Source: Alphaproteobacteria bacterium
GTDB taxonomy: Bacteria > Pseudomonadota > Alphaproteobacteria > Caulobacterales > Caulobacteraceae
Assembly: GCA_018820205.1 (NCBI GenBank)
Contig: JAHJOK010000016.1
Location: forward strand, 78,398-142,397
Reading direction: 5' to 3'
DNA length: 64,000 bases
Positions 1 through 64,000 of this stretch are shown here, piece by piece. The notes beneath the pieces are model-generated. The model made no database searches, was not told where the DNA came from, and saw nothing but the letters and a program-made list of their open reading frames with translations. Position numbers and translations under genes: made by a program. Numbering within the stretch: position 1 is the stretch's first letter; each line of letters begins with the position of its first letter.

Positions 1-386
1 GCGCTCTCATAGATCGAGGTCGGGGTGTCGGCATTGTATTCGTACAGCTTGGCCGGACCCTGGCCGTCGTAGGCGAAGTCGAAGCGGCCATACAGGGATG
101 GCTCGCCGCGTTTCCAGCTGTCGGCGACATAGTCCCGCAGGCGTTCGGGGATATCCAGCTGTTCCATCAGCCGTTCGGACTTCACCGCCTCATCGACCAG
201 ATCGAGGCCCATCTGGTGCAGTTCGGCGGTCGGCCCCTCGATGCCGTCCTCGACCTCGGCCAGGGTCAGGGCGTAGGCGGCGGTCTCGTCCCAATAGGGC
301 TGGCCGGAATCGTGGTGCCAGGTGAAGCCGAGGGCCTCGGCCCTGGCCTGCCAGTCGGGACGTTCGGGAAGGGTGATGCGCTGCAT
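1..386 (-). CDS. yjfC: Glutathionylspermidine-synthase-like ATP-grasp ligase (YjfC/YgiC family), N-terminal part
   Basis: This is the N-terminal 128 residues of a gene that runs off the left edge. Translated from the ATG at 386 it reads MQRITLPERPDW..., then ...PYWDETAAYALTL... and ...SLYGRFDFAYDGQGPAKLYEYNADTPTS. The last two stretches are typical of the glutathionylspermidine synthase pre-ATP-grasp fold, where the E-Y-N-A-D-T-P-T segment is strongly conserved. The family forms amide bonds between peptides and amines; for YjfC and YgiC themselves the substrate is not established. It is the last gene of a minus-strand unit after DUF2170 and PspA, as in the E. coli yjfIJKLMC cluster. A GGAG 9-10 bases upstream of the ATG comes from a palindromic repeat. 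The ATP-binding half lies outside the window, so catalytic competence cannot be judged. Confidence 0.88.
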   Translation of the reverse strand, partial: MQRITLPERPDWQARAEALGFTWHHDSGQPYWDETAAYALTLAEVEDGIEGPTAELHQMGLDLVDEAVKSERLMEQLDIPERLRDYVADSWKRGEPSLYGRFDFAYDGQGPAKLYEYNADTPTSIYES

Positions 387-399
387 TGTGTCGAACTCC

Positions 400-437
400 G
401 TCTCCTCCCCAACGCCGCCTGGCGATGGGGAGGAGAC
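400..437. repeat. Short palindromic element between pspA-like and yjfC-like genes
   Basis: An 11-base inverted repeat (GTCTCCTCCCC at 400-410, GGGGAGGAGAC at 427-437) encloses a second small CGCC/GGCG stem. It resembles the right half of the element at 14234-14377, which also has CTCCCC...GGGGAGGAG arms around a CGCC-rich loop. It fills most of the gap between the two minus-strand genes and may act as an mRNA-stabilising or processing hairpin. Its minus-strand end supplies GGAGGAG just upstream of the yjfC-like start. Confidence 0.6.
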
Positions 438-439
438 AG

Positions 440-1171
440 TCAGGCCTTGTCGGTCGACTGACCGATGCGCGGCGTCACCACCGTCACGTCGGGTTGCATC
501 AGGCGCGCCAGAACGTCGTCGGCCGAGGCGTGGCCGGGCAGGATGCCGGCCTCCTTCAGCTTGGCGTCGAGGTCCGCGCCGGTGCGCTTGTCCTCGAACT
601 CCTGGCCGACGCGCAGGCGTTCCTCCTGCACCGCCTGACGCTGTTTGATGCGTTGCAGGCTGTCGGCGGCCGAGCCGATGCGCGAATGGGCGCCGGCCGA
701 TTGCAGGGCGACCGAGGTCTGGGCGCGCTGGACGCTTTCATTGACCTTCACGATGTCGATCTCGCGACGCAGGGTCTCGATCTTCTGGTCGGTCGAGGCG
801 ATGGCGGTGCGCAGGCGCGCCTCGGCCTGCTTCATGTTCTCGATCAGCGGCTCGCGGGTGCCGATCTCGGATTCCAACTCGGCGATCCGTCCGGCGACCT
901 CGCGGGCCAGGTCGGTCTTGCCCTGACCCAGGGCGGCGCGGGTGGAGGATTCGTATTTGCCGATCTGGTCGCGGAACGAGGCCAGTTCGCTTTCGGCCAT
1001 GCGGCGGCGGGCGACCAGTCCGGCGAGATCGTCGCGGGCCTTGCCCTGGGCGGTGTCGGCGTCGCGGATTTCCTGATCCAGGATCTTCAGCGCATTGGCG
1101 TCGACGACCTTCTGGCCGGCGTCATGGGCGGTTCCGCGAAACAGGGCGGAGAGTTTGGCGAGCATGGACAT
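440..1171 (-). CDS. yjfJ: PspA/IM30 family protein (YjfJ type)
   Basis: A 243-residue, mostly helical, charged protein (MSMLAKLSALFRGT...) with long coiled-coil stretches such as VARRRMAESELASFRDQIGK and GRIAELESEIGTREPLIENM, the pattern of the PspA/Vipp1 ESCRT-III-like family. Members polymerise on the inner face of the cytoplasmic membrane and counter loss of membrane integrity. It lies 15 bases downstream of DUF2170 on the same strand and upstream of the ATP-grasp ligase, which identifies it as the YjfJ-type paralogue found in yjf clusters rather than the pspF-linked PspA. The length is close to the family norm of about 220-240. No pspF-like activator is visible nearby. Confidence 0.88.
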   Translation of the reverse strand: MSMLAKLSALFRGTAHDAGQKVVDANALKILDQEIRDADTAQGKARDDLAGLVARRRMAESELASFRDQIGKYESSTRAALGQGKTDLAREVAGRIAELESEIGTREPLIENMKQAEARLRTAIASTDQKIETLRREIDIVKVNESVQRAQTSVALQSAGAHSRIGSAADSLQRIKQRQAVQEERLRVGQEFEDKRTGADLDAKLKEAGILPGHASADDVLARLMQPDVTVVTPRIGQSTDKA

Positions 1172-1186
1172 GGGGTCTCTCCGGGA

Positions 1187-1873
1187 TCAGGCGGCTTCGG
1201 AACCGAAGGTATCGCGCATCGACGTGGCGTCGATGGCGTTTTCGGCCAGGGTGCGCAGTTCGATGACGATGGTCTGCAGGGTGGTCTTGGACGACAGTTC
1301 GCCGATCAGCTCATAGACGTCCTGATCGCCCACGGTGGTGATGGCGAAGCTGGACAGGGGCACGATCCGCTGGGCCTTCAGCAGGAATTCGTTGAACCGG
1401 GCCGTGTCGGACTGCTCTGACACGGGCCACAGCAGGACCGAGACCACGATCTGGGCCCCGCCGACCGACAGATAGATCGGCAGGTCGCCGTATTCGTGCA
1501 TGGTGGCCAGCAGCACCGGATCGGCGCCCTCCACCACGCGCAGGGTCATCTCCCCCTCGCGCGGCAATGAGGAGTCCTCCAGCGCCGCCTTGATGGCGGG
1601 CACGGTCCAGGCGGTTTCGATGACGGCGTCCATGTGAGGATCGGCTCCGGTTGATGTCGAAGAGGTGGGACGGCGCGGGCGCGACGCAAGCGCGGGACCG
1701 CGGGTGGAATCGGTGACGATGGCGTGGGCGGCGGCGCGGACGTCGTCGCGGCAGGCTTCGGGCACCCAAAGCTCCAACTTGACCATGCCCGCGTCGCGAC
1801 GCGCCTGTCTCCAGGCCCGGATGCGATCCGTGCCCGAGGCGGACGTGATGTTCTCAGACGCGGTCATGTTCAT
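1187..1873 (-). CDS. yjfI: DUF2170 (YjfI-like) protein with an N-terminal antitoxin-like segment
   Basis: A 228-residue protein. The C-terminal ~150 residues (EGEMTLRVVEGADPVLL..., DLPIYLSVGGAQIVVSVLLW, FNEFLLKAQRIVPLSSFAIT) match my recollection of the DUF2170/YjfI family that accompanies YjfJ-type PspA; its biochemical role is unknown. The N-terminus (RIRAWRQARRDAGMVKLELWVP) looks like the R-x-x-R-x-x-G-x-x-x-x-x-(V/L)-W-(V/L)-P pattern of MazE/CopG-type ribbon-helix-helix antitoxins and is followed by a low-complexity linker, so this may be a DNA-binding fusion. Starts are possible at Met1 (1873) or Met3 (1867). There is no convincing Shine-Dalgarno sequence, and the start overlaps a palindrome, so the message may be leaderless or autoregulated. 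First gene of the minus-strand unit. Confidence 0.72.
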   Translation of the reverse strand: MNMTASENITSASGTDRIRAWRQARRDAGMVKLELWVPEACRDDVRAAAHAIVTDSTRGPALASRPRRPTSSTSTGADPHMDAVIETAWTVPAIKAALEDSSLPREGEMTLRVVEGADPVLLATMHEYGDLPIYLSVGGAQIVVSVLLWPVSEQSDTARFNEFLLKAQRIVPLSSFAITTVGDQDVYELIGELSSKTTLQTIVIELRTLAENAIDATSMRDTFGSEAA

Positions 1874-1891
1874 GTAACGCGTAACATGAAC
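1868..1891. promoter_or_regulatory. 24-bp near-perfect palindrome, candidate operator
   Basis: The arms GTTCATGT and ACATGAAC surround a palindromic ACGCGT core flanked by one A on each side, so only that flanking pair breaks perfect dyad symmetry. It overlaps the start codon of the DUF2170 gene and lies just upstream of a candidate -35 box for the divergent channel operon. It is therefore well placed to control both transcription units. The binding protein is unknown; the DUF2170 N-terminus is one candidate. Confidence 0.55.
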
Positions 1892-1893
1892 AC

Positions 1894-1922
1894 TTGACTT
1901 CGCCTAGAGGTCTGCGATCAAT
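1894..1922 (+). promoter_or_regulatory. Candidate sigma-70-type promoter for the channel operon
   Basis: TTGACT at 1894-1899 followed after 17 bases by ATCAAT resembles a housekeeping promoter with a good -35 and a weak -10 element. It ends about 20 bases before the ATG at 1944, which has AAGGGGA 4-5 bases upstream of the start. Confidence 0.4.
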
Positions 1923-1943
1923 TGGCGCCATGAAGGGGACGGC

Positions 1944-2984
1944 ATGCTGCTGCGGTTGAAACTGGCGCGGGTCTTCGACCGGGCGGTCCACGCCATGGCC
2001 GACATGCACTGGCGGCTGCTGGGCGGTCTGATCCTGTTCCACGCGGCCTCGTCATGGCTGCTGCTGGTCCTGGCGGGGGAGACCGGACTGTCGTCGCCCG
2101 CGACCTTCCTCTACTGGTACGCCACGACGGCCTATACGGTGGGCTATGGCGATCTGAGTCCTGAGGGCGTCGCCGGACGGCTGATCACGGCGATCTGGAT
2201 CTTCCCGGGCGCCATCGCCGCCTTCACCACGGTGGTGGCCAAGGTGCTGGGCGTGATCGGCGAAATCTGGCGCGTGCGTCGCGCCGGGAAGGGAGACTAT
2301 TCGAAGATGACCGACGCCATCCTTCTGGTCGGCTATCATCCGGTCCGGACGCCGAAGATGATCGACGAACTGAGTGCGGAACTCAGCAAGACCCAGACCC
2401 TGGTCCTGCTGGCGCGGCAGGTCGTGGGCGATCCCGATCCCCGGGTGCGCTATGTGCAGAGCGAAAGCTTGACCTCGGCCGCCGCCCTGACGCGGGCCGG
2501 AGCGGCGCAGGCCGGCCGCGTCCTGGTCTATGCCGACAATGACGCCGACACCCTGACCGCGACCCTGGCGGTATCGGCCGCCGTGCCCGACACCGCCCAT
2601 GTCGTCTGCTATTTCGACGACGCCGACACCGCCGGACTGCTGGCCCAGCATTGTCCCCGGGTCGAGATCGTCCTGTCGTCCGGGCCCGAGATGCTGGCGC
2701 GGTCGGCGCGCGATCCCGGCGCCAGCCAGGTCATCAGCGCCCTGACCAGCCACCTGTACGACCCGGCGACCCTGTTCAGCCTGACCTGGGAAGGGGCGGT
2801 GCGGTCGATCGGCGATCTGACCCAGGGTCTTCAGCGTCACCGCGCCACGCTTCTGGCGCACAAGCCCGCCGGGGCCGGGGCGCCGCGCTTCAATCCGCCA
2901 TTCGAAACGGACGTGGAGGCCGGGGACCGGCTGTTCTATGTTTCGGCCGCGCGGCTGGACCAGCCCAGCGTGGCGAGGCTCTAG
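1944..2984 (+). CDS. Potassium channel with RCK/TrkA-N-like cytoplasmic domain
   Basis: A 346-residue two-helix channel. TM1 is at about residues 24-44, the pore helix leads to the TVGYGD selectivity filter at 65-70, and TM2 spans about 78-103. A cytoplasmic TrkA-N/RCK-like domain begins near residue 125 (DAILLVGYHP...) and includes RVLVYADNDADTLTATLA. It should be a K+-selective inner-membrane channel gated by its RCK domain. The usual Rossmann glycine signature is not evident (GYHPVR instead of GxGxxG), so nucleotide sensing may be altered. It is the first gene of a plus-strand unit with DUF2491, DUF350 and DUF1190. Ion channels recur next to YjfC-type ligases, but the functional reason is not known to me. 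Confidence 0.9.
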   Translation: MLLRLKLARVFDRAVHAMADMHWRLLGGLILFHAASSWLLLVLAGETGLSSPATFLYWYATTAYTVGYGDLSPEGVAGRLITAIWIFPGAIAAFTTVVAKVLGVIGEIWRVRRAGKGDYSKMTDAILLVGYHPVRTPKMIDELSAELSKTQTLVLLARQVVGDPDPRVRYVQSESLTSAAALTRAGAAQAGRVLVYADNDADTLTATLAVSAAVPDTAHVVCYFDDADTAGLLAQHCPRVEIVLSSGPEMLARSARDPGASQVISALTSHLYDPATLFSLTWEGAVRSIGDLTQGLQRHRATLLAHKPAGAGAPRFNPPFETDVEAGDRLFYVSAARLDQPSVARL

Positions 2985-2989
2985 AGGCG

Positions 2990-3652
2990 ATGTTCAAGAA
3001 GCTCTTCGGCAAGGCGGAGACGGCCGAGCCCGCGGCGCGGCTGGCGCAGGTGCGCAATATCACCGTCGGACGAACCGTGTCGCTGGACCCGCTGGCCTGG
3101 CGCCGGCTGGGGTCGGAGACCGCCTTCACCCTGGATCGCGACGCGCTGGAGATCACGGCCCAGGGGTCGGTGGCCCTGGACGGCGGCCAGCATGTGCACC
3201 GGTTCTATACCGACGACCACGTCATGCTTCAGGCCATGAGCGACGATGCGTCGGGCGCCGAGGCCTATGATTTCTCGCTGTTCATCCCGTGGTCGTCCGC
3301 CTATCCGCCGGGCGAGCGCGAACGCCGGATCTGGCGCGACCGGCTGTCGGAGCCGGTGTTCGACGGGGCGGCGGAAGACCTGCCGTCCTATCCCCGGTTC
3401 TGGTTCGCCGAGAGCGACGCGCGTCAGCCGCCGGTGACCCTGTGGGAGACGATCTGGGACGACCGCGCCGCGACCGTGCCCTATGGCCGGATTTTCCAGA
3501 CCTGCATGCTGTATGCCCGCGATCTGTCGGGCGGGCGCGAGCTGATGCTGGCGCTGGAGATGGAGCCGGAAAAGGCCCCCGGCAAAACGGCTGACATCAG
3601 CCATGAGATCATGGTCGGCATCCCCCTGGAAGTCGGCGAGTTCACGGCGTGA
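2990..3652 (+). CDS. yjfK: DUF2491 family protein (YjfK-like)
   Basis: A 220-residue soluble protein starting at the ATG at 2990, five bases after the channel stop. It begins MFKKLFGKAETAEPAARLAQVRN and contains FTLDRDALEITAQGSVALD, HRFYTDDHVMLQAMS and WETIWDDRAATVPYGRIFQTCMLYARDL, a pattern I associate with DUF2491/YjfK. No signal peptide or membrane segment is seen. The molecular function is unknown. Tight spacing after the channel and the following DUF350 gene indicate translation from one polycistronic message. An in-frame extension upstream overlaps the channel gene and is rejected. Confidence 0.8.
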   Translation: MFKKLFGKAETAEPAARLAQVRNITVGRTVSLDPLAWRRLGSETAFTLDRDALEITAQGSVALDGGQHVHRFYTDDHVMLQAMSDDASGAEAYDFSLFIPWSSAYPPGERERRIWRDRLSEPVFDGAAEDLPSYPRFWFAESDARQPPVTLWETIWDDRAATVPYGRIFQTCMLYARDLSGGRELMLALEMEPEKAPGKTADISHEIMVGIPLEVGEFTA

Positions 3653-3681
3653 GCCGCCCCGCCCGCAAGGAGTAGAGAACG

Positions 3682-4092
3682 ATGGACTGGTTCGCATTTC
3701 AGGCGGGGGCGACCGCCTTCGTCATCGCCTTCGCCGCCGCAGGGCTGTTCACAATCGCCTTCAAGGTGATCTATCAGCAGATCACGCCCTACAAGGAACG
3801 CGACCTGATCCGGGCCGGAAATCCGGCGGCGGCAATCGCCCTGGGCGGCGCCCTGATCGGCTATGTCCTGCCGCTGGCCTCGGCCCTGTCGCACACGGTC
3901 AGTTTGCTGGAGTTCGCGGCCTGGGCGCTGCTGGCCGGGGTGATCCAGATCGTGGCCTTCATCGTGGTCAGCCGGCTGGCGTTCCGCAACATCGCCGAGC
4001 GGATCGTGGCCGGTGAGATCGCCGCCGCCATCTATCTGGCCTCGATATCCATCTGCGTCGGCTTGCTGAACGCCGCCTGCATGACGACGTGA
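3682..4092 (+). CDS. yjfL: DUF350 integral membrane protein (YjfL-like)
   Basis: A 136-residue protein, almost entirely hydrophobic, with about four transmembrane helices (near residues 8-28, 49-66, 76-96, 110-130) as expected for DUF350/YjfL. The short loop YQQITPYKERDLIRAGNPAAAIALGGALIGY carries the conserved N-P-A-A-A-I segment. It is an inner-membrane protein of unknown function, consistently coupled to PspA/ATP-grasp clusters. AAGGAG lies about ten bases upstream of the ATG. Its stop is eight bases before the preferred start of the lipoprotein gene. Confidence 0.85.
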   Translation: MDWFAFQAGATAFVIAFAAAGLFTIAFKVIYQQITPYKERDLIRAGNPAAAIALGGALIGYVLPLASALSHTVSLLEFAAWALLAGVIQIVAFIVVSRLAFRNIAERIVAGEIAAAIYLASISICVGLLNAACMTT

Positions 4093-4100
4093 GGGCGACG

Positions 4101-4718
4101 ATGACCGACAGTTCAAACCCCGCGCCAGAAACCACCACGATGCGCCGCATGAAGCGGTCGAAGACGCTGCAGGTCACCAGTCTGATGGCGACGGCGTCGT
4201 TCTCGCTGGCCGCCTGCGGCGCGCCCCAGGTCGCCGCGCCGCCCGAGCCGGCCCTGGCCTATACCTCGCTGGACGAATGCAAGGCGGCCAACGACATCAC
4301 CGATCTGGAGTGCGACGCCGCCCAGGAGAACGCCCGCGCCCAGGCCGAAGAAACCGCGCCCCGCTATGCGACCCAGTCCGAGTGCGAGGGTCAGTGGGGG
4401 CCGGATCAGTGCAAGCCCAACAATGCGGGCGGGGGATCGTTCTTCACCCCGCTGCTGACCGGGTTCGTGATCGGCCAGCTGCTGAACGGCGGCGGCTATC
4501 GCGGGGGCGGGGCGCTGTACCGGGATCGCAACGGCAATTTCCAGAACGGCTATGGCGGCGGCTATGTCAGCCGCGACTATCGAACGGGCCGCCAGATCGC
4601 CAACGGCCGCGACTATGGCGCCGACGTCGCGCGTCAGGCGCCCAGCCGGGTCCAGAGCCGCACGACGGTGGTCTCGCGCGGCGGCTTCGGCGGCGGGGGC
4701 AGGGGCTACGGGGGCTGA
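4101..4718 (+). CDS. yjfM: DUF1190 family Gly-rich lipoprotein (YjfM-like)
   Basis: A 205-residue protein with a charged N-terminus (MRRMKRSKTLQVTS), hydrophobic core and lipobox LAAC, so it is probably exported and lipidated. The mature part has paired cysteines (DECKAAN...LECDAAQ, SECEGQWGPDQCKPN) as in DUF1190, followed by a glycine/tyrosine/arginine-rich tail (GGGYRGGG, GFGGGGRGYGG). I prefer ATG 4101, which has GAGG six bases upstream; a GTG at 4089 overlapping the DUF350 stop is possible. Last gene of the island. It could be the periplasmic or outer-membrane substrate or partner of the ATP-grasp ligase, but this is inference. Confidence 0.8.
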   Translation: MTDSSNPAPETTTMRRMKRSKTLQVTSLMATASFSLAACGAPQVAAPPEPALAYTSLDECKAANDITDLECDAAQENARAQAEETAPRYATQSECEGQWGPDQCKPNNAGGGSFFTPLLTGFVIGQLLNGGGYRGGGALYRDRNGNFQNGYGGGYVSRDYRTGRQIANGRDYGADVARQAPSRVQSRTTVVSRGGFGGGGRGYGG

Positions 4719-4739
4719 GGCACCCGCAGCCTCCGGCCG

Positions 4740-6311
4740 TCAGTGCCCGCCCGGCGTCGTCGCGTCGCCGATCGAATGAACCCTGGCGCGTGACGCCAGG
4801 ACCGCGAACACGACCAGCAGGCCGTAACCGATCAGCGGGACGTAGAAGGCCGGATTGATGATCCCGCCCGCCGCGTCCGCGACCCGGCCCGCCACCAGCG
4901 GCAGCAAGGCGCCGCCGATGATGCCGAACACCAGCAGACCGGATGTGGCCGATGCCGGCGCCGTGCTGCGCTCCAGCGTCAGGGTGAAGATCGCCGGGAA
5001 CATGATCGAGTTGAACAGTCCGACGGCGAGGGCCGCGAAGGCCGCCGTGGCGCCGCTGGTCTGGGTGACCGTGAAGCACAGGGCTGCAGCCAGCGCGGTG
5101 AAGACGATCAGCAGGCGCGCAGCGGGGATGCGGGTCAACAGGGCGCTGCCCGCGAAACGGCCCATCAGGGCGCCGGCCCAGTAGAGGGCGACCAGTCGAC
5201 CGGCGTCGCCGACCGACAGGCTGAGCGTGCCTTCGGATTCCAGGAAATTGGTCATCAGGCTGCCGATGGCGACTTCCGACCCGACGTAGACGAAGATGCC
5301 GATCGCGCCCAGAACGGCCCAGCGGGATTTCAGCGCCTCGAACGGCGAGGCCTGTCGCTCCGACGAGACGCTGGCGGCGGCCAGCCTGGAGCGGATCAGC
5401 CAGATGAACACCGCCAGAACGCCGAAGAACGCGGCCAGCCCGAGGAACACCGCATCGATATTGCCCAGGGTCTGGGCCCGCAGGACGGGATCGAGAACCG
5501 CCGCCTCGGTCGCCTGAACGTCCGACTGCAGGCTGAAGAACTGCGACCAGTCGATGCTGACGTCAGGGCGCGACGGCGCGACGGCCGGGGCCAGTCCGCC
5601 GATATAGTTGTGCAGGAAGGTCAACCAGCCGACGGCCAGGCCGATCGCGGCCCCCAGCGGCAGCCAGCCCTTGATGTCGCGGCGCAGACCGCCCAGCAGC
5701 GCACCCGCGACCAGGCCGAAAACCACGCCAAGACCCAGCAGAACCAGAGCCCGCAACGAGCCAAGCTCGGTCACGCCGCCGGCGACGAAGATGCCGCCGG
5801 ACAACATGACCGTGGCCCCCAGCAACGGCCCGACGACCGTGCCCAGCGAGTTGAAGGCCTGGGACAGGACCAGACGGAAATGGGATTTCTGATCCGGCCC
5901 CAACGAGGCCGCCAACGGATTGGCCGCGACCTGCAGCAGCGTCACCCCGGCCCCGATCACGAACAGGGCCAGCAGAACGCCGGGATAGAAGTCCATCACC
6001 GTCGACAGGGGGACGATCAACGCCCCCAGGACCATGACGCCCAGGGCGCCGACGATCGATTTTGCATATCCCAGACGCGACAGCACGAAGGCGGCGGGCA
6101 GGGCGAAGACGCCATAGGCGGTGAACCAGGCGAACTGGGTCAGCAGGGCCTCGGTGAAGCTCAGCGAAAACGCGCCCCGGACCGCCGCAATCAGCGGGTC
6201 GATCAGCGAGGTCGCGAACCCCCAGGCGAAAAACAGGGTGGTCACATAGGCGAAGGCGACGTTGGCGCCCTTCGTCGGCGGCGGTGCGCTCGCCTGGGTG
6301 GTCTCGGTCAT
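4740..6311 (-). CDS. Sugar MFS transporter, FucP/GluP-like
   Basis: A 523-residue polytopic protein with about 12 transmembrane segments. The N-terminal half (FAWGFATSLIDPLIAAVRGAF, LTQFAWFTAYGVFALPAAF, GAGVTLLQVAANPLAASLGP) has the AANP motif of the fucose/glucose:H+ symporter branch. A hydrophilic insertion (about residues 245-300) makes it longer than the usual 420-440. The start at 6311 is chosen because GAGGG lies about nine bases upstream; the longer frame to 6377 has no supporting signal. It lies downstream of the TonB-dependent receptor on the same strand and probably imports the glucose or maltose released in the periplasm. Its 3' end converges on the DUF1190 gene with 21 bases between. 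Confidence 0.85.
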   Translation of the reverse strand: MTETTQASAPPPTKGANVAFAYVTTLFFAWGFATSLIDPLIAAVRGAFSLSFTEALLTQFAWFTAYGVFALPAAFVLSRLGYAKSIVGALGVMVLGALIVPLSTVMDFYPGVLLALFVIGAGVTLLQVAANPLAASLGPDQKSHFRLVLSQAFNSLGTVVGPLLGATVMLSGGIFVAGGVTELGSLRALVLLGLGVVFGLVAGALLGGLRRDIKGWLPLGAAIGLAVGWLTFLHNYIGGLAPAVAPSRPDVSIDWSQFFSLQSDVQATEAAVLDPVLRAQTLGNIDAVFLGLAAFFGVLAVFIWLIRSRLAAASVSSERQASPFEALKSRWAVLGAIGIFVYVGSEVAIGSLMTNFLESEGTLSLSVGDAGRLVALYWAGALMGRFAGSALLTRIPAARLLIVFTALAAALCFTVTQTSGATAAFAALAVGLFNSIMFPAIFTLTLERSTAPASATSGLLVFGIIGGALLPLVAGRVADAAGGIINPAFYVPLIGYGLLVVFAVLASRARVHSIGDATTPGGH

Positions 6312-6426
6312 TCGTGCTGGCCCTCGTTTCCTGACGGGCGTTGATCGCCCGTTTCCCGCTTCGGTGTCATGCGTCACGCGGATCGCGCGCGGCGTCCAGT
6401 GTGATTTGTCGCCCCGTAACGAAAAG

Positions 6427-6452
6427 TGGCCGCACGGTTGCCCGTGCGGCCA
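6427..6452 (-). terminator. Intrinsic terminator after the TonB-dependent receptor gene
   Basis: An 11-bp perfect stem (TGGCCGCACGG / CCGTGCGGCCA) with a four-base loop. On the minus strand it is followed by ACTTTTCGTT, a modest T-rich tract. It lies 71 bases downstream of the receptor stop and upstream of the sugar transporter, so it would limit read-through from receptor into transporter. Confidence 0.65.
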
Positions 6453-6522
6453 GTTTCAATCCTCAGGAGAGGCGGTTGCGCCATGACGCCGAAGCGTGGG
6501 GGGGCGGCGCAACCGGTATCGG

Positions 6523-9318
6523 TCAGTACCGATAGTTGAGGCCGATCAGGAAGGTGCGGCCGTAACGCTGGAAATCGATGACGCGACGCTCGTCGCCGTT
6601 CTCGAAGGTCTTGAACGGTTCGTCGGTCAGGTTGTTGACCTGGGCCAGGACCGAGGCGCCTTCCAGCGGACCCGACTGGAACTCGTAGCCGATCTGCGCG
6701 TCGATGACGTTCTCGGCGGCGACGCTGCGCAGCGTGCGGCCGTTGCCGAAGCCGGCGACCTCGCCCAGATAGTCGGACCGGTAACGGTTCGACACCCGCG
6801 CCTGGAAGCCGTTGGCTTCGTAATAGACGGTCACGTTGGCGACGGTTTCCGACAGGCCCGGCAGGGGCGTGGCGTTCTGGCCGTCGGGCTTGATCTCGCT
6901 GGAGGTCTGCGAAACCGAGGCCTGCATGCCGAAGCCGTCCAGCATCGGATGGACGATCTCGAACGGGACCGACAGGGCGAACTCGACGCCCGAGATATAG
7001 CCGCCGTCGCCGTTGTCGGGCGCCGACACCACGCCCTCGGTGATGACGGGGGTGATGCCACCCGTCGGGTAGCCGGCGAAGTCGAAGATCTGGTTGCGGG
7101 TGAAGACGAAGGTCTCCAGATCCTTGTAGAAGCCGGCGAGCGAGACATAGCCCTGGCGGTTGGCGAAATATTTCTCGATCGAGATGTCGGCGACGTTGGC
7201 GATCGTCGGCCGCAGCTCGGGATTGCCGCCCGAACCGCTGAACGGCGAGTTCTGGTCAGGCTGGGCCGTCGGGGTGTTGTTGGTCACGTTGAAGCTGAAG
7301 TTCCGCGACGCGCGCATGTCGTCCATCCGCGTCCGGGCCAGGGTGCGGGCCGCGGCGAAGCGCACGAACATGTCTTCCTGAACCTGGAGGATGAAGTTGG
7401 TCGACGGCAGGAACTCGACATAGTCGGCGCCGCCGGTGACCGGGGTCGAGACGGCCGAGGCGCCGGTTCCGGAGGCCGCGAAGCCGTTCGAGGACTGGTC
7501 CGTGTGGATGTACTGCAGCCCGACGTTGCCGGTGAGGGGCAGCGAACCCAGCATGTGGTCGATGTCCAGCTGGATGTAGGCGGTCTCGACCTTTTCCGTC
7601 ACTTCCCAGTTGCCGGACTGAACGTCGGCGTTGGGGTTGCGGATCTGGTTGTAGAAGCCCGAATTGACCAGGCCGAGCGGGTCGTAGCTGAGCACCGGGC
7701 CCAGGCCCAGATAGGTCAGTTCGGTCGCGGGCAGCAGGAACTCGGCCGGCACGACCGCCGAGGCGCCGCCCGGGACGCCCAGGAAGAACTGGTCGTTGAC
7801 GAAGCTCTTCTCGCGCTCGGAGATGTTCACGCCGACCGTGACGGCCGAGAACGGACCGTCGTCGTTGAGGGCGTAGACGCTTTCCAGACGGACGGCCTTC
7901 AGCTCATCGTCGACGGTCGGAGTGTTCAGATAGCCGTCCTGGCCGCCCGGGATGACGTCGCCGCCCCAGCCTTGAGGGCTGGTCAGGCGGATCAGGTTCG
8001 GATCGGCGTAGTTCAGCTGGTGGGTGAAGACCAGGACGCCGTCCTCGTCCTTGACGAAGCCGAGGCTGTCCAGGGCGCCGTCGATGTTGCGACCCGTGCC
8101 GGCGTTGGTCTCCAGGATGGTGTCGTTGCGTTCGACCTTCGAATAGTTGAGGTCGAGCATCAGGCTCCAGTCGTCCGTCACCGCGTAGCTGGTGTTCCAG
8201 CCCAGGGAGGTGATGGTGCTGTCGCGCGCGTTCAGGTCGTTGCGGACCACGCCCTTGACGTTGTCCCAGGTGCCCGCGACGACCAGGCCGTCCTCGACCG
8301 TATAGCCGGGACGCAGCGCCGGACCGGGGCGGCAGATCGCGCTCTGGACGTTGACGGTGCAGTCGCCGGATGACCCGCCCCAGGCCAGCGGCAATTCGAT
8401 GCCGCGCAGGATCTGGGTGTTCTGGAACTCGGAATAGAAGGCGTCGATGGTGGAGTGGAAACGGTCGTTCGGCTGGAACTCGACCACGCCCATGAAGCCG
8501 TCACGCTCAAGCTCGGACGACATGACGTAGGGCTTGGCGCCGCCGTCCAGCAGGGTCACGCCGTCGGCCAGGGTCGGATAGCCCCAGCTGTTGAAACGCT
8601 CGGACTGATACGGGCTCTCGATATGGGCGTAGCCGAAGGCCACGCCGATCGTGTCGTCCGCGAACTGGTCGATATAGGAGACGCTGTAGCGGATGCCGTT
8701 GTCGTCGGTGCCCGAGTTCAGGGCGCCGATGTCGTTCTGTTCATAGCGGACGTTGGCGGCGAGGGCGCGACGGCCGTAGGCCAGCGGCCGGATCGTCTGC
8801 AGGTCGACCGTACCGGCCAGGCCCTGGCCGATCAGCTGGGCGTCGGGGGTCTTGTAGATGGTGACGCCGCTCAGCAGTTCCGACGGATACTGGTCGAACT
8901 CCACGCCGCGGTTGTCGCCGGTGGTGACCTGTTCGCGCCCGTTCAGCAGGGCGGTGGTGAAGTCGGGGCCGAGGCCGCGGATCGAGATGGACTGCGACCG
9001 GCCGTCCAGCCGCTGGGCGGTCAGGCCGGGCAGGCGGGCCAGGGATTCGGCGATGGAGACGTCCGGCAGCTTGCCGATGTCCTCGGCCGTGATGACCTCG
9101 ACGATCGAGGTGTTGCGGGCCTTGGCGGCGATCGAGTTGGCGATCGAGGCGCGAATGCCGGTGACGATGATCTCGTCGACCTGGGTCGCGGTCTCTTCCT
9201 GGGGCGTGGTCTGGGCCTGAGCCTGGGCCTGAACTCCGCCGGCCATGGCCAGCAGGGCGAGAACGCCGGCGGCGCCTCCGCCCATCAGACGCGCACGCGT
9301 GTTGAAGCGGTTCCTCAT
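6523..9318 (-). CDS. TonB-dependent receptor, probable maltose/maltodextrin importer (MalA-like)
   Basis: A 931-residue outer-membrane receptor. A signal peptide (MRNRFNTRARLMGGGAAG..., cleaved near VQAQA) is followed by a TonB-box region (DEIIVTGIRASI), a plug domain (EVITAEDIGKLPDVSIAESL, GLTAQRLDGR, SISIRGLGPDFTTALLNGR) and a C-terminal 22-strand barrel ending in the aromatic-terminated YGRTFLIGLNYRY. The plug motifs are those of the carbohydrate receptor family expanded in Caulobacter and Xanthomonas. The start at 9318 has a strong GGAAGAG. It is divergent from the amylase gene across candidate LacI-type operators, which supports maltodextrin uptake. The exact substrate is inferred from context. 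Confidence 0.9.
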   Translation of the reverse strand: MRNRFNTRARLMGGGAAGVLALLAMAGGVQAQAQAQTTPQEETATQVDEIIVTGIRASIANSIAAKARNTSIVEVITAEDIGKLPDVSIAESLARLPGLTAQRLDGRSQSISIRGLGPDFTTALLNGREQVTTGDNRGVEFDQYPSELLSGVTIYKTPDAQLIGQGLAGTVDLQTIRPLAYGRRALAANVRYEQNDIGALNSGTDDNGIRYSVSYIDQFADDTIGVAFGYAHIESPYQSERFNSWGYPTLADGVTLLDGGAKPYVMSSELERDGFMGVVEFQPNDRFHSTIDAFYSEFQNTQILRGIELPLAWGGSSGDCTVNVQSAICRPGPALRPGYTVEDGLVVAGTWDNVKGVVRNDLNARDSTITSLGWNTSYAVTDDWSLMLDLNYSKVERNDTILETNAGTGRNIDGALDSLGFVKDEDGVLVFTHQLNYADPNLIRLTSPQGWGGDVIPGGQDGYLNTPTVDDELKAVRLESVYALNDDGPFSAVTVGVNISEREKSFVNDQFFLGVPGGASAVVPAEFLLPATELTYLGLGPVLSYDPLGLVNSGFYNQIRNPNADVQSGNWEVTEKVETAYIQLDIDHMLGSLPLTGNVGLQYIHTDQSSNGFAASGTGASAVSTPVTGGADYVEFLPSTNFILQVQEDMFVRFAAARTLARTRMDDMRASRNFSFNVTNNTPTAQPDQNSPFSGSGGNPELRPTIANVADISIEKYFANRQGYVSLAGFYKDLETFVFTRNQIFDFAGYPTGGITPVITEGVVSAPDNGDGGYISGVEFALSVPFEIVHPMLDGFGMQASVSQTSSEIKPDGQNATPLPGLSETVANVTVYYEANGFQARVSNRYRSDYLGEVAGFGNGRTLRSVAAENVIDAQIGYEFQSGPLEGASVLAQVNNLTDEPFKTFENGDERRVIDFQRYGRTFLIGLNYRY

Positions 9319-9370
9319 CTCTTCCTCCCTATGGTCTTCTCGCGTTTCTGACGAAGCGATCCGGACCGGC

Positions 9371-9405
9371 TGCGCAAAAATATGCAAACTCTGCGCAATC
9401 TTGCA
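9371..9405. promoter_or_regulatory. Candidate LacI-type operators upstream of the receptor gene
   Basis: Two similar half-palindromes, TGCGCAAAAATATGCA (9371-9386) and TGCGCAATCTTGCA (9392-9405), sit 50-90 bases upstream of the receptor start. They share the TGCNNAA...TTGCA pattern with the site at 9538-9551. Their position fits repression of the receptor promoter by the locus's LacI regulator. Confidence 0.5.
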
Positions 9406-9537
9406 AGCCTGTAATGCATCGGGCCGAAGTTAGGTGGGTCGCGGACCCCCTGAATCCGGCTGATATTGCGCCGCAGCATAGCTCTGGACCGTGATTGTCG
9501 GTGTCGCCGTTGCCGCATTGACACGGCGATCATCGCC

Positions 9538-9551
9538 TGCAAAATCTTGCA
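9538..9551. promoter_or_regulatory. Candidate LacI-type operator upstream of the amylase gene
   Basis: TGCAAAATCTTGCA has perfect TGCAA/TTGCA arms around a four-base centre and lies about 50 bases before the amylase start codon at 9604. It matches the two sites on the receptor side of the same divergent gap, so one repressor could control both directions. Confidence 0.55.
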
Positions 9552-9603
9552 AAGAGTTCTGCCGGGCTTTGCATCCGGCGACCAGAAAGGGAGGCAAGGA
9601 GCG

Positions 9604-11397
9604 ATGACCCCATCATCCCGCCGCGGCGTGCGTCTGGCCCTGGGCCTGACGGCGAGCCTGCTGGCCACGACCGCGTTCGCCCAGGCTACGGACTACCGCG
9701 CGCGCCTGCCGCAGGACGAGGTGACCTATTTCCTGATGCCGGACCGGTTCTACAACGGCGATACGGCCAATGACACGGGCGGCATACCGGGCGGGCGGCT
9801 GGAGCATGGCTTCGACCCCACGCACGACGGCTTCTATCACGGCGGCGATCTGGCCGGGGTCGAGCGGCGGCTGGACTATGTTCAGGGGCTGGGCGCGACG
9901 GCGATCTGGATGGCGCCGATCTTCAAGAACAAGCCGGTGCAGGGCGAGCCGGGGCGCGAGTTCGCCGGGTCGCACGGCTACTGGATCACCGACTTCACCC
10001 GCGTCGATCCGCATTTCGGCGACGAGGCGGCGATGCGCGCCCTGGTCGAGGCGGCCCATGCGCGCGGGATGAAGGTCTATATGGACATCGTCACCAACCA
10101 CACGGCCGACGTGATCCGGTATCGCGAATGCCCGAGCAACGACTGCGTCTATCGCAGCCGCGCGGACTATCCCTACACCCGTCGCGGCGGGGTCGAGGGC
10201 GAGGCGATCAATGACGGTTTCACCGGCTGGAATTTCGACCGTCTGACGCGGCCCGACTACGCCTACACGCCCTACGTCCCGGCGGGCGAGGAGACGGTGA
10301 AGGTCCCCGCCTGGCTGAACGACCCGGCCTATTATCACAACCGGGGCGACACGACGTTTCGCGGCGAAAGCTCGCTGGACGGCGATTTCGCCGGGCTGGA
10401 CGACCTGATGACCGAGCACCCGCGCGTGGTCGAGGGGATGATCGAAATCTATGGCGACTGGATCGACCGCTATCAGGTCGACGGTTTCCGCATCGACACC
10501 GCCCGCCACGTCAATCCGGAGTTCTGGCGGGCCTTCGTGCCCGCGATGCTGGCGCGCGCCGAGGCCAACGGCATTCCGAACTTCCACATCTTCGGCGAGG
10601 TCTATGACGTCGATCCGGCGGTGACGGCGCGCTTCACCCGGGTCGACGGCTATCCGGCGGTTCTGGATTTCGGGTTCCAGTACACGGTGACCGACATCGT
10701 CGCCCGCGACGTCCCGCCCGATCGCCTGGCCAAGGTGTTCGCCTCGGACGCCCTGTACGAAGGCGGCGAACAGGCCGCCCTGGGCCTGCCGACCTTCCTG
10801 GGCAACCACGACATGGGTCGGATCGGCGGCTTCATCGTGAAGGCCAAACCCGACATCTCGGACCAGGAACTGCTGGCCCGCACGACCCTCGCCCACGCCT
10901 TGCTGATGTTCAGCCGGGGCGCGCCCACCCTCTACTATGGCGACGAACAGGGGTTCACCGGCGCGGGCGGCTATGGCGCCGCGCGTCAGGACATGGCCGA
11001 CACCCAGGTGGCCGCCTATCGCCGGCAGCGCTTCGTCGGCGGGGCGCAGGCCGCGTTTTCGACCGAGGCGCCCCTGTATCGCGCCATCGCCGACATGGCC
11101 CGACTGCGTCAGGCGGACGTTCGCCTGCGTCGCGGCTTGCAGACCGTGCGGTTCGCGGCCGAAGAGCCGGGGCTGTTCGCGGTGTCGCGACGCATTCCGG
11201 GCGAGGCGGGCGAGACCCTGATCGTCTACAACACCTCCGCTTCGCCGATCACCGCCAACATCGAGGTGGACGCCGGCTCAACCGACTGGTCCTCTTCTCG
11301 CGGGGACTGCCCGACGGCCGCGACCGCCCCCGCCAGCGTTCGGGTCACCGTGGCCGCGTTCGATTATCTGATCTGTTCTTCCGAAGGTGCGCGTTGA
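9604..11397 (+). CDS. Exported alpha-amylase family enzyme (GH13)
   Basis: A 597-residue protein with a Sec signal peptide (VRLALGLTASLLATTAFAQA). The (beta/alpha)8 domain carries the GH13 triad: nucleophile Asp298 in DGFRIDTARH, acid/base Glu332 in IFGEVYD and transition-state Asp403 in FLGNHDMGR, plus the region I motif YMDIVTNHTAD. A C-terminal beta domain follows. It should cleave alpha-1,4-glucans or cyclodextrins in the periplasm or at the surface. The ATG at 9604 has AAGGAG at the right distance; an in-frame extension to 9466 is rejected because it crosses the operator. Its stop overlaps the next start (TTGA), indicating translational coupling with the alpha-glucosidase. Confidence 0.92.
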   Translation: MTPSSRRGVRLALGLTASLLATTAFAQATDYRARLPQDEVTYFLMPDRFYNGDTANDTGGIPGGRLEHGFDPTHDGFYHGGDLAGVERRLDYVQGLGATAIWMAPIFKNKPVQGEPGREFAGSHGYWITDFTRVDPHFGDEAAMRALVEAAHARGMKVYMDIVTNHTADVIRYRECPSNDCVYRSRADYPYTRRGGVEGEAINDGFTGWNFDRLTRPDYAYTPYVPAGEETVKVPAWLNDPAYYHNRGDTTFRGESSLDGDFAGLDDLMTEHPRVVEGMIEIYGDWIDRYQVDGFRIDTARHVNPEFWRAFVPAMLARAEANGIPNFHIFGEVYDVDPAVTARFTRVDGYPAVLDFGFQYTVTDIVARDVPPDRLAKVFASDALYEGGEQAALGLPTFLGNHDMGRIGGFIVKAKPDISDQELLARTTLAHALLMFSRGAPTLYYGDEQGFTGAGGYGAARQDMADTQVAAYRRQRFVGGAQAAFSTEAPLYRAIADMARLRQADVRLRRGLQTVRFAAEEPGLFAVSRRIPGEAGETLIVYNTSASPITANIEVDAGSTDWSSSRGDCPTAATAPASVRVTVAAFDYLICSSEGAR

Positions 11398-13043
11398 CCG
11401 CTGAACCCCTGAGCCCCGACCTGCACGCCCTGTCCGATGGCGAGGCCGCGCCCGATCGCGAGTGGTGGCGCGGCGCCGTCATCTATCAGGTCTATCCGCG
11501 CAGTTTCGCCGATACGAACGGCGACGGGATCGGCGACCTGCCGGGCGTCACCGCGCATCTGGAGCATATCGCGTCGCTGGGCGTGGACGGGGTCTGGCTG
11601 TCGCCCTTCTTCACCTCGCCGATGAAGGATTTCGGCTACGACGTGGCGGACTATGTCGGCATCGATCCGATCTTCGGCACCATGGCGGACTTCGACCGGC
11701 TGGTCGAAAAGGCCCACGCCCTGGGGCTGAAGGTCATCATCGACCAGGTCTATTCCCACACCTCGGATCTGCACGACTGGTTCCAGGAAAGCCGCCAGGA
11801 CCAGACCAATCCCAAGGCCGACTGGTTCGTCTGGGCCGACGCCAAGCCGGAGGGTTCGCCGCCGTCGAACTGGCAATCGGTGTTCGGCGGTCCCGCCTGG
11901 ACCTGGGACGCGCGCCGTCACCAGTACTACATGCACAATTTCCTCAAGGAGCAGCCGCAGCTGAACGTGAGGAACCCCCAGGTGCAGGAGGCGCTGCTGG
12001 CCGTCGCCCGCTTCTGGCTGGACCGGGGCGTGGACGGCTTCCGCTGCGACGCGCTGAATTTCTCGATGCACGATCCGGCCCTGACCGACAATCCGCCGGT
12101 CCTGACGCCCGGCAAGCGGACCCGCCCGTTCGATTTCCAGCACCACGACCACAACCAGTCGCACCCCGATATCCTGAAGTTCCTGACCCGCCTGCGCGAG
12201 GTCGCCGACAGCTATGGCGACGACCGGTTCCTGGTCGCCGAGGTGGGGGGCGAGAAGGCCAACGAGGAGATGAAACTCTATACCGAGGGGGCCGACCGGC
12301 TGCATTCGGCCTATGGGTTCCTGTATCTGTACGCCGACAAGCTGACGACGGATCTGGTCGACAAGGGGCCGGCGATGTGGCCGGGCGGCGAGGGGGAGGG
12401 CTGGCCGTCCTGGACCTTCTCCAACCACGATGCGCCGCGCGCGGTGTCGCGCTGGGTCGAGGGTCGCGATCCCAAGGCCTTCGCCGAGATGGCGTTGCTG
12501 CTGCTGATGTGTCTGCGCGGGAACGTCTTCGTCTATCAGGGCGAGGAACTGGGCCTGCCGCAGGCCGACGTGCCGTTCGACCGGCTGGTCGACCCCGAGG
12601 CGATCGTGAACTGGCCCGACACCCTGGGCCGCGACGGCGCCCGCACGCCGATGCCGTGGAAGACCGACAACGGTTTCGCCGGCTTTTCCGAAGTCGAGCC
12701 GTGGCTGCCGATGGACCCGCGCCACCGCGCCCTGGCCGCCGAAACCCAGGAACGGGATCCGAACTCGACCCTGCATCTGGCGCGCCGCCTGATCGCCCTG
12801 CGTCACAGCCACCCCGCCTTGCGGATCGGGTCGATGACGATGCTGGACGGACCGGGCGACATCCTGCTGTTCCGGCGTGAAGGGGAGGGCGAGACCCTGT
12901 TGTGCGCATTCAACCTGGGACATGAGGCGATCGACTGGACACCGCCGGCGGGCTGGTCTGTGGTCGAGGCGGTGAACCAGGCCGACGCCTTCTCCGGCAC
13001 GCTGGCGCCGATGGCGGGCGTCGTGCTGAGCGAGGCGGGGTGA
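11394..13043 (+). CDS. Alpha-glucosidase (GH13, AglA-like)
   Basis: A 549-residue GH13 enzyme without a signal peptide, so cytoplasmic. It starts WWRGAVIYQVYPRSFADTNG, the hallmark of the oligo-1,6-/alpha-glucosidase branch. Catalytic residues are Asp219 (DGFRCDALNF), Glu283 (LVAEVGGE) and Asp346 (FSNHDAPR). It should hydrolyse imported maltose and short maltodextrins to glucose. The TTG start at 11394 overlaps the amylase stop and has GAAGGTG upstream; no alternative ATG lies close. An in-operon position after the amylase and before the LacI gene defines it as part of the maltose regulon. Confidence 0.92.
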   Translation: MTAEPLSPDLHALSDGEAAPDREWWRGAVIYQVYPRSFADTNGDGIGDLPGVTAHLEHIASLGVDGVWLSPFFTSPMKDFGYDVADYVGIDPIFGTMADFDRLVEKAHALGLKVIIDQVYSHTSDLHDWFQESRQDQTNPKADWFVWADAKPEGSPPSNWQSVFGGPAWTWDARRHQYYMHNFLKEQPQLNVRNPQVQEALLAVARFWLDRGVDGFRCDALNFSMHDPALTDNPPVLTPGKRTRPFDFQHHDHNQSHPDILKFLTRLREVADSYGDDRFLVAEVGGEKANEEMKLYTEGADRLHSAYGFLYLYADKLTTDLVDKGPAMWPGGEGEGWPSWTFSNHDAPRAVSRWVEGRDPKAFAEMALLLLMCLRGNVFVYQGEELGLPQADVPFDRLVDPEAIVNWPDTLGRDGARTPMPWKTDNGFAGFSEVEPWLPMDPRHRALAAETQERDPNSTLHLARRLIALRHSHPALRIGSMTMLDGPGDILLFRREGEGETLLCAFNLGHEAIDWTPPAGWSVVEAVNQADAFSGTLAPMAGVVLSEAG

Positions 13044-13063
13044 TTGGGGCGCGCGTCCATCTT

Positions 13064-13210
13064 CCTTCTCCCCCAGGGGGAGAAGGTGGGCGGCGGAGCC
13101 GCTCGGATGAGGGGGCTCTGTCCGCGCATTCGATGATTGAAGCATGGGAGACTGTGGCGACCCCCTCATCCGTCCGCTTCGCGGCCACCTTCTCCCCCGC
13201 GGGGAGAAGG
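13064..13210. repeat. Dispersed palindromic element, copy 1
   Basis: Two ~50-base units in inverted orientation. The left unit (13064-13115) is a CCTTCTCCCCC/GGGGGAGAAGG hairpin followed by GGTGGGCGGCGGAGCCGCTC and GGATGAGGGGG. The right unit (13161-13210) is its imperfect reverse complement. The left 38 bases are identical to those in the element at 50121-50274. It lies between the convergent ends of aglA and lacI, where it can serve as a bidirectional terminator-like structure. Elements of this composition are widespread in alphaproteobacterial genomes. Confidence 0.8.
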
Positions 13211-13219
13211 ATCACGGAC

Positions 13220-14230
13220 TCACCCGCCGCATGTCTCCCTGACGATCAGATCGGTCGGTATGCGTTCGGAGCGTCCGCCGCCCTCGCCGGCGTGATCCAG
13301 CAGTTTGGAGACCATCAGGCGGCCGGCCTTCATCGTGTCCTGGGCGATGGTCGACAGGGCCGGGCGGCTGTAGCGGCTAAACGGCACGTTATCGAAGCCG
13401 ATGACGGACACGTCCTCGGGTACCCGCCTGCCCGCATGCAGCAGGGCGCGGACGGCGCCGAGCGCGATCAGGTCCGAGGCGGCGACGATGCCGTCGAAAT
13501 CCAGTCCGCGTCGCAGCATGGAATCGACCGAGGCCTCGGCGCTTTCGACCTCGAAATGAGCGGGCAGGATCAGGTCGGGATCGACGCCCAGCCCCGCCGC
13601 CTCCAAAGCGTCGGCGTAGCCGCGCTGACGCTGCATCGCCTCGGGCGGATCAAGGTCGCCGAGATAAACGATTCGCTTCCTGCCCAGACGCGCCAGATGC
13701 GCCGTCGCGCGGCGCCCGCCGTTGATGTTGTCCGAGCCGATCGAGCAATAGTTCTGCTCCGGCAGTTCGGCGCCCCAGACCACGAAGCGGCCGTCCGTCT
13801 CGGCCATCCGGTTGAAGGCGGAATGCAGGGTCGACTGGCCCAGGAAGATCACCCCGTCGGCGCGACTGGTGGTCATGGCCGCGTTCAGGTCGTCGATGTT
13901 CGCGGGCGAGACATGGCTCATCACCAGATCGCAGCCCCGTTCGCGGGCAGCCTCGCCGACCCCGGCCAGCAGCTCCAGAAAGAAGGGGTCGCTCAGACGG
14001 CCCTCGCGACCCTGTGGGCGGGGCGTGACGATGGCGATGGTGCCGGACGCGCCGATGGGTCCGGCGGGCATGTAGCGGCGGAACGGATAGTCGTGCTCGC
14101 GCGCCAGTTTCCAGATCGTCTGTTTGGTCCGCGCATTGACCGCCGGACTGTCGTTCAGCGCCCGCGAGGCGGTCGAGATCGACACCCCGGCCAGGGTCGC
14201 GATGTCCTCGAGGCGGGTGCTTTTTTTCAT
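13220..14230 (-). CDS. LacI-family transcriptional repressor of the maltose locus
   Basis: A 336-residue regulator. The N-terminal helix-turn-helix (TRLEDIATLAGVSISTASRAL, residues ~4-24) and hinge are followed by a periplasmic-binding-protein-like sensor domain (GTIAIVTPR..., DGVIFLGQSTLHSAF, VIGFDNVPFSRYSRPALSTI). Such proteins dissociate from operators on binding a sugar, here presumably maltose or a derivative. The ATG at 14230 starts the canonical MKKSTRLEDIA sequence and has GGAGGAG upstream, contributed by an adjacent palindromic repeat; a longer upstream frame runs through that repeat and is not credible. It is divergent from GH97 and embedded in the locus it probably controls. Confidence 0.92.
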   Translation of the reverse strand: MKKSTRLEDIATLAGVSISTASRALNDSPAVNARTKQTIWKLAREHDYPFRRYMPAGPIGASGTIAIVTPRPQGREGRLSDPFFLELLAGVGEAARERGCDLVMSHVSPANIDDLNAAMTTSRADGVIFLGQSTLHSAFNRMAETDGRFVVWGAELPEQNYCSIGSDNINGGRRATAHLARLGRKRIVYLGDLDPPEAMQRQRGYADALEAAGLGVDPDLILPAHFEVESAEASVDSMLRRGLDFDGIVAASDLIALGAVRALLHAGRRVPEDVSVIGFDNVPFSRYSRPALSTIAQDTMKAGRLMVSKLLDHAGEGGGRSERIPTDLIVRETCGG

Positions 14231-14233
14231 GGT

Positions 14234-14377
14234 CTCCTCCCCGCGCCGAAGGCGTGGGGAGGTGGCTCGGAGCGAAGCGGAGAGACGGAGGGGTTCTTGC
14301 CGCACGAAGACCCCCTCCGTCTGCTCGCAAGGGCTCGCATCCACCTCCCCATTCGCCAAGCAGCGAATGGGGAGGAG
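14234..14377. repeat. Dispersed palindromic element, variant type, in the lacI/GH97 gap
   Basis: Left unit CTCCTCCCC-GCGCCGAAGGCGT-GGGGAGG followed by TGGCTCGGAGCGAAGCGGAG and GACGGAGGGG. The right unit (14311-14377) is the imperfect inverse, ending GGGGAGGAG. The design is the same as copies at 13064 and 50121 but with different bases. It occupies most of the divergent intergenic region and provides the lacI ribosome-binding sequence. Confidence 0.75.
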
Positions 14378-14386
14378 ACTGAAAAT

Positions 14387-14397
14387 TTTGCTGCAAA
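14387..14397. promoter_or_regulatory. Candidate operator upstream of GH97 operon
   Basis: TTTGCTGCAAA is a perfect odd palindrome about 80 bases upstream of the GH97 start. It carries the same GCAA/TTGC half-sites as the candidate operators at 9371-9405 and 9538-9551, but with a shorter spacing, so the assignment is tentative. Confidence 0.35.
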
Positions 14398-14477
14398 CCA
14401 CGTCATCGCGTCATCTGCCTCTGTTGCGCGGCGCTTGGCAAGAGCGTCGCTGTAGAAGGCGAAAAGGAGTGAAGCCC

Positions 14478-16535
14478 ATGCGTATTCCCTTGCTGGTCCT
14501 GGCCCTGGCGGCCTTCGGTTCGCCGGGTCTGGCCCAGACGGCCGGACCCGCGCCGGTGACCGTTTCGTCCCCCGACGGCACGCTGAGCGTCAGCGTCACG
14601 GCGGACGGCGACGGGCGTCCCAGCTATTCGGTCAGCCGACTGGGTCGGCCGGTGATCGAGGCCTCGCGGCTGGGGTTCATCCTGACCGACGCCCCCAAGC
14701 TGGAGCGCGGACTGGCGGTCACCGCCGACCCCGCCACCGACCATGACGACACCTGGGAACAGCCCTGGGGCGAGCGGCGGTTCGTGCGCAATCACTATGG
14801 CGAACTGCGGGTCCATCTGCGCGAAACCACCGCCCTGGCGCGCACCTTCGACGTGGTGTTCCGGGTCTATGACGACGGCCTGGGCTTTCGCTACGAGTTC
14901 CAGCCGCAGGACAATCTGACGACCCTGCGCATCGGGTCCGAACTGACCGAGTTCAACGTCGCCGAGGCCGGCGAGGCCTGGTGGATCCCGGCCTGGGAAT
15001 GGAACCGCGAGGAATACCTCTATCACCGCACCCCCATCAATGAGACGTCCAGCACCCAGACGCCGATGACGATGCGGCTGGCCTCCGGGCTGCATGTCTC
15101 GATCCACGAGGCGGCCCTGGTCGACTATGCCGGCATGAACCTGCGCCGCGCCGAGGGCCGGCGGTTCGTCGCCGATCTGACGCCCGGCTTCACCAATGCG
15201 GCGGTGGTGCGCGAGGCGCCGTTCAACACGCCGTGGCGCACGTTGCAGATCAGCGACGATGCCGGCGGCCTGGTCGAATCCAGCCTGATCCTGAACCTGA
15301 ACGAGCCCAACGCACTGGGTGACGTGAGCTGGTTCAAGCCGATGAAATACGTCGGCATCTGGTGGGACATGCACCTGGAGACCCGCAGCTGGAACTCGGG
15401 GCCGAAGCACGGCGCCACCACCGAATACACCAAACGCTTCATCGACTTCGCCGCCGAGAACGGCTTTGGCGGCGTGCTGGTCGAGGGCTGGAACGTCGGC
15501 TGGGACGGACAGTGGTTCGGCACGGGCTGGGACTTCGACTTCACCCGCGCCTATCCCGACTATGACCTTCAGGCCGTGACCGACTATGCGCGCGAGAACG
15601 GCGTGATGATCATCGGCCACAACGAGACGGGCGGGAACGCCTATCACTATGAGCGTCAGATCGAGGACGCCTTCGCCCTGTACGAACGCCTCGGCATAGG
15701 GGCGATCAAGACCGGCTATGTCGCCGACGCGGGCGGGGCGATGGTGGCCGGACCGGACGGCGAACCGACCCTGGCCTGGCACGAGAGCCAGGCCATCAGC
15801 CGCCACGAACTGAATGTCGTCCAGACCGCCGCCCGCCACCACATCGCCGTCAATGCGCACGAGCCGATGAAGGACACGGGCCTGCGCCGCACCTATCCCA
15901 ACATGATCAGCCGCGAGGGCGCGCGGGGGATGGAGTTCAACGCCTGGGGCCAACCTGGCAATCCGCCCGAGCACGAGGTCAACCTGGTCTTCACGCGGCT
16001 TCTGGCCGGGCCGATGGATTTCACGCCGGGCATCTTCGGCATGGAGACGCGCAGCCCGGACGGGGTCGCCACGATCTGGGCCAAACAGCTGGCGCTGTAT
16101 GTCACGATCTACAGCCCCATCCAGATGGCGGCCGACCTGCTGGAAAACTACGAGGCCAATCCCGGCCCGTTCCAGTTCATCAAGGACGTCGCCGTCGATT
16201 GGGACGACACCCGCGTGCTGAACGGCGAGGTCGGGGATTTCGTCACCATCGCCCGGAAGGAACGCGGCACGCGCGAGTGGTTCCTGGGGTCTATCACCGA
16301 CGAGAATCCGCGCGTGCTGGACGCCTCCCTGAGCTTCCTGGAGCCCGGCGTCCGCTACCGGGCCGAGATCTATCGCGACGGCCCGAACGCCGACTGGCGT
16401 GATGGCGACGGCCGCAGCCGCGACGACATCGTCATCGAGCAGCGCGAGGTCACCGCCGCCGAGACCCTGACGCTGAGGCTGGCCCCCGGCGGCGGTCAGG
16501 CGATCCGCTTCGTGCCGATCGGTGAAGCCGGATGA
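14478..16535 (+). CDS. Exported alpha-glucosidase, GH97 (SusB-like)
   Basis: A 685-residue protein with a signal peptide (MRIPLLVLALAAFGSPGLAQ). The N-terminal beta domain (VSSPDGTLSVSVTADGDGRP..., ...GFRYEFQPQD) and the central barrel (KYVGIWWDMHLETRSWNSG, GFGGVLVEGWNVGWDGQW, VNAHEPMKDTGLRRTYPN, REGARGMEFNAW) are those of GH97, the calcium-dependent family that includes SusB. It should release glucose from maltodextrins in the periplasm. Start 14478 has AAGGAG and begins the signal peptide; the longer frame crosses the palindromic repeat. It overlaps the next gene by four bases (ATGA), so GH97, MFS transporter and esterase are translationally linked. Confidence 0.93.
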   Translation: MRIPLLVLALAAFGSPGLAQTAGPAPVTVSSPDGTLSVSVTADGDGRPSYSVSRLGRPVIEASRLGFILTDAPKLERGLAVTADPATDHDDTWEQPWGERRFVRNHYGELRVHLRETTALARTFDVVFRVYDDGLGFRYEFQPQDNLTTLRIGSELTEFNVAEAGEAWWIPAWEWNREEYLYHRTPINETSSTQTPMTMRLASGLHVSIHEAALVDYAGMNLRRAEGRRFVADLTPGFTNAAVVREAPFNTPWRTLQISDDAGGLVESSLILNLNEPNALGDVSWFKPMKYVGIWWDMHLETRSWNSGPKHGATTEYTKRFIDFAAENGFGGVLVEGWNVGWDGQWFGTGWDFDFTRAYPDYDLQAVTDYARENGVMIIGHNETGGNAYHYERQIEDAFALYERLGIGAIKTGYVADAGGAMVAGPDGEPTLAWHESQAISRHELNVVQTAARHHIAVNAHEPMKDTGLRRTYPNMISREGARGMEFNAWGQPGNPPEHEVNLVFTRLLAGPMDFTPGIFGMETRSPDGVATIWAKQLALYVTIYSPIQMAADLLENYEANPGPFQFIKDVAVDWDDTRVLNGEVGDFVTIARKERGTREWFLGSITDENPRVLDASLSFLEPGVRYRAEIYRDGPNADWRDGDGRSRDDIVIEQREVTAAETLTLRLAPGGGQAIRFVPIGEAG

Positions 16536-18061
16536 CCGCGCCGATGCCGACCGGTTTGCTGACGATCCGTCCCCGTCTCAACGGGCTGGCGATCATGAAC
16601 ATGTGCGTCGGCTTCTTCGGCATCCAGATCGGATTCGGCCTGCAGAACGCCAACACCAGCCGCATCTTCCAGACCCTGGGCGCCGAGGTCGATTCACTGG
16701 CCATTCTGTGGATCGCGGCGCCGCTGACCGGCCTGCTGGTCCAGCCGATCATCGGCCATTTCAGCGACAGGACCTGGACACCGCTGGGGCGTCGAAGGCC
16801 CTATTTCCTGATCGGGGCGGTGCTGACCTCGCTGGCCCTGATCGCCATGCCGAACAGTCCGACCCTGTGGTTCGCGGCCGCCACGCTGTGGATCATGGAC
16901 GCCTCGATCAACATCACGATGGAGCCGTTCCGCGCCTTCGTCGGCGATCTGCTGCCGGACGAACAGCGGACCACCGGCTATGCGATGCAGAGCTTCTTCA
17001 TCGGCACGGGGGCGGTGTTTGCATCCTGCCTGCCGTGGATGTTGTCGAACCTGGGCGTCGCCTCCGTGGCGGCGGAAGGCGTCACGCCCGACAGCGTGCG
17101 CTGGGCATTCTATATCGGCGCGGCCTGTCTGTTCACGGCCGTGCTGTGGACCGTGATCTCCACCAAGGAATACAGCCCCGAACAGGTCGCCGCCTTCGAC
17201 GCCGCGCGCGCCCTGCCGGGCCAGTCGGGCGACGGAGAGGCGGCCCCGGCGCGATCCCCGAAATCCTACATCATGGGCGGGCTGATCTGGGCCGTGATCG
17301 GCGCCCTGGGCTTCGTCGGCGTGGCGGTGAGCGGGCTGGAGAAGGAGCTCTACATCCTGGCGGGCGGCGTCGGGGCGTTCGGCGTGTTGCAGATCGTCGT
17401 GGGCGCCCTGCATGCCGCCAGGACCTCCAACGGCATGACCGAAATCGTCGACGACATCTTCCGGATGCCCGAGGCGATGCGCGGTCTGGCGGTGGTCCAG
17501 TTCTTCAGCTGGTTCGCCCTGTTCGCCATGTGGATCTACACCACCTCGGCGGTGACGGCGGTCCACTACGGTACGACCGACACGACATCGGCCGCCTACA
17601 ACACCGGAGCCGACTGGGTCGGGGTGCTGTTCGGCGTCTATAACGGCGTCGCGGCCCTGGCGGCGTTCGCGATCCCGATGCTGGCGCGGAAGACCGGTCG
17701 GCGCGGGGCGCATGCGATCAATCTGGTGCTGGGCGGGCTGGGCCTGATCGGCATCTTCGTCATCCGCGATCCGGCCCTGTTGTGGCTGCCGATGATCGGG
17801 GTGGGGTTCGCCTGGGCGTCGATCCTGTCGATGCCCTACGCCATCCTGTCGGGGGCGGTGCCGGGGCGCAAGATGGGCGTCTATATGGGCATCTTCAACA
17901 TCTTCATCGTCCTGCCCCAGTTGCTGGCGGCGACCCTGCTGGGGCTGATCCTGAAGCATCTGTTCGCGGGCGAGGCGATCTGGGCCCTGGTGATCGGCGG
18001 CGTGTCGTTCTTCCTCGCCGCCATCTGCGCCCTGTTCGTCAGGGAGCCGAAACCGGCATGA
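16532..18061 (+). CDS. MFS sugar transporter, SLC45/GPH-like (maltose permease MalY type)
   Basis: A 509-residue polytopic protein with about 12 helices. MNMCVGFFGIQIGFGLQNANTSRIFQTLG and GLLVQPIIGHFSDRTWTPLGRRRPYF are typical of the SLC45-like sugar:H+ symporters found in Caulobacter maltose loci. It should move maltose or glucose across the inner membrane. It overlaps both neighbours (ATGA at each end), placing it between the GH97 enzyme and the esterase in one message. With the FucP-like permease on the other side of the locus, the cluster has two inner-membrane routes for sugar. Confidence 0.9.
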   Translation: MTAPMPTGLLTIRPRLNGLAIMNMCVGFFGIQIGFGLQNANTSRIFQTLGAEVDSLAILWIAAPLTGLLVQPIIGHFSDRTWTPLGRRRPYFLIGAVLTSLALIAMPNSPTLWFAAATLWIMDASINITMEPFRAFVGDLLPDEQRTTGYAMQSFFIGTGAVFASCLPWMLSNLGVASVAAEGVTPDSVRWAFYIGAACLFTAVLWTVISTKEYSPEQVAAFDAARALPGQSGDGEAAPARSPKSYIMGGLIWAVIGALGFVGVAVSGLEKELYILAGGVGAFGVLQIVVGALHAARTSNGMTEIVDDIFRMPEAMRGLAVVQFFSWFALFAMWIYTTSAVTAVHYGTTDTTSAAYNTGADWVGVLFGVYNGVAALAAFAIPMLARKTGRRGAHAINLVLGGLGLIGIFVIRDPALLWLPMIGVGFAWASILSMPYAILSGAVPGRKMGVYMGIFNIFIVLPQLLAATLLGLILKHLFAGEAIWALVIGGVSFFLAAICALFVREPKPA

Positions 18062-18981
18062 TGGACCGTCGCAGCCTGCTGGCCGCGATGGCCGCCCTGC
18101 CGTTTGCGGGCGCCGCCCGCGCGGATACGCTGGAGGCCGGCCGGCTGGTCGAATATCCGGACATGGCCTCGGCCCATGCGGCGACGCGCAACGTCACCGT
18201 CTGGCTGCCGCCCGGCTATGACGCGGGCGTCGACCGCCATCCGGTCCTCTACATGCACGACGGCCAGAACCTGTTCGACGCCGCCCGCGCGCCGTTCGGC
18301 GAATGGGGCGTGGACGAGCATCTGACGCGGCTGATCGCGACGGGCCAGGTTCGCGCGCCGATCGTCGTCGGAGTGTGGAACACGCCGCTGCGCCTGCGTG
18401 AATATGTGCCCGCCGAACTGATCGCCGCCCTGCCCGAGACGACACGCGCCGACGTAGCGGCCATCTACGGCGGGCCGTCGTTGTCGGACGGGTATCTGCG
18501 GTTTCTGGTCGAGGAACTGAAGCCCCGGATCGACGCCGATTTTCGCACCCTGACGGGCCGCGACGATACGGTGATCGCCGGTTCGAGCATGGGCGGCCTG
18601 ATCTCGCTCAGCGCCATGATGCGGTATCCCGATGTGTTCGGCGCGGCGGGCTGTCTGTCCACCCACTGGCCGCTGCGGCTGGACGCCTTGCAGGGCGAGG
18701 CGCTGGACACTTGGCGCGAGACGGTCGTCGCCGCCTGGTCCGGCGTCGTCGCCGCCGGCCTGCCCGATCCGGCCGCGCACCGGCTGTATTTCGATCGCGG
18801 CGACGAGACGCTGGACGCCTTCTACGCCTTCTTCCAGTCGCGGATCGACCAGGTCGTGCGCGACGCCGGCTGGCCCGCCGACCGGTTCCGCACCCTGGTC
18901 TTCCCCGGCGCCGAGCACAACGAAGCCAGCTGGAACAGCCGGCTCGACGCCCCCCTGACCTTCCTCATTCCCCCTGCCTGA
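18058..18981 (+). CDS. Exported esterase-like alpha/beta hydrolase (PF00756 family)
   Basis: A 307-residue protein with an RR-containing signal peptide (MMDRRSLLAAMAALPFAGAARA). The alpha/beta fold has NVTVWLPPGYDAG, VLYMHDGQNLFD and nucleophile elbow GSSMGGL, with a terminal His in GAEHNEASW, matching the putative-esterase family related to enterochelin esterase and antigen 85. The substrate is unknown; its position in a maltose operon suggests it removes acyl groups from sugars or acts on a carbohydrate ester. ATG 18058 overlaps the transporter stop and a second ATG follows immediately at 18061. Confidence 0.85.
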   Translation: MMDRRSLLAAMAALPFAGAARADTLEAGRLVEYPDMASAHAATRNVTVWLPPGYDAGVDRHPVLYMHDGQNLFDAARAPFGEWGVDEHLTRLIATGQVRAPIVVGVWNTPLRLREYVPAELIAALPETTRADVAAIYGGPSLSDGYLRFLVEELKPRIDADFRTLTGRDDTVIAGSSMGGLISLSAMMRYPDVFGAAGCLSTHWPLRLDALQGEALDTWRETVVAAWSGVVAAGLPDPAAHRLYFDRGDETLDAFYAFFQSRIDQVVRDAGWPADRFRTLVFPGAEHNEASWNSRLDAPLTFLIPPA

Positions 18982-18996
18982 CCGATGAGAGTTCCC

Positions 18997-21402
18997 ATGC
19001 GCCTGATGACCCGCCTGATGATGGGCGCCGCCCTGTTGAGCACCGGCGCCTGCGCCTCGATGTCCGAAATGACCGCTGCCGCCGACCCCGTTTCGGCCGC
19101 CGTCGTTCAGGCCGTGGCCCCCGGTGCGCCGGGCGAGACGCCGACCTGGTCGAACGCCGCCAAGACCGGGGTCGGCGCCTCGTACGAAGCCTATGTCGAT
19201 GGCCAATACCGTGATGGAGGCCCGACCGGCGCGGTGTCGCGGGTCTGGTTCAGCATCGCCGACGGCGTCCTGACCGAGACCATGTACGGCCTCATCCACG
19301 AGGCCCAGATCAAGCAGATGCGGTTCGCGGTCATGACCGATACCGGCCTGTCGGTCGAGGGAACCGACACCACCAGCCGCACCGAATACCTGCACACGGA
19401 CGCCGACGGCCGCCCCCTGTCGCCCGCCTATCGCATCGTCACGACCGACACGGCCGGGCGTTATGAGATCGAGAAGCGGATCTATATTGACCCGGATCGT
19501 CAGGCGCTGGTGGTGCGCGCCACGATCCGGGCGCTGAGCGGACCGGTGACGCCCTATCTGCTGCTGGAACCGCATATGGCCAATACCGGGGTGGCCGATC
19601 AGGGCATGGCTACGGTCAACGCCCTGACGGCGCTGGAAGGCGACGTCGCCCTGGCCCTTCGGCCGGATCAGCCATTCGAGGCGGCCAGCGTCGGTTTCGT
19701 CGGAACCTCGGACGGCCTGACGGACCTTGCGGACGGGCGGCTGGACAGCCGCTACACCTCGACCGGCGATCAGGGCGGCAACATCATGCTGACCGGCTCC
19801 CTGCCGCAGGTGGCCCGGGGCCAGAGCCTGAGCCGTGATTTCGTCATCGGCTTCGGCGCCGATCCGATGCAGGCCGAGGCGGCGGCGGACGGCGCCCTTG
19901 CGGCCGGCCTGGACGCGGTGCTGGCCAACTACAACGGCGAGGACGACGCGGTCGGTTGGGAGGATTACATCGCCTCCCTCAGCGAACTGCCGCGCATGGC
20001 CGAACAGTCCACAGACGGCGGCAAGCTGGCCTATGCCTCGGCCCTGATGCTGAAGGTGCAGGAGGACCGGACGTACGCCGGCGCCCTGATCGCGTCGCTG
20101 TCCAACCCGTGGGGCGACACGGTGGACGCGACCCAGGCCTCGACCGGCTACAAGGCCGTGTGGCCGCGCGACTTCTATCAGGTGGCGATGGCCCTGATGG
20201 CGCTGGGCGATACGGAAACGCCGGTCGCCGCCTTCCGCTACCTGCCCCAGGTCCAGGTCGATGCGCAGACGCCCGGCAATAGCGGCGCCACCGGCTGGTT
20301 CCTGCAAAAGACCCACGTGGACGGCCAGATCGAATGGGTCGGGGTCCAGCTGGACCAGACGGCCATGCCGATCATGCTGGGCTGGAAACTGTGGAAGGCG
20401 GGCGAGATCTCGGACGCCGAGATGGCCACGATGTACGCCGCCATGATCAAGCCGGCCGCCGACTTCCTGGTCGACGGGGGCGTGATCGCCCTGGATTGGA
20501 ACGACCGGACCGTGACCCCGCCGTGGTCGCAGCAGGAGCGATGGGAGGAGCAGGAGGGCTATTCCCCCTCGACCACGGCCGCCGTCATCACAGGCCTGAC
20601 CGTGGCCGCCGAGATCGCGCGGGCGTCGGGCGACGGAGCGTCCGCCGACCGCTATCAGGCCGCCGCCGACGACTATGCGTCAAAGGTCGAAACGCGGATG
20701 TTCACCACCGAGGGGACGCTGGGCGACGGCGACTATTTCGTTCGGCTAAGCCGGAACGAGAACCCGAACGACCACGGCCTGCTGAGCGAGAACAACGGGC
20801 AGCCGGCCCTGCCGGAAGACCGGATCATCGACGGCGGCTTCCTGGAGCTGGTCCGCTATGGCGTGCGGGCGGCCGATGCGCCGTCGATCGTCGCGACCCT
20901 GCCGGAATACGACGACCAGTCGCGCGAGGACCGGCTGAGGGTTCGCTATGATTTCGGACCGGAGGGCGACACGACGCCGGGCTGGCGGCGCTACGGCAAC
21001 GACGGCTACGGCGAGAATGCCGAGACATCTGGAAATTATGGCGTCGGCGGCATGACGCCCGGCCAGCGCGGACGGGTCTGGCCCTTCTTCACCGGCGAGC
21101 GGGGTCATTATGAACTGGCGGCCCTGCTGGCCGACGGGACGCCGGACGCGGCCGCGATCGACCGCATCCGCCAGACCTATGTCCGGGGCATGGAGCGGTT
21201 CGCCAACGACGGCCTGCTGCTGCCGGAACAGGCCTGGGACGGGGTCGGCAAAACGCCCGACGGCTATGCGACCGGCCAGGGCACCAACTCGGCCACGCCC
21301 CTGGCCTGGACCCATGCGGAATATCTGAAGCTGCTGCGGTCCATCGCCGACCGGGCGGTGTGGGACCGCTATGCGCCGGTCGCGGACCGATACGGCCGCT
21401 AA
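18997..21402 (+). CDS. Exported glucoamylase (glucan 1,4-alpha-glucosidase, GH15)
   Basis: An 801-residue enzyme. The signal sequence contains LLSTGACAS, a weak lipobox. An N-terminal super-sandwich domain (SNAAKTGVGASYEAYVDG..., SRVWFSIADGVLTETMYG) precedes the (alpha/alpha)6 barrel, with YKAVWPRDFYQVAMALMALG, the general-acid region QQERWEEQEGYSPSTTAA and the C-terminal general-base region PLAWTHAEYLKLL. It releases glucose from non-reducing ends of maltodextrins. Start 18997 is preferred because GAGAG precedes it; 18985 is possible. Last gene of the GH97 operon, 15 bases after the esterase. Confidence 0.92.
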   Translation: MRLMTRLMMGAALLSTGACASMSEMTAAADPVSAAVVQAVAPGAPGETPTWSNAAKTGVGASYEAYVDGQYRDGGPTGAVSRVWFSIADGVLTETMYGLIHEAQIKQMRFAVMTDTGLSVEGTDTTSRTEYLHTDADGRPLSPAYRIVTTDTAGRYEIEKRIYIDPDRQALVVRATIRALSGPVTPYLLLEPHMANTGVADQGMATVNALTALEGDVALALRPDQPFEAASVGFVGTSDGLTDLADGRLDSRYTSTGDQGGNIMLTGSLPQVARGQSLSRDFVIGFGADPMQAEAAADGALAAGLDAVLANYNGEDDAVGWEDYIASLSELPRMAEQSTDGGKLAYASALMLKVQEDRTYAGALIASLSNPWGDTVDATQASTGYKAVWPRDFYQVAMALMALGDTETPVAAFRYLPQVQVDAQTPGNSGATGWFLQKTHVDGQIEWVGVQLDQTAMPIMLGWKLWKAGEISDAEMATMYAAMIKPAADFLVDGGVIALDWNDRTVTPPWSQQERWEEQEGYSPSTTAAVITGLTVAAEIARASGDGASADRYQAAADDYASKVETRMFTTEGTLGDGDYFVRLSRNENPNDHGLLSENNGQPALPEDRIIDGGFLELVRYGVRAADAPSIVATLPEYDDQSREDRLRVRYDFGPEGDTTPGWRRYGNDGYGENAETSGNYGVGGMTPGQRGRVWPFFTGERGHYELAALLADGTPDAAAIDRIRQTYVRGMERFANDGLLLPEQAWDGVGKTPDGYATGQGTNSATPLAWTHAEYLKLLRSIADRAVWDRYAPVADRYGR

Positions 21403-21422
21403 GGGCCGGGCGCACAACGAAC

Positions 21423-21475
21423 AAGAGGCGCACCGTCGCCGGTGCGCCTCTCTCGGCGTTCTCAGGAAAACGCCG
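21423..21475. terminator. Tandem hairpins between convergent glucoamylase and torF-like genes
   Basis: An 11-bp stem (AGAGGCGCACC / GGTGCGCCTCT, 21423-21450, six-base loop) is followed by a second 7-bp stem (CGGCGTT / AACGCCG, 21454-21475). On the minus strand the first stem is followed by TTGTTCGTT, making it most convincing as the end of the torF-like transcript; it may also stop the glucoamylase message. Confidence 0.6.
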
Positions 21476-21491
21476 GCTCCGGGGAGGATCT

Positions 21492-22178
21492 CTAGAAGGC
21501 GGCCTTGATCGACGCCACGACCCGGGCCTCGGCGATGTCCGAACCCTTCACGTCGGTGTCGTGATACCGCAGGTCGAAGGTATAGACGTCGTTCAGGGCG
21601 TAGCCGACGCCGGCGTTCCAGGTCGTGTAGTCATCGCTGACATCCAGCGCCTGATAGCCGACCGCGCCCGAGATCGTGAACTTGTCGGCCGGTGCGAAGG
21701 CCAGGTTCGCTTCGTAGTAGACCGCCTCATCATCGGCGCCGAAGAAGTCCGGCGAATAGTAGACGACCGCGCCGGCGGAGACCGGACCCACGGCGCGCGA
21801 AACGGCGGCCTTGTATTCCACATAGTTGTAGTCGGCGCCGGACGGCTCGTCGAAATACAGATAGCCCACGACGCCCAGGTCCAGCCCGAAGCCGGCGGCC
21901 TCGGTGCGGTAGCCGCCGTAGACGTCGAACTCGGCGCTGGTGTCGTCACCGAAATCGACGTTGGAAATCCACGCGCCGGCGTAGAAATTGCTGACCCCCA
22001 GATCGACCCCGGCCTGGAAGGCGGGATCTTCGTCGGTCTGGCTGAAGCCGCGGAAGACGTAGTCGCTGGCGACCGCGGCGTTGAAGGCGACCTCGGCCTC
22101 CTGGGCCGTGGCGGCCCCTGCGAAGGCGAAGGTGGAAAGCGCGACGGCGAGCGCGGCGCAGGAAGCTTGAAGTCTCAT
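21492..22178 (-). CDS. TorF-family (TIGR02001) outer-membrane beta-barrel protein
   Basis: A 228-residue protein with a signal peptide (MRLQASCAALAVALSTFAFAGAATAQ) and alternating beta strands such as FNAAVASDYVFRGFSQTDED, FYAGAWISNVDFG and YTFDLRYHDTDVKG, ending in IKAAF with terminal Phe. This is the Gcw_chp/TIGR02001 pattern (SDYxFRGxSQ near the N-terminus). It forms a small outer-membrane barrel, probably a channel; the substrate is unknown. It is 83 bases downstream of amtB on the same strand, suggesting a role in passage of ammonium or another nitrogen source. Confidence 0.85.
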   Translation of the reverse strand: MRLQASCAALAVALSTFAFAGAATAQEAEVAFNAAVASDYVFRGFSQTDEDPAFQAGVDLGVSNFYAGAWISNVDFGDDTSAEFDVYGGYRTEAAGFGLDLGVVGYLYFDEPSGADYNYVEYKAAVSRAVGPVSAGAVVYYSPDFFGADDEAVYYEANLAFAPADKFTISGAVGYQALDVSDDYTTWNAGVGYALNDVYTFDLRYHDTDVKGSDIAEARVVASIKAAF

Positions 22179-22261
22179 CTCGATAATCCCCGTGTTTTTG
22201 ATTTGTTGGTGGGAGGTGAAGACCGGACGCGAGGGAGGAACGCGCCCGGCCTTTCCGTGGA

Positions 22262-23731
22262 TCAGGCTTCGACGCCTTCTCCGTGCAGGGTGGTGTCCAG
22301 ACCTTCGGCTTCCTGCGCGTCTGTGACACGAAGCCCGGTGGTGAACTTGCAGATCAGCAGGATCACGAAGGTGCCGACGGCGGAGTAGGCGATCGTCCAG
22401 GCCAGGCCCAGAGCCTGGACCGGGATGTTGGCGCCTTCACCCAGGCTGTTGATCGCGGTCGTGGCGAACACGCCGGTCAGCAGGGCGCCGATCAGACCGC
22501 CCGCGCCGTGGATGCCGAAGGCGTCCAGGCTGTCGTCGTAACGGAGCAGTTTCTTGATCCACACCGACGAGACGTAGCAGACCGGTCCTGCGATCAGGCC
22601 GATGATGACCGCACCCTTGGGATCGACGAAACCGGCGGCCGGGGTGATGGCGACCAGACCGGCGACGACGCCGGACAGCATGCCGATCAGCGACACCTTC
22701 TTCTTCTCGATGACCTCGATGATCTTCCAGGTCAGGGCGGCTGCGGCTGCGGCCAGGATGGTGTTGAGCAGGGCCACGGCCATCAGGTCGTTGGCGGCGC
22801 CCGCCGAGCCGGCGTTGAAGCCGATCCAGCCGACCAGCAGAAGCGAGGCGCCGATCATGGTCAGCACCGGGTTGTGCGCGGTGATGGGCTCGGTTCCGTA
22901 GCCTTTGCGGCGACCCAGGAAGATGGCGCAGACCAGACCCGCGACGCCCGAGTTGACGTGAACGACCGCGCCGCCGGCGAAGTCCAGCACGCCGGCCGAA
23001 CCCAGGAAGCCGCCGCCCCAGACCCAGTGGCAGATCGGCGCATAGACCAGCAGCGACCACAGGGCCGTGAACAGCAGCAGCGCCGAGTATTTGAAGCGCT
23101 CGGCGAAGGCCCCGGTGATCAGGGCGGGCGTGATGATGGCGAAGGTCATCTGGAACGAGATGAACAGGAACTCGGGGATGCCCGGCAGCAGGCTGTTTGC
23201 CGTCGCCAGCGAAACCCCGTTCAGGAACAGGGCGTCGAACCCGCCGATATAGGGTTGAAGCGCCGCGTCGGAGTTGGCGCTGAACGCGATCGAATAACCG
23301 GCGATGAACCAGACCAGGGTCACGACGGCGAACACGCCGACCGACTGGGTGATGGTGGCCACCACGTTCTTGCGGCGAACCATGCCGCCATAGAACAGAG
23401 CCAGGCCGGGCAAGGTCATCAGCAGGACCAGGGCGGTCGAGGTGCCCAGCCAGCCGGTGCCCGCGGCGTCCAGTTCCAGCGCGGCCTGGTGGGCCATCAG
23501 GGCCGGGGCCGGTTCTTCGGGTTCGGCCTCCGCCGTGGTGGTCGCGGCGGCTCCGGAACCGGAGTTGTCGACGATATCGACGGGCGCCTCGGGCTCTGCG
23601 GCCGGCGCGGCGGCCTCGACCGGCGCGGGCGTCGCCGCCTCTTGGGCGAATGCCCCGCCTGCGTAGAACAGGCCTATGGTTAGAAGCAAAAGGGCGAGAA
23701 GCCCTGGTAGCCGATTCACGAACTGCGACAT
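22262..23731 (-). CDS. amtB: Ammonium transporter AmtB
   Basis: A 489-residue protein with a cleavable signal peptide (1-29), an Ala/Pro/Glu-rich periplasmic linker (about 30-85) and the 11-helix Amt core (TALVLLMTLPGLALFYGGMV, FQMTFAIITPALITGAFAER, CHWVWGGGFLG, GGAVVHVNSGVAGLV, FGIHGAGGLIGALLTG). The twin-histidine pore residues are expected in the VHVNSG and GIHGAGG segments. It conducts ammonium or ammonia into the cytoplasm. No glnK/glnB gene is adjacent in the window, unlike most amtB loci, though one could be elsewhere. A torF-like gene follows. Expression is probably nitrogen-controlled, but I find no convincing sigma-54 site. Confidence 0.95.
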   Translation of the reverse strand: MSQFVNRLPGLLALLLLTIGLFYAGGAFAQEAATPAPVEAAAPAAEPEAPVDIVDNSGSGAAATTTAEAEPEEPAPALMAHQAALELDAAGTGWLGTSTALVLLMTLPGLALFYGGMVRRKNVVATITQSVGVFAVVTLVWFIAGYSIAFSANSDAALQPYIGGFDALFLNGVSLATANSLLPGIPEFLFISFQMTFAIITPALITGAFAERFKYSALLLFTALWSLLVYAPICHWVWGGGFLGSAGVLDFAGGAVVHVNSGVAGLVCAIFLGRRKGYGTEPITAHNPVLTMIGASLLLVGWIGFNAGSAGAANDLMAVALLNTILAAAAAALTWKIIEVIEKKKVSLIGMLSGVVAGLVAITPAAGFVDPKGAVIIGLIAGPVCYVSSVWIKKLLRYDDSLDAFGIHGAGGLIGALLTGVFATTAINSLGEGANIPVQALGLAWTIAYSAVGTFVILLICKFTTGLRVTDAQEAEGLDTTLHGEGVEA

Positions 23732-23924
23732 GGATGCATCCCCCTGTGTGATCTCGCAGTTGCGAACTGTTTACTGCAAAGTCGGGGGACGCAAGAGGGT
23801 CTGCCGTATTCGGCGCAATTTTCGTGTCCGTGTCGTGCGTTACACAATCACTTACGGCAAAATATTACCTTGACCATAGCTGCGATGCACAATTTTTCTG
23901 TGTGCGGGGAGTGTGACGAAATCA
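23732..23924. other. Intergenic region between leuB and amtB
   Basis: This gap holds the amtB promoter region, including AT-richer stretches around 23831-23903. I see no clear sigma-54 box with the required spacing, no strong terminator for leuB and no small gene. Confidence 0.5.
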
Positions 23925-25025
23925 TTAACCCCAGTGCATCTGGACCCGGTGCGCGGCCGCCCAGTGGATGGCGCGGATGGCGTCGATGATCGCCTCGGCC
24001 GCCGCGCGTGTGCCCAGTTCGCCACCCAGGTCCGCCGTCGTGGCGCCGGCCGCCAGTACCGCCGCGACCGCCGCCTCGATCGAGGTGGCTTCGTCGTCCA
24101 GGTTCAGACTGTGGCGCAGCATCATCGCGGCCGACAGGATGGTTCCGACCGGATTGGCCAGATCCTGACCCGCGATGTCGGGGGCGGAGCCGTGGATCGG
24201 CTCGAACAGGCCCGGTCCGGATTCTCCCAGGGACGCGGACGGCAACAGGCCGATCGATCCCCCCAGCACCGAAATCTCGTCCGACAGGATGTCACCGAAC
24301 ATGTTCTCGGTCAGGATGACGTCGTATTCGCGCGGCTTCCTGATCAGGTGCATGGCCATGGAGTCGACCAGGGCATGCTCCAGCTGGACCTGCGGGAACT
24401 CCTCGGCATGGATGCGGGTGACGACCTCGCGCCACAGCCTCGACGTCTCCATCACATTGGCCTTGTCGACCGAGGTGACCTTGCCGCGCCGTTGCAGGGC
24501 CGTCTTGAAGGCGGCCCGCGCGACCCGCTCGATCTCGGGAACCGTATAGATGCACAGGTCCGAGGCCATCGTGTCGGTGCGGGTCTTCTCGCCGAAATAG
24601 ACCCCGCCGGTCAGTTCGCGGAAGACGATCAGATCGACGCCCTCGACGATCTCTTTCTTCAAGGGCGAGCGGTGCGCCAGCACCGGCGAAACCTGCAGCG
24701 GACGCAGGTTGGCGAACAGGCCCATGGCCTTGCGGATGCCCAGAAGGCCTTCTTCGGGACGCCGCTTCTGGCCATCCCATTTCGGCCCGCCGACCGCACC
24801 CAGCAGCACGCCATCGGCCGCCAGACAGGCCTCGGTCGTTTCGGGCGGCAGGGGGTCGCCGGTCGCATCGATCGCCGCCCCGCCGATCAGATGCTCGCTG
24901 AACTGGAAGGTGTGACCATAGAAGTCGCCGATGACGCGCAGCACGTCCTTGGCCGCCGCCGTGACCTCGGGACCGACGCCGTCGCCCGGCAACAGCACGA
25001 TGTTGTAGGTCTGGGGGTTCGTCAT
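23925..25025 (-). CDS. leuB: 3-isopropylmalate dehydrogenase
   Basis: A 366-residue NAD-dependent decarboxylating dehydrogenase, third step of leucine synthesis. Motifs: YNIVLLPGDGVGPEV at the N-terminus, GGPKWDGQKRRPEEGLLGIR, the RELTGGVYFGEK and SVDKANVMETSRLWR substrate regions, and NMFGDILSDEISVLGGSIGLLPSASLG with the metal-binding aspartates. The ATG at 25025 overlaps the leuD stop (TGATG). Last gene of the ilv-leu operon. The C-terminus (AAHRVQMHWG) has no motif known to me. The long in-frame extension upstream overlaps leuD and is excluded. Confidence 0.96.
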   Translation of the reverse strand: MTNPQTYNIVLLPGDGVGPEVTAAAKDVLRVIGDFYGHTFQFSEHLIGGAAIDATGDPLPPETTEACLAADGVLLGAVGGPKWDGQKRRPEEGLLGIRKAMGLFANLRPLQVSPVLAHRSPLKKEIVEGVDLIVFRELTGGVYFGEKTRTDTMASDLCIYTVPEIERVARAAFKTALQRRGKVTSVDKANVMETSRLWREVVTRIHAEEFPQVQLEHALVDSMAMHLIRKPREYDVILTENMFGDILSDEISVLGGSIGLLPSASLGESGPGLFEPIHGSAPDIAGQDLANPVGTILSAAMMLRHSLNLDDEATSIEAAVAAVLAAGATTADLGGELGTRAAAEAIIDAIRAIHWAAAHRVQMHWG

Positions 25026-25624
25026 CACGCGGGCTCCGGGGAGTGGGCTTGTTCGTACTGTTCGATGGCGGGCATGGCCTTCTGCAGCCACCCCAGGGTG
25101 TCGACGCCGTCCAGCAGGCACTGGCGGGCGAACGGTTCGACGGAGAATGACACCGGCGCATGGTTGCCGCGCCGGACCTCGCCCGCCTCCAGGTCGATGG
25201 TCACGACCTGCTCGGGATTGGCGACCAGATCGTCCCAGGTCGCCTGGTCGACGACGACAGGCAGGAAGCCGTTCTTCAGCGCGTTCGAGGTGAAGATGTC
25301 GGCGATCGAGGTCGAGATCACGGCGCGGAATCCATAGTCGTACAGAGCCCACGGCGCATGTTCGCGCGACGAGCCGCAGCCGAAATTGTCGCCGGCCACC
25401 AGGATGCGGTGCTCGGCCGGATCGATGCGGTTCAGCACCGCCTCGGGCCGCGCCGAACCGTCCGCCTCATAGCGCCAGTCGTAGAAGGCCTTTGCCCCCA
25501 GGCCCGTCGTCTCGGTCGTGGTCAGGAACCGCGCCGGAATGATCTGGTCGGTGTCGATATTGGCCTGAGTCAGGACCAGGGTGCGCGACTGCAAAACCTT
25601 CAGCGGCTCAGGCACTTTTATCAC
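25025..25624 (-). CDS. leuD: 3-isopropylmalate dehydratase small subunit
   Basis: A 199-residue swivel domain that partners LeuC to isomerise 2- to 3-isopropylmalate. It contains QANIDTDQIIPARFL, LVAGDNFGCGSSREHAPWAL and FRAVISTSIADIFTSNALKNG, all diagnostic. No ATG lies near the expected N-terminus; GTG 25624 gives the family length, with GGGG from the adjacent palindromic element upstream. A second GTG at 25615 is possible. The reading frame stays open through the repeat up to 25708, but that part is repeat-derived and unlikely to be translated. Confidence 0.95.
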   Translation of the reverse strand: MIKVPEPLKVLQSRTLVLTQANIDTDQIIPARFLTTTETTGLGAKAFYDWRYEADGSARPEAVLNRIDPAEHRILVAGDNFGCGSSREHAPWALYDYGFRAVISTSIADIFTSNALKNGFLPVVVDQATWDDLVANPEQVVTIDLEAGEVRRGNHAPVSFSVEPFARQCLLDGVDTLGWLQKAMPAIEQYEQAHSPEPA

Positions 25625-25628
25625 CGTG

Positions 25629-25747
25629 CATCCCCGCGAAGGCGGGGACCCAGTTCTGTGGGCGATCATCGCCAACGGTTTTGCTTTGACAGCCATCCAG
25701 CGCACCATGCCTCATAAAAGCACTGGGTCCCCGCCTTCGCGGGGATG
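25629..25747. repeat. 119-bp element with 26-bp terminal inverted repeats, between leuC and leuD
   Basis: Left arm at 25629-25654 (CATCCCCGCGAAGGCGGGGA then CCCAGT) and a perfect inverted copy at 25722-25747. Each arm also contains its own CCCCGC/GCGGGG hairpin. The element has the same length and arms as 27197-27315, but a different interior. It nearly fills the leuC-leuD gap and abuts the leuD start. Confidence 0.85.
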
Positions 25748-25764
25748 AACGGCACAGAGTGTGA

Positions 25765-27183
25765 TCACGCATCGACCGCCTCCGACAGATAGACGCGCGG
25801 ATCGGTCAGCACCCCGGCGATGGCGCTGGCCGCCGCCGTGGCAGGGCTGGCCAGGATGGTGCGGGCGCCCTTGCCCTGACGGCCTTCAAAATTGCGGTTG
25901 GATGTCGAGACGGCCAGCTGGCCCGGGGCGACGAAATCCCCATTCATGGCGATGCACATCGAACAGCCCGGGATGCGCCATTCCGCGCCCGCCTCGGTGA
26001 AGACGTGGTGCAGGCCTTCGGCCTCCGCATCGCGACGCACGGCCTCGGAGCCCGGGACGACCAGCATCCGCACCCCTGACTTGACCTTGCGGCCGCGCAG
26101 CACCTCGGCGGCGGCGCGCAGGTCGGGCAGACGCCCGTTGGTGCAGGAGCCGATGAAGACGACATCCACGGCTTGCGTCGTCGTCGTCTCCCCGGCCGCG
26201 AAGCCCATGTAGGCCAGGGCCTTGCGGTCGCTGTCCGACCGGGGTTCGGGCACGCGGCTGCCGATCGGCGAGCCTGCGTCCGGCGTCGTGCCCCAGGTCG
26301 CCATGGGGCGGATAGCGGCGCCGTCCAGCACGATCTCGGCGTCGAAGGTCGCGGCCGGATCGCTCGCCAGCGTCAGCCATTCGGCGGCCTTCGCCTCATA
26401 GGCCGCGCCCTGCGGCACATGCTTTCTGCCGCGCAGCCAGTCGATGGTCTTGGCGTCCGGGGCGATCATGCCCGCGCGCGCGCCGGCCTCGATCGACATG
26501 TTGCACAGGGTCATCCGCCCTTCCATGTCCAGCGCCCGCACCGCCGCGCCCGCATATTCGATGACGAAGCCGGTGCCGCCGCCGAAGCCCAGTTCGGCGA
26601 TGACGGCCAGGGCCACGTCCTTGCCCGACACGCCGGGCTCCAGCGCGCCGTTCACGGTCACGCGCATGGCTTTCGACTTGCGCTGCAACAGGCACTGGGT
26701 CGCCAGAACATGGCCGACCTCCGAGGTGCCGATGCCGAAGGCCAAGGCCCCGAAGGCGCCGTGGGTCGCCGTATGGCTGTCGCCGCAGACGACGGTCATG
26801 CCCGGCTGGGTCAGGCCCAGCTCAGGTCCCATGACATGGACCACGCCTCGATCCTCGGAGGCCCACCCAGCCAGCGAAATGCCGTGCCGCTCGCAGTTGG
26901 CCTCCAGCCGATGCACCTGGGCCTCGGCCTCGGCGGTGACATAGGGTTTCCGGCCATCCGCCCCCTCGGGCAGGGTCGGGGTCGAATGGTCCAGGGTGGC
27001 GAAGGTCCGGTCGGGGCGGCGAACCTTCAGCCCCCGGCTTTCGATCTCGGTGAAGGCCTGGGGGCTGGTGACCTCGTGGACCAGATGCAGGTCGACATAG
27101 AGGACGCCCGGGGTCTCGGCGGTTTCAGCGACGACGACGTGCCGGTCCCAGACCTTGTCGAACAGGGTGCGGGGCTCAGACAC
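25765..27183 (-). CDS. leuC: 3-isopropylmalate dehydratase large subunit
   Basis: A 472-residue aconitase-family [4Fe-4S] enzyme. [41 protein letters not shown] with the first cluster cysteine, and [11 protein letters not shown] with the other two are all present, followed by [19 protein letters not shown]. It works with LeuD. GTG 27183 is chosen as the start: GGAG lies six bases upstream and the length fits; the open frame further upstream runs into a palindromic repeat. It is flanked on both sides by near-identical 119-bp elements. Confidence 0.96.
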
Positions 27184-27196
27184 AACCCACTCCGTG

Positions 27197-27315
27197 CATC
27201 CCCGCGAAGGCGGGGCCCCAGTTCTTTCGTGAGCCACTGTGCGCGGGTTTCATGCCGGTGCGGACTCGGTCGAACCGATCGCCCAAAGCACTGGGTCCCC
27301 GCCTTCGCGGGGATG
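27197..27315. repeat. 119-bp element with 26-bp terminal inverted repeats, between leuA and leuC
   Basis: The right arm at 27290-27315 is identical to that of the element at 25722-25747. The left arm at 27197-27222 differs by one base. The length is identical to the copy at 25629-25747, yet the internal ~67 bases are unrelated by eye. It occupies the whole leuA-leuC gap. Confidence 0.85.
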
Positions 27316-27329
27316 CTCGGAAACCAAAA

Positions 27330-28547
27330 TCAGGCAGCGACATACGAATCCCTCTGCGTCGCCGTGCAGATGGCGATCAGTTCGGCGTCGTCGATCTCGC
27401 CGATCTGGTCGGCGCGCGCCTTGAAGGCGGCGAAGGCGTCGGTCAGATGGTCGCCGACCAGCGGATAACCCAGGACCTCGGCCCGCTTCTGCACCGCCGT
27501 CCGGCCCGAATGCTTGCCCAGCACGAAGAAGCTGCCGGAGAAGCCGACGTCCTCGGGCCGCATGATCTCATAGGTGCGGGCGTCGGCGTACATGCCGTGC
27601 TGATGGATGCCGGCCTCGTGGGCGAAGGCGTTGATGCCGACGATGGCCTTGTTGCGCACGATCGGGGATTCGGTGACCTCGCTCAGCAGGCGGCTGGTCT
27701 CCAGCAGTTTGGTGGCGTCGATGCCGGTGGTGACGCCATAGCGTTCGGCCCGGACCCGCAGGGCCATCACGACCTCTTCCAGCGCCGCGTTGCCGGCCCG
27801 TTCGCCGATGCCGTTGATGGTGGATTCGACCTGGCGAACCCCGGCCTCGATGCCCGACAGGGTGTTGGCGACGGCCAGGCCCAGGTCGTTGTGGCAGTGG
27901 GTCGAGAAGACCACGTCGGGGAAACGCGGCCGGATCCGTGCGATCAGGAACCGGTACAGGGATGCGATCTCGTCCGGCGTCGCATAGCCGACCGTGTCGG
28001 GCACGTTCAGGGTCGAGGCGCCGGCCGCGCTGGCGGCCTCCAGCACCTCGGCCAGGAATTCGGGCTCGGTGCGGATGGCGTCCTCCGCCGAGAACTCCAC
28101 GTCGTGGAAATGGGTGCGGGCGTATTCGACCGCGCGCACGGCCTGGGCCAGCACCTCGTCCGGCGTCATCCGCAGCTTGGCGGCGCGGTGGATCGGGCTG
28201 GTGCCGATGAAGACGTGGCAGCGCCGGCGCTTCGTGCCTTTCAGGGCGCGATACGAGGCGTCGATGTCGGCCTCGTTGGCGCGCGACAGGGAACAGAAGA
28301 CCGGACCGGAATCGTCCTCGGCCATCTCGCCGACCACGGCGCGGATGCAGTCCTCGTCGCCCGGCGACGCGGCGGCGAAACCGGCCTCCATGATGTCGAC
28401 GCCCAGCGCCTTCAGCTGACGGCCCATGCGGACCTTGTCGGCGGGCGACATGGAAAAGCCCGGCGCCTGTTCGCCGTCGCGCATGGTGGTGTCGAAGATC
28501 ACGACCCGGTTCGGGTCGCTGGATACGCGTCCTACGGAGCCGGTCAT
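27330..28547 (-). CDS. leuA: 2-isopropylmalate synthase lacking the C-terminal regulatory domain
   Basis: A 405-residue Claisen-condensing enzyme, first committed step of leucine synthesis. The TIM barrel is complete: [19 protein letters not shown] (catalytic Arg and metal Asp), [16 protein letters not shown] (metal histidines), [19 protein letters not shown] and GIHQHGMY, followed by the [11 protein letters not shown] accessory region. Family members such as E. coli LeuA are about 520 residues because of a C-terminal leucine-binding domain; this protein ends where that domain would begin. It may therefore be leucine-insensitive, or a related synthase (homocitrate or citramalate synthase cannot be excluded by sequence alone). 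Position between ilvM and leuC favours LeuA. ATG overlaps the ilvM stop (ATGA). Confidence 0.88.
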
Positions 28548-28798
28548 GCCGCGGCCTCGTAGGCCTGGGCGGCGAAACCGGTGCGGGTGGCGCCGATCAG
28601 CTTGTCGATCTGGCGGCCCAGGTTCTCGGTGCAGCGTCCCTCGTCGCGACCCCGGACCTGCAGCTGGACGCGGCGCATGGCGCCCTCGTCCGACAGGCTC
28701 ATGCCGTCGATGTGGAAGCCGCGACGCTCCACGAGACCGATCAGGCGCTGGAGCGAGCCGTCGGCCCGGTCGATCTGGATATGGATGGTGTCGCTCAT
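28544..28798 (-). CDS. ilvM: Acetolactate synthase small subunit, short IlvM-type ACT protein
   Basis: An 84-residue protein consisting of one ACT domain: MSDTIHIQIDRADGSLQRLIG, RRGFHIDGMSLSDEG, VQLQVRGRDEGRCTENLGRQIDKLIG. Its size matches E. coli IlvM (about 87 residues) rather than IlvN (~96) or IlvH (~160). It should activate the catalytic subunit encoded just upstream; IlvM-type enzymes are characteristically resistant to valine inhibition. The start overlaps the ilvG stop (TGATG) and the stop overlaps the leuA start, so the three genes are translationally coupled. Confidence 0.88.
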   Translation of the reverse strand: MSDTIHIQIDRADGSLQRLIGLVERRGFHIDGMSLSDEGAMRRVQLQVRGRDEGRCTENLGRQIDKLIGATRTGFAAQAYEAAA

Positions 28799-30522
28799 CA
28801 CATGTCTCCTTCGAAGCGCGTGTCGTGCATCATCTCGCCATTGGACTTGCCCGGAGGGACAAGCGGCCAGACGTTTTCCTTGGGATCGATCAGGACGTGC
28901 ATCAGGCACGGGCCGGGCGCGGCCAGCAGACGGGCGATGCCGTCGGTGACCTGGTCGCGCCGGTCGATCATGAAGGCCTCGACGCCGAAGGCCTGGGCCA
29001 CGGCGACGAAGTCGGGGTTGTCCGACAGATCGACCTCGGAATAGTTCTCGGCGAAGAACAGCTCCTGCCACTGACGCACCAGTCCCAGGCTGGAGTTGTC
29101 CAGCAGCACGATCTTCAGCGCGACGCCGTAGCGGCGCAGGGTCGCCAGCTCCTGGATGTTCATCATGAAGCTGCCGTCGCCCGAGATGGTGACGACGTGG
29201 GCGTCGGGCCGGGCCATCTTGGCGCCCAGACCGGCCGGCAGGCCGTAGCCCATCGCGCCCAGACCGCCCGAGGTCAGGTGGCTTTCGGGCCGGGCGAATT
29301 CGCAGTGCTGGGCGACCCACATCTGGTGCTGGCCGACGTCGCAGGCGGCGACGAACCCGTCCCCGGCCGCCCTGGACAGCGCGTTCAGCAGGGCCGGCGC
29401 ATAGACGCCTTCGCCCGGCGCGTCATAGCGGAAGGCGTTGCGTTTGGCGTTCGAGGTCGAGCGGATGATCCACGGATCGATGGCCAGAGCCTTGGCCGCA
29501 ACCCGCTCGGTCAGGGCCTCGATGCCGGCCTTCAGGTCGCCGACGACCGGAACGTGGGCGGCGCGCAGCTTTCCGATCTCGGCCGGGTCGATGTCGAAAT
29601 GGACGACCTTCGCATGGGGGGCGAACGCGTTCAGCCTGCCGGTCGCGCGATCGTCGAACCGGGCGCCGAAGACGATCAGCAGATCTGAGTCCTGCACCGC
29701 CTCGTTCGCCGCCTTCGTCCCATGCATGCCCAGCATGCCCAGGAAGCCCGGCGCGTCGGTGCGGATCGACCCCAGGGCGTTCAGGGTCGAGACCGAGGGG
29801 ATGCCCGTCCGCTCGGCGAAGTCACGCAGAGCCTCCACGGCGCCGGCGATCTTCACTCCCCCGCCGACATAGATCAGCGGGCGCTCGGCGGCGCGGATCA
29901 GGGTTTCGGCCTCGGCGATCGCGGCATGATCCAGCGGCGTGATCTCGTTCGGATAGTGGAAGCCGAAATCTTCCGAGGTCATGCCGACCTGGACGTCCTT
30001 GGGCAGGTCGACCAGGACCGGACCGGGCCGACCCGAGCGGGCGACGTGGAAGGCCTCCTCGATCACCGCCGGAACATCCGCCGGGTCGCGCACGACCCAG
30101 GAGTGTTTCACCAGCGGCAGGGTGACGCCCAGGATGTCGATCTCCTGAAACGCATCGGTCCCCATCAGGTGGGTGGCGACATTGCCGGTGATGCAGACCA
30201 TCGGCACCGAATCCATCATCGCATTGGCGATGCCGGTGATCAGGTTTGTCGCGCCCGGTCCCGAGGTCGCCATACAGACGCCGACCTTGCCGGTCGCCCG
30301 GGCATAGGCGTCGGCGGCGAAGGCGGCGCCCTGTTCGTGACGGACCAGGATGTGCTTCACGCCCGCGCCGGTCAGGGCGTCATAGACCGGCATGATGGCG
30401 CCGCCCGGATAGCCGAACACCACATCCACGCCCAGGCGGTCCAGCGTCTGGACGAGCAGCCGGGCGCCGCTCTGGGGAGCGGCTGCGGCTTTGGCGCTGA
30501 TGGCGGTGGCGACTGCGGACAT
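28798..30522 (-). CDS. ilvG: Acetolactate synthase large subunit
   Basis: A 574-residue thiamine-diphosphate enzyme making acetolactate and acetohydroxybutyrate. VVFGYPGGAIMPVYDAL and the catalytic Glu in VRHEQGAAFAADAYARATGK are at the N-terminus. LIVFGARFDDRATGRLNAF belongs to the central FAD domain, and the TDP motif GDGSFMMNIQELATLRRYGV...LDNSSLGLVRQWQ is near the C-terminus. The name ilvG rather than ilvB is used because its partner is a short IlvM-like subunit. It follows ilvC after 33 bases. No clear Shine-Dalgarno precedes the ATG. Confidence 0.94.
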   Translation of the reverse strand: MSAVATAISAKAAAAPQSGARLLVQTLDRLGVDVVFGYPGGAIMPVYDALTGAGVKHILVRHEQGAAFAADAYARATGKVGVCMATSGPGATNLITGIANAMMDSVPMVCITGNVATHLMGTDAFQEIDILGVTLPLVKHSWVVRDPADVPAVIEEAFHVARSGRPGPVLVDLPKDVQVGMTSEDFGFHYPNEITPLDHAAIAEAETLIRAAERPLIYVGGGVKIAGAVEALRDFAERTGIPSVSTLNALGSIRTDAPGFLGMLGMHGTKAANEAVQDSDLLIVFGARFDDRATGRLNAFAPHAKVVHFDIDPAEIGKLRAAHVPVVGDLKAGIEALTERVAAKALAIDPWIIRSTSNAKRNAFRYDAPGEGVYAPALLNALSRAAGDGFVAACDVGQHQMWVAQHCEFARPESHLTSGGLGAMGYGLPAGLGAKMARPDAHVVTISGDGSFMMNIQELATLRRYGVALKIVLLDNSSLGLVRQWQELFFAENYSEVDLSDNPDFVAVAQAFGVEAFMIDRRDQVTDGIARLLAAPGPCLMHVLIDPKENVWPLVPPGKSNGEMMHDTRFEGDM

Positions 30523-30555
30523 TGCGGTTCTGACGCTGACTTTTTTGCGGTTCGA

Positions 30556-31566
30556 CTATGCGGCTTCGGCGGTCTTGGGTGCGTGCAGCCAGGCCATCCG
30601 CTCGCGCAGACCGGCGCCGACGGATTCGATCAGGTGATCGCTGTCGGCCTTGACCAGATCGTCATAGGCGCCCTTGCCGGCCTCGTTCTCGGCGATCCAT
30701 TCGCGGGCGAAGGTCCCATCCTGGATCTCGGTCAGGATTTCCTTCATGCGCGCGCGGGTCTCGGCGTTGATGACGCGCGGGCCGCTGACGACCGAACCCC
30801 ATTTGGCGGTCTCGGAGATGAACTCGTTCATCTTGGTGACGCCGCCTTCGTAGAACAGGTCCACGATCAGCTTCAGCTCGTGCATGCATTCGAAATAGGC
30901 GATCTCGGGCTGGTATCCGGCCTCGACGAGGGTGGTGAACCCGCCCATGACCAGTTCCTTGGCCCCGCCGCACAGGACGGCCTGTTCGCCGAACAGATCG
31001 GTCTCGGTCTCTTCCTTGAAAGAGGTTTCCAGCAGGCCGCCGGTCGCGCCGCCGATGCCCTTGGCATAGCCCATGGCCCGGTCGCGGGCCTTACCGGTCG
31101 CATCCTGCTCGACCGCGAACAGGGCGGGGACGCCGCGGCCGCGCGCATATTCGCGACGGACCAGATCGCCCGGTCCCTTGGGCGCGACCAGGATGACGTC
31201 CATGTCCTTACGCGGGGCGACGCGGCCGTACAGGATCGAGAAGCCGTGGGCGAACAGGATGGCCGCGCCCTTCTTGGCGTTGGGCTCGATGATGTCCTTG
31301 TAGATCTGGGCTTGGGCCATGTCGGGCGTCAGGATGGCGATGATGTCGGCCCCGCGAACCGCCTCGTCCGGCTCCGCCGTCGGCACGCCGTCGGCTTGGG
31401 CGTTCTTCCAGCCCTTGCCGCCCTGACGGACGCCGACGATCACCTCGTGGCCCGAGTCCTTCAGGTTCTGCGCGTGGGCGCGACCCTGCGAGCCATAGCC
31501 GATGACGGCGATGCGCTGGCCGGCGATGACGCCGGGACGGATGTCGTCGTTGGTGTAGATTTCCAT
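30556..31566 (-). CDS. ilvC: Ketol-acid reductoisomerase, class I
   Basis: A 336-residue NADPH-dependent enzyme that isomerises and reduces acetohydroxy acids. The Rossmann loop [45 protein letters not shown], and metal-binding [14 protein letters not shown] and [15 protein letters not shown] are all present. The short class I length and single knotted C-terminal domain fit non-enteric bacteria. Only three bases separate the ilvD stop from this start, and it is followed by ilvG. Confidence 0.97.
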
Positions 31567-31569
31567 GGC

Positions 31570-33336
31570 TCAGGCTTCCTGGGTTTGTTTGGTCTCGACC
31601 CGAACCTGGGCCGGCGGTGGGTTGGGAATGGTGACGGCGCCCTGGGCGGCCGATGCCACCTGCGCGCGGTATTTGGCGAAGACGCCGGTCGCAGCGTTCA
31701 GCGGCGGAGCGGTATGGGCGGCGCGGCGTGCGGTCAGGTCAGCGGCGACGTCGATGCGGCGCGCGGTCACGTCGATGGTGATCCGGTCGCCGTCGCGGAT
31801 CAGGCCGATGGGGCCGCCCGCAGCGGCCTCGGGCGAGACGTGCCCGGCGACGAAGCCATAGCTCGCCCCCGAAAAACGACCGTCGGTGATCAGGGCCACG
31901 TCGTGGATGCCGCGACCCTTCAGGGCGGCGGTGACCTGCAGCATCTCGCGCATGCCGGGGCCGCCTTGAGGCCCTTCGTAGCGGATGACGATGACGTCGC
32001 CTTCGCCGACCGATCCGTCCTGGACGGCGTGGAAGGCGTCTTCCTCACTGTCGAACACACAGGCCGGGCCTTCGAACCGGTCGACCTTGTGGCCGGTCAG
32101 CTTCAGAACCGCGCCGTCGGGCGCGATGTCGCCATAGATGACGGCGTAGGAGCCGCGCGGGCTGAACGGCTGGGCGACGGTCGAGACGACCTGCTGGCCT
32201 GGCGCTTCTTCGGCCTCGGCCGCCTCGGCGAACAGGCTGCGGCCCGAAACGGTGGGGGCGTTGACCAGCTTGCCGGCCTCGGCCAGCCGTTGCGTCACCA
32301 GACGGGTTCCGCCCGAGGCATACAGATGGCTCGCCAGGAACCGGCCGCCCGGCTTCAGGTCGCAGATGACCGGCGTCTGCTCGCAGGCGGTGTTGCAGTC
32401 CTCGACGCCGAACTCGATCCCCGCCTCGATGGCGATGGCGGTCAGGTGCAGCACCGCATTGGTCGACCCGCCCGAGGCGGAGACGGCGGCGGCGGCGTTC
32501 TTCAGCGAGGCGCGGGTGATGTATTTGCGGGCCGTGTCGCCGGCGAAGACGCGCTCGACGATCAGCTCGCCGCAGCGGTGGCCTTGCGCGCCCTTCATCG
32601 GATCGACCGCGGGGACGTCGTTGGCCCCCATCGGCGACAGGCCCATGACCGACAGGGCCATGGCCATGGTGTTGGCCGTGAACTGACCGCCGCAGGCGCC
32701 GGCGCCGGGGCAGGCCGCGCTCTCGACCGCCTTCAACTGCTGGTCGTCGATGGTTCCGGCGCCGCGCGCGCCGATCGCCTCGAACACGTCCTGAATCGAG
32801 ATTTCCCTGGGCCCGGCCGCCGTAGGGACGACGCCCGGCATGATCGTCCCGCCGTAGTAGACCAGACCCGGGATATCCATCCGGGCCAGGGCCATGGCGG
32901 CGGCGGGGATGGTCTTGTCGCAACCGACGATGCAGACGACGCCGTCCAGCTGATGGCCCTGGACCGCCAGCTCGATGGAGTCGGCGACGACCTCGCGGCT
33001 GATCAGCGAGGCCTTCATGCCCGGCGTCCCCATCGAGATGCCGTCGGTGACGACGATGGTGTTGAAGTCGATCGGGAAGCCGCCGGCCGCGATGATGCCG
33101 GCGCGGACGTCCTTGGCCAGGCGATCCAGGTGCATGTTGCAGGGGGTCACCGACGACCAGGTGTTGACCACCGCGATCATCGGCTTTTCGAAATCGGCGT
33201 CGTCCATGCCGGCGGCGCGCAGATAGCTGCGGGCGGCGGCGCGGTTCGCGCCAGCAGTCACGACGGCGCTGCGTCGCCCATTCCCTTGAGAGGGGGGCGA
33301 AGGCGCGATGTCTTCCGGGGTGAAATCTTGCGTCAT
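31570..33336 (-). CDS. ilvD: Dihydroxy-acid dehydratase
   Basis: A 588-residue Fe-S dehydratase giving the 2-oxo acid precursors of valine and isoleucine. Cluster and metal ligands are seen in WSSVTPCNMHLDRLA, GCDKTIPAAAMALARMD and ACPGAGACGGQFTANTMAMA; VVTDGISMGTPGMKASL and LITDGRFSGASYGFVAGHVSPEA are family signatures. It is the first structural gene of the operon, 42 bases downstream of an intrinsic terminator that belongs to an attenuator. The N-terminal ~20 residues (MTQDFTPEDIAPSPPSQG) are a non-conserved extension. Confidence 0.96.
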   Translation of the reverse strand: MTQDFTPEDIAPSPPSQGNGRRSAVVTAGANRAAARSYLRAAGMDDADFEKPMIAVVNTWSSVTPCNMHLDRLAKDVRAGIIAAGGFPIDFNTIVVTDGISMGTPGMKASLISREVVADSIELAVQGHQLDGVVCIVGCDKTIPAAAMALARMDIPGLVYYGGTIMPGVVPTAAGPREISIQDVFEAIGARGAGTIDDQQLKAVESAACPGAGACGGQFTANTMAMALSVMGLSPMGANDVPAVDPMKGAQGHRCGELIVERVFAGDTARKYITRASLKNAAAAVSASGGSTNAVLHLTAIAIEAGIEFGVEDCNTACEQTPVICDLKPGGRFLASHLYASGGTRLVTQRLAEAGKLVNAPTVSGRSLFAEAAEAEEAPGQQVVSTVAQPFSPRGSYAVIYGDIAPDGAVLKLTGHKVDRFEGPACVFDSEEDAFHAVQDGSVGEGDVIVIRYEGPQGGPGMREMLQVTAALKGRGIHDVALITDGRFSGASYGFVAGHVSPEAAAGGPIGLIRDGDRITIDVTARRIDVAADLTARRAAHTAPPLNAATGVFAKYRAQVASAAQGAVTIPNPPPAQVRVETKQTQEA

Positions 33337-33378
33337 TGTCTTAAGGCGTTCCGAGAGGGGTCTTCGGATCGGCGCAAC

Positions 33379-33407
33379 AAAAAACCCGCTTCCTTTCGGG
33401 AGCGGGT
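33379..33407 (-). terminator. Intrinsic terminator of the ilv attenuator
   Basis: Read on the minus strand: ACCCGCTCCC-GAAA-GGAAGCGGGT, a ten-pair stem with one G-U, followed at once by TTTTTTG. It lies 30 bases after the leader-peptide stop and 42 bases before the ilvD ATG, so it must be bypassed for operon expression. Its 5' arm is shared with an antiterminator helix. Confidence 0.88.
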
Positions 33408-33523
33408 GGCTGCGGGCGATCCTGAGTTTGCTTGGTTCAGGTCAGCTGCATCCACACCGCTCCGGAGAGCAGGCCGAGGAGTACGCTGAGAATAAGGGTG
33501 GTCAGGCCCATGACCTGAGCGGT
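33399..33523 (-). promoter_or_regulatory. Mutually exclusive attenuator helices of the ilv-leu operon
   Basis: On the minus strand three pairings are possible. Region 1 (ACCGCTC, 33517-33523) pairs with region 2 (GAGCGGT, 33456-33462), seven perfect pairs. Region 2 extended (GGAGCGGTGTGG, 33452-33463, exactly leader codons 43-46) pairs with region 3 (CCACCCGCTCC, 33399-33409), eleven pairs with one bulged T. Region 3 is also the 5' arm of the terminator at 33379-33407. This is the 1:2 / 2:3 / 3:4 arrangement of ribosome-mediated attenuation. Confidence 0.8.
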
Positions 33524-33589
33524 CACAGTGGGGCGTGCGACGGTGCGCGCGACGGCTCGGCTCGGGGTGTGACGGTTCGTATGGCGCAC
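33437..33589 (-). CDS. ilv operon leader peptide
   Basis: A 50-residue peptide starting at GTG 33589, with AGGAG six bases upstream. Its N-terminal half is Arg/Thr-rich. Its second half reads ...VMGLTTLILSVLLGLL..., with nine branched-chain residues in codons 29-41, and it ends ...VWMQLT. The hydrophobic run could be taken for a small membrane protein. The arrangement of stop codon, antiterminator and terminator directly upstream of ilvD instead argues that its job is to let a translating ribosome sense charged Leu, Ile and Val tRNAs. A starved ribosome would stall in the run over region 1, leaving region 2 free to form the antiterminator; a ribosome reaching the stop would mask region 2. Confidence 0.82.
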   Translation of the reverse strand: MRHTNRHTPSRAVARTVARPTVTAQVMGLTTLILSVLLGLLSGAVWMQLT

Positions 33590-33649
33590 GGCCAGCTCCT
33601 GATTACCGGAGCATAAGGTCAGACTTCGTGGCGACGCACAAGTCGCGCG

Positions 33650-33664
33650 TGGAAGAAACTTCCA
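33650..33664. promoter_or_regulatory. Short inverted repeat upstream of the ilv leader
   Basis: TGGAAG-AAA-CTTCCA is a perfect six-base dyad with a three-base centre, about 60 bases upstream of the leader-peptide start. It lies in the expected promoter region of the ilv operon and could be an operator, but no regulator can be named from sequence. Confidence 0.3.
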
Positions 33665-33721
33665 AAAACAGGGCTGAAAAGCCTCGACGTGGCAATTTCA
33701 ACCCTGTTGGAGGGTTCGGGG

Positions 33722-33886
33722 TTAGCCAACGACGGCCGAGACCGCCAGGAACGCCACGATCCAAAGGGCTGCGGAGCCTGCCCCTGCGACCGCATAGGCC
33801 AGAGGGGCCTGGGGAAATTTGTGCGACGAGCGACGCAGCGAGTCCGTCGTTCGCGGCAGGCCGGGGGTCAGGGGCTGAACAGTCAT
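33722..33886 (-). CDS. Small single-pass membrane protein, hypothetical
   Basis: A possible 54-residue protein from ATG 33886 (MTVQPLTPGLPRTTDSLRRS...) with a basic segment (RRSSHK) followed by one hydrophobic helix (LAYAVAGAGSAALWIVAFLAVSAVVG) reaching the C-terminus. GAG-rich sequence lies upstream. I do not recognise a family. It precedes the ilv leader on the same strand, separated by about 130 bases that contain a small AACCCT/AGGGTT hairpin (33700-33716). Coding is plausible from the coherent membrane topology but unproven. Confidence 0.45.
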   Translation of the reverse strand: MTVQPLTPGLPRTTDSLRRSSHKFPQAPLAYAVAGAGSAALWIVAFLAVSAVVG

Positions 33887-34075
33887 GCCCGAACTCTCGC
33901 CCGGCGGAGTCACGGAAGCATGAAGCGGCGCGGTTAACCGTCTGACGCGGCGCGGACTGTGGCGACGCCGCTACAGCGTTCTGCGAACGGGATAACGCCG
34001 GTCGATTCCACATTGCGCTGCACAATAGGTGGGCTTTACCTGTCATTAACGGTGTCAGGCCGTCAGGGGGTCGGG

Positions 34076-34753
34076 ATGTTCGACAGCGTTCCAGTTGCAC
34101 GACACGCCGATGCGAACCCGGGCGATTGCGCGGAGTGGGCGCCGCTGTTCCGGCGCACCCGGATGTGCGCACCGCTCAAGCGGGCCTTCGACGTGGTCGC
34201 CGCCAGCCTGATCCTCATCCTGTTCGCCTGGGCCTATGCGGCGATCGCCCTGGCCGTGGTCCTGGAGACCCGGGGGCCGGTCCTGTTCAGGCAGCGCCGG
34301 ACCGGCCGCTACGGCAAGGTCTTCACCATCTACAAATTCCGCAGCATGCGGGTCACCGAGGACGGCGACGACATCGCCCATGCGACCCGTGCCGACAGCC
34401 GCGTGACCGGGGTGGGCGCTTTCATCCGGGCCACCAGTCTGGACGAACTGCCTCAGTTGCTGAACGTCATCCGAGGGGACATGTCGCTGGTCGGGCCGCG
34501 GCCGCACGCCCTGGCCCATGACCTCCACTACGGCGCCCTGATCCCTCGGTATCGGGACCGTTTCGCGGTTCGGCCGGGCCTGACCGGCCTGGCGCAGGTT
34601 CTGGGTCGCCGGGGCGAGATCCATCAGCTGGACTGCATGTCCCGTCGCATCGACGCCGACGCCGACTACGCCGCGGGCTGGTCCTTCCCGGACGACCTGG
34701 CGATCATGGCGCGCACCATTCCCCTGCTGGTCGCCCGCACCAACGCCTACTGA
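34076..34753 (+). CDS. Initiating sugar-phosphate transferase (bacterial sugar transferase family)
   Basis: A 225-residue monotopic transferase: LKRAFDVVAASLILILFAWAY is the membrane re-entrant helix, followed by GPVLFRQRRTGRYGKVFTIYKFRSMR, RATSLDELPQLLNVIRGDMSLVGPRPH and RPGLTGLAQVLGRRGEI. These are the core motifs of the WcaJ/ExoY/PssY family, which transfer a sugar phosphate to undecaprenyl phosphate to start polysaccharide synthesis. It is the short form without the four-helix N-terminal domain. Start ATG 34076 has AGGGGG upstream; an in-frame extension to 33959 reads through apparent non-coding sequence. Confidence 0.9.
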   Translation: MFDSVPVARHADANPGDCAEWAPLFRRTRMCAPLKRAFDVVAASLILILFAWAYAAIALAVVLETRGPVLFRQRRTGRYGKVFTIYKFRSMRVTEDGDDIAHATRADSRVTGVGAFIRATSLDELPQLLNVIRGDMSLVGPRPHALAHDLHYGALIPRYRDRFAVRPGLTGLAQVLGRRGEIHQLDCMSRRIDADADYAAGWSFPDDLAIMARTIPLLVARTNAY

Positions 34754-34795
34754 GGCGGTCGGGCGGGTCGAGACCGGGCCAGCGAGGCAGGTCGG

Positions 34796-36025
34796 TCAGC
34801 GCAGCGCCTGCAACTGCGCCTCGAACCCGTCGATGATCATGGATTTGCGCCAGCGCTGTTCGGCGCGCAGCCTGGCGTTCCGGCCCAGGGTCCGGCGCGC
34901 GTCCGTGTCCTCGGCAAGGCCCAGCACGGCCGCCGCCATCGCCTCGCCCGTCGCGTCGCACAGGGCGCCGCAGCCCTCGACCTCGGCCGCCAGGCCCGAT
35001 CCCGGCGCGGCCATCGCCACGACCGGCCGCCCCGACGCCAGCATCCCGGTCAGCTTGGACGGCAGCACCAGGTCGGCGGCCTCCGGTCTCTGTGGCAACA
35101 GGTGGATGTCGGCCGTCCCCAACAACTCGGACAGTCGTTCCATCGGCTGCAGCGGCAGGAAATGCACATCGTCCCGACCCGCGCAGGCGGCCTCCAGCGT
35201 CGTCCGCGCCGGCCCTTCGCCGCAGAACAGGAAGCTGACCGGCGCACCGGCCGCCGCGACCCGCGCGACCACGCCGCCCAGCATCTCGATCCCCTGTTTG
35301 GCGGCCATGTTGCCGGAATAGAGGGCGACGATCCGGTCCGGCGCGATGTGCAGTTGTCGGCGATAGGCGCTGTCGCTGGTCGCAGCCATCGCGACGGCGT
35401 CCACGTCGACCCAGTTGCGCAGCTCCATCGTACGGTCGACCGGCACGCCCTTCCGATCCAGCAGGGCCACCATCGCGCCCGAGATGCTGGACACCCGGTC
35501 GAAGCCTTTCAGGACGCGCCGCTCCAGCCCCAGGGCGGCCTGTCGCCCCATGCCCTTGTCGAGCAGGCCCAGGTCGAAAGCCGCGTCGACCTCGAAATCC
35601 TGCACATGCAGCCAGCTGGCCGCGCCGCAGACGCGCGCCGCCAAAAGCGCGGCGCCCGCAGCCGCGACGGTGGGCGCGATGGCCAGCACGACGTCCGGCC
35701 TCAACCGCAGCGCCGCGGCCACCGCCGAGGGCGTCGCCGCCAGTCCGAACGAGGCCAGATGCGCGACCCGCCGGGCGCCGCTGGGGCGGGCGGGGACATA
35801 CAGCGGAGTCCGGTGCAGGGTCACGCCGTTGCGGACCTCCCGCGTCCAACGGCCGCCCGAGAACCCGTCCGCCACCTTCCATTGGGGATAGTAGGGCGGA
35901 CCGCAGACGACCTCGACCCGATGGCCGCGCACGACCAGATCCTCGGCCAGTTCGGTCGTGTATTTGGCGCAGCCCACCAGTTCGGGGGCATAGTTCAGCG
36001 CGATGATCAGGACCTTCAGGCTCAC
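34796..36025 (-). CDS. Glycosyltransferase family 4, WcaI-like
   Basis: A 409-residue GT-B enzyme. KVLIIALNYAPELVGCAKYTTELAEDLVVRGHRVEVVCGPPYYPQW is the N-terminal acceptor domain typical of WcaI. The donor domain has IVALYSGNMAAKQGIEML, VSFLFCGEGPARTTLEAA and DLVLPSKLTGMLASGRPVVA with the P-S-K-L...G-M-A-S-G-R-P-V signature. It adds a sugar to a lipid-linked oligosaccharide at the inner membrane. It converges on the sugar transferase and diverges from galE. Confidence 0.88.
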   Translation of the reverse strand: MSLKVLIIALNYAPELVGCAKYTTELAEDLVVRGHRVEVVCGPPYYPQWKVADGFSGGRWTREVRNGVTLHRTPLYVPARPSGARRVAHLASFGLAATPSAVAAALRLRPDVVLAIAPTVAAAGAALLAARVCGAASWLHVQDFEVDAAFDLGLLDKGMGRQAALGLERRVLKGFDRVSSISGAMVALLDRKGVPVDRTMELRNWVDVDAVAMAATSDSAYRRQLHIAPDRIVALYSGNMAAKQGIEMLGGVVARVAAAGAPVSFLFCGEGPARTTLEAACAGRDDVHFLPLQPMERLSELLGTADIHLLPQRPEAADLVLPSKLTGMLASGRPVVAMAAPGSGLAAEVEGCGALCDATGEAMAAAVLGLAEDTDARRTLGRNARLRAEQRWRKSMIIDGFEAQLQALR

Positions 36026-36271
36026 GCCCGGCGCCCGACGCTACGCGGACGGTCGGCCTGGACGACCAGGTGCATTTGATCGGCGCCCCAGATGTCCATC
36101 GATCCCAGTCCCCAAGCCAGCGCGAAGCTGGCATGCTGCGCCGCACAATATCAAGGTGCACAGTTCGTGGAACCGTGATTTCATTGATGTAGTGATGCCA
36201 AGGTCGCGAAATGCGGGATCGGACGATGGTCGGTCGGTGTCCGACGTCCATCGTGGCAAGGGGGAGGGTTC
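36026..36271. other. Divergent promoter region between GT4 and galE
   Basis: A 246-base gap, AT-richer around 36150-36215. It must contain promoters for the GT4 gene (minus) and galE (plus, with GGGGGAGGG before its ATG). I find no convincing conserved box, repeat or small gene. Confidence 0.4.
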
Positions 36272-37285
36272 ATGATTGAGAAGGTGCTGGTCACCGGCGG
36301 CGCCGGCTATGTCGGTTCGCACGCCTGTCTCGCCCTGGCGGAGGCCGGTTTCGCGCCTGTGGTTTATGACAACCTCAGCAACGGTCACGCCGAGTTCGTC
36401 CAATGGGGACCGCTGGAGCAGGGCGACATCCGCGACCGCGCCAGGCTGGACGAGGTCATCGCCCTGCACGCGCCCGTCGCCGTCCTGCATTTCGCCGCCC
36501 TCATCGAGGTCGGCGAATCGGTCAAGGCGCCCGGCCGGTTCTTCGACAACAACGTCGGCGGCGCCATCACCCTGATCGAGGCCGCGCGGGCCGGAGGGAT
36601 CCGGGCCATGGTCTTCTCGTCGACCTGCGCCGTCTATGGCGATCCGGTCCGGGTTCCGATGGACGAGGACCATCCGCAGGCGCCGCTGAACCCCTATGCC
36701 CGCTCCAAGCTGATGGTCGAACAGGCGCTGGCGGACTACGACCGCTTCGCCGGATTCCGCTCGGTCCGCCTGCGGTATTTCAACGCAGCCGGCGCCGACG
36801 AAGCCGGCCGGATCGGCGAGCGTCACGAGCCCGAAACCCATGCCATCCCGCTGGCCCTCCAGACCGCCCTGGGACAGCGCGACGGCTTCACCATCTTCGG
36901 CGACGATTACGACACGCCGGACGGGACGGCGATGCGCGACTATGTCCACGTGCACGACCTGGCCGACGCCCACGTCCGGGCGCTCCGCTATCTGCTCGAG
37001 GGCGGCGAAAGCGACGTTTTCAACCTGGGCACCGGCACGGGCACCACGGTGCGCGACCTGGTGGAGACGATCAGCCGGACGACCAACAGGCCGTTCCCCG
37101 TCGGGATGGCGGGCCGCCGGCCCGGCGATGCGCCGCGTCTGGTGGCCGACAATCGCAAGGCGCGCGAGGTGCTGGGCTGGCGTCCTCTTCGAGGGCTGGA
37201 CGAGATCGTCGCCTCGGCCTGGCGGTGGCATGAGGCGGAGCGGTCGCGGGCCGAGACCCCGGCGTCGAAACACCCCGTGACCTGA
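36272..37285 (+). CDS. galE: UDP-glucose 4-epimerase
   Basis: A 337-residue short-chain dehydrogenase-type epimerase. NAD-binding VLVTGGAGYVGSHACLALAEAG, HFAALIEVGESV, VFSSTCAVYGDP and the catalytic YxxxK (Tyr142, Lys146 in NPYARSK), plus RLRYFNAAGADEAGRIGE, identify GalE. It interconverts UDP-glucose and UDP-galactose to supply galactose for polysaccharide. It sits at the head of a plus-strand run in the exopolysaccharide region. Confidence 0.94.
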   Translation: MIEKVLVTGGAGYVGSHACLALAEAGFAPVVYDNLSNGHAEFVQWGPLEQGDIRDRARLDEVIALHAPVAVLHFAALIEVGESVKAPGRFFDNNVGGAITLIEAARAGGIRAMVFSSTCAVYGDPVRVPMDEDHPQAPLNPYARSKLMVEQALADYDRFAGFRSVRLRYFNAAGADEAGRIGERHEPETHAIPLALQTALGQRDGFTIFGDDYDTPDGTAMRDYVHVHDLADAHVRALRYLLEGGESDVFNLGTGTGTTVRDLVETISRTTNRPFPVGMAGRRPGDAPRLVADNRKAREVLGWRPLRGLDEIVASAWRWHEAERSRAETPASKHPVT

Positions 37286-37337
37286 CAGCGGGCGACGCGG
37301 CGGCTAATCGGTTCGGATCGCAACCGAAAGCTTTCCG

Positions 37338-39635
37338 ATGACCCAGATCACCGCCCTGCCGTCCCGCCGCCTCGTCCTGGCCGCGCTGGCGGCGCTGGGA
37401 GCCGGCGCGGTCGCCGCGCCCCGCACGGCCTCGGCCCGCCAGGCCGCCGATCTGGCCCGCGTCGACGCCCTGATCGGACGGATGACGATCCAGGAGAAGG
37501 CCGGTCAGTTGAACCTGTTGGGCGATCCGTTCCGGTTCCGTCCCCTGAACGTCAACCCGCTGGACGGGCAGGGCGACCCCGCGCGGGTGACGCAGATGAT
37601 CCGCGACGGAACCGTCGGCAATCTGTTCAACGGCGTCGGGGCCGAGGCCGGGCGTCGCATCCAGACCATCGCGGTCGAGGAAAGCCGGCTGGGCATTCCC
37701 CTGCTGTTCGCCGCCGACATCATTCATGGCCTGAAGACCGTCTTCCCCGTGCCCCTGGCGGAGGCCGCGGCATTCGACGCCGACCTGGCCCGGCGCACCG
37801 CGCGGGCGGCGGGGCTGGAGGGGGCGGCCTCGGCCATCCACCAGACCTACGCCCCCATGGTCGACGTGGCGCGCGACCAGCGCTGGGGCCGCGTAGTCGA
37901 GGGTGCGGGCGAGGACGTCTATCTGAACAATGTGCTGGCCGCCGCCCGCGTACGCGGCTTCCAGGGCGAGAAGGGGCTGGCCGACCGGGACGCCCTGTTG
38001 GCCACGCCCAAGCATTTCGCCGCCTATTCGGCCGCGATCGGCGGGATGGAATACAATACGACGGACATGTCCGAGGCGACGCTGCGCGGAGTCTTCCTGC
38101 CGCCATTCAAGGCCGCGTTCGACGCCGGCGCCCTGTCGACCATGAGCGCCTTCAACGACCTGAACGGCGTGCCGGCGTCGGGGAACCACTGGCTGCTGAC
38201 CGAAATCCTGCGCGACGAGTGGGGTTTCGAGGGCTTCGTGGTGTCCGACTACACGTCCGAGAATGAGCTGATCGCCCACGGCTTCGCCGCCGACGGCCGC
38301 GACGCGGCGCGCATCGCCCTGCTGGCCGGGGTCGACATGTCGATGGTCTCGGGCCTGTATCTGGAACACATCCCCGACCTGGTGGACAAGGGCGACGTGC
38401 CGATGGCCCGGGTCGATCAGGCAGTGCGCCGGGTGCTGCTGACCAAGGCGGCCCTGGGCCTGTTCGACGATCCCTATCGCGGCTGCGATCCGCGCCGCGA
38501 ACGGGCCGTTGTCGGCTCGCGCGAGCACCGCGACCTGGCCCGCGAGGCCGGGGTCAAGTCCATCGTCCTGCTGAAGAACGAGGGCGGGGTCCTGCCGCTG
38601 AAGACCTCGGGCCAGAAGATTGCCCTGATCGGTCCGTTCGGCGACGACGTGGCCAACATCTTCGGACCCTGGACCATCTGGGGCGACGAGAGCCGCCGCA
38701 TCTCGCTGGAGGCCGGCTTCCGCGAGGCCATGGCCGACGGCGGCGACCTGATGGTGGTCAAGGGCTGCGAGGTCGAGGCGCCGCTGGCCGGCGGGATCGA
38801 GGCGGCGACGCTGGCGGCGGCCCGCGCCGATGTCGTGGTCCTGGCCCTGGGTGAAACGGCCAACATGTCGGGCGAGGCCCAATCCCGCACGCAGATCGAC
38901 ATCCCCGAGGCCCAGCGCGCGCTCGCCGAGGCCGTCGCCGCCACCGGAAAGCCGGTCGTCGTCCTGCTGAGGAACGGTCGGGCGATGGAACTGTCGGGCG
39001 TGGTCAAGGACGCAGAGGCCATCGTCGTCACCTGGTTCCTGGGCGGAGAGATGGGCCACGCGGTCGCCGACGTGGTGTTCGGCAAGGCCTCGCCCTCCGG
39101 CCGCCTGCCGGTCAGCTTCCCGCACCGGTCGGGCCAGCAGCCCTACAGCTATGATCACAAGACCACCGGCCGCCCCGCCGACAACAGTCTGGCGTCGCAG
39201 GAATACGTGGCCCGCTATCGCGAGACGACCAACACCGCCCTCTATCCGTTCGGACACGGCCTGACCTATGGCGCGGCGACCTATGGACCGGCGACCCTGT
39301 CGGCGGCGACCCTGGACTGGGATGGCTCGGTCGAGGTCTCGGTCGCGGTGACCAACACGGGCGAGCGCGCGATCGTCGAGACGGTGCAGCTGTATATCCA
39401 CGACCGGGTCGCCAGCCTGACCCAGCCGGGCCGCCGGTTGCGCGATTTCCGCAAGGTCGCCCTGGCCCCGGGCGAGAGCCGGACCGTGACGTTCACCCTG
39501 GCTCGCGCCCAACTGGAGTTCGTCGGCGCCGCCGACCGTCCCGCCGTCGAGCCGGGCCTGTTCGACGTCTGGCTGACGTCCTCGGCCCAGGCGGGCGAAC
39601 CGGCGACCCTGACCCTGGGCCGTCCGGCGGGTTGA
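37338..39635 (+). CDS. Exported beta-glucosidase, GH3 (BglX-like)
   Basis: A 765-residue GH3 enzyme with an RR-type signal (LPSRRLVLAALAALGAGAVA), possibly Tat. The N-terminal barrel contains PLLFAADIIHGLKTVFPVPL, ATPKHFAAYSA and the nucleophile Asp in GFVVSDYTSENE. The alpha/beta sandwich begins at KSIVLLKNEGGVLPLKT, and a C-terminal fibronectin-III-like domain follows. It should release beta-linked glucose from oligosaccharides in the periplasm. Its location between galE and a phosphoesterase inside a polysaccharide gene region is unusual and hints at polymer trimming or turnover, but it could simply be a beta-glucan catabolic enzyme. Confidence 0.93.
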   Translation: MTQITALPSRRLVLAALAALGAGAVAAPRTASARQAADLARVDALIGRMTIQEKAGQLNLLGDPFRFRPLNVNPLDGQGDPARVTQMIRDGTVGNLFNGVGAEAGRRIQTIAVEESRLGIPLLFAADIIHGLKTVFPVPLAEAAAFDADLARRTARAAGLEGAASAIHQTYAPMVDVARDQRWGRVVEGAGEDVYLNNVLAAARVRGFQGEKGLADRDALLATPKHFAAYSAAIGGMEYNTTDMSEATLRGVFLPPFKAAFDAGALSTMSAFNDLNGVPASGNHWLLTEILRDEWGFEGFVVSDYTSENELIAHGFAADGRDAARIALLAGVDMSMVSGLYLEHIPDLVDKGDVPMARVDQAVRRVLLTKAALGLFDDPYRGCDPRRERAVVGSREHRDLAREAGVKSIVLLKNEGGVLPLKTSGQKIALIGPFGDDVANIFGPWTIWGDESRRISLEAGFREAMADGGDLMVVKGCEVEAPLAGGIEAATLAAARADVVVLALGETANMSGEAQSRTQIDIPEAQRALAEAVAATGKPVVVLLRNGRAMELSGVVKDAEAIVVTWFLGGEMGHAVADVVFGKASPSGRLPVSFPHRSGQQPYSYDHKTTGRPADNSLASQEYVARYRETTNTALYPFGHGLTYGAATYGPATLSAATLDWDGSVEVSVAVTNTGERAIVETVQLYIHDRVASLTQPGRRLRDFRKVALAPGESRTVTFTLARAQLEFVGAADRPAVEPGLFDVWLTSSAQAGEPATLTLGRPAG

Positions 39636-39666
39636 ACGAAGTGAGCCGAGCGGGCATGGATTGATC

Positions 39667-40473
39667 ATGCTCTCCCGGCTGTTCCCCCATCGGTCCGCGC
39701 GGTCGGCGTCTCGCACGCCGCCCGACTGCGTGATCTGGGCGGTGGGTGACATTCACGGCCGGTCCGATCTGGCGGACCGGCTGATCCAGGCCATCCGCGC
39801 CGACCTCTCGGCCGCGCCCGTGTCGCGCAAGGCGGTGGTGTTCCTGGGCGATCACATCGATCGGGGCCTGGATTCGAAAGGCGTGCTGAACCAGCTTTGC
39901 AATCTGGAGGTCGATCCGGCGCTGGAGGTTCACTTCATCCGCGGCAATCACGAGGACAGGATGGAGGCGTTCCTGGCCGATCCGGCCGTCGGACCCTCGT
40001 GGTGCGAGTATGGCGGTCGCGACACCCTGGCCTCGTACGGCGTCGCGCCGCCGGCGATGCGCGGCGACATGGCCGGCTGGGCCGAGACATCGCGCGCCCT
40101 GGCCCTGGCCATGCCGGAAAGCCACCACGACCTGCTGGCGACCCAGCAACACTCCGTCGCCATCGGCGACTATGTCTTCGTCCATGCGGGCCTGCGGCCG
40201 GGCCTGCCTCTGGCGGCGCAGTCATCCGAGGACATGATGTGGATCCGCCAGCCCTTCCTGGACCACCCCGCCCCGTTCGAGAAGGTCGTCGTCCACGGCC
40301 ACACGCCGACGGATGCGGTCGTCTCCGACGCCCGCCGGATCGGCATCGACACCGGCGCCTACGCCACCAACGTCCTGTCCGCCGTCCGCCTGGAAGGCGA
40401 GACCCGCGTGCTCCTGCAGGCGACGGGCCGGGCCGGGCGGGTGTCGGTCTCGACCTCTTCGCTGTCACGCTGA
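39667..40473 (+). CDS. Calcineurin-like metallophosphoesterase
   Basis: A 268-residue protein of the serine/threonine phosphatase superfamily. All metal motifs are present: AVGDIHGRSDL (D-x-H), FLGDHIDRG (G-D-x-x-D-R-G), FIRGNHED (G-N-H-E), FVHAGLRPG and VVHGHTPT (G-H). It resembles bacterial PP1-like protein phosphatases encoded in exopolysaccharide loci. The substrate is unknown: phosphoprotein or small phosphate ester. Start ATG 39667; a TTG six bases earlier is in frame. There is no signal peptide, so it is cytoplasmic. Confidence 0.87.
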   Translation: MLSRLFPHRSARSASRTPPDCVIWAVGDIHGRSDLADRLIQAIRADLSAAPVSRKAVVFLGDHIDRGLDSKGVLNQLCNLEVDPALEVHFIRGNHEDRMEAFLADPAVGPSWCEYGGRDTLASYGVAPPAMRGDMAGWAETSRALALAMPESHHDLLATQQHSVAIGDYVFVHAGLRPGLPLAAQSSEDMMWIRQPFLDHPAPFEKVVVHGHTPTDAVVSDARRIGIDTGAYATNVLSAVRLEGETRVLLQATGRAGRVSVSTSSLSR

Positions 40474-40533
40474 ACGGTCTGGCACCGAGCGTCTCAAACT
40501 GCCAAGCTTGGATGAACGGATTATCGATGTCCC

Positions 40534-41631
40534 ATGGCGGCGAACACTCAACCGGTCGGAAACAACGACGCCTACAGCTGGATGGATTTGCTGCGGTGGT
40601 TGGCGGCGACCCTCGTGCTGATCAGCCACGCCCGCGACCTTCTTTTCGAGGACTATTCCGGTAGCATCTGGAGCGCGCCCTTTTATGTCGGCAGCGGCTT
40701 GGGCCACTCGTCGGTCATTCTGTTTTTCGTCCTGAGTGGGTTCTGGATCGCCCGGACCGTTCTGCGCCGTACCGCAGGGTCACCCGACGCCTTCTGGACC
40801 GGCTATCTGATCGATCGGCTGTCGCGCCTGTGGGTCGTCCTGCTGCCCGCTCTGGTCGTCGGGTACGGGCTGGACGCGACAGGTCTGCATTTTTTTCCGG
40901 AGAGTTATTCCAACGACCAAGCCTATCATACCGCGCGCGATGTCGCCGGTTCGATGGGCGTCGTGACTTGGATAGGGAATGTATTTTTCCAGCAATCTTT
41001 GCTGGTGGACGCACTCGGCTCAAACGGCCCACTCTGGAGCCTTGCGTTTGAGTTCTGGTTCTATCTGTGGTTTCCGGCCCTGCTGTTGGCTGCCCGTCGG
41101 CCCAGCCTTTGGTTGCTCAGTCTGGGCATGGGAGTGATGTTCCCGCAGTTGATCGGGGGGTTCGCCTGCTGGCTCGCCGGCGCGGCCGTGGCCGCATCCT
41201 CCGGTTTCATGCCGGTGGTGCGGCGTCCGATCGTGGCGTTGAGTTCTTCCGGCGTGTCGGCGGCCGCCATCTTCGTCGCCGGATCGGTCGCCGACGGGCC
41301 TGGATGGGCGTGGGACTTCGCCATCGCCGCCACGTTCGCCCTTTTCCTGTTCGTCCTGCTGAGGGCCCCTGTGCGCTTTCCAGCAGTGCTGATGCCTCTG
41401 GCGCGGTTCGGATCAAGATCGTCCTTTTCCCTCTATGTGATCCATTTCCCATTGCTGTTGTTCGGGGTCGCGGCCCTGGGGCTGCCACGGGCCGCCTTCG
41501 GCGCCGCCAGCCTTGGATGGCTCGCTGTCGCGGTCGCAGTCTGCACATTGGTCGCCATTGGGTTCTCGAACCTCACCGAAGCACAGACTTCGCGCGTACG
41601 AGATTGGGCCAGACGGCGTGCACGGCTCTGA
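40534..41631 (+). CDS. Acyltransferase family 3 (OafA-like) membrane protein
   Basis: A 365-residue protein with about ten transmembrane segments. MDLLRWLAATLVLISHARDL holds the characteristic catalytic R-x-x-A...H, and GHSSVILFFVLSGFWIARTVLRR the second motif. It is expected to O-acetylate polysaccharide sugars using cytoplasmic acetyl-CoA. Parts of the gene (about 40850-41060) are visibly less GC-rich than the neighbours and use rarer codons, so recent acquisition or relaxed selection is possible. It is convergent with the WecG-type glycosyltransferase. Confidence 0.88.
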   Translation: MAANTQPVGNNDAYSWMDLLRWLAATLVLISHARDLLFEDYSGSIWSAPFYVGSGLGHSSVILFFVLSGFWIARTVLRRTAGSPDAFWTGYLIDRLSRLWVVLLPALVVGYGLDATGLHFFPESYSNDQAYHTARDVAGSMGVVTWIGNVFFQQSLLVDALGSNGPLWSLAFEFWFYLWFPALLLAARRPSLWLLSLGMGVMFPQLIGGFACWLAGAAVAASSGFMPVVRRPIVALSSSGVSAAAIFVAGSVADGPGWAWDFAIAATFALFLFVLLRAPVRFPAVLMPLARFGSRSSFSLYVIHFPLLLFGVAALGLPRAAFGAASLGWLAVAVAVCTLVAIGFSNLTEAQTSRVRDWARRRARL

Positions 41632-41651
41632 TTGGGGACGTTGCCAGCCGG

Positions 41652-42539
41652 CTACCTGCGTGCCGGTTCGCGTGCCGCAACCGCGCCGCCCCCGCCCCGC
41701 ATCGCCCCGATCACGTCGGCGACGATCAGATGGCTCAGGCTCCAGGGCTCGATCAGATAGCGGCGGGCCAGACGTTTGGGGTCGTTGACCAGACGGAACA
41801 GCCATTCCACGCCCATCCGCCCCATCCAGCGCGGCGCGGCCTTCTGGGCCCCGGCCTCATAGTCGAACGCGGCGCCGACGGAGAAGACGGCGCAGTCGGG
41901 CAGGGCGTCCAGATTGTTCAGGATCCACAGCTCCTGACGCGGCATTCCCATGCCGACGAACAGGATGTGCGGGTCGAAGGCGCGGACCTGTTCCACCACG
42001 GCGGCGTTGTCGCCCGATCCCGGCGTGGGGTCGAAGAAGCCGTCGCGGACGCGGATATCGGCGCGGGGATAGCAGGTCGACAAACGGTCCCGGGCCCGTT
42101 CGACCACAGACTGTTCGCCGCCGACATACATGACGCGCCAGCCCTTGCGGTCCACCAGGCTCCAGAAATGATCGCGCCAGTCCAGATAGGTGCAGCGATG
42201 GAACGCCTTGCCGTGCAGGCCCAGCAGTTTGGCGAAATAGATCAGAGGCGTGGAATCCACTTCGACCAGATCGGCCCGCTCGTAAAAGCGGTTCAGGTCG
42301 GGATGCCGCTCCAGCAGGGCCAGACTGTTCAGGTTGTGGTTGGCGATGACGACCTTGCGGCGCGCATCGACCCAGGTCTCGACGTGGTGCAGCACCTCTT
42401 CGGGGCGGACCAGATCGACCGTCTGGCCCAGCAGCCGCACGCGTTCGCGCGACCGGCGGGCCTTGCGGAAGGGGGCGCGAACGGCGCTGCGGCGGTCGCT
42501 CGGGGCCTGATCGAAGGTGAAGGGCGAGGTCTCGGTCAT
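41652..42539 (-). CDS. WecG/TagA/CpsF family glycosyltransferase (GT26)
   Basis: A 295-residue enzyme. VVIANHNLNSLALLERHPDL, DLVEVDSTPLIYFAKLLG, RVMYVGGEQSVVERA, ILFVGMGMPRQELWI, VFSVGAAFDYEAG and APRWMGRMGVEWLFRLVNDPKRL are the conserved blocks of the family, including the T/S-P catalytic region. It transfers a (N-acetyl)aminohexose or similar sugar to a lipid-linked acceptor, usually as the second sugar. The N-terminal ~30 residues are basic and poorly conserved. It diverges from ugd. Confidence 0.92.
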   Translation of the reverse strand: MTETSPFTFDQAPSDRRSAVRAPFRKARRSRERVRLLGQTVDLVRPEEVLHHVETWVDARRKVVIANHNLNSLALLERHPDLNRFYERADLVEVDSTPLIYFAKLLGLHGKAFHRCTYLDWRDHFWSLVDRKGWRVMYVGGEQSVVERARDRLSTCYPRADIRVRDGFFDPTPGSGDNAAVVEQVRAFDPHILFVGMGMPRQELWILNNLDALPDCAVFSVGAAFDYEAGAQKAAPRWMGRMGVEWLFRLVNDPKRLARRYLIEPWSLSHLIVADVIGAMRGGGGAVAAREPARR

Positions 42540-42670
42540 ACCCGATCATGGGCCGGCCAGCCTCAATATCGGGTAAGGGGACAGGCTTAACGCCCTGTCG
42601 CCATGGCCTTTTGCTCCCCACCCTGCATTGGGCTAAGGCAAGGCCGATTTTGCGTCAGGAGAGGTCGTCG

Positions 42671-43975
42671 ATGCGCGTCACCATGATCGGAACGGGCTAT
42701 GTCGGCCTGGTGTCGGGCGCCTGTTTCGCCGATTTCGGCCACACGGTCGTCTGCGTCGACAAGGACCCGTCCAAGATCGAGCGGCTGAACCGGGGCGAGA
42801 TCCCGATCTTCGAGCCGGGCCTGGACCAGCTGGTCGCCGAAAACGTCCGGGCCGGCCGGCTGTCGTTCGCGGTGGACGGCTCGCAGGCCATCCGCGACGC
42901 CGAGATCGTCTTCATCGCCGTGGGCACGCCGACCCGTCGCGGCGACGGTCATGCCGACCTGTCCTATGTCTATGCGGCGGCGGAAGAGATCGCCGGACTG
43001 ATCGACGGCTTCACCGTCATCGTCACCAAATCGACCGTCCCCGTCGGCACCGGCGACGAGGTCGAGGCGATCATGAAGAAGGCCAATCCGAACGCCGACT
43101 TCGCCGTGGTCTCCAACCCCGAGTTCCTGCGCGAGGGGGCCGCGATCGAGGATTTCAAACGCCCCGACCGCGTCGTCATCGGCGTCGAGGACGACCGCGC
43201 CAAGGCGGTCATGGCGGAACTGTACCGCCCCTTGAGCCTGAACGAGTTCCCGGTGGTCTATACCCAGCGGCGCACGTCCGAGCTGATCAAGTACGCCGGC
43301 AACGCCTTCCTGGCGATGAAGATCACCTTCATCAACGAGATCGCCGACCTGTGCGAGAAGGTGGGCGCCGACGTGCAGCAGGTGGCCAAGGGCATCGGGC
43401 TGGACGGCCGGATCGGCTCGAAATTCCTCAATCCCGGCCCCGGCTACGGCGGATCGTGCTTTCCCAAGGACACCATCGCCCTGGTCCGCACGGCCCAGCA
43501 GTACGGCGCGCCCGTGCGGCTGATCGAGACCACGGTCGAGGTCAATGACGCCCGCAAACTGGCCATGGCCGACAAGATCCGCAACGCGATGGGCGGCGAC
43601 ATCGCCGACAAGACCGTCGCCATCCTGGGTCTGACGTTCAAGCCCAACACCGACGACATGCGCGACAGTCCCAGCCTGGCCATCATTCCCGCGCTTCAGG
43701 CCATGGGCGCATCGGTCAGGGCCTTCGACCCGGAGGGCATGAAGGAGGCCGAGCACCTGTTGAGCGACGTGACCTTCGCCACAGGTCCGTATCAGGCCGC
43801 GGAGGGCGCCGACGCCGTCGTGATCCTGACCGAATGGGACCAGTTCCGCGCCCTGGACATGCCCCGGCTGAAGGGCCTGATGAAACGGGCCCTGCTGATC
43901 GACCTGAGGAACGTCTACCGCCCGCATGAGGCGCGCGCCGACGGCTTCGACTACGTCGGGGTCGGCAAGCCGTGA
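42671..43975 (+). CDS. ugd: UDP-glucose 6-dehydrogenase
   Basis: A 434-residue enzyme oxidising UDP-glucose to UDP-glucuronate. RVTMIGTGYVGLVSGACFADFG (NAD site), FIAVGTPTRRGDGHADLSYV, TKSTVPVGTGDEV, NPEFLREGAAIEDF and the catalytic Cys263 in GYGGSCFPKDTIAL are all present, with GLTFKPNTDDMRDSPSL near the C-terminus. ATG 42671 has AGGAG upstream; an upstream in-frame extension is rejected. Its stop overlaps the next start (GTGA), coupling it to the glucuronate epimerase. Confidence 0.96.
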   Translation: MRVTMIGTGYVGLVSGACFADFGHTVVCVDKDPSKIERLNRGEIPIFEPGLDQLVAENVRAGRLSFAVDGSQAIRDAEIVFIAVGTPTRRGDGHADLSYVYAAAEEIAGLIDGFTVIVTKSTVPVGTGDEVEAIMKKANPNADFAVVSNPEFLREGAAIEDFKRPDRVVIGVEDDRAKAVMAELYRPLSLNEFPVVYTQRRTSELIKYAGNAFLAMKITFINEIADLCEKVGADVQQVAKGIGLDGRIGSKFLNPGPGYGGSCFPKDTIALVRTAQQYGAPVRLIETTVEVNDARKLAMADKIRNAMGGDIADKTVAILGLTFKPNTDDMRDSPSLAIIPALQAMGASVRAFDPEGMKEAEHLLSDVTFATGPYQAAEGADAVVILTEWDQFRALDMPRLKGLMKRALLIDLRNVYRPHEARADGFDYVGVGKP

Positions 43976-44961
43976 CCGACCCCTGGGGGCAGGGTGCGGT
44001 CATCGTCACCGGCGCCGCCGGCTTCGTCGGCATGCATGTGGCCGAACGCCTGCTGCAGCGAGGCGAGACCGTGATCGGCGTCGATGACTTCAACGCCTAT
44101 TACGACGTCGCGCTGAAGGATTTACGCAGCCGACGTCTCGCCGCCCATCCCGGCTTCCGCATGGTCCGCGCCGACATCGCCGACGCCCCCGCCATGGCCG
44201 AACTGGTCCGGTCGTCGGGCGCGCGCCGCGTGGTTCACCTCGCCGCCCAGGCGGGGGTCCGCTATTCGATCGAGAACCCCTTCGCCTACGAGCGATCGAA
44301 CCTGGCCGGCCATCTGTCGGTGCTGGAGGCCTGTCGCCATCACGGGGTCGAACACCTGGTCTACGCCTCGTCCAGCTCGGTCTATGGCGACCGGCCGATG
44401 GACGGCGCGGGCTTTCGCGAGGACGACCCGACGGTCAGCCCGGTCTCGCTGTATGCCGCGACCAAACGGTCATGCGAGCTGATCAGCCAGAGCTATGCGG
44501 CCCTGTACGGCTTTCCCCAGTCCGGCCTGCGTTTCTTCACCGTCTATGGACCGATGGGCCGGCCGGACATGGCCTATTTCAGCTTCACCGAGAAGATCAT
44601 GCGCGGCGAGCCGATCGAGGTCTATGGCGAGGGCCGGATGGCGCGCGATTTCACCTTCATCGACGACATCGTCGACGGGGTGGTCGGTGTGCTGGACCAT
44701 CCGCCGGCGCGGGGCGGACACGAGGTCTACAATATCGGCGACAGTTCCCCCGTCGGCCTGATGCAGATGATCACCACCCTGGAAGCCGCCCTGGGCCGCG
44801 AGGCGGTCAAGCTCATGCGGCCGATGCAGCCCGGCGACGTCACCGCCACCTATGCCGACGTGTCCAAGCTGAACGCCCTGACCGGATATGCCCCCAGGGT
44901 CGCGCTGGTCGAGGGGCTGGGCCGGTTCGTGGACTGGTGGCGGGACTGGCGCGTGGTCTGA
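43972..44961 (+). CDS. NAD-dependent epimerase, probable UDP-glucuronate 4-epimerase
   Basis: A 329-residue SDR enzyme: AVIVTGAAGFVGMHVAERLL, VDDFNAYYDVALKDLR, HLAAQAGVRYSIENPFAYERSN, VYASSSSVYGDRP, catalytic YAATK, FTVYGPMGRPDMAYFSFT. The N-A-Y-Y-D and R-Y-S-I-x-N-P motifs are typical of UDP-glucuronate 4-epimerases (LpsL/GAE-like), giving UDP-galacturonate. The GTG start overlaps the ugd stop, and channelling of the Ugd product is the natural reading. Both feed acidic sugars into the surface polysaccharide. Confidence 0.9.
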   Translation: MTDPWGQGAVIVTGAAGFVGMHVAERLLQRGETVIGVDDFNAYYDVALKDLRSRRLAAHPGFRMVRADIADAPAMAELVRSSGARRVVHLAAQAGVRYSIENPFAYERSNLAGHLSVLEACRHHGVEHLVYASSSSVYGDRPMDGAGFREDDPTVSPVSLYAATKRSCELISQSYAALYGFPQSGLRFFTVYGPMGRPDMAYFSFTEKIMRGEPIEVYGEGRMARDFTFIDDIVDGVVGVLDHPPARGGHEVYNIGDSSPVGLMQMITTLEAALGREAVKLMRPMQPGDVTATYADVSKLNALTGYAPRVALVEGLGRFVDWWRDWRVV

Positions 44962-45052
44962 CGACCGTCATCTTCCGTAAGGACGGATCGTCTGTCACGG
45001 CCGACAAGCGGTGCTATAAGGTCCGATCCGTCAGCGCTCGGGGGAGCCGACC

Positions 45053-46240
45053 ATGCCAGACCAGGTCACCGTCACCACCAATACGTCCTGGTTCAGCCGC
45101 GTCGGCTCGGCGTTCGCCGGGGTCCTGGTCGGCCTGATCCTGATCGTCGTCTGCGTCGGCGGTCTGGCGTGGAACGAGGGCAATGCGGTCAAGACGGCGC
45201 GAGGCCTGACGGAGGGCGCCGGTCTGGTCATCGAGGCCGAGGCCTCGCCGATCCTGCCCGCCAACGACCAGGCGCTGGTCCATGTCACGGGCGAGGTGGC
45301 CGTCACCGAACCGCTGACCGATCCGGAATTCGGCGTCTCCGGAACCGGCGTGAAACTGGCCCGCAATGTCGAGATGTATCAGTGGCAGGAGGAGTCCAAG
45401 AGCGAGAGCCGGACCAAGCTGGGCGGCGGCGAGGAAACCGTCACCACCTATACCTACACCCGCGTCTGGTCGGGCGGCGCCATCGACTCCAGCGCGTTCA
45501 ACACGCCGGCCGGCCACGAGAACCCCGACATGACCCTGCAGGCGACCGAGGTCTATGCCCGCGACGCCACCCTGGGCGCCTTCGAACTGGACGAGAGCAT
45601 CCTCGGCCAGATGGAGGGGGCGCAGCCGATGGCGCTGGACGCCGAGACGGCCGAGGCCATCCAGGCCGCCGCCGGCCAGGGCCGCACCCTGACGGTCGCC
45701 CAGAACCGCATCTATATCGGCGAGAATCCGTCCGCCCCCGCCATCGGCGACACCCGCGTCTCCTACGACCTGACCCCGGCGGCCGAGACCAGCGTGGTCG
45801 CGCGCCAGAACGGCGACGGCTTCCTGCCCTGGCGCGCCCGGAACGGGTCCCAGGTGCTGCTGGTGGCCGGGGGCGATACGCCCGCCGCCGACATGTTCCA
45901 GTCGGCCCAGGACGCCAACAATTTCCTCGCGTGGATGATCCGCGTCTTCGGCATGGTCCTGCTGATGGTCGGCTTCGGCCTGATCCTGGCGCCGTTCGGG
46001 GTGCTGGCCGATGTCCTGCCCCTGGCAGGGACGATCGTGCGGATGGGGACCGGGCTGATCGGTTTCGTCCTGGGTCTGACCGTCGGGACGATCACTATCG
46101 CCCTGGCCTGGCTGGCCTTCCGCCCGGTGACCACGATCATCATCCTGGCGGTCGGCGGCGCGATCGCCTTCGCGGTCTATCGTCTGGGGCGCGGCCGTTC
46201 GAAGAAGAAACTGGCGGCGCAAACGGCCGCTCCGGCCTGA
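45053..46240 (+). CDS. TMEM43-family membrane protein
   Basis: A 395-residue protein with TM1 near residues 17-39 (VGSAFAGVLVGLILIVVCVGGLAWNEG), a long soluble region (about 40-280), and three or four C-terminal helices (about 285-380) with a basic tail. GLAWNEGNAVKTARGLTEGAG and the region around VTGEVAVTEPLTDPEFG, EMYQWQE and YTRVWSG fit PF07787, homologous to animal TMEM43/LUMA. The bacterial function is unknown; a role in membrane organisation is only a guess. It stands alone between the polysaccharide genes and cytochrome c. Confidence 0.85.
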   Translation: MPDQVTVTTNTSWFSRVGSAFAGVLVGLILIVVCVGGLAWNEGNAVKTARGLTEGAGLVIEAEASPILPANDQALVHVTGEVAVTEPLTDPEFGVSGTGVKLARNVEMYQWQEESKSESRTKLGGGEETVTTYTYTRVWSGGAIDSSAFNTPAGHENPDMTLQATEVYARDATLGAFELDESILGQMEGAQPMALDAETAEAIQAAAGQGRTLTVAQNRIYIGENPSAPAIGDTRVSYDLTPAAETSVVARQNGDGFLPWRARNGSQVLLVAGGDTPAADMFQSAQDANNFLAWMIRVFGMVLLMVGFGLILAPFGVLADVLPLAGTIVRMGTGLIGFVLGLTVGTITIALAWLAFRPVTTIIILAVGGAIAFAVYRLGRGRSKKKLAAQTAAPA

Positions 46241-46249
46241 CGCCGGTCG

Positions 46250-46681
46250 TCACTTCAACGTCGACAGATAGGCGATGACGTCGGCCCGACGTTGCGGGTC
46301 GTCGATGCCGGCGAAGCTCATCTTGGTGCCCGGGATGTATTTGCGCGGGTTCTCCAGATAGGCGTTCAGCGTCTCGGGATCCCAGACATGGCCGCTGTTC
46401 AGATTGGCCTGGGTGTAGTTGTAGCCCTCGACCGCGCCGGAATGTCGCCCGACCACGCCGTGCAGCGACGGCCCGACCCGGTTCACCCCCGCCTCGATCG
46501 CGTGACAGGTGCGGCACTGGCCGAAATAGCGCTGGCCCATGGCGGAATCGCCGGTCAGTCCCGCGACCTCCAGCTTGACGCCCCCCGGCGGCGGCGCGGC
46601 CGACGCCGCGTCGTCCCCGCCGGAACAGGCCGCCGCCGCCACGCTCAGGCCCGCCAGCATCAGAATATTCGTCGCCTTCAT
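46250..46681 (-). CDS. Class I cytochrome c, membrane-anchored or lipidated
   Basis: A 143-residue c-type cytochrome. The N-terminal signal ([15 protein letters not shown]) has a poor lipobox ending in Cys. The heme site is CRTCH and the distal ligand is the Met in [31 protein letters not shown] is typical of cytochrome c2/c550. It carries electrons between periplasmic complexes. I prefer ATG 46681, which has AGAGGA five bases upstream; ATG 46696 and GTG 46702 are also in frame. Confidence 0.9.
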
Positions 46682-46807
46682 CGTCGTCCTCTTCATCGTC
46701 ACGACCTAAGGCCGCGCCACGGCGGGCTGTCAACGCGGCGCCGCGCCGTCTTGGTGCCGTAACGAAGCCGGGCTAAGCGAGGCCGCAGCAAACGACACGG
46801 TGTTCCA

Positions 46808-48583
46808 ATGTCCCGACTGCCTTCGCGTCTCGTCCTCGCCCTCGTGACCTGCATGACCGCCTCTGCGGCGATGGCCCAGACGCCGGACGACGTTTCGGCG
46901 CCGGCCACAGTCCAGGGGCCGTCCCTGGTCGTGACGATCGTCATCGACCAGCTGAGCTCGAACCTGTTCAACCAGTACCGCGACAGCTTTACCGGCGGCC
47001 TGCACACGCTTGCGTCGAACGGGCTGGTCTATGCCAACGGGTTCCAGCAGCACGCGATGACCGAGACTTGCCCGGGGCACTCCACCGTCCTGACCGGAAT
47101 GAACCCCGCCAGTTCCGGCATTCCCGCCAACGACTGGATCGACCGCGCGACGGGGGAAGAAGTCTATTGTCTGGCCGCGCCCGAGAACACCCTGGCCCAC
47201 GGCCGCAACACCGACAACGGCCCGGTCGGCCCCGGCAATCTGCGCACGACGACTCTGGGCGACTGGCTGAAGGCGCGGACCCCCGAAAGTCGCGTCTTCG
47301 CGGTCTCTGGCAAGGATCGAGGGGCCATCAATCTCGCCGGTCACCACGGCGACGGCGTCTTCTGGATGACCGAAGGCTTCGGCTTCACCACCTATGTCGA
47401 GCCGGACCAGACCGCTGCGGCGAAGTTGGCGCCGGTCGCAGCCCTCAACGCGCGGATCAACGCCCGCTTCGAAGCCTCGCCCCCGACCTGGACCTACACC
47501 CGTGCGGCGTGCCGCGCCCTGGAGGGCGACTGGACCATCGGCGACCAGACGTTCCACGCCACCCTGCCGCCCGCCACGGGTTTCAAGCTGGACACGTCGC
47601 CCGTGCTGGACGAACTGACGCTGGAGGCCGCGACCGAACTGCTGGACAGTGAGGCCCTGGGACGGCGCGGCGTCACCGACGTCCTGGGCGTCAGCCTGTC
47701 GGCGACGGACCGGATCGGCCACACCTTCGGCACCCAGGGGCCGGAAATGTGCGAACAGATGCATCGGCTGGACGTCGCCCTCGGAAGCTTTCTGGATCAC
47801 CTGTCCCAGCTTCCCGGTGGGGTGGTGGTGGTCCTGACCGCCGACCACGGCGGGTCCGATTTTCCCGAACGCATGCATGAGCGCGGCTATGACGACGCGA
47901 TGCGCGCCGATCCCGCCATGATGCGGCGGATCAATACGACACTGAAGGATCGCTTCGGCCTGGCCGTCGCACCCCTGTCCTACGGCGGGTCCGGCCTGAT
48001 GGTGGTGGGCCCTGACAATATCGAACTGGCGGACCCGCGTCGGGACGAGATCGCCGCCGCTGCGGTCGAGATGCTGCGCGCCGAACCGGTCGTTGTCGGC
48101 GCCTGGACGATCGAAGACGTGCTGGCCTCGCCCCTGCCGTCGCCTGGCCACAGCCCCCAGGAACTCAGCCTGCTCCAGCGCCATCGGCTGAGCGCCGTGG
48201 CCGGCCGCTCGCCTGACATCGTGCTGGCCCTGCAGCCGAACACCACCACGGTCGCCGGCCGGGTCGGCGGAACCCTGTCCACTCACGGCACGCCCTGGGA
48301 CTATGATCGCGGCGTGCCGATCGTCTTTTGGTCGCCCGGCATGACGGGACAGGAGCGTTTCTTTCCCGCCCGGACGATCGACATCGCCCCCACCCTGGCC
48401 AATGTCGTCGGCGTAGAGATGCCCGAAGCCGTCGAGGGGCGCTGCATGGATCTGGGTCTGTTCGACGCACCGGCCTGCCGGCCAGTCGACAAGGCGCCGA
48501 CCGCGACGGGCGTGGTTCCAGAGAGCCGATCCGCGCTCCGGCGGGTGGTCGGCGGCCTCGCACGCCGACTTGGCGGGTCGTAA
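46808..48583 (+). CDS. Exported alkaline phosphatase, PafA-like
   Basis: A 591-residue protein with a signal peptide (LVLALVTCMTASAAMAQT). VVTIVIDQLSSNLFNQY is the first metal-binding strand. AMTETCPGHSTVLTG contains the expected Thr nucleophile, VSGKDRGAI the Lys/Arg pair of PafA-type phosphomonoesterases, VSLSATDRIGHTFG and LTADHGGSDFPERM metal ligands, and TLSTHGTPWDYDRGVPIVFW the last His. It should hydrolyse phosphate monoesters in the periplasm. It is followed 102 bases later by pyruvate kinase, without obvious functional link. Confidence 0.9.
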   Translation: MSRLPSRLVLALVTCMTASAAMAQTPDDVSAPATVQGPSLVVTIVIDQLSSNLFNQYRDSFTGGLHTLASNGLVYANGFQQHAMTETCPGHSTVLTGMNPASSGIPANDWIDRATGEEVYCLAAPENTLAHGRNTDNGPVGPGNLRTTTLGDWLKARTPESRVFAVSGKDRGAINLAGHHGDGVFWMTEGFGFTTYVEPDQTAAAKLAPVAALNARINARFEASPPTWTYTRAACRALEGDWTIGDQTFHATLPPATGFKLDTSPVLDELTLEAATELLDSEALGRRGVTDVLGVSLSATDRIGHTFGTQGPEMCEQMHRLDVALGSFLDHLSQLPGGVVVVLTADHGGSDFPERMHERGYDDAMRADPAMMRRINTTLKDRFGLAVAPLSYGGSGLMVVGPDNIELADPRRDEIAAAAVEMLRAEPVVVGAWTIEDVLASPLPSPGHSPQELSLLQRHRLSAVAGRSPDIVLALQPNTTTVAGRVGGTLSTHGTPWDYDRGVPIVFWSPGMTGQERFFPARTIDIAPTLANVVGVEMPEAVEGRCMDLGLFDAPACRPVDKAPTATGVVPESRSALRRVVGGLARRLGGS

Positions 48584-48685
48584 CAGGGACTCACTTCCTG
48601 TTTCCTGCAGGGAGCCGTCCTTCCCCTCGGCGCGTTTCATGGCAAAACGGTCGTCAGGGAAACGCGACCGGGTCACGGGACAGCC

Positions 48686-50119
<1,434 letters not shown>

Positions 50120-50120
50120 C

Positions 50121-50274
50121 CCTTCTCCCCTCGCGGGAGAAGGTGGGCGGCGGAGCCGCTCGGATGAGGGGGCTGGTTCAGCCGGCGTGATCTCGGGTCA
50201 GACGGGTCGCCAGTCCAGGCGGCCCCCTCATCCGTCTCGCTGCGCGAGCCACCTTCTCCCCCGAGGGGAGAAGG
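50121..50274. repeat. Dispersed palindromic element, copy 2
   Basis: A left unit (50121-50172) and an inverted right unit (50223-50274), each with a CCTTCTCCCC/GGGGAGAAGG hairpin and a GGATGAGGGGG core. The stretch from GAGAAGGTGGGCGG to GAGGGGGCT is identical to the copy at 13064-13210. It starts two bases after the pyk stop and ends 11 bases before the methylase start, providing GGGGAGAAGG as a probable ribosome-binding sequence. Confidence 0.82.
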
Positions 50275-50285
50275 CCATTGTCGCT

Positions 50286-51320
50286 ATGATCAAATATATC
50301 GGTTCGAAACGCGCGCTTCTCGACCCCATCGTGGCGGCGGTTCGCGGCGTCCTGCCGAACGGCGGCCATGTCTGCGATCTGTTCTCTGGCTCGGCCCGCG
50401 TCGGCCACGCGCTGAAGGGCGAAGGGTTTCGGGTCTGGTCCAACGATCACAATGCCTATGCCCACGCCCTGGCCGCCGCCTATGTCCAGGCCGACCGCGA
50501 CCGCTGGCTGGGCCCGGCGACCGCCGTCCTGACCGAGCTGGCCGCCACGCCCCCCGCGCCCGGCTGGTTCACGAAGGCCTTCTGCGAGGACGCGCGCTAT
50601 TTCACGCCCGAGAACGGCGCCCGCATCGACGCCATGCGCGACCGGATTGAGGGCATGGGGCTGGAGCCGGAACTGAAGGCTGTCGCCCTCGTCAGCCTGA
50701 TGGAGGCGGCCGACCGGGTGGATTCCACCGCCGGCCTGCAGATGGCCTACATGAAGTCATGGGCCGCCCGGGCGCTGAAGCCGCTGGAACTGCGGATGCC
50801 CGCGCTGCAGCCTGCCGTCGCCGCCGGCCCGTGCCGCGCCAGCCGGGCCGAGGCGCTGGAGACGGCCGCCGCCTTCGATGGCGACCTCGTGTATCTGGAC
50901 CCGCCCTACAACCAGCATTCCTACCTGGGGAACTATCATGTGTGGGAAAGCCTGATCCTGTGGGACCGGCCCGAGACCTACGGCGTCGCCAACAAGCGGA
51001 TCGACGTCCGCACCCGCAAATCCGCCTTCAACTCGCGACCCGGGATCGGCCCGGCGCTTCAGGCCGTTATCGATGCGATCCGCGCGCCCAACCTGATCGT
51101 CTCGTTCAACGACGAGGGCTATCTCAGCCGCGATCAGCTGGTCGAGATGCTGTCGGCGCGCGGTCATGTGCAGGTCGTGGAGATTCCCCGGCCGCGCTAT
51201 GTCGGCGCCCGGATCGGCATCCATAACCCCCGCGGCGAGAAGGTCGGCGCCGTCGGGCGGCTGCGGAATGTGGAATATCTGTTCGTCGTCACAGAACGGC
51301 CGGTCGCCCTCGCAGCTTGA
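50286..51320 (+). CDS. Orphan DNA adenine methylase (Dam/D12 class)
   Basis: A 344-residue protein. MIKYIGSKRALLDPI is the N-terminal motif of the D12 class and VCDLFSGSARVGHALKGEG the AdoMet-binding motif I. LVYLDPPYNQHSYLGNYHVWE contains catalytic DPPY, and NLIVSFNDEGYLS is a later motif. It should methylate adenine N6. No restriction endonuclease is adjacent, so it is probably solitary; the target sequence is unknown. It is distinct in motif order from the cell-cycle methylase CcrM. Start ATG 50286; the open frame further upstream runs through the repeat and is not coding. Confidence 0.9.
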   Translation: MIKYIGSKRALLDPIVAAVRGVLPNGGHVCDLFSGSARVGHALKGEGFRVWSNDHNAYAHALAAAYVQADRDRWLGPATAVLTELAATPPAPGWFTKAFCEDARYFTPENGARIDAMRDRIEGMGLEPELKAVALVSLMEAADRVDSTAGLQMAYMKSWAARALKPLELRMPALQPAVAAGPCRASRAEALETAAAFDGDLVYLDPPYNQHSYLGNYHVWESLILWDRPETYGVANKRIDVRTRKSAFNSRPGIGPALQAVIDAIRAPNLIVSFNDEGYLSRDQLVEMLSARGHVQVVEIPRPRYVGARIGIHNPRGEKVGAVGRLRNVEYLFVVTERPVALAA

Positions 51321-51361
51321 CCATATCGGGAACGGGGCGCTCATTGTGTCGTTAAGGCGGC

Positions 51362-51649
51362 ATGGAAGAGCTGATCGTGACCCAGACCCCCGGCAATCGC
51401 ATGCGCCCCGGCGCCGTTCGAGACGGGCTGAACGCCTATCAGGCCGCCGCCTGGCGCGCGCCTTCCGCGACCCGGTTCGACAGCCGGCCCGCCAACGACT
51501 TCCTGGCCCGGGCCGATACGATCGCCCCGCGCGCCGTGTCGGTCGATCCCGCCATGATGGAGCCCCTGCCGCGCTGGATCATCGTCGCTGTCGGCGCGGT
51601 GGCCGCCGCCCTGCTGGGCGCGCTGCTCGGCGGAGCGATGGCGGTCTAG
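51362..51649 (+). CDS. Small C-terminally anchored protein, hypothetical
   Basis: A 95-residue protein: a polar N-terminal two thirds ([20 protein letters not shown]..., [19 protein letters not shown]) and one C-terminal hydrophobic helix ([24 protein letters not shown]) reaching the end. I do not recognise a family. It is convergent with rnhB and the two stop codons share the bases CTAG. The start at 51362 follows GTTAAGGCGGC; no better alternative is seen. Confidence 0.6.
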
Positions 51650-52305
51650 GCGTCCAGCAAGGCTCTGATCGGCGACCAGGTCCGTCGGTGGATGGGGCAG
51701 GGTCCCATGGCCTTCAGCGCCGCCGAATGCACCGGTGCGTTGTACCCCTTGTGGCCGGCAAACCCGTACCCCGGATAAACCGCGTCCATCTCGATCATCA
51801 CCCGGTCCCGCGCGGTCTTGGCCAGAATCGACGCCGCCGCGATCGACAGCGACAGTCCGTCGCCCCCCACCGCCGTTTCGACGTCGCACGGCAGTTTGAA
51901 GCGATAGTTGCCGTCCACCAGCGCGGCCTTGGGTTGAACCGGCCCGTTTCTTCCATTCAGCGCCTCGATGGCGCGGCACATGGCCAGGCCGGTGGCCTGC
52001 AGGATGTTCAGGGTCTCGATCTCCTCGACCGAGGCGAAGCCGACGCCCCAGGCGATGGCGCGGGCCTTGATCTCGACGGCCAGCGCATCGCGCCGATCTG
52101 CGGTCAGGGCCTTGGAATCGTCGATGCCCGGCGGAATGTCGTCGGAGCTCAGGATCACCGCCCCCGCCGAGACCGGCCCGGCCCAGGGTCCGCGCCCCGC
52201 CTCGTCCACGCCGCACACCGGCCCGCCGACCCGCCGGGCCAGCAGGGTCTCCAGCGCCAGGGTCGGAAAGGCGCGCGTCGGCTTGGCTGTCTTCACCCGG
52301 GTCAC
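51646..52305 (-). CDS. rnhB: Ribonuclease HII
   Basis: A 219-residue RNase H fold enzyme that removes ribonucleotides and RNA from RNA-DNA hybrids. [23 protein letters not shown] (catalytic D-E), [22 protein letters not shown] and [17 protein letters not shown] with [15 protein letters not shown] are diagnostic. The GTG start at 52305 overlaps the tag stop (GTGA), so the two repair genes are translationally coupled. Family length is about 200, which supports this start over longer alternatives. Confidence 0.95.
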
Positions 52306-52886
52306 GACCGGCCCATAGCCCGGACCTGTTCGCGACGAAAGCATCCCGCAACGTGGTCGTTGACCATCCCGGTCGCCTGCATGAAGGCATAGACGATCAC
52401 CGGCCCGCAGAATTTGAAGCCGCTCGACTTCAACGCCCTGGCCATGGCCACGGACTGATCGGTCTGTGTGGGGATGTCGCCGCCGACGCGTTCGCCCTGC
52501 ACCGGCGCCCCGTCCACGAACGACCACAGCCAGCCCGAGAAATCCTCGCCCCCGTCGCGCATCTCGACGAATATCTGCGCGCCCCTGATGGCGGCCTCGA
52601 TCTTGGCGCGCGAGCGGATGATGCCCGGATCGGCCATCAGCCGCGCCCGGTCGTCGTCATCGAAGTTCGCCACCACATCGGGGTCGAAGTCGGCAAACGC
52701 GGCCCTCAGGGATTCGCGCTTCCTCAGGATGGTGATCCAGGCCAGCCCGGCCTGGAACCCGTCCAGGACCAGCTTTTCCCAGAGCGCCCGCGCGTCATGC
52801 TCGGGCACGCCCCATTCCGCGTCGTGATAGGCGACATACAGCGGGTCGGTCCCGCACCAGGCGCAGCGTCCGGGCGATTCGGTCAT
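52302..52886 (-). CDS. tag: DNA-3-methyladenine glycosylase I
   Basis: A 194-residue base-excision enzyme. [20 protein letters not shown] includes the zinc-binding Cys and His, and [20 protein letters not shown] and [32 protein letters not shown] are the conserved blocks of Tag. It removes N3-methyladenine from alkylated DNA. It is the first gene of a two-gene DNA repair unit with rnhB. Confidence 0.95.
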
Positions 52887-52928
52887 GGCGACAGCCTAGC
52901 GACGGCTGCGCGCTCCAGACAAACGAAA

Positions 52929-52954
52929 CCCCGCCGACGTCTCCGTCGGCGGGG
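52929..52954 (-). terminator. Intrinsic terminator after the ferritin-like gene
   Basis: An 11-bp perfect stem (CCCCGCCGACG / CGTCGGCGGGG) with a TCTC/GAGA loop, followed on the minus strand by TTTCGTTTGT. It lies 25 bases beyond the stop of the ferritin-like gene and upstream of tag. Confidence 0.8.
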
Positions 52955-52978
52955 TCGCGACTGATCTGACGCGTGCGA

Positions 52979-53956
52979 TCAGGTGGTGCGGAAACCGGCC
53001 GGGCCGTTCAGGCCGGCGGGGAAGAAACCGCCGCTGGTCGAGCCAGCGGCCGACTTCAGATAGACGATGTTCAGCACCTGCGGCACGGTCCGGCTGTAGG
53101 CCAGACCATTGGCGTCCGTCGGCACGATATTGGACGCGGCGGCATTGCCCGTGCCGGTCGCGGTGATGCCCTGGTCCAGGTCGCTCGCGCCGTCCAGGCT
53201 GTCGCGGGCGTTGGAGATCGCCTGGGTCGGCGTCTCCAGACCCTTGGCGGTCAGGACGGTGCGGATCAGGCCCGCGTGATAGGCCTCGACCGCCAGCAGG
53301 CCGGCCGACGCCTCCAGGAAGGTCTTGGAGGTCAGCAGGGGGGCCGCGCCCTTGTAGGCCGTGACGCCGACGTCCTCGAAGATGAAGGCCGCCAGCAGGA
53401 AGTTGTTGTCGTTCAGATACGGGTCGAACGCCTGACCCGGTCCGACCAGGCCGGCGGCGCGCGCGGCACTGGAGAAGGCGCCGTTCGGATCGGTGCCGCC
53501 GACGTCGATCGCCGGTTGGGCCACGGCCGAACCGCCCAGCGCCGTGCGCAGGAAGTTGACGTGCGCGACTTCATCGGCCGCGATCTCGTTGGCGTAGCGA
53601 CGAACCAGGGGATCGGAGAAGGCGACCTGACGACCGCCGATGACCGCACCCTGGGTGCCCGTGCCGCTCAGCGAGCTTTGCGGCAGGCCGGTGCCGAAGG
53701 CGGCGTAGGAATAGAACTGCGCTTCCAGATATTCGAGCTGCAGAGCGAAGTTCAGGATCTCGACGTCATTATTGACCGCGCCGACCGGCGGGTTCTGAGC
53801 CACCGCCGTGTCGCTGGAGCTGGAACAGGCGCCCAGAACCGCGCCGCCGACGGCGCCGACGGCGAAGCCGCCGCTCAGTTTGAAGAAGTTGCGTCGCTCT
53901 TCGCGACGGGCGACGCGCTGGTCAAGCGCATCCATGATGAGGTCGGTTTTAGACAT
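52979..53956 (-). CDS. Ferritin-like domain protein with Tat-like signal
   Basis: A 325-residue protein. The N-terminus [20 protein letters not shown] is a good twin-arginine motif (RRNFFK), followed by [11 protein letters not shown], a possible lipidation site, so it is probably exported folded. The body has a ferritin-2-like four-helix pattern with E and H residues: [69 protein letters not shown]. Homologues include desiccation-related and stress proteins. Metal binding and function are not established here. The ~140-base upstream gap is AT-richer and presumably holds its promoter. Confidence 0.85.
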
Positions 53957-54094
53957 GCAAATAGCTCCGCCGTGTTTTAGCCCGTTCCGTATCCAGATAC
54001 TCGCGGGAGCCGCGACGGTTGCATTTCGCCTTAAAGTTTCCTCATTTATTTCCGCTATTTAGTCTGCACTGAAAAAGTCAGCCCGGCCTGAATG

Positions 54095-54886
54095 TCAGGC
54101 CGACGCGGGAAAGTAAGCGGGGCGGTTCGCCGAAACCGGGCGGCCTTCGACGGACAGGTCGCCCGTCAATCGATCGAGCCGGACCAGCGCCATCACGGCG
54201 CCGTCGCGGCCGGTCAGAACCTCGCCCGCGCGCAGGTCGCCGTTCAGCACTTCCGCGCCTTCGTCCGGCGCCGGACCCCCGAAGGTCAGCGCCAGCATCC
54301 GCTTTTTGATCTCGCCGCGCCGCTTCATCCGCGAGGTGGTTTCCTGCCCGACGAAACAGCCCTTGGCGAAGTCGATCCCGTTCAACAGGTCGAAATTGGC
54401 CTCGATCGGATAGGTCCGGTCGCCGCCCGCGTCCCGCGCCGGGTCGGGCACGCCCAGCGCCAGCCGGTGCGCGTCCCAGTCGTTTTCGCCGGCGTCGGCA
54501 TCTCGCTGACCCAGCGCCCGGCCGCCCAGCGCCGCTAGGCGCGGATCGGCGACGAACCCGCTCGCGACGACCGGCCAGGACGCGAACACCGGCCGGTCGT
54601 CGGCCCCGATCTCGACCTGGGCGCGCAGCCGGTACATCGACAGTCGCTGCAACAGGGCCTCGCGCCGGTCCGCCGCCACATCCAGCAGGATGTCGCCGTC
54701 CTCGCCCCATATGAAGAGGTCGAACAGCAGACGTCCCGGCGGCGACAGCAGGGCGCCGAACCTCAGATCGGCGTCCTTTATCGTCTCGACGTCCTGCGTC
54801 AGCAGATTGTGCAGGAAGCCGCGCGCGTCGGGTCCTCCGACCCGGATCAGGGCGCGGCTGCGCAGGTGTGCGACGTGGTCGGTCAT
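54095..54886 (-). CDS. ygfZ: Folate-binding YgfZ/CAF17-like protein
   Basis: A 263-residue protein with the diagnostic K-G-C-[FY]-x-G-Q-E motif (FAKGCFVGQETTSRMKRRG) at about residues 175-192, and the GcvT-like N-terminal region (RALIRVGGPDARGFLHNLLTQDVE). It uses tetrahydrofolate to help assemble or repair certain Fe-S enzymes. Its role may connect with the IscA-type protein at 57392-57772, though the two are not in one operon. Confidence 0.93.
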   Translation of the reverse strand: MTDHVAHLRSRALIRVGGPDARGFLHNLLTQDVETIKDADLRFGALLSPPGRLLFDLFIWGEDGDILLDVAADRREALLQRLSMYRLRAQVEIGADDRPVFASWPVVASGFVADPRLAALGGRALGQRDADAGENDWDAHRLALGVPDPARDAGGDRTYPIEANFDLLNGIDFAKGCFVGQETTSRMKRRGEIKKRMLALTFGGPAPDEGAEVLNGDLRAGEVLTGRDGAVMALVRLDRLTGDLSVEGRPVSANRPAYFPASA

Positions 54887-54978
54887 CCCGATCAGATAGG
54901 GGCCGCTGAGGCGAATGGGGAGGGGACCTGGCCTTTCGCCTCACCACCGCCACGAGAGAATCCGTATACGGTCCAGTC

Positions 54979-55935
54979 ATGACCGCGCGTTTCCCCATTC
55001 TATATATCGCCGAGGCCGACGCCGAGGCCGCCGTGCTGTCGTCGGGCGTGCTGGCTCACCTGGTCGAGGCGCTGCCCAATGCGGACTTCACCATCGTGGG
55101 ATCGGCGGCGTCGGCCCCCCTGTTCGCCGACACGCCGCGTCTGTCGCGGCTGATCGTGCTGGACCGGACCGGGCGCTGGGACTGGATCGCCCTGTGGAAC
55201 CAGGTGCGCGACACGCGCTGGGGTCTGGTCGTCGATATGCGCGGCACACGGTTCTCGGAGCGGCTGCGGCGGCTGAAACGGGCGGTGCGAGGACCGGATC
55301 AGCCGGGCCTTCATGCGGTCGAGCTGGCCGCGCGCGTGCTTCAGCTGGACGATGTTCCGCCGCCCCGGCTGTTCTTCGGCGAGGAGACCCTGGCCGAGGT
55401 CGACGGGCTGATCACACCGGATGAAGGGCCGATCCTGGCCATCGGACCGGGCGTCGACTGGATCGGGAAACGCTGGCCGGCCGAACGTTACGCCAAGGTC
55501 GCCGCGCCGCTGCTGGCCGAGGACGGACCGCTGGCCGGGGGCCGCCTGATGATCGTGGGCGAAGAGGCGGATCGAGACGCCGCCCACTCCATTCGCATCG
55601 CCGCGCCTCGTGGACGGGTCATCGAGCTTCAGGGCAGACTGACCCGGCTGCAGACCGCCGCCGCCCTGTCGCGGGCCAGCCTCTATATCGGCGCCGACTC
55701 GATCTGGACCCAACTGGCGGTCGCGGCGGGCGTGCCCTCGGTCGGGGTGTTCGGTCCTTCGGACGACACTCGCGTCGGCCCGTGGGGCGGCGTCTCGATC
55801 CGAGGCGAACGCTCTCTGGAGGAGTTCAAGGCCGTTGATCCCCGCCTGAACCAGGTCATCCAGCACATGATGGGCCTGCCCGCCGACCGGGTCCTGCGCG
55901 CGGCGCGGGGGCTGCTGGCGACGCGAGGGGGGTAG
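54979..55935 (+). CDS. Glycosyltransferase family 9 (heptosyltransferase-like)
   Basis: A 318-residue GT-B enzyme. Donor-site motifs are AIGPGVDWIGKRWPAERYAKV and LYIGADSIWTQLAVAAGVPSVGVFGPSD, which match the heptosyltransferase D-[ST]-x-x-x-H-[IL]-A-A-A region except that the usual His is replaced (DSIWTQLAVAAG). It probably adds heptose or a related sugar to lipopolysaccharide core. It is adjacent to ygfZ (divergent) and precedes the dihydroorotase-like gene. Confidence 0.85.
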   Translation: MTARFPILYIAEADAEAAVLSSGVLAHLVEALPNADFTIVGSAASAPLFADTPRLSRLIVLDRTGRWDWIALWNQVRDTRWGLVVDMRGTRFSERLRRLKRAVRGPDQPGLHAVELAARVLQLDDVPPPRLFFGEETLAEVDGLITPDEGPILAIGPGVDWIGKRWPAERYAKVAAPLLAEDGPLAGGRLMIVGEEADRDAAHSIRIAAPRGRVIELQGRLTRLQTAAALSRASLYIGADSIWTQLAVAAGVPSVGVFGPSDDTRVGPWGGVSIRGERSLEEFKAVDPRLNQVIQHMMGLPADRVLRAARGLLATRGG

Positions 55936-56059
55936 GCGAAGTTTCTTTGCGCCTTCATACCGACCCCGGTTCCCACCGGGTTATAATGTGGGGGCTCGTC
56001 CGCCCCGATTTCGGACATTCCAGACTATCCGCACTGTCTTCTCACGCCGGACCGCTTCG

Positions 56060-57388
56060 ATGACCCAGACCTATGACCTGATCGTGCGTGGCGGCGAAGT
56101 GGCGAACCACGCGGGACGCGGCATGGCCGACGTCGGCGTCCGCGACGGCCGGATCGCCTTCATCGGCGACCTGTCACAGGCCTCGGCGGGCGAGGTGGTC
56201 GACGCCTCGGGCCTGACCGTCCTGCCCGGCGTTATCGACACCCAGGTCCATTTCCGCGAGCCGGGGTTGGAGTGGAAGGAAGACCTGGAGACCGGCAGCC
56301 GCGCCGCCGCTCTGGGGGGCGTCGTCGCCGTCTTCGAGATGCCGAACACCAATCCGAACACCACCGACCCGGCCACGCTGGAGGACAAGCTGGCCCGCGC
56401 CCGCGACCGGATGTGGACCGACCACGCCTTCTATATCGGCGGCACCCACGGCAATGCGGCCCACCTGGGCGAACTGGAGCGGTTGCCCGGCTGCTGCGGG
56501 GTCAAGGTCTTCATGGGGGCCTCGACCGGCGACCTGCTGATCGCCGACGACGACGGGGTGCGCGAGGTGCTCAACGCCGTGAGCCGCCGCGCCACCTTCC
56601 ACTCAGAGGACGAATACCGGCTGGCCGAACGTCGCGATCTTGCCCGCACGGGCGACTGGACCAGCCACCCGGAAGTCCGCGACGCCGAGAGCGCCATCAT
56701 GAGCACGCGCCGCCTGGTCCGTCTGGCCCGCGAGGTCGGCAAGCGGATCCACGTCCTGCACGTCTCCACGGCCGAGGAGATCGAGTTCCTGGCCGACCAC
56801 CGCGACATCGCCTCGGTCGAGACCACGCCCCAGCACCTGACTCTGGACGGCGACGAGGCCTATGAGCGGCTGAAGGGCTACGCCCAGATGAATCCCCCGA
56901 TCCGCAACAGTCACCACATCGACGGCCTGTGGCGCGGCATCGATCAGGGCGTCGTCGACGTGCTCGGATCGGACCACGCCCCGCACACGAAGGAAGAGAA
57001 GTCGAAGCCCTATCCGGCCTCGCCCTCCGGTATGCCGGGCGTGCAGACCCTGGTCCCGGTCATGCTGACCCATGTGGCCGAGGGGCGGATGACGCTGGAA
57101 CGGTTCATCGACCTGACCTCGGCCGGCGCCCAGCGCATCTTCAACATCGCCGGCAAGGGCCGGATGGCCGAGGGCTGGGACGCCGACCTGACCCTGGTCG
57201 ATCTGAAGGCCGCGCGCACCATCCGCCATGAGGATCAGGCCAGCCGCTGCGGCTGGACCCCCTTCGACGGGTTCGAGGCGAAAGGCTGGCCGATGACGAC
57301 GATCGTGCGCGGCCGGGTGGTCATGTCCGACGGCGAGCTGATCGGCACGGCCCACGGACGACCGGTGCGGTTTCAGGAGACGCTGTAA
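56060..57388 (+). CDS. pyrC: Dihydroorotase-like amidohydrolase
   Basis: A 442-residue cyclic amidohydrolase. YDLIVRGGEVANHAGRG begins the beta domain; the barrel has LPGVIDTQVHFREPGLEWKEDL, VAVFEMPNTNPNTTDP, GVKVFMGASTGDLL (expected carboxylated Lys), FHSEDEYRL, VLHVSTAEE and LGSDHAPHT. It should close carbamoyl-aspartate to dihydroorotate in pyrimidine synthesis. The first metal His of the H-x-H pair is Gln here (DTQVH); I recall this from a conserved alphaproteobacterial dihydroorotase branch, so it may be active with altered metal binding. No pyrB is nearby. The symbol is by family only. Start ATG 56060. Confidence 0.85.
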   Translation: MTQTYDLIVRGGEVANHAGRGMADVGVRDGRIAFIGDLSQASAGEVVDASGLTVLPGVIDTQVHFREPGLEWKEDLETGSRAAALGGVVAVFEMPNTNPNTTDPATLEDKLARARDRMWTDHAFYIGGTHGNAAHLGELERLPGCCGVKVFMGASTGDLLIADDDGVREVLNAVSRRATFHSEDEYRLAERRDLARTGDWTSHPEVRDAESAIMSTRRLVRLAREVGKRIHVLHVSTAEEIEFLADHRDIASVETTPQHLTLDGDEAYERLKGYAQMNPPIRNSHHIDGLWRGIDQGVVDVLGSDHAPHTKEEKSKPYPASPSGMPGVQTLVPVMLTHVAEGRMTLERFIDLTSAGAQRIFNIAGKGRMAEGWDADLTLVDLKAARTIRHEDQASRCGWTPFDGFEAKGWPMTTIVRGRVVMSDGELIGTAHGRPVRFQETL

Positions 57389-57391
57389 GGC

Positions 57392-57772
57392 CTACAGGAT
57401 CGAGAAGCTGACGCCGCAGCCGCAGCTGGTCGCGGCGTTGGGGTTGCGGATCACGAACTGCGCCCCGGCCAGTTCATCGATCCAGGCGATCTCCGACCCC
57501 TTCAGGAAGGGGACCGACACCGGGTCCACCAGCGCCGCCTGGCCGTCGGTCTCGATGCGCAGGTCGTCCGCCGCGCCGGCTTCGACCAGATCCATCTGGT
57601 ACTGGAAGCCTGAGCAGCCGCCGCCTTCGACCGCGACCCGCAGCAGGACGGGGTGACCCTCCGCCTCGCTGAGCTTGGCCAGCCGCCGGGCCGCGCTCTC
57701 GGCCAGCACGATGCCCTCGGGCGCGCGCCGGGCGATCTTCAGTTCAAGCGGGGCCGGTTGGACGGTGGTCAT
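57392..57772 (-). CDS. erpA: Iron-sulfur cluster insertion protein, HesB/IscA (ErpA) family
   Basis: A 126-residue A-type carrier. The three cluster cysteines are seen in [13 protein letters not shown] and the C-terminal SCGCGVSF. The core [26 protein letters not shown] is typical, with an N-terminal extension of about 20 residues. It delivers Fe-S clusters to apo-proteins. It converges on the dihydroorotase gene with three bases between stops, and diverges from dgt across a 60-base gap. Confidence 0.92.
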
Positions 57773-57832
57773 GTCACTCTATATGAGGCTGCACAGGCCC
57801 GTTCGCAAAGGCCGTCTGAGAGACATTCGCGC

Positions 57833-59014
57833 TTGAGCCAGACCGACGTCCGCGCCCCCTATGCCGAACTGGCCGACCAGTCGCGCGGACGGCTGGTTCC
57901 AGAGGCCGCCAGCCGGACCCGCAGCGCGTTCGCCCGCGACCGCGACCGCATCATCCACTGCACCGCCTTTCGCCGCCTGAAGGAAAAGACCCAGGTGTTC
58001 GTCGCCCATGAGGGCGATCACTACCGCACCCGCCTGACCCACAGCCTGGAGGTCAGCCAGATCGCCCGTTCGCTGGCCCACGCCCTGCGGCTGGATCAGG
58101 ATCTGGCCGAGACCGTCGCCCTGGCCCACGATCTGGGCCATCCGCCGTTCGGCCATGCCGGCGAGGACGAACTGCAGGCCCGGATGGAGCCGTGGGGCGG
58201 CTTTGACCACAACGTCCAGACCTTCCGCGTCGTGACCAGGCTGGAGACCCGCTATCCGTCCTTCGACGGGCTGAACCTGAGCTGGGAGACGGTCGAGGGG
58301 GTGGTCAAACACAACGGCCCGGTGACCCACAAGCTGGACGATCCCGCCTGGAAGGCCATCGCCGACTACGCGCCCGGCTGGGACCTGAGGCTGGACACCT
58401 TCGCCTCGCTGGAGGCCCAGGCGGCGGCCATCGCCGACGACATCGCCTACAACAACCACGACGTGGACGACGGGGTGCAGGCGGGCCTGTTCACCCTGGC
58501 GGACCTGGCCGACGTGCCCCTGATCGGACCGGTGCTGCACCAGACCCGCCGCGACTGGCCCGATCTGGACGAGCGAATGATCCGGCTGGAGGCCGTGCGG
58601 CGCATGATCGGCGTGATGGTGGACGATGTGCTGGTCGAAACCGAACGTCGGATCGCCGCAGACGGTATCGGCACGCCCGAGCAGGTTCGCATGTCCCGTC
58701 GCACGCTGGTCCAGTTCTCCGACCCGATGCTGGCCGACCTGGGGGTGCTGAGGAAATTCCTCTACGAGCGGATGTACCGCCACTACCGCGTCAACCGCAC
58801 CCGCAGCCAGGCCCGGCGCATTCTGGCCGAGATGTTCCAGTTGTTCATGGCCGAGCCCGAGGTCATGCCGACCGAATGGGGCGCCAAGGCCGCGACCCCG
58901 GATCAGCACAGGCGAGCGCGGGTCGTCTGCGACTACATCGCCGGCATGACGGATCGCTACGCGATCGAGGAGCATCGCAAACTGTTCAACCTCGACCTCG
59001 CCCTCGATCTGTGA
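57833..59014 (+). CDS. dgt: Deoxyguanosinetriphosphate triphosphohydrolase-like protein
   Basis: A 393-residue HD-domain hydrolase. [30 protein letters not shown] and [14 protein letters not shown] supply the first His, [20 protein letters not shown] the HD pair, and [13 protein letters not shown] the final Asp. It hydrolyses dNTPs to nucleosides and triphosphate, as in type 2 Dgt proteins. No ATG fits the N-terminus, so TTG 57833 is proposed; an upstream ATG would overlap erpA. A SPOR-domain gene follows, as is common in alphaproteobacteria (often with argS between). Confidence 0.9.
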
Positions 59015-59103
59015 TTCGAAAGCAGCCGGAATAAAGTCCCGCGGAAGGGTAAGATGATCCGCCGGGGCGACGATTCGCACACAGGCCCCCGAGAAGGCTC
59101 GCC

Positions 59104-59859
59104 ATGTCCTACGACGACGACAACCGCCCCAGAGATCGCGAGCAAAGGGATCGCGGCGCCTATACGCCGCCCACCGATGACGACCTGCCGTTCAACCGGG
59201 GCGGCTTCGATCCGCGTCGCGGCCCGCCGGCCAAGTCGCCGCCTGTGACATTGATCGTCAGCGCGGCGGTGCTGCTGGTGCTGATCCTCGCGGTCGTGCT
59301 GTTCTATCGTTCGGGCCTTCGGTCCTCGACGGACGCCCCCCCGGCGGTCGGCACGCCGATCGCCGAACTGAAGGTCGAGGCCCCGCTGGAGGCCCAGCCC
59401 GTCGACCCCGAGGCCGGCGTGGGTCTGTACGATCAGCCTGAGGACGCGACCGCCGTCCCGGAATTCACCCCGCCGCCCGAGACGCCGCTGCCCCGCCCCG
59501 CGCCGCGGCCTGTCGAGACCGCAGAGGCGACGCCCCCCGCCCGTCCGGCTGCGCCGGCGCCGGAGCGTCCGGCCGCAGAGCCCGCCGCCACGCCCGCTCC
59601 CGTTGCGAACGGAGCCGGCGGAAGTTCGGCGGTGCAGATCGGCGCCTTCTCCTCGACCGCCGTGGCGGACCGGGAGTACGCGTCCCTGGCCGCCCGCTTT
59701 CCGCAGTTCGCCCGCAACGCGTCCAAGCGGGTGCAGGAGGTGACCGCCTCGAACGGCTCGACCGTCTACCGCACCACCTTCAACGGCCTCAGCCGCGAGG
59801 ACGCCCGCGCCTTCTGCGCCGCCATCCAGTCGGGCGGCGGCGACTGTCTGGTGCGATAG
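59104..59859 (+). CDS. SPOR-domain cell-division/peptidoglycan-binding protein
   Basis: A 251-residue bitopic protein: a charged cytoplasmic N-terminus (MSYDDDNRPRDREQRDRG...), one transmembrane helix at about residues 49-69 (TLIVSAAVLLVLILAVVLFY), a Pro/Ala-rich periplasmic linker (about 110-175), and a C-terminal SPOR domain (SSAVQIGAFSSTAVADREYASL...VYRTTFNGLSREDARAFCAAI). SPOR domains bind denuded glycan at division sites. It lies four bases upstream of nagZ, in keeping with a peptidoglycan role. Confidence 0.92.
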   Translation: MSYDDDNRPRDREQRDRGAYTPPTDDDLPFNRGGFDPRRGPPAKSPPVTLIVSAAVLLVLILAVVLFYRSGLRSSTDAPPAVGTPIAELKVEAPLEAQPVDPEAGVGLYDQPEDATAVPEFTPPPETPLPRPAPRPVETAEATPPARPAAPAPERPAAEPAATPAPVANGAGGSSAVQIGAFSSTAVADREYASLAARFPQFARNASKRVQEVTASNGSTVYRTTFNGLSREDARAFCAAIQSGGGDCLVR

Positions 59860-59863
59860 GGAT

Positions 59864-60913
59864 TTGACCAGCGCCGCCATCTACGGCTGTTCGGGTCTGG
59901 TCCTGACGGAGGAGGAACGCGCCTTCTTCGCCGAGCACCGGCCGTGGGGGTTCATCCTGTTCCGCCGGAACGTGGACCATCCCGATCAGGTCCGGGCCCT
60001 GACGACGGCCCTGCGCGACAGTATCGGCGATCCCGATGCGCCGATCCTGATCGATCAGGAAGGCGGGCGGGTCCAGCGGCTGGGGCCGCCGCACTGGCCG
60101 AAATATCCGCCCGGGGCGGCCTATCTGAAGGCGGGCAAGACCCTGTCGTCCGCGCGCGAACTGGTGCGTCTCGGCGCGCGGCTGATGGCCCATGACCTCA
60201 GGGAAGTCGGCATCACGGTCGATTGCGCGCCGGTGCTGGACGTGCCGGTGCCGGGCGCCCACGAGATCATCGGCGACCGCGCCTATGCCCAGGACCCGGG
60301 CGCCGTCGCCTTGCTGGCGCGCGCGGCGGCCGAGGGATTGCTGGCGGGCGGGGTGCTGCCGGTGATCAAACACATGCCGGGCCACGGGCGGGCCTTCTCG
60401 GACAGCCATCACGACCTGCCGGTGGTCCATGCGGGGCTGGAGGCGCTGGACGGCTGGGACTTCGCGCCGTTCAAGGCTCTGTCCGACATGCCGTTGGCCA
60501 TGACCGCCCATGTCGTGTTCGACGCGATCGACCCGAAGAAGCCCGCGACCACCTCGAAAAAGGCCATCCGGCTGATGCGCCGGGATCTGGGCTTCGCGGG
60601 TCTGATCATGACCGACGACCTGTCGATGAAGGCCCTGTCCGGGTCGCTGTCCGAGCGGGCGGCCGCGGCGCTGAAGGCCGGTTGCGATGTCGTGCTTCAC
60701 TGCAGCGGGGATCTGGCCGAGATGGCCCAGGCGGCCGACGGAACGGGCAAGCTGAAGGGCAAGTCCAGGAAGCGCGCCGAGGCGGCCCTGGCCCGCATCG
60801 TGGTCCAGCCCGAACCGCTGGATCGCCTGAAGGACGGGCGGCGGCTGGCCCGGACGGTGACCGCGCGCGCGGCGTCCCTGGCCGGCCCCGACGTCGGCGA
60901 AGCGCAGGGCTGA
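59864..60913 (+). CDS. nagZ: Beta-N-acetylhexosaminidase NagZ
   Basis: A 349-residue GH3 enzyme of the NagZ branch. WGFILFRRNVDHPDQV, ILIDQEGGRVQRLG, KHMPGHGRAFSDSHHDLP (catalytic His/Asp loop) and the nucleophile Asp in LIMTDDLSMKALSG are diagnostic. It removes GlcNAc from anhydro-muropeptides in cell-wall recycling. The TTG start at 59864 is proposed, four bases after the SPOR gene stop; no better start is visible. It precedes scpA by two bases. Confidence 0.94.
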   Translation: MTSAAIYGCSGLVLTEEERAFFAEHRPWGFILFRRNVDHPDQVRALTTALRDSIGDPDAPILIDQEGGRVQRLGPPHWPKYPPGAAYLKAGKTLSSARELVRLGARLMAHDLREVGITVDCAPVLDVPVPGAHEIIGDRAYAQDPGAVALLARAAAEGLLAGGVLPVIKHMPGHGRAFSDSHHDLPVVHAGLEALDGWDFAPFKALSDMPLAMTAHVVFDAIDPKKPATTSKKAIRLMRRDLGFAGLIMTDDLSMKALSGSLSERAAAALKAGCDVVLHCSGDLAEMAQAADGTGKLKGKSRKRAEAALARIVVQPEPLDRLKDGRRLARTVTARAASLAGPDVGEAQG

Positions 60914-60915
60914 CG

Positions 60916-61734
60916 ATGTCCGACGCCTTCCAGCCCAATCTGGATTTCGCCGCCGCCGCCGAGGTCGACACGCGCGACGCCTTCGTGGTCGATCTGGACG
61001 GCTATGAGGGGCCGCTGCACGTCCTGCTGGCCCTGGCCCGGAACCAGAAGGTCGATCTGCTGACCCTGTCGATCACGAAGCTGGCGGAACAGTATCTGGC
61101 CTTCGTGCACGAGGCGCGTCGGCGGAATTTCGCACTGGCCGCCGACTATCTGGTGATGGCGTCCTGGCTGGCCTATCTGAAATCGCGGCTGCTGCTGCCC
61201 CGGACCGACAAGGGCAAGGGCGACGAACCCCCGGCCGAGGAGATGGCCGCGGCCCTGGCGTTCCGGCTGCAGAAGCTGGAGGCGATGCGCAAATCCGCCG
61301 ACGCCCTGCTGGCCCGACCCCAGTTGAAGCGGGACGTGTTCACGCGGGGCGATCCCGAAGCGACGGTGATCGTGCCGTCGGACCGGATCGACGCCAGCCT
61401 GTACGAACTGATGGCGGCCTATGTCGGTCAGCGCCGCCGCGAGCAGGCCCGACACTACAATCCCGGCCAGCGGGTCGAGGCCTATCCGCTGGAGGAGGCG
61501 CGCGACTGGCTGCGGGACATCCTGCCCCGTCTGGGCGACTGGACGCCGCTGGAGCGGGTCGCCCCGGTGCGGGACGGGGAGGGGCCGTCGCAGGCCTCCC
61601 TGACCGCCTCGACCCTTTCGGCCAGTCTGGAACTGGTCAAGGAGGGCGCGATGGATGTTCGCCAGGAACGCGCCTTCGACGAGGTCTGGCTGAAGCGACG
61701 CGGTCAGGGTCAGCCGCTGGAACTGACGCCGTGA
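60916..61734 (+). CDS. scpA: Segregation and condensation protein A
   Basis: A 272-residue kleisin. FVVDLDGYEGPLHVLLALARNQKVDLLTLSI is the N-terminal SMC-neck-binding signature, followed by YLVMASWLAYLKSRLLLP and the C-terminal winged-helix region (LVKEGAMDVRQERAFDEVWLK). It forms the Smc-ScpAB complex for chromosome organisation. Start ATG 60916. Its stop overlaps the scpB start (GTGA). Confidence 0.95.
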   Translation: MSDAFQPNLDFAAAAEVDTRDAFVVDLDGYEGPLHVLLALARNQKVDLLTLSITKLAEQYLAFVHEARRRNFALAADYLVMASWLAYLKSRLLLPRTDKGKGDEPPAEEMAAALAFRLQKLEAMRKSADALLARPQLKRDVFTRGDPEATVIVPSDRIDASLYELMAAYVGQRRREQARHYNPGQRVEAYPLEEARDWLRDILPRLGDWTPLERVAPVRDGEGPSQASLTASTLSASLELVKEGAMDVRQERAFDEVWLKRRGQGQPLELTP

Positions 61735-62384
61735 GCGTACAGTTCGCACCGGACGAGGGCGAGATCGAACGCCGGGTCGAGGCCCTGCTGTTCGCCGCCG
61801 CCGGCCCGCTGTCGGCCGCCGACATCGCCCGGCGACTGCCCGAGGGCGCCGAGGTGGGGCGGGCCATCGCGGCCCTGCGCGCCCGCTATGAGGGGCGGGG
61901 GGTGGAGCTGGAATGCGTCGCTGACCGCTGGCGGTTCCGCACCGCGCCGGACCTGTCCTTCTTGATGACCGAGGAGCGCGAGGAACCGCGTCGTCTGTCG
62001 AAGGCGGCGCTCGAGACCCTGGCCATCATCGCCTATCACCAACCCGTCACCCGCGCCGAGATCGAGAGCGTGCGGGGGGTGTCGATCTCGCGCGGGACGC
62101 TGGACCTGTTGCTGGAGATGGGGTTCGTGCGATTGCGGGGGCGCAGGCGGACGCCGGGCCGGCCCGTGACCTACGCCACCGCCGACCGGTTTCTGGAGCA
62201 TTTCGGCCTGGCCAGCCTGTACGATCTGCCGGGCGCGGCCGAGATGAAGGCGGCGGGGCTGCTGGACCTGTCGCTGCCGGTCGGGTTCGAGGTTCCCGAC
62301 CCGTCCCGCGACGGCCCCGACGAGGAAGATCCGATCGAGGACGGCGATACGCCCGAGTTCGCACAGGACTTCGTGGGAGACTGA
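61731..62384 (+). CDS. scpB: Segregation and condensation protein B
   Basis: A 217-residue winged-helix protein. EIERRVEALLFAAAGPLSAADIARRLP and LSKAALETLAIIAYHQPVTRAEIESVRGVS are the ScpB hallmarks, with LRLRGRRRTPGRPVTYATADRFLEHFGL. An acidic tail (DGPDEEDPIEDGDTPEFAQ) ends the protein. It binds ScpA as a dimer. The GTG start overlaps the scpA stop, ensuring balanced expression. Confidence 0.95.
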   Translation: MSVQFAPDEGEIERRVEALLFAAAGPLSAADIARRLPEGAEVGRAIAALRARYEGRGVELECVADRWRFRTAPDLSFLMTEEREEPRRLSKAALETLAIIAYHQPVTRAEIESVRGVSISRGTLDLLLEMGFVRLRGRRRTPGRPVTYATADRFLEHFGLASLYDLPGAAEMKAAGLLDLSLPVGFEVPDPSRDGPDEEDPIEDGDTPEFAQDFVGD

Positions 62385-62497
62385 CCAGAGGTCTCGACTC
62401 GGGTTGACGGGGGCAGGGCCTCTGGCTATACGCACGCCTCCGCCGCCGGAACTCCGCGCGGCTTTTCTATTTTTGATTTGCCTCAGGACGTCCGACC

Positions 62498-62623
62498 ATG
62501 AAGGTCCGTAGCTCGCTCAAGTCGCTCAAGACCCGCCACCGCGACTGCAAGGTCGTGCGCCGCAAGGGCGTCGTCTTCGTGATCAACAAGACCGACCCGC
62601 GCTTCAAGGCGAAACAGGGCTGA
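62498..62623 (+). CDS. rpmJ: 50S ribosomal protein L36, zinc-free (YkgO-like) form
   Basis: A 41-residue basic protein: [20 protein letters not shown]...[13 protein letters not shown]. It is the alphaproteobacterial long L36, with K-V-R-x-S-L-K-S-L-K and the terminal F-K-A-x-Q-G. Only one Cys remains, so the C-x2-C zinc site of the classic form is absent and folding should not need zinc. CAGGA lies ten bases upstream of the ATG. It is monocistronic, with a terminator at 62683-62711. Confidence 0.95.
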
Positions 62624-62638
62624 TACCCTGGCGCTGAC

Positions 62639-62659
62639 GCGCGCGACGCGGTCGCGCGC
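62639..62659. other. GC-rich hairpin downstream of rpmJ
   Basis: GCGCGCGAC-GCG-GTCGCGCGC is a perfect nine-pair stem with a three-base loop, starting 16 bases after the L36 stop. It precedes the terminator and may stabilise the 3' end of the short message. Confidence 0.5.
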
Positions 62660-62785
62660 TGCTTGAGCGCAGAGATACCCACAGGTCGCGGGCTTTGTCC
62701 GCGACCTTTTTCGTGCCTGTGGTTGAGCGTTTGCCACCCGCATGGTTAGCGTCCCAACCCACACTCAGAACGCGCTCAAGCAGCG
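62657..62785 (+). other. Structured intergenic segment closed by a 14-bp inverted repeat
   Basis: CGCTGCTTGAGCGC (62657-62670) and its exact reverse complement (62772-62785) enclose about 100 bases. These include the L36 terminator hairpin and an outer CCACAG/CTGTGG pairing. The layout resembles a compact RNA but matches no RNA family I recognise. It may be a 3' UTR, a small RNA, or chance. Confidence 0.35.
62683..62711 (+). terminator. Intrinsic terminator of rpmJ
   Basis: AGGTCGCGG-GCTTTGT-CCGCGACCT forms a nine-pair stem followed directly by TTTTTCG. It lies 60 bases after the L36 stop and separates it from gapR. Confidence 0.88.
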
Positions 62786-62824
62786 AGACGCCGCGCGTCG
62801 AGCGATAGCGCCCTAGGAAGCAAA

Positions 62825-63100
62825 ATGCCTGACGACGCCACCTTCGACGCCTCGCCTGACGTCCTGAACGCCTCGGCCCAGGGGCGTCTGCGGACCATCA
62901 TCGAGCGGATCGAGCGTCTGGAGGAGGACAAGGCCGCCATCATGGCCGACCAGAAGGAGGTCTTCGCCGAGGCCAAGGGCGAAGGCTATGACGTCAAGAT
63001 CCTGAGGAAGGTCATCCGCATCCGCAAGCAGGACAAGGCCAAGCGCCAGGAAGAAGACGCGATCCTGGACCTGTATCTGTCGGCGCTGGGCGAAATCTGA
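62825..63100 (+). CDS. gapR: Nucleoid-associated protein GapR (DUF2312)
   Basis: A 91-residue protein: VLNASAQGRLRTIIERIERLEEDKAAIM, EVFAEAKGEGYDVKILRKVIRIRKQDKAKRQEEDAILDLYLSALGEI. This is DUF2312, whose Caulobacter member GapR encircles overtwisted DNA ahead of replication forks and is essential for normal chromosome replication. The basic R-I-R-K-Q-D-x-A-K-R-Q-E-E-D segment is the most conserved part. A GGAAG-containing sequence precedes the ATG. It is followed 13 bases later by a small hypothetical gene. Confidence 0.95.
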   Translation: MPDDATFDASPDVLNASAQGRLRTIIERIERLEEDKAAIMADQKEVFAEAKGEGYDVKILRKVIRIRKQDKAKRQEEDAILDLYLSALGEI

Positions 63101-63113
63101 CACAGTTCGGCGG

Positions 63114-63440
63114 GTGAAGCGGAAACCTCCACCCAGCCCCTTTGAAGCCCAGCGCGAGGCCGCCAAACGCGCCGCGCTGAACGCCCTGAAACGCGCCCGC
63201 CGCTCGGCAGAGAAGGCGGGCGTTTCGCTGTCCGAATGGGAGGGCGAGTTCCTTGATTCTGTGGGTGAGCGGGTGAAGACCTATGGCCGCGCCTTCGGCG
63301 ACCCGGAAAAGGGCGCGCCCGGCCAGGCCCTGTCATCGATGCAGGGCCGCAAGCTGAAAGAGATTACCAAGAAGGCCAACGGCGAGGAGCCGAAGCCCCG
63401 CTGGGGGCGGCGCAAACCGCCCCCGGCTTCGGATCCCTAG
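63114..63440 (+). CDS. Small basic hypothetical protein
   Basis: A 108-residue Lys/Arg-rich protein from GTG 63114 (MKRKPPPSPFEAQREAAKRAALNALKRARRSAEKAG...) with a central acidic helix (LSEWEGEFLDSVGERVKTYG) and a basic Pro-rich tail. I do not recognise a named family. Proximity to gapR on the same strand suggests co-transcription and perhaps a DNA- or RNA-related role, which is only inference. Its stop shares CTAG with the convergent receptor gene. Confidence 0.65.
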   Translation: MKRKPPPSPFEAQREAAKRAALNALKRARRSAEKAGVSLSEWEGEFLDSVGERVKTYGRAFGDPEKGAPGQALSSMQGRKLKEITKKANGEEPKPRWGRRKPPPASDP

Positions 63441-64000
63441 AACAGGATCTTGCGCAGGCTGATCCGCACAACCCGGCCTTGGGGGTCCAGGAAGTCGGGC
63501 TGATAGTTCAGCGGCACGTCGCCGGCCGAGGAGGTCACCTCGGTGCGGGTGTCGAACAGGTTCTCGACGCCGAAATTGATGCGGGCGCCCTTCAGGATCG
63601 GGAACCGCTCGACCCAGGTCGTGCGCGAGGACAGGTCGGCGAAGACGTTCAGATTGACCGTGGTCTGGTCGCTGAAAGTCAGGTCGGAACCGCCGGTCCC
63701 GCCGTCGACGCGGGTCGCCTCGGTCCAGTTGGCGTTCAGGAAGGCGCCGACGCCGCTGCGGAAGACCCCGGCCTGGACCTGGACCTCGTTGCGCGACGTG
63801 CCGCCGCGCGCGCCGGTGGCGTCGCCGTCCAGCAGGTCGAGTTCGGGCAGGCTGTCGCGGATGGTCACCGTGTCGGTGAACCGGACCGTATGATAGATCG
63901 ACAGGTTCAACCGGCCCTGTCCCGGCTGCATGCCGCCTCGGCCTCCACGACCGCCGCCTCCGCCGCCGAAGCGCACGGCGCCGCCCGGAGGCGGGCCGCC
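63437..64000 (-). CDS. TonB-dependent receptor, C-terminal part (cut by window edge)
   Basis: At least 187 C-terminal residues of a larger protein that continues beyond the right edge. A Gly-rich loop (FGGGGGGRGGRGG) precedes barrel strands (GRLNLSIYHTVRFTDTVTIRD, VGAFLNANWTEATRV, TVNLNVFADLSSRTTWVERF, INFGVENLFDTRTEV), ending VVRISLRKILF with terminal Phe. The order of strands and the N-L-F-D-T-R segment are typical of TonB-dependent receptors of Caulobacterales and Sphingomonadales. Its substrate cannot be judged. Confidence 0.85.
   Translation of the reverse strand, partial: GGPPPGGAVRFGGGGGGRGGRGGMQPGQGRLNLSIYHTVRFTDTVTIRDSLPELDLLDGDATGARGGTSRNEVQVQAGVFRSGVGAFLNANWTEATRVDGGTGGSDLTFSDQTTVNLNVFADLSSRTTWVERFPILKGARINFGVENLFDTRTEVTSSAGDVPLNYQPDFLDPQGRVVRISLRKILF

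What the first reader, a model, noticed from the sequence alone, without database searches (positions are those of the whole stretch)
33379..33589. Complete ribosome-mediated attenuator ahead of an eight-gene ilv-leu operon
On the minus strand a well-initiated 50-codon leader (AGGAG, GTG start) has nine Leu/Ile/Val codons among codons 29-41. It is followed by a T6 terminator 42 bases before ilvD. Three mutually exclusive helices can be drawn: 1:2 (seven perfect pairs), 2:3 (eleven pairs with one bulge) and 3:4 (the terminator). Region 1 lies at codons 22-25 and region 2 exactly at codons 43-46, the positions needed for stalling and read-through control. Attenuation of ilv genes is known in enteric bacteria and reported for Caulobacter ilvBN. 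Here one leader would govern all of ilvD, C, G, M and leuA, C, D, B.
Basis: partly seen in the sequence, partly recalled or inferred. Interest (0 to 1): 0.85.

Follow-up and report, generated by a model that had tools for sequence, protein, structure and literature searches.

The report
Portable leader-peptide switch for ilv-leu operon
Just ahead of eight genes for making leucine, isoleucine and valine lies a tiny leader gene rich in rare codons for those same amino acids plus a terminator, likely a switch that turns the genes on when the amino acids run short, and the same arrangement is found in relatives from two bacterial classes.

Summary
The leader, terminator and antiterminator described are there and are conserved. 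A capped scan with IlvD returned its best 80 loci: 75 have a Leu/Ile/Val-rich leader and terminator-like stem before ilvD, 3 do not (Dyella), 2 hold no upstream DNA. They include Brevundimonas, Hyphomonadaceae, Parvularculaceae, Maricaulis, Robiginitomaculum and, in Gammaproteobacteria, Lysobacter, Arenimonas and Thermomonas. Helix 2:3 is far better than chance (mean z -3.06, 69 representatives). Twelve other-type Caulobacteraceae ilvD genes that I checked lack such a leader.

The strongest new point is codon choice. In the run, Leu/Ile/Val codons are mostly ones the operon avoids (CTT/CTC, GTA, ATT), while other amino acids in the same stretch keep usual codons. Six of the window's seven such codons sit where a stalled ribosome would leave region 2 free. 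This fits ribosome-mediated attenuation tuned to tRNA isoacceptors. The operon's LeuA lacks the LeuA_dimer regulatory domain. The kind of mechanism is textbook; distribution and codon signature make this family unusually testable. Regulation is inferred, not measured.

The parts
33650..33664 (.). TGGAAGTTTCTTCCA palindrome upstream of the promoter-like element; possible regulator site (inferred)
   Evidence: sequence; a GCAAAATTNTTGC-type palindrome lies at about the same place in many genus relatives
33613..33641 (-). promoter-like TTGTGC - 17 nt - CCTTAT (inferred)
   Evidence: TTGY is kept in 23 of 23 genus sequences aligned and TTGYRY in 21 of 23, about 50 nt before the leader start; not found by the E. 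coli-type scan
33596..33600 (-). AGGAG ribosome-binding site of the leader
   Evidence: sequence
33437..33589 (-). leader ORF, GTG start, 50 aa, TGA stop
   Evidence: a leader ORF is kept in 22 of 22 readable genus relatives
33476..33496 (-). regulatory codons 32-38: CTT ATT CTC AGC GTA CTC CTC, positions where a stalled ribosome would leave region 2 free; one more favoured codon (CTC, codon 41) lies beyond
33452..33463 (-). region 2 (GGAGCGGTGTGG)
33399..33409 (-). region 3 (CCACCCGCTCC), pairs with region 2 or region 4
33379..33393 (-). region 4 and T-run (GGAAGCGGGTTTTTT), 3' half of the terminator
31570..33336 (-). ilvD, dihydroxy-acid dehydratase
30556..31566 (-). ilvC, ketol-acid reductoisomerase
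28798..30522 (-). ilvG-type acetolactate synthase catalytic subunit
28544..28801 (-). ilvM-like acetolactate synthase small subunit (scores below curated cut-offs)
27330..28547 (-). leuA, 2-isopropylmalate synthase without the LeuA_dimer domain
25765..27237 (-). leuC (ORF end to end; the true start probably lies inside, after the REPIN-like pair)
25025..25708 (-). leuD (ORF end to end; true start probably inside)
23925..25031 (-). leuB

Best explanation
This is most likely a leader-peptide transcription attenuator in front of a branched-chain amino-acid operon, predicted to sense the charging of particular Leu, Val and Ile tRNA isoacceptors. Shown from sequence: the leader frame, the run rich in CTT/CTC, GTA and ATT codons, region 2 just behind the run, and region 3, which can pair either with region 2 (antiterminator) or with region 4 (terminator). 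Inferred: when charged tRNA-Leu(GAG), tRNA-Val(UAC) or tRNA-Ile runs short, the ribosome stalls on codons 32-38, region 2 stays free, 2:3 forms before region 4 is made, and polymerase reads on into ilvD. When the tRNAs are charged, the ribosome moves onto region 2 before region 3 can use it, 3:4 forms, and transcription stops. There is no conserved protector helix 1:2, so masking of region 2 by the moving or terminating ribosome would have to do its work. Control of all eight genes, and a compensating role for the missing LeuA_dimer domain, are inferred.
For: Conservation: 22 of 22 readable same-genus relatives have leader and terminator; of the best 80 loci kept by the capped, 75 have both (74, L074 by eye). 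Antiterminator 2:3: mean z -3.06, 54 of 69 representatives below -2. Two lineages change a region-3 base with both partners: T-A/T-A to A-T/A-T (Arenimonas L100) and to G-C/G-C (L101, L103); dealing region 3 out among 67 loci reaches the observed pairing in 0 of 300 shuffles. Leader frame has 9.3 Leu/Ile/Val codons of about 14 before region 2, against 2.4 and 0.6 in the other frames (the frame was chosen by this count). Codon bias, 25 Brevundimonas representatives: CTT+CTC 119 of 161 Leu, GTA 36 of 70 Val, ATT 27 of 37 Ile, against 2.8%, 0.6% and 6.8% in ilvD of the same loci. Control: non-LIV codons of the same 14-codon stretch are off their major codon in 41 of 120 (expected 40.7), LIV codons in 190 of 230 (expected 23.6). 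Geometry: by a recalled +15 nt leading edge, a ribosome with its A site at codons up to 38 leaves region 2 free; six of the window's seven favoured codons lie there. Own genome has tRNA-Leu GAG (one gene) apart from CAG and UAG, and Val UAC apart from GAC and CAC. Specificity: 12 other-type Caulobacteraceae ilvD genes, chosen by me from the listing, show no comparable leader plus terminator.
Against: No expression data. Helix 1:2, which in the textbook model pauses polymerase and protects region 2, is at chance; a local hairpin before the run is below z -2 in 12 of 68 loci and not in the window (z 0.14), so how polymerase and ribosome are synchronised is unexplained. At the stop codon the ribosome would cover only the 3' half of region 2 in the window. 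Covariation is modest: 0.849 of cells paired against a shuffle mean of 0.827; the median rank of the own region 3 among 69 is 14, and several loci (for example L005, L082, L094, L095, L098, L101) would pair better with the window's region 3 than with their own. L093 keeps the changed pair only in 2:3, L094 only in 2:3, and L102 has a mismatch on both sides. Off-major codons are also in excess elsewhere in the leader, for non-LIV codons too (upstream 245 of 530, expected 172.3; region 2 and after 108 of 147, expected 49.9), so specificity holds for the run only. One favoured codon of the window (CTC, 41) lies where region 2 would be covered. Three Dyella loci have related genes without this leader in front of ilvD. 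tRNA-Ile(GAU) was not among the 42 tRNA matches of the draft genome.
Confidence: 0.9

Rival explanations
1. The operon is controlled mainly by a DNA-binding regulator (LysR- or Lrp-type) at the palindrome upstream of the promoter, and the attenuator only trims basal transcription.
For: A palindrome lies upstream of the -35-like element in the window and in many genus relatives. An ilvD activator IlvR is recalled for Caulobacter (no call).
Against: Palindrome sequence differs between clades of the genus, whereas leader, codon run and terminator persist into Gammaproteobacteria. The palindrome was not looked for outside the genus.
Confidence: 0.12
2. The 50-codon ORF encodes a functional small membrane peptide; its Leu/Ile/Val richness is a transmembrane helix and the terminator a separate element.
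For: The peptide tail (LIL..VLLGLL.GAxW in the genus) is hydrophobic and conserved; a sub-threshold Pfam hit (Bestrophin-like, E 0.034) exists.
Against: Within the run, codon choice is skewed at Leu/Ile/Val codons and not at others; the N-terminal part varies much more than the rest; the stop is at a near-constant distance from region 2; region 2 tends to follow region 3.
Confidence: 0.03
3. The rare codons are there to keep the run free of RNA structure, not to sense isoacceptors.
For: Many favoured codons end in A or U; off-major codons are also in excess in other parts of the leader.
Against: CTC, which is not A/U-ending, is favoured over CTG too (70 against an expected 4.3 of 161 in Brevundimonas), and non-LIV codons in the same stretch keep normal third positions (A/T third 11 of 120, expected 10.7).
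Confidence: 0.15
4. The terminator is a plain 3' end of an upstream transcript and the leader is decoration.
For: Terminator-like stems are expected by chance at this composition (4.4 in shuffles of the 10.4 kb region).
Against: The stem's 5' arm finds a better-than-chance partner behind the codon run in 54 of 69 representatives (z below -2), and the stop codon is near-locked to region 2 (median 25 nt, quartiles 22-26).
Confidence: 0.02

Closest known systems
ilvGMEDA, ilvBN and leu operon attenuators of Escherichia coli / Salmonella
   Same: codon run in a leader, terminator before the first gene, competing antiterminator (general knowledge and passages of PMC1183508, which also names leu as the classic case of rare-codon choice)
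   Different: here ilv and leu genes share one leader; favoured regulatory codons are CTT/CTC, GTA, ATT; no conserved 1:2 helix; no sequence comparison with the E. coli leaders was made
Caulobacter crescentus ilvBN/ilvIH leader (Tarleton et al. 1994, not held; described in passages of PMC4117421)
   Same: same family; tandem Ile/Val codons and a rho-independent terminator as described in those passages
   Different: different operon (acetolactate synthase genes); in the 12 other-type Caulobacteraceae ilvD loci examined no such leader precedes ilvD
Predicted alpha- and gammaproteobacterial branched-chain attenuators of Vitreschak et al. 2004 (recalled, not seen)
   Same: same kind of element; alphaproteobacterial ilvIH recalled as a predicted target
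   Different: whether the Xanthomonadales or Caulobacterales form described here is in that paper could not be checked
S. aureus leucine-rich attenuator peptide (PMC5794164, title and start of abstract in search listings)
   Same: an attenuator peptide represses branched-chain synthesis genes (from the title)
   Different: Firmicute; not compared in sequence; the paper was not read
ilvD motif RNA of Veillonella (passages of PMC8632094)
   Same: lies before ilvD, some members with a terminator stem
   Different: reported only in Veillonella and as a weak riboswitch candidate; not a leader-peptide element in those passages

Membership tests
Ribosome-mediated (leader-peptide) transcription attenuator | short leader ORF with ribosome-binding site before the operon | tested here: met
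   translation itself not tested
Ribosome-mediated (leader-peptide) transcription attenuator | run of codons for the amino acids made by the operon | tested here: met
Ribosome-mediated (leader-peptide) transcription attenuator | intrinsic terminator between leader and first gene | tested here: met
   as sequence, termination not measured
Ribosome-mediated (leader-peptide) transcription attenuator | antiterminator that shares an arm with the terminator | tested here: met
Ribosome-mediated (leader-peptide) transcription attenuator | read-through rises on starvation for the amino acids, depending on leader translation | not testable with these tools
   needs an experiment
Four-region trp/his-type attenuator | protector/pause helix 1:2 that excludes 2:3 | tested here: not met
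   mean z -0.08, 1 of 69 below -2; a separate local hairpin before the run is below z -2 in 12 of 68
Any Rfam family (copy of release 15) | covariance-model match | tested here: not met
   no match at gathering score in the window; at E up to 10 in 33300-33700 five matches, all far below gathering score (best mir-1992, plus strand) and none of an amino-acid leader
Caulobacter ilvBN/ilvIH attenuator | leader directly precedes acetolactate synthase genes | tested here: not met
   here the leader directly precedes ilvD, followed by ilvC

The most novel reading that the evidence does not exclude
A portable, factor-free control cassette: a branched-chain attenuator that stays attached to its ilv(-leu) operon in lineages of two proteobacterial classes, stands in for the missing regulatory domain of LeuA, reads the isoacceptors whose codons the operon itself avoids (Leu-GAG, Val-UAC, AUU by Ile), is re-tuned to each host's codon usage, and works without a protector helix because the ribosome itself masks region 2.
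Probability: 0.4. Interest if true: 0.62.

Novelty: new member of a known kind. Interest (0 to 1): 0.45.

Why it matters
Selective tRNA charging was proposed to explain codon choice in E. coli leaders (passages of PMC1183508). This family offers dozens of partly independent sequences in organisms with other codon usage, with a built-in control (the other codons of the same stretch), so the idea can be tested by comparison and by simple recoding. It is also a candidate case of a regulator that needs no trans factor and so could travel with its operon, and a possible reason why an operon can do without enzyme-level leucine feedback.

Tried and rejected
A self-contained pause hairpin before the run as a general feature: 12 of 68 loci below z -2 (40 shuffles each), among them L068, L070, L071 and L073; not in the window. 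Rfam: nothing relevant. E. coli-type promoter and terminator scan of 23800-34200: 0 promoters, and it missed the bulged terminator. Horizontal transfer with a stated direction: the IlvD tree (51 rows; L063 and L080 dropped for internal stops) splits the operon type from 12 other Caulobacteraceae at 100/100, but the root is arbitrary and Xanthomonadales are not shown to be nested, so direction is left open. Literature: ten searches gave no listing that describes this leader; most listed papers were not opened and most subscription papers are not held, so this is weak evidence of absence. Passages were read in PMC1183508, PMC8632094, PMC4117421 and PMC2965389.

Representatives were chosen at under 80% ungapped identity, which indels can fool, so some of the 69 are still near relatives (for example L003 and L031). 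The leader frame was chosen by its Leu/Ile/Val count. In a few loci (L018, L057) the automatic region 2 is too long. Binomial p-values treat codons as independent. Duplex energies ignore the cost of closing a loop. The locus of G435 (L160) was looked at in part only and its leader was not assessed.

Full report
WHAT IS IN THE WINDOW. On the minus strand, AGGAG (33600-33596) precedes a GTG-started ORF of 50 codons ending in TGA at 33437. Codons 29-41 hold nine Leu/Ile/Val codons. A stem ACCCGCTCCCGAAAGGAAGCGGGT (-15.0 kcal/mol) with six T ends 42 bases before ilvD. NCBIfam places the following genes as ilvD, ilvC, ilvG-type acetolactate synthase, a short ilvM-like subunit (below curated cut-offs), leuA, leuC, leuD and leuB.

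CONSERVATION IN THE GENUS. Of 40 same-genus genomes (own included), 24 have the operon-type ilvD (79% identity or more) and 16 do not. Upstream DNA was fetched for the 23 others; one (L024) is masked and was dropped. All 22 readable ones keep a leader of 45-55 codons (start codons chosen by me) and a terminator. The order ilvD-C-G-M-leuA-C-D-B is complete in 20 of 23 fetched loci; L007, L022 and L023 show no leuA in the stretch.

CONSERVATION BEYOND THE GENUS. Two of the 80 start inside ilvD; three Dyella loci (L097, L099, L104), where ilvD follows leuB, have no leader; the other 75 have a Leu/Ile/Val-rich leader followed by a terminator-like stem (in L065 the stem has no T-run; terminators of L065, L067 and L100 were located by hand; L074 was judged by eye and left out of the statistics). 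They include Brevundimonas, Hyphomonadaceae/Terricaulis, Parvularculaceae, Maricaulis, Robiginitomaculum, two loci labelled Novosphingopyxis and Citromicrobium and, in Gammaproteobacteria, Lysobacter, Arenimonas and Thermomonas. In an evenly drawn sample of 289 genomes of the class, 2 (own included) have an IlvD at E up to 1e-170, so the gene type is patchy. Twelve ilvD genes of the other type (43-48% identity) from the same family, chosen by me from the listing, show no comparable leader plus terminator in the 450 nt upstream: one has a T5 run, and the densest 12-codon windows hold 5-7 Leu/Ile/Val. An IlvD tree separates the two types at 100/100. The attenuator therefore goes with the gene type rather than with the family. 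Transfer between classes is likely (inference), but its direction is open.

STRUCTURE. I tested helices on 69 representatives of 97 loci (23 genus sequences and 74). Region 2 with region 3: mean z -3.06 against 300 dinucleotide shuffles each, 54 of 69 below -2. In the window the 2:3 duplex scores -22.3 and the 3:4 stem -15.0, but the duplex value leaves out the cost of closing the loop. Own region 3 fits better than the average of other loci in 56 of 69; its median rank among 69 is 14, and several loci would pair better with the window's region 3. With region 3 dealt out among 67 loci, 0 of 300 shuffles reach the observed pairing (0.849 against mean 0.827; two Parvularcula loci without the anchor were left out). 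Arenimonas L100 and L101, L103 (Lysobacter, Thermomonas) change the same region-3 base and both its partners; L093 and L094 keep the pair in 2:3 only, L102 in neither. Helix 1:2 is at chance (mean z -0.08; window z -0.33). A separate local hairpin before the run is below z -2 in 12 of 68 loci, not in the window. The leader stop lies a median of 25 nt after the start of region 2 (quartiles 22-26, range -1 to 51; the upper extremes are loci with a badly placed region 2).

CODON CHOICE. In the 20 codons before region 2, 25 Brevundimonas representatives use CTT or CTC for 119 of 161 Leu, GTA for 36 of 70 Val and ATT for 27 of 37 Ile; in ilvD of the same loci these make up 2.8%, 0.6% and 6.8%. The 44 other loci lean the same way (CTT 111 of 262, GTA 54 of 177, ATT 60 of 80). 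In six operon genes of the window CTT+CTC are 5 of 197 Leu, GTA 3 of 236 Val, ATT 4 of 150 Ile; in three neighbouring genes CTT+CTC are 20 of 140, GTA 0 of 109, ATT 1 of 55. The internal control: in the 14 codons before region 2, non-LIV codons are off the locus's major codon in 41 of 120 (expected 40.7) and LIV codons in 190 of 230 (expected 23.6) in Brevundimonas; in the other loci 103 of 183 (85.6) and 344 of 431 (190.4). Against a simple reading, off-major codons are also in excess elsewhere in the Brevundimonas leaders: upstream, LIV 53 of 111 (21.3) and non-LIV 245 of 530 (172.3); in region 2 and after, LIV 24 of 34 (5.1) and non-LIV 108 of 147 (49.9). The specificity to LIV codons is thus shown for the run only; pairing constraints in region 2 may explain the excess there (inference). 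With a leading edge of 15 nt past the first P-site base (recalled value), stalling at codons up to 38 leaves region 2 free; codons 32-38 hold six of the window's seven favoured codons, and the seventh (CTC, 41) lies beyond. The own genome has one tRNA-Leu(GAG) gene beside CAG, UAG, CAA and two UAA, and tRNA-Val UAC, GAC and CAC. tRNA-Ile(GAU) was not among the 42 matches; the genome is a draft (92% complete). This is the pattern the selective-charging theory asks for (passages of PMC1183508), except that CTT/CTC and ATT/ATC would share readers, so a preference for U-ending forms may reflect slow wobble reading (inference).

HOW IT WOULD WORK. Inferred from the above: a ribosome short of charged Leu-GAG, Val-UAC or Ile tRNA stalls before region 2, 2:3 forms and transcription goes on; otherwise the ribosome runs onto region 2, 3:4 forms and transcription ends. 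Without a conserved 1:2 helix, masking by the ribosome must carry the terminating branch, and what synchronises polymerase and ribosome is not explained.

METABOLIC SETTING. LeuA of the operon (405 aa) has the HMGL-like and post-HMGL domains but no LeuA_dimer domain, which is recalled as the leucine-binding regulatory part. None is found in the own genome, while all 14 control genomes have one; in the genus 5 of 41 genomes have one, among them G180, whose operon stretch (L022) shows no leuA, and G195, whose stretch (L006) does. Lack of enzyme-level leucine feedback would leave the leader as the leucine sensor (inference).

WHAT IS KNOWN. Attenuation of ilv and leu operons is classical, and a leader for ilvBN/ilvIH is described in Caulobacter (passages of PMC4117421). 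The ten searches listed no account of this ilvD leader; most listed papers were not opened, most subscription papers are not held, and the 2004 survey of proteobacterial attenuators (recalled) could not be read. I therefore rate the element a new member of a known kind, with a distribution and a codon signature that deserve work.

Noticed in passing
window 25630-25746 and 27198-27314: REPIN-like inverted pairs of ATCCCCGCGAAGGCGGGGACCCAG inside the operon at leuC-leuD and leuA-leuC; 68 copies (up to 3 mismatches) in the own genome, 0 in the reversed-pattern control. In relatives L003 and L004 the same genes overlap or nearly abut.
   Followed up: partly
same-genus genomes G002, G024, G037, G049, G058, G066, G073, G083, G092, G112, G143, G147, G168, G174, G177, G186: 16 of 40 genus genomes lack the operon-type ilvD; of these, 14 have an IlvC of 44-48% identity (a second copy of that kind is also in operon-bearing G139 and G192) and all 16 only distant IlvG-like proteins (29-35%), so many may be branched-chain auxotrophs.
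   Followed up: partly
window 27330-28547: LeuA without the LeuA_dimer domain; 36 of 41 genus genomes show no such domain at all.
   Followed up: partly
L068, L070, L071, L073: Strong self-contained hairpins just before the codon run (z -2.96 to -6.18), in L068/L070/L071 with apparently compensating changes (by eye); candidate pause hairpins.
   Followed up: partly
window 33650-33664: Palindrome TGGAAGTTTCTTCCA upstream of the promoter-like element, with GCAAAATTNTTGC in its place in many other Brevundimonas: possible regulator site.
   Followed up: no
L057, L058, L067 and L068-L071: After ilvC these loci have an acetolactate synthase gene only 44-46% identical to the window's IlvG, although the leader before ilvD is kept: the downstream gene may have been swapped under the same leader.
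   Followed up: no
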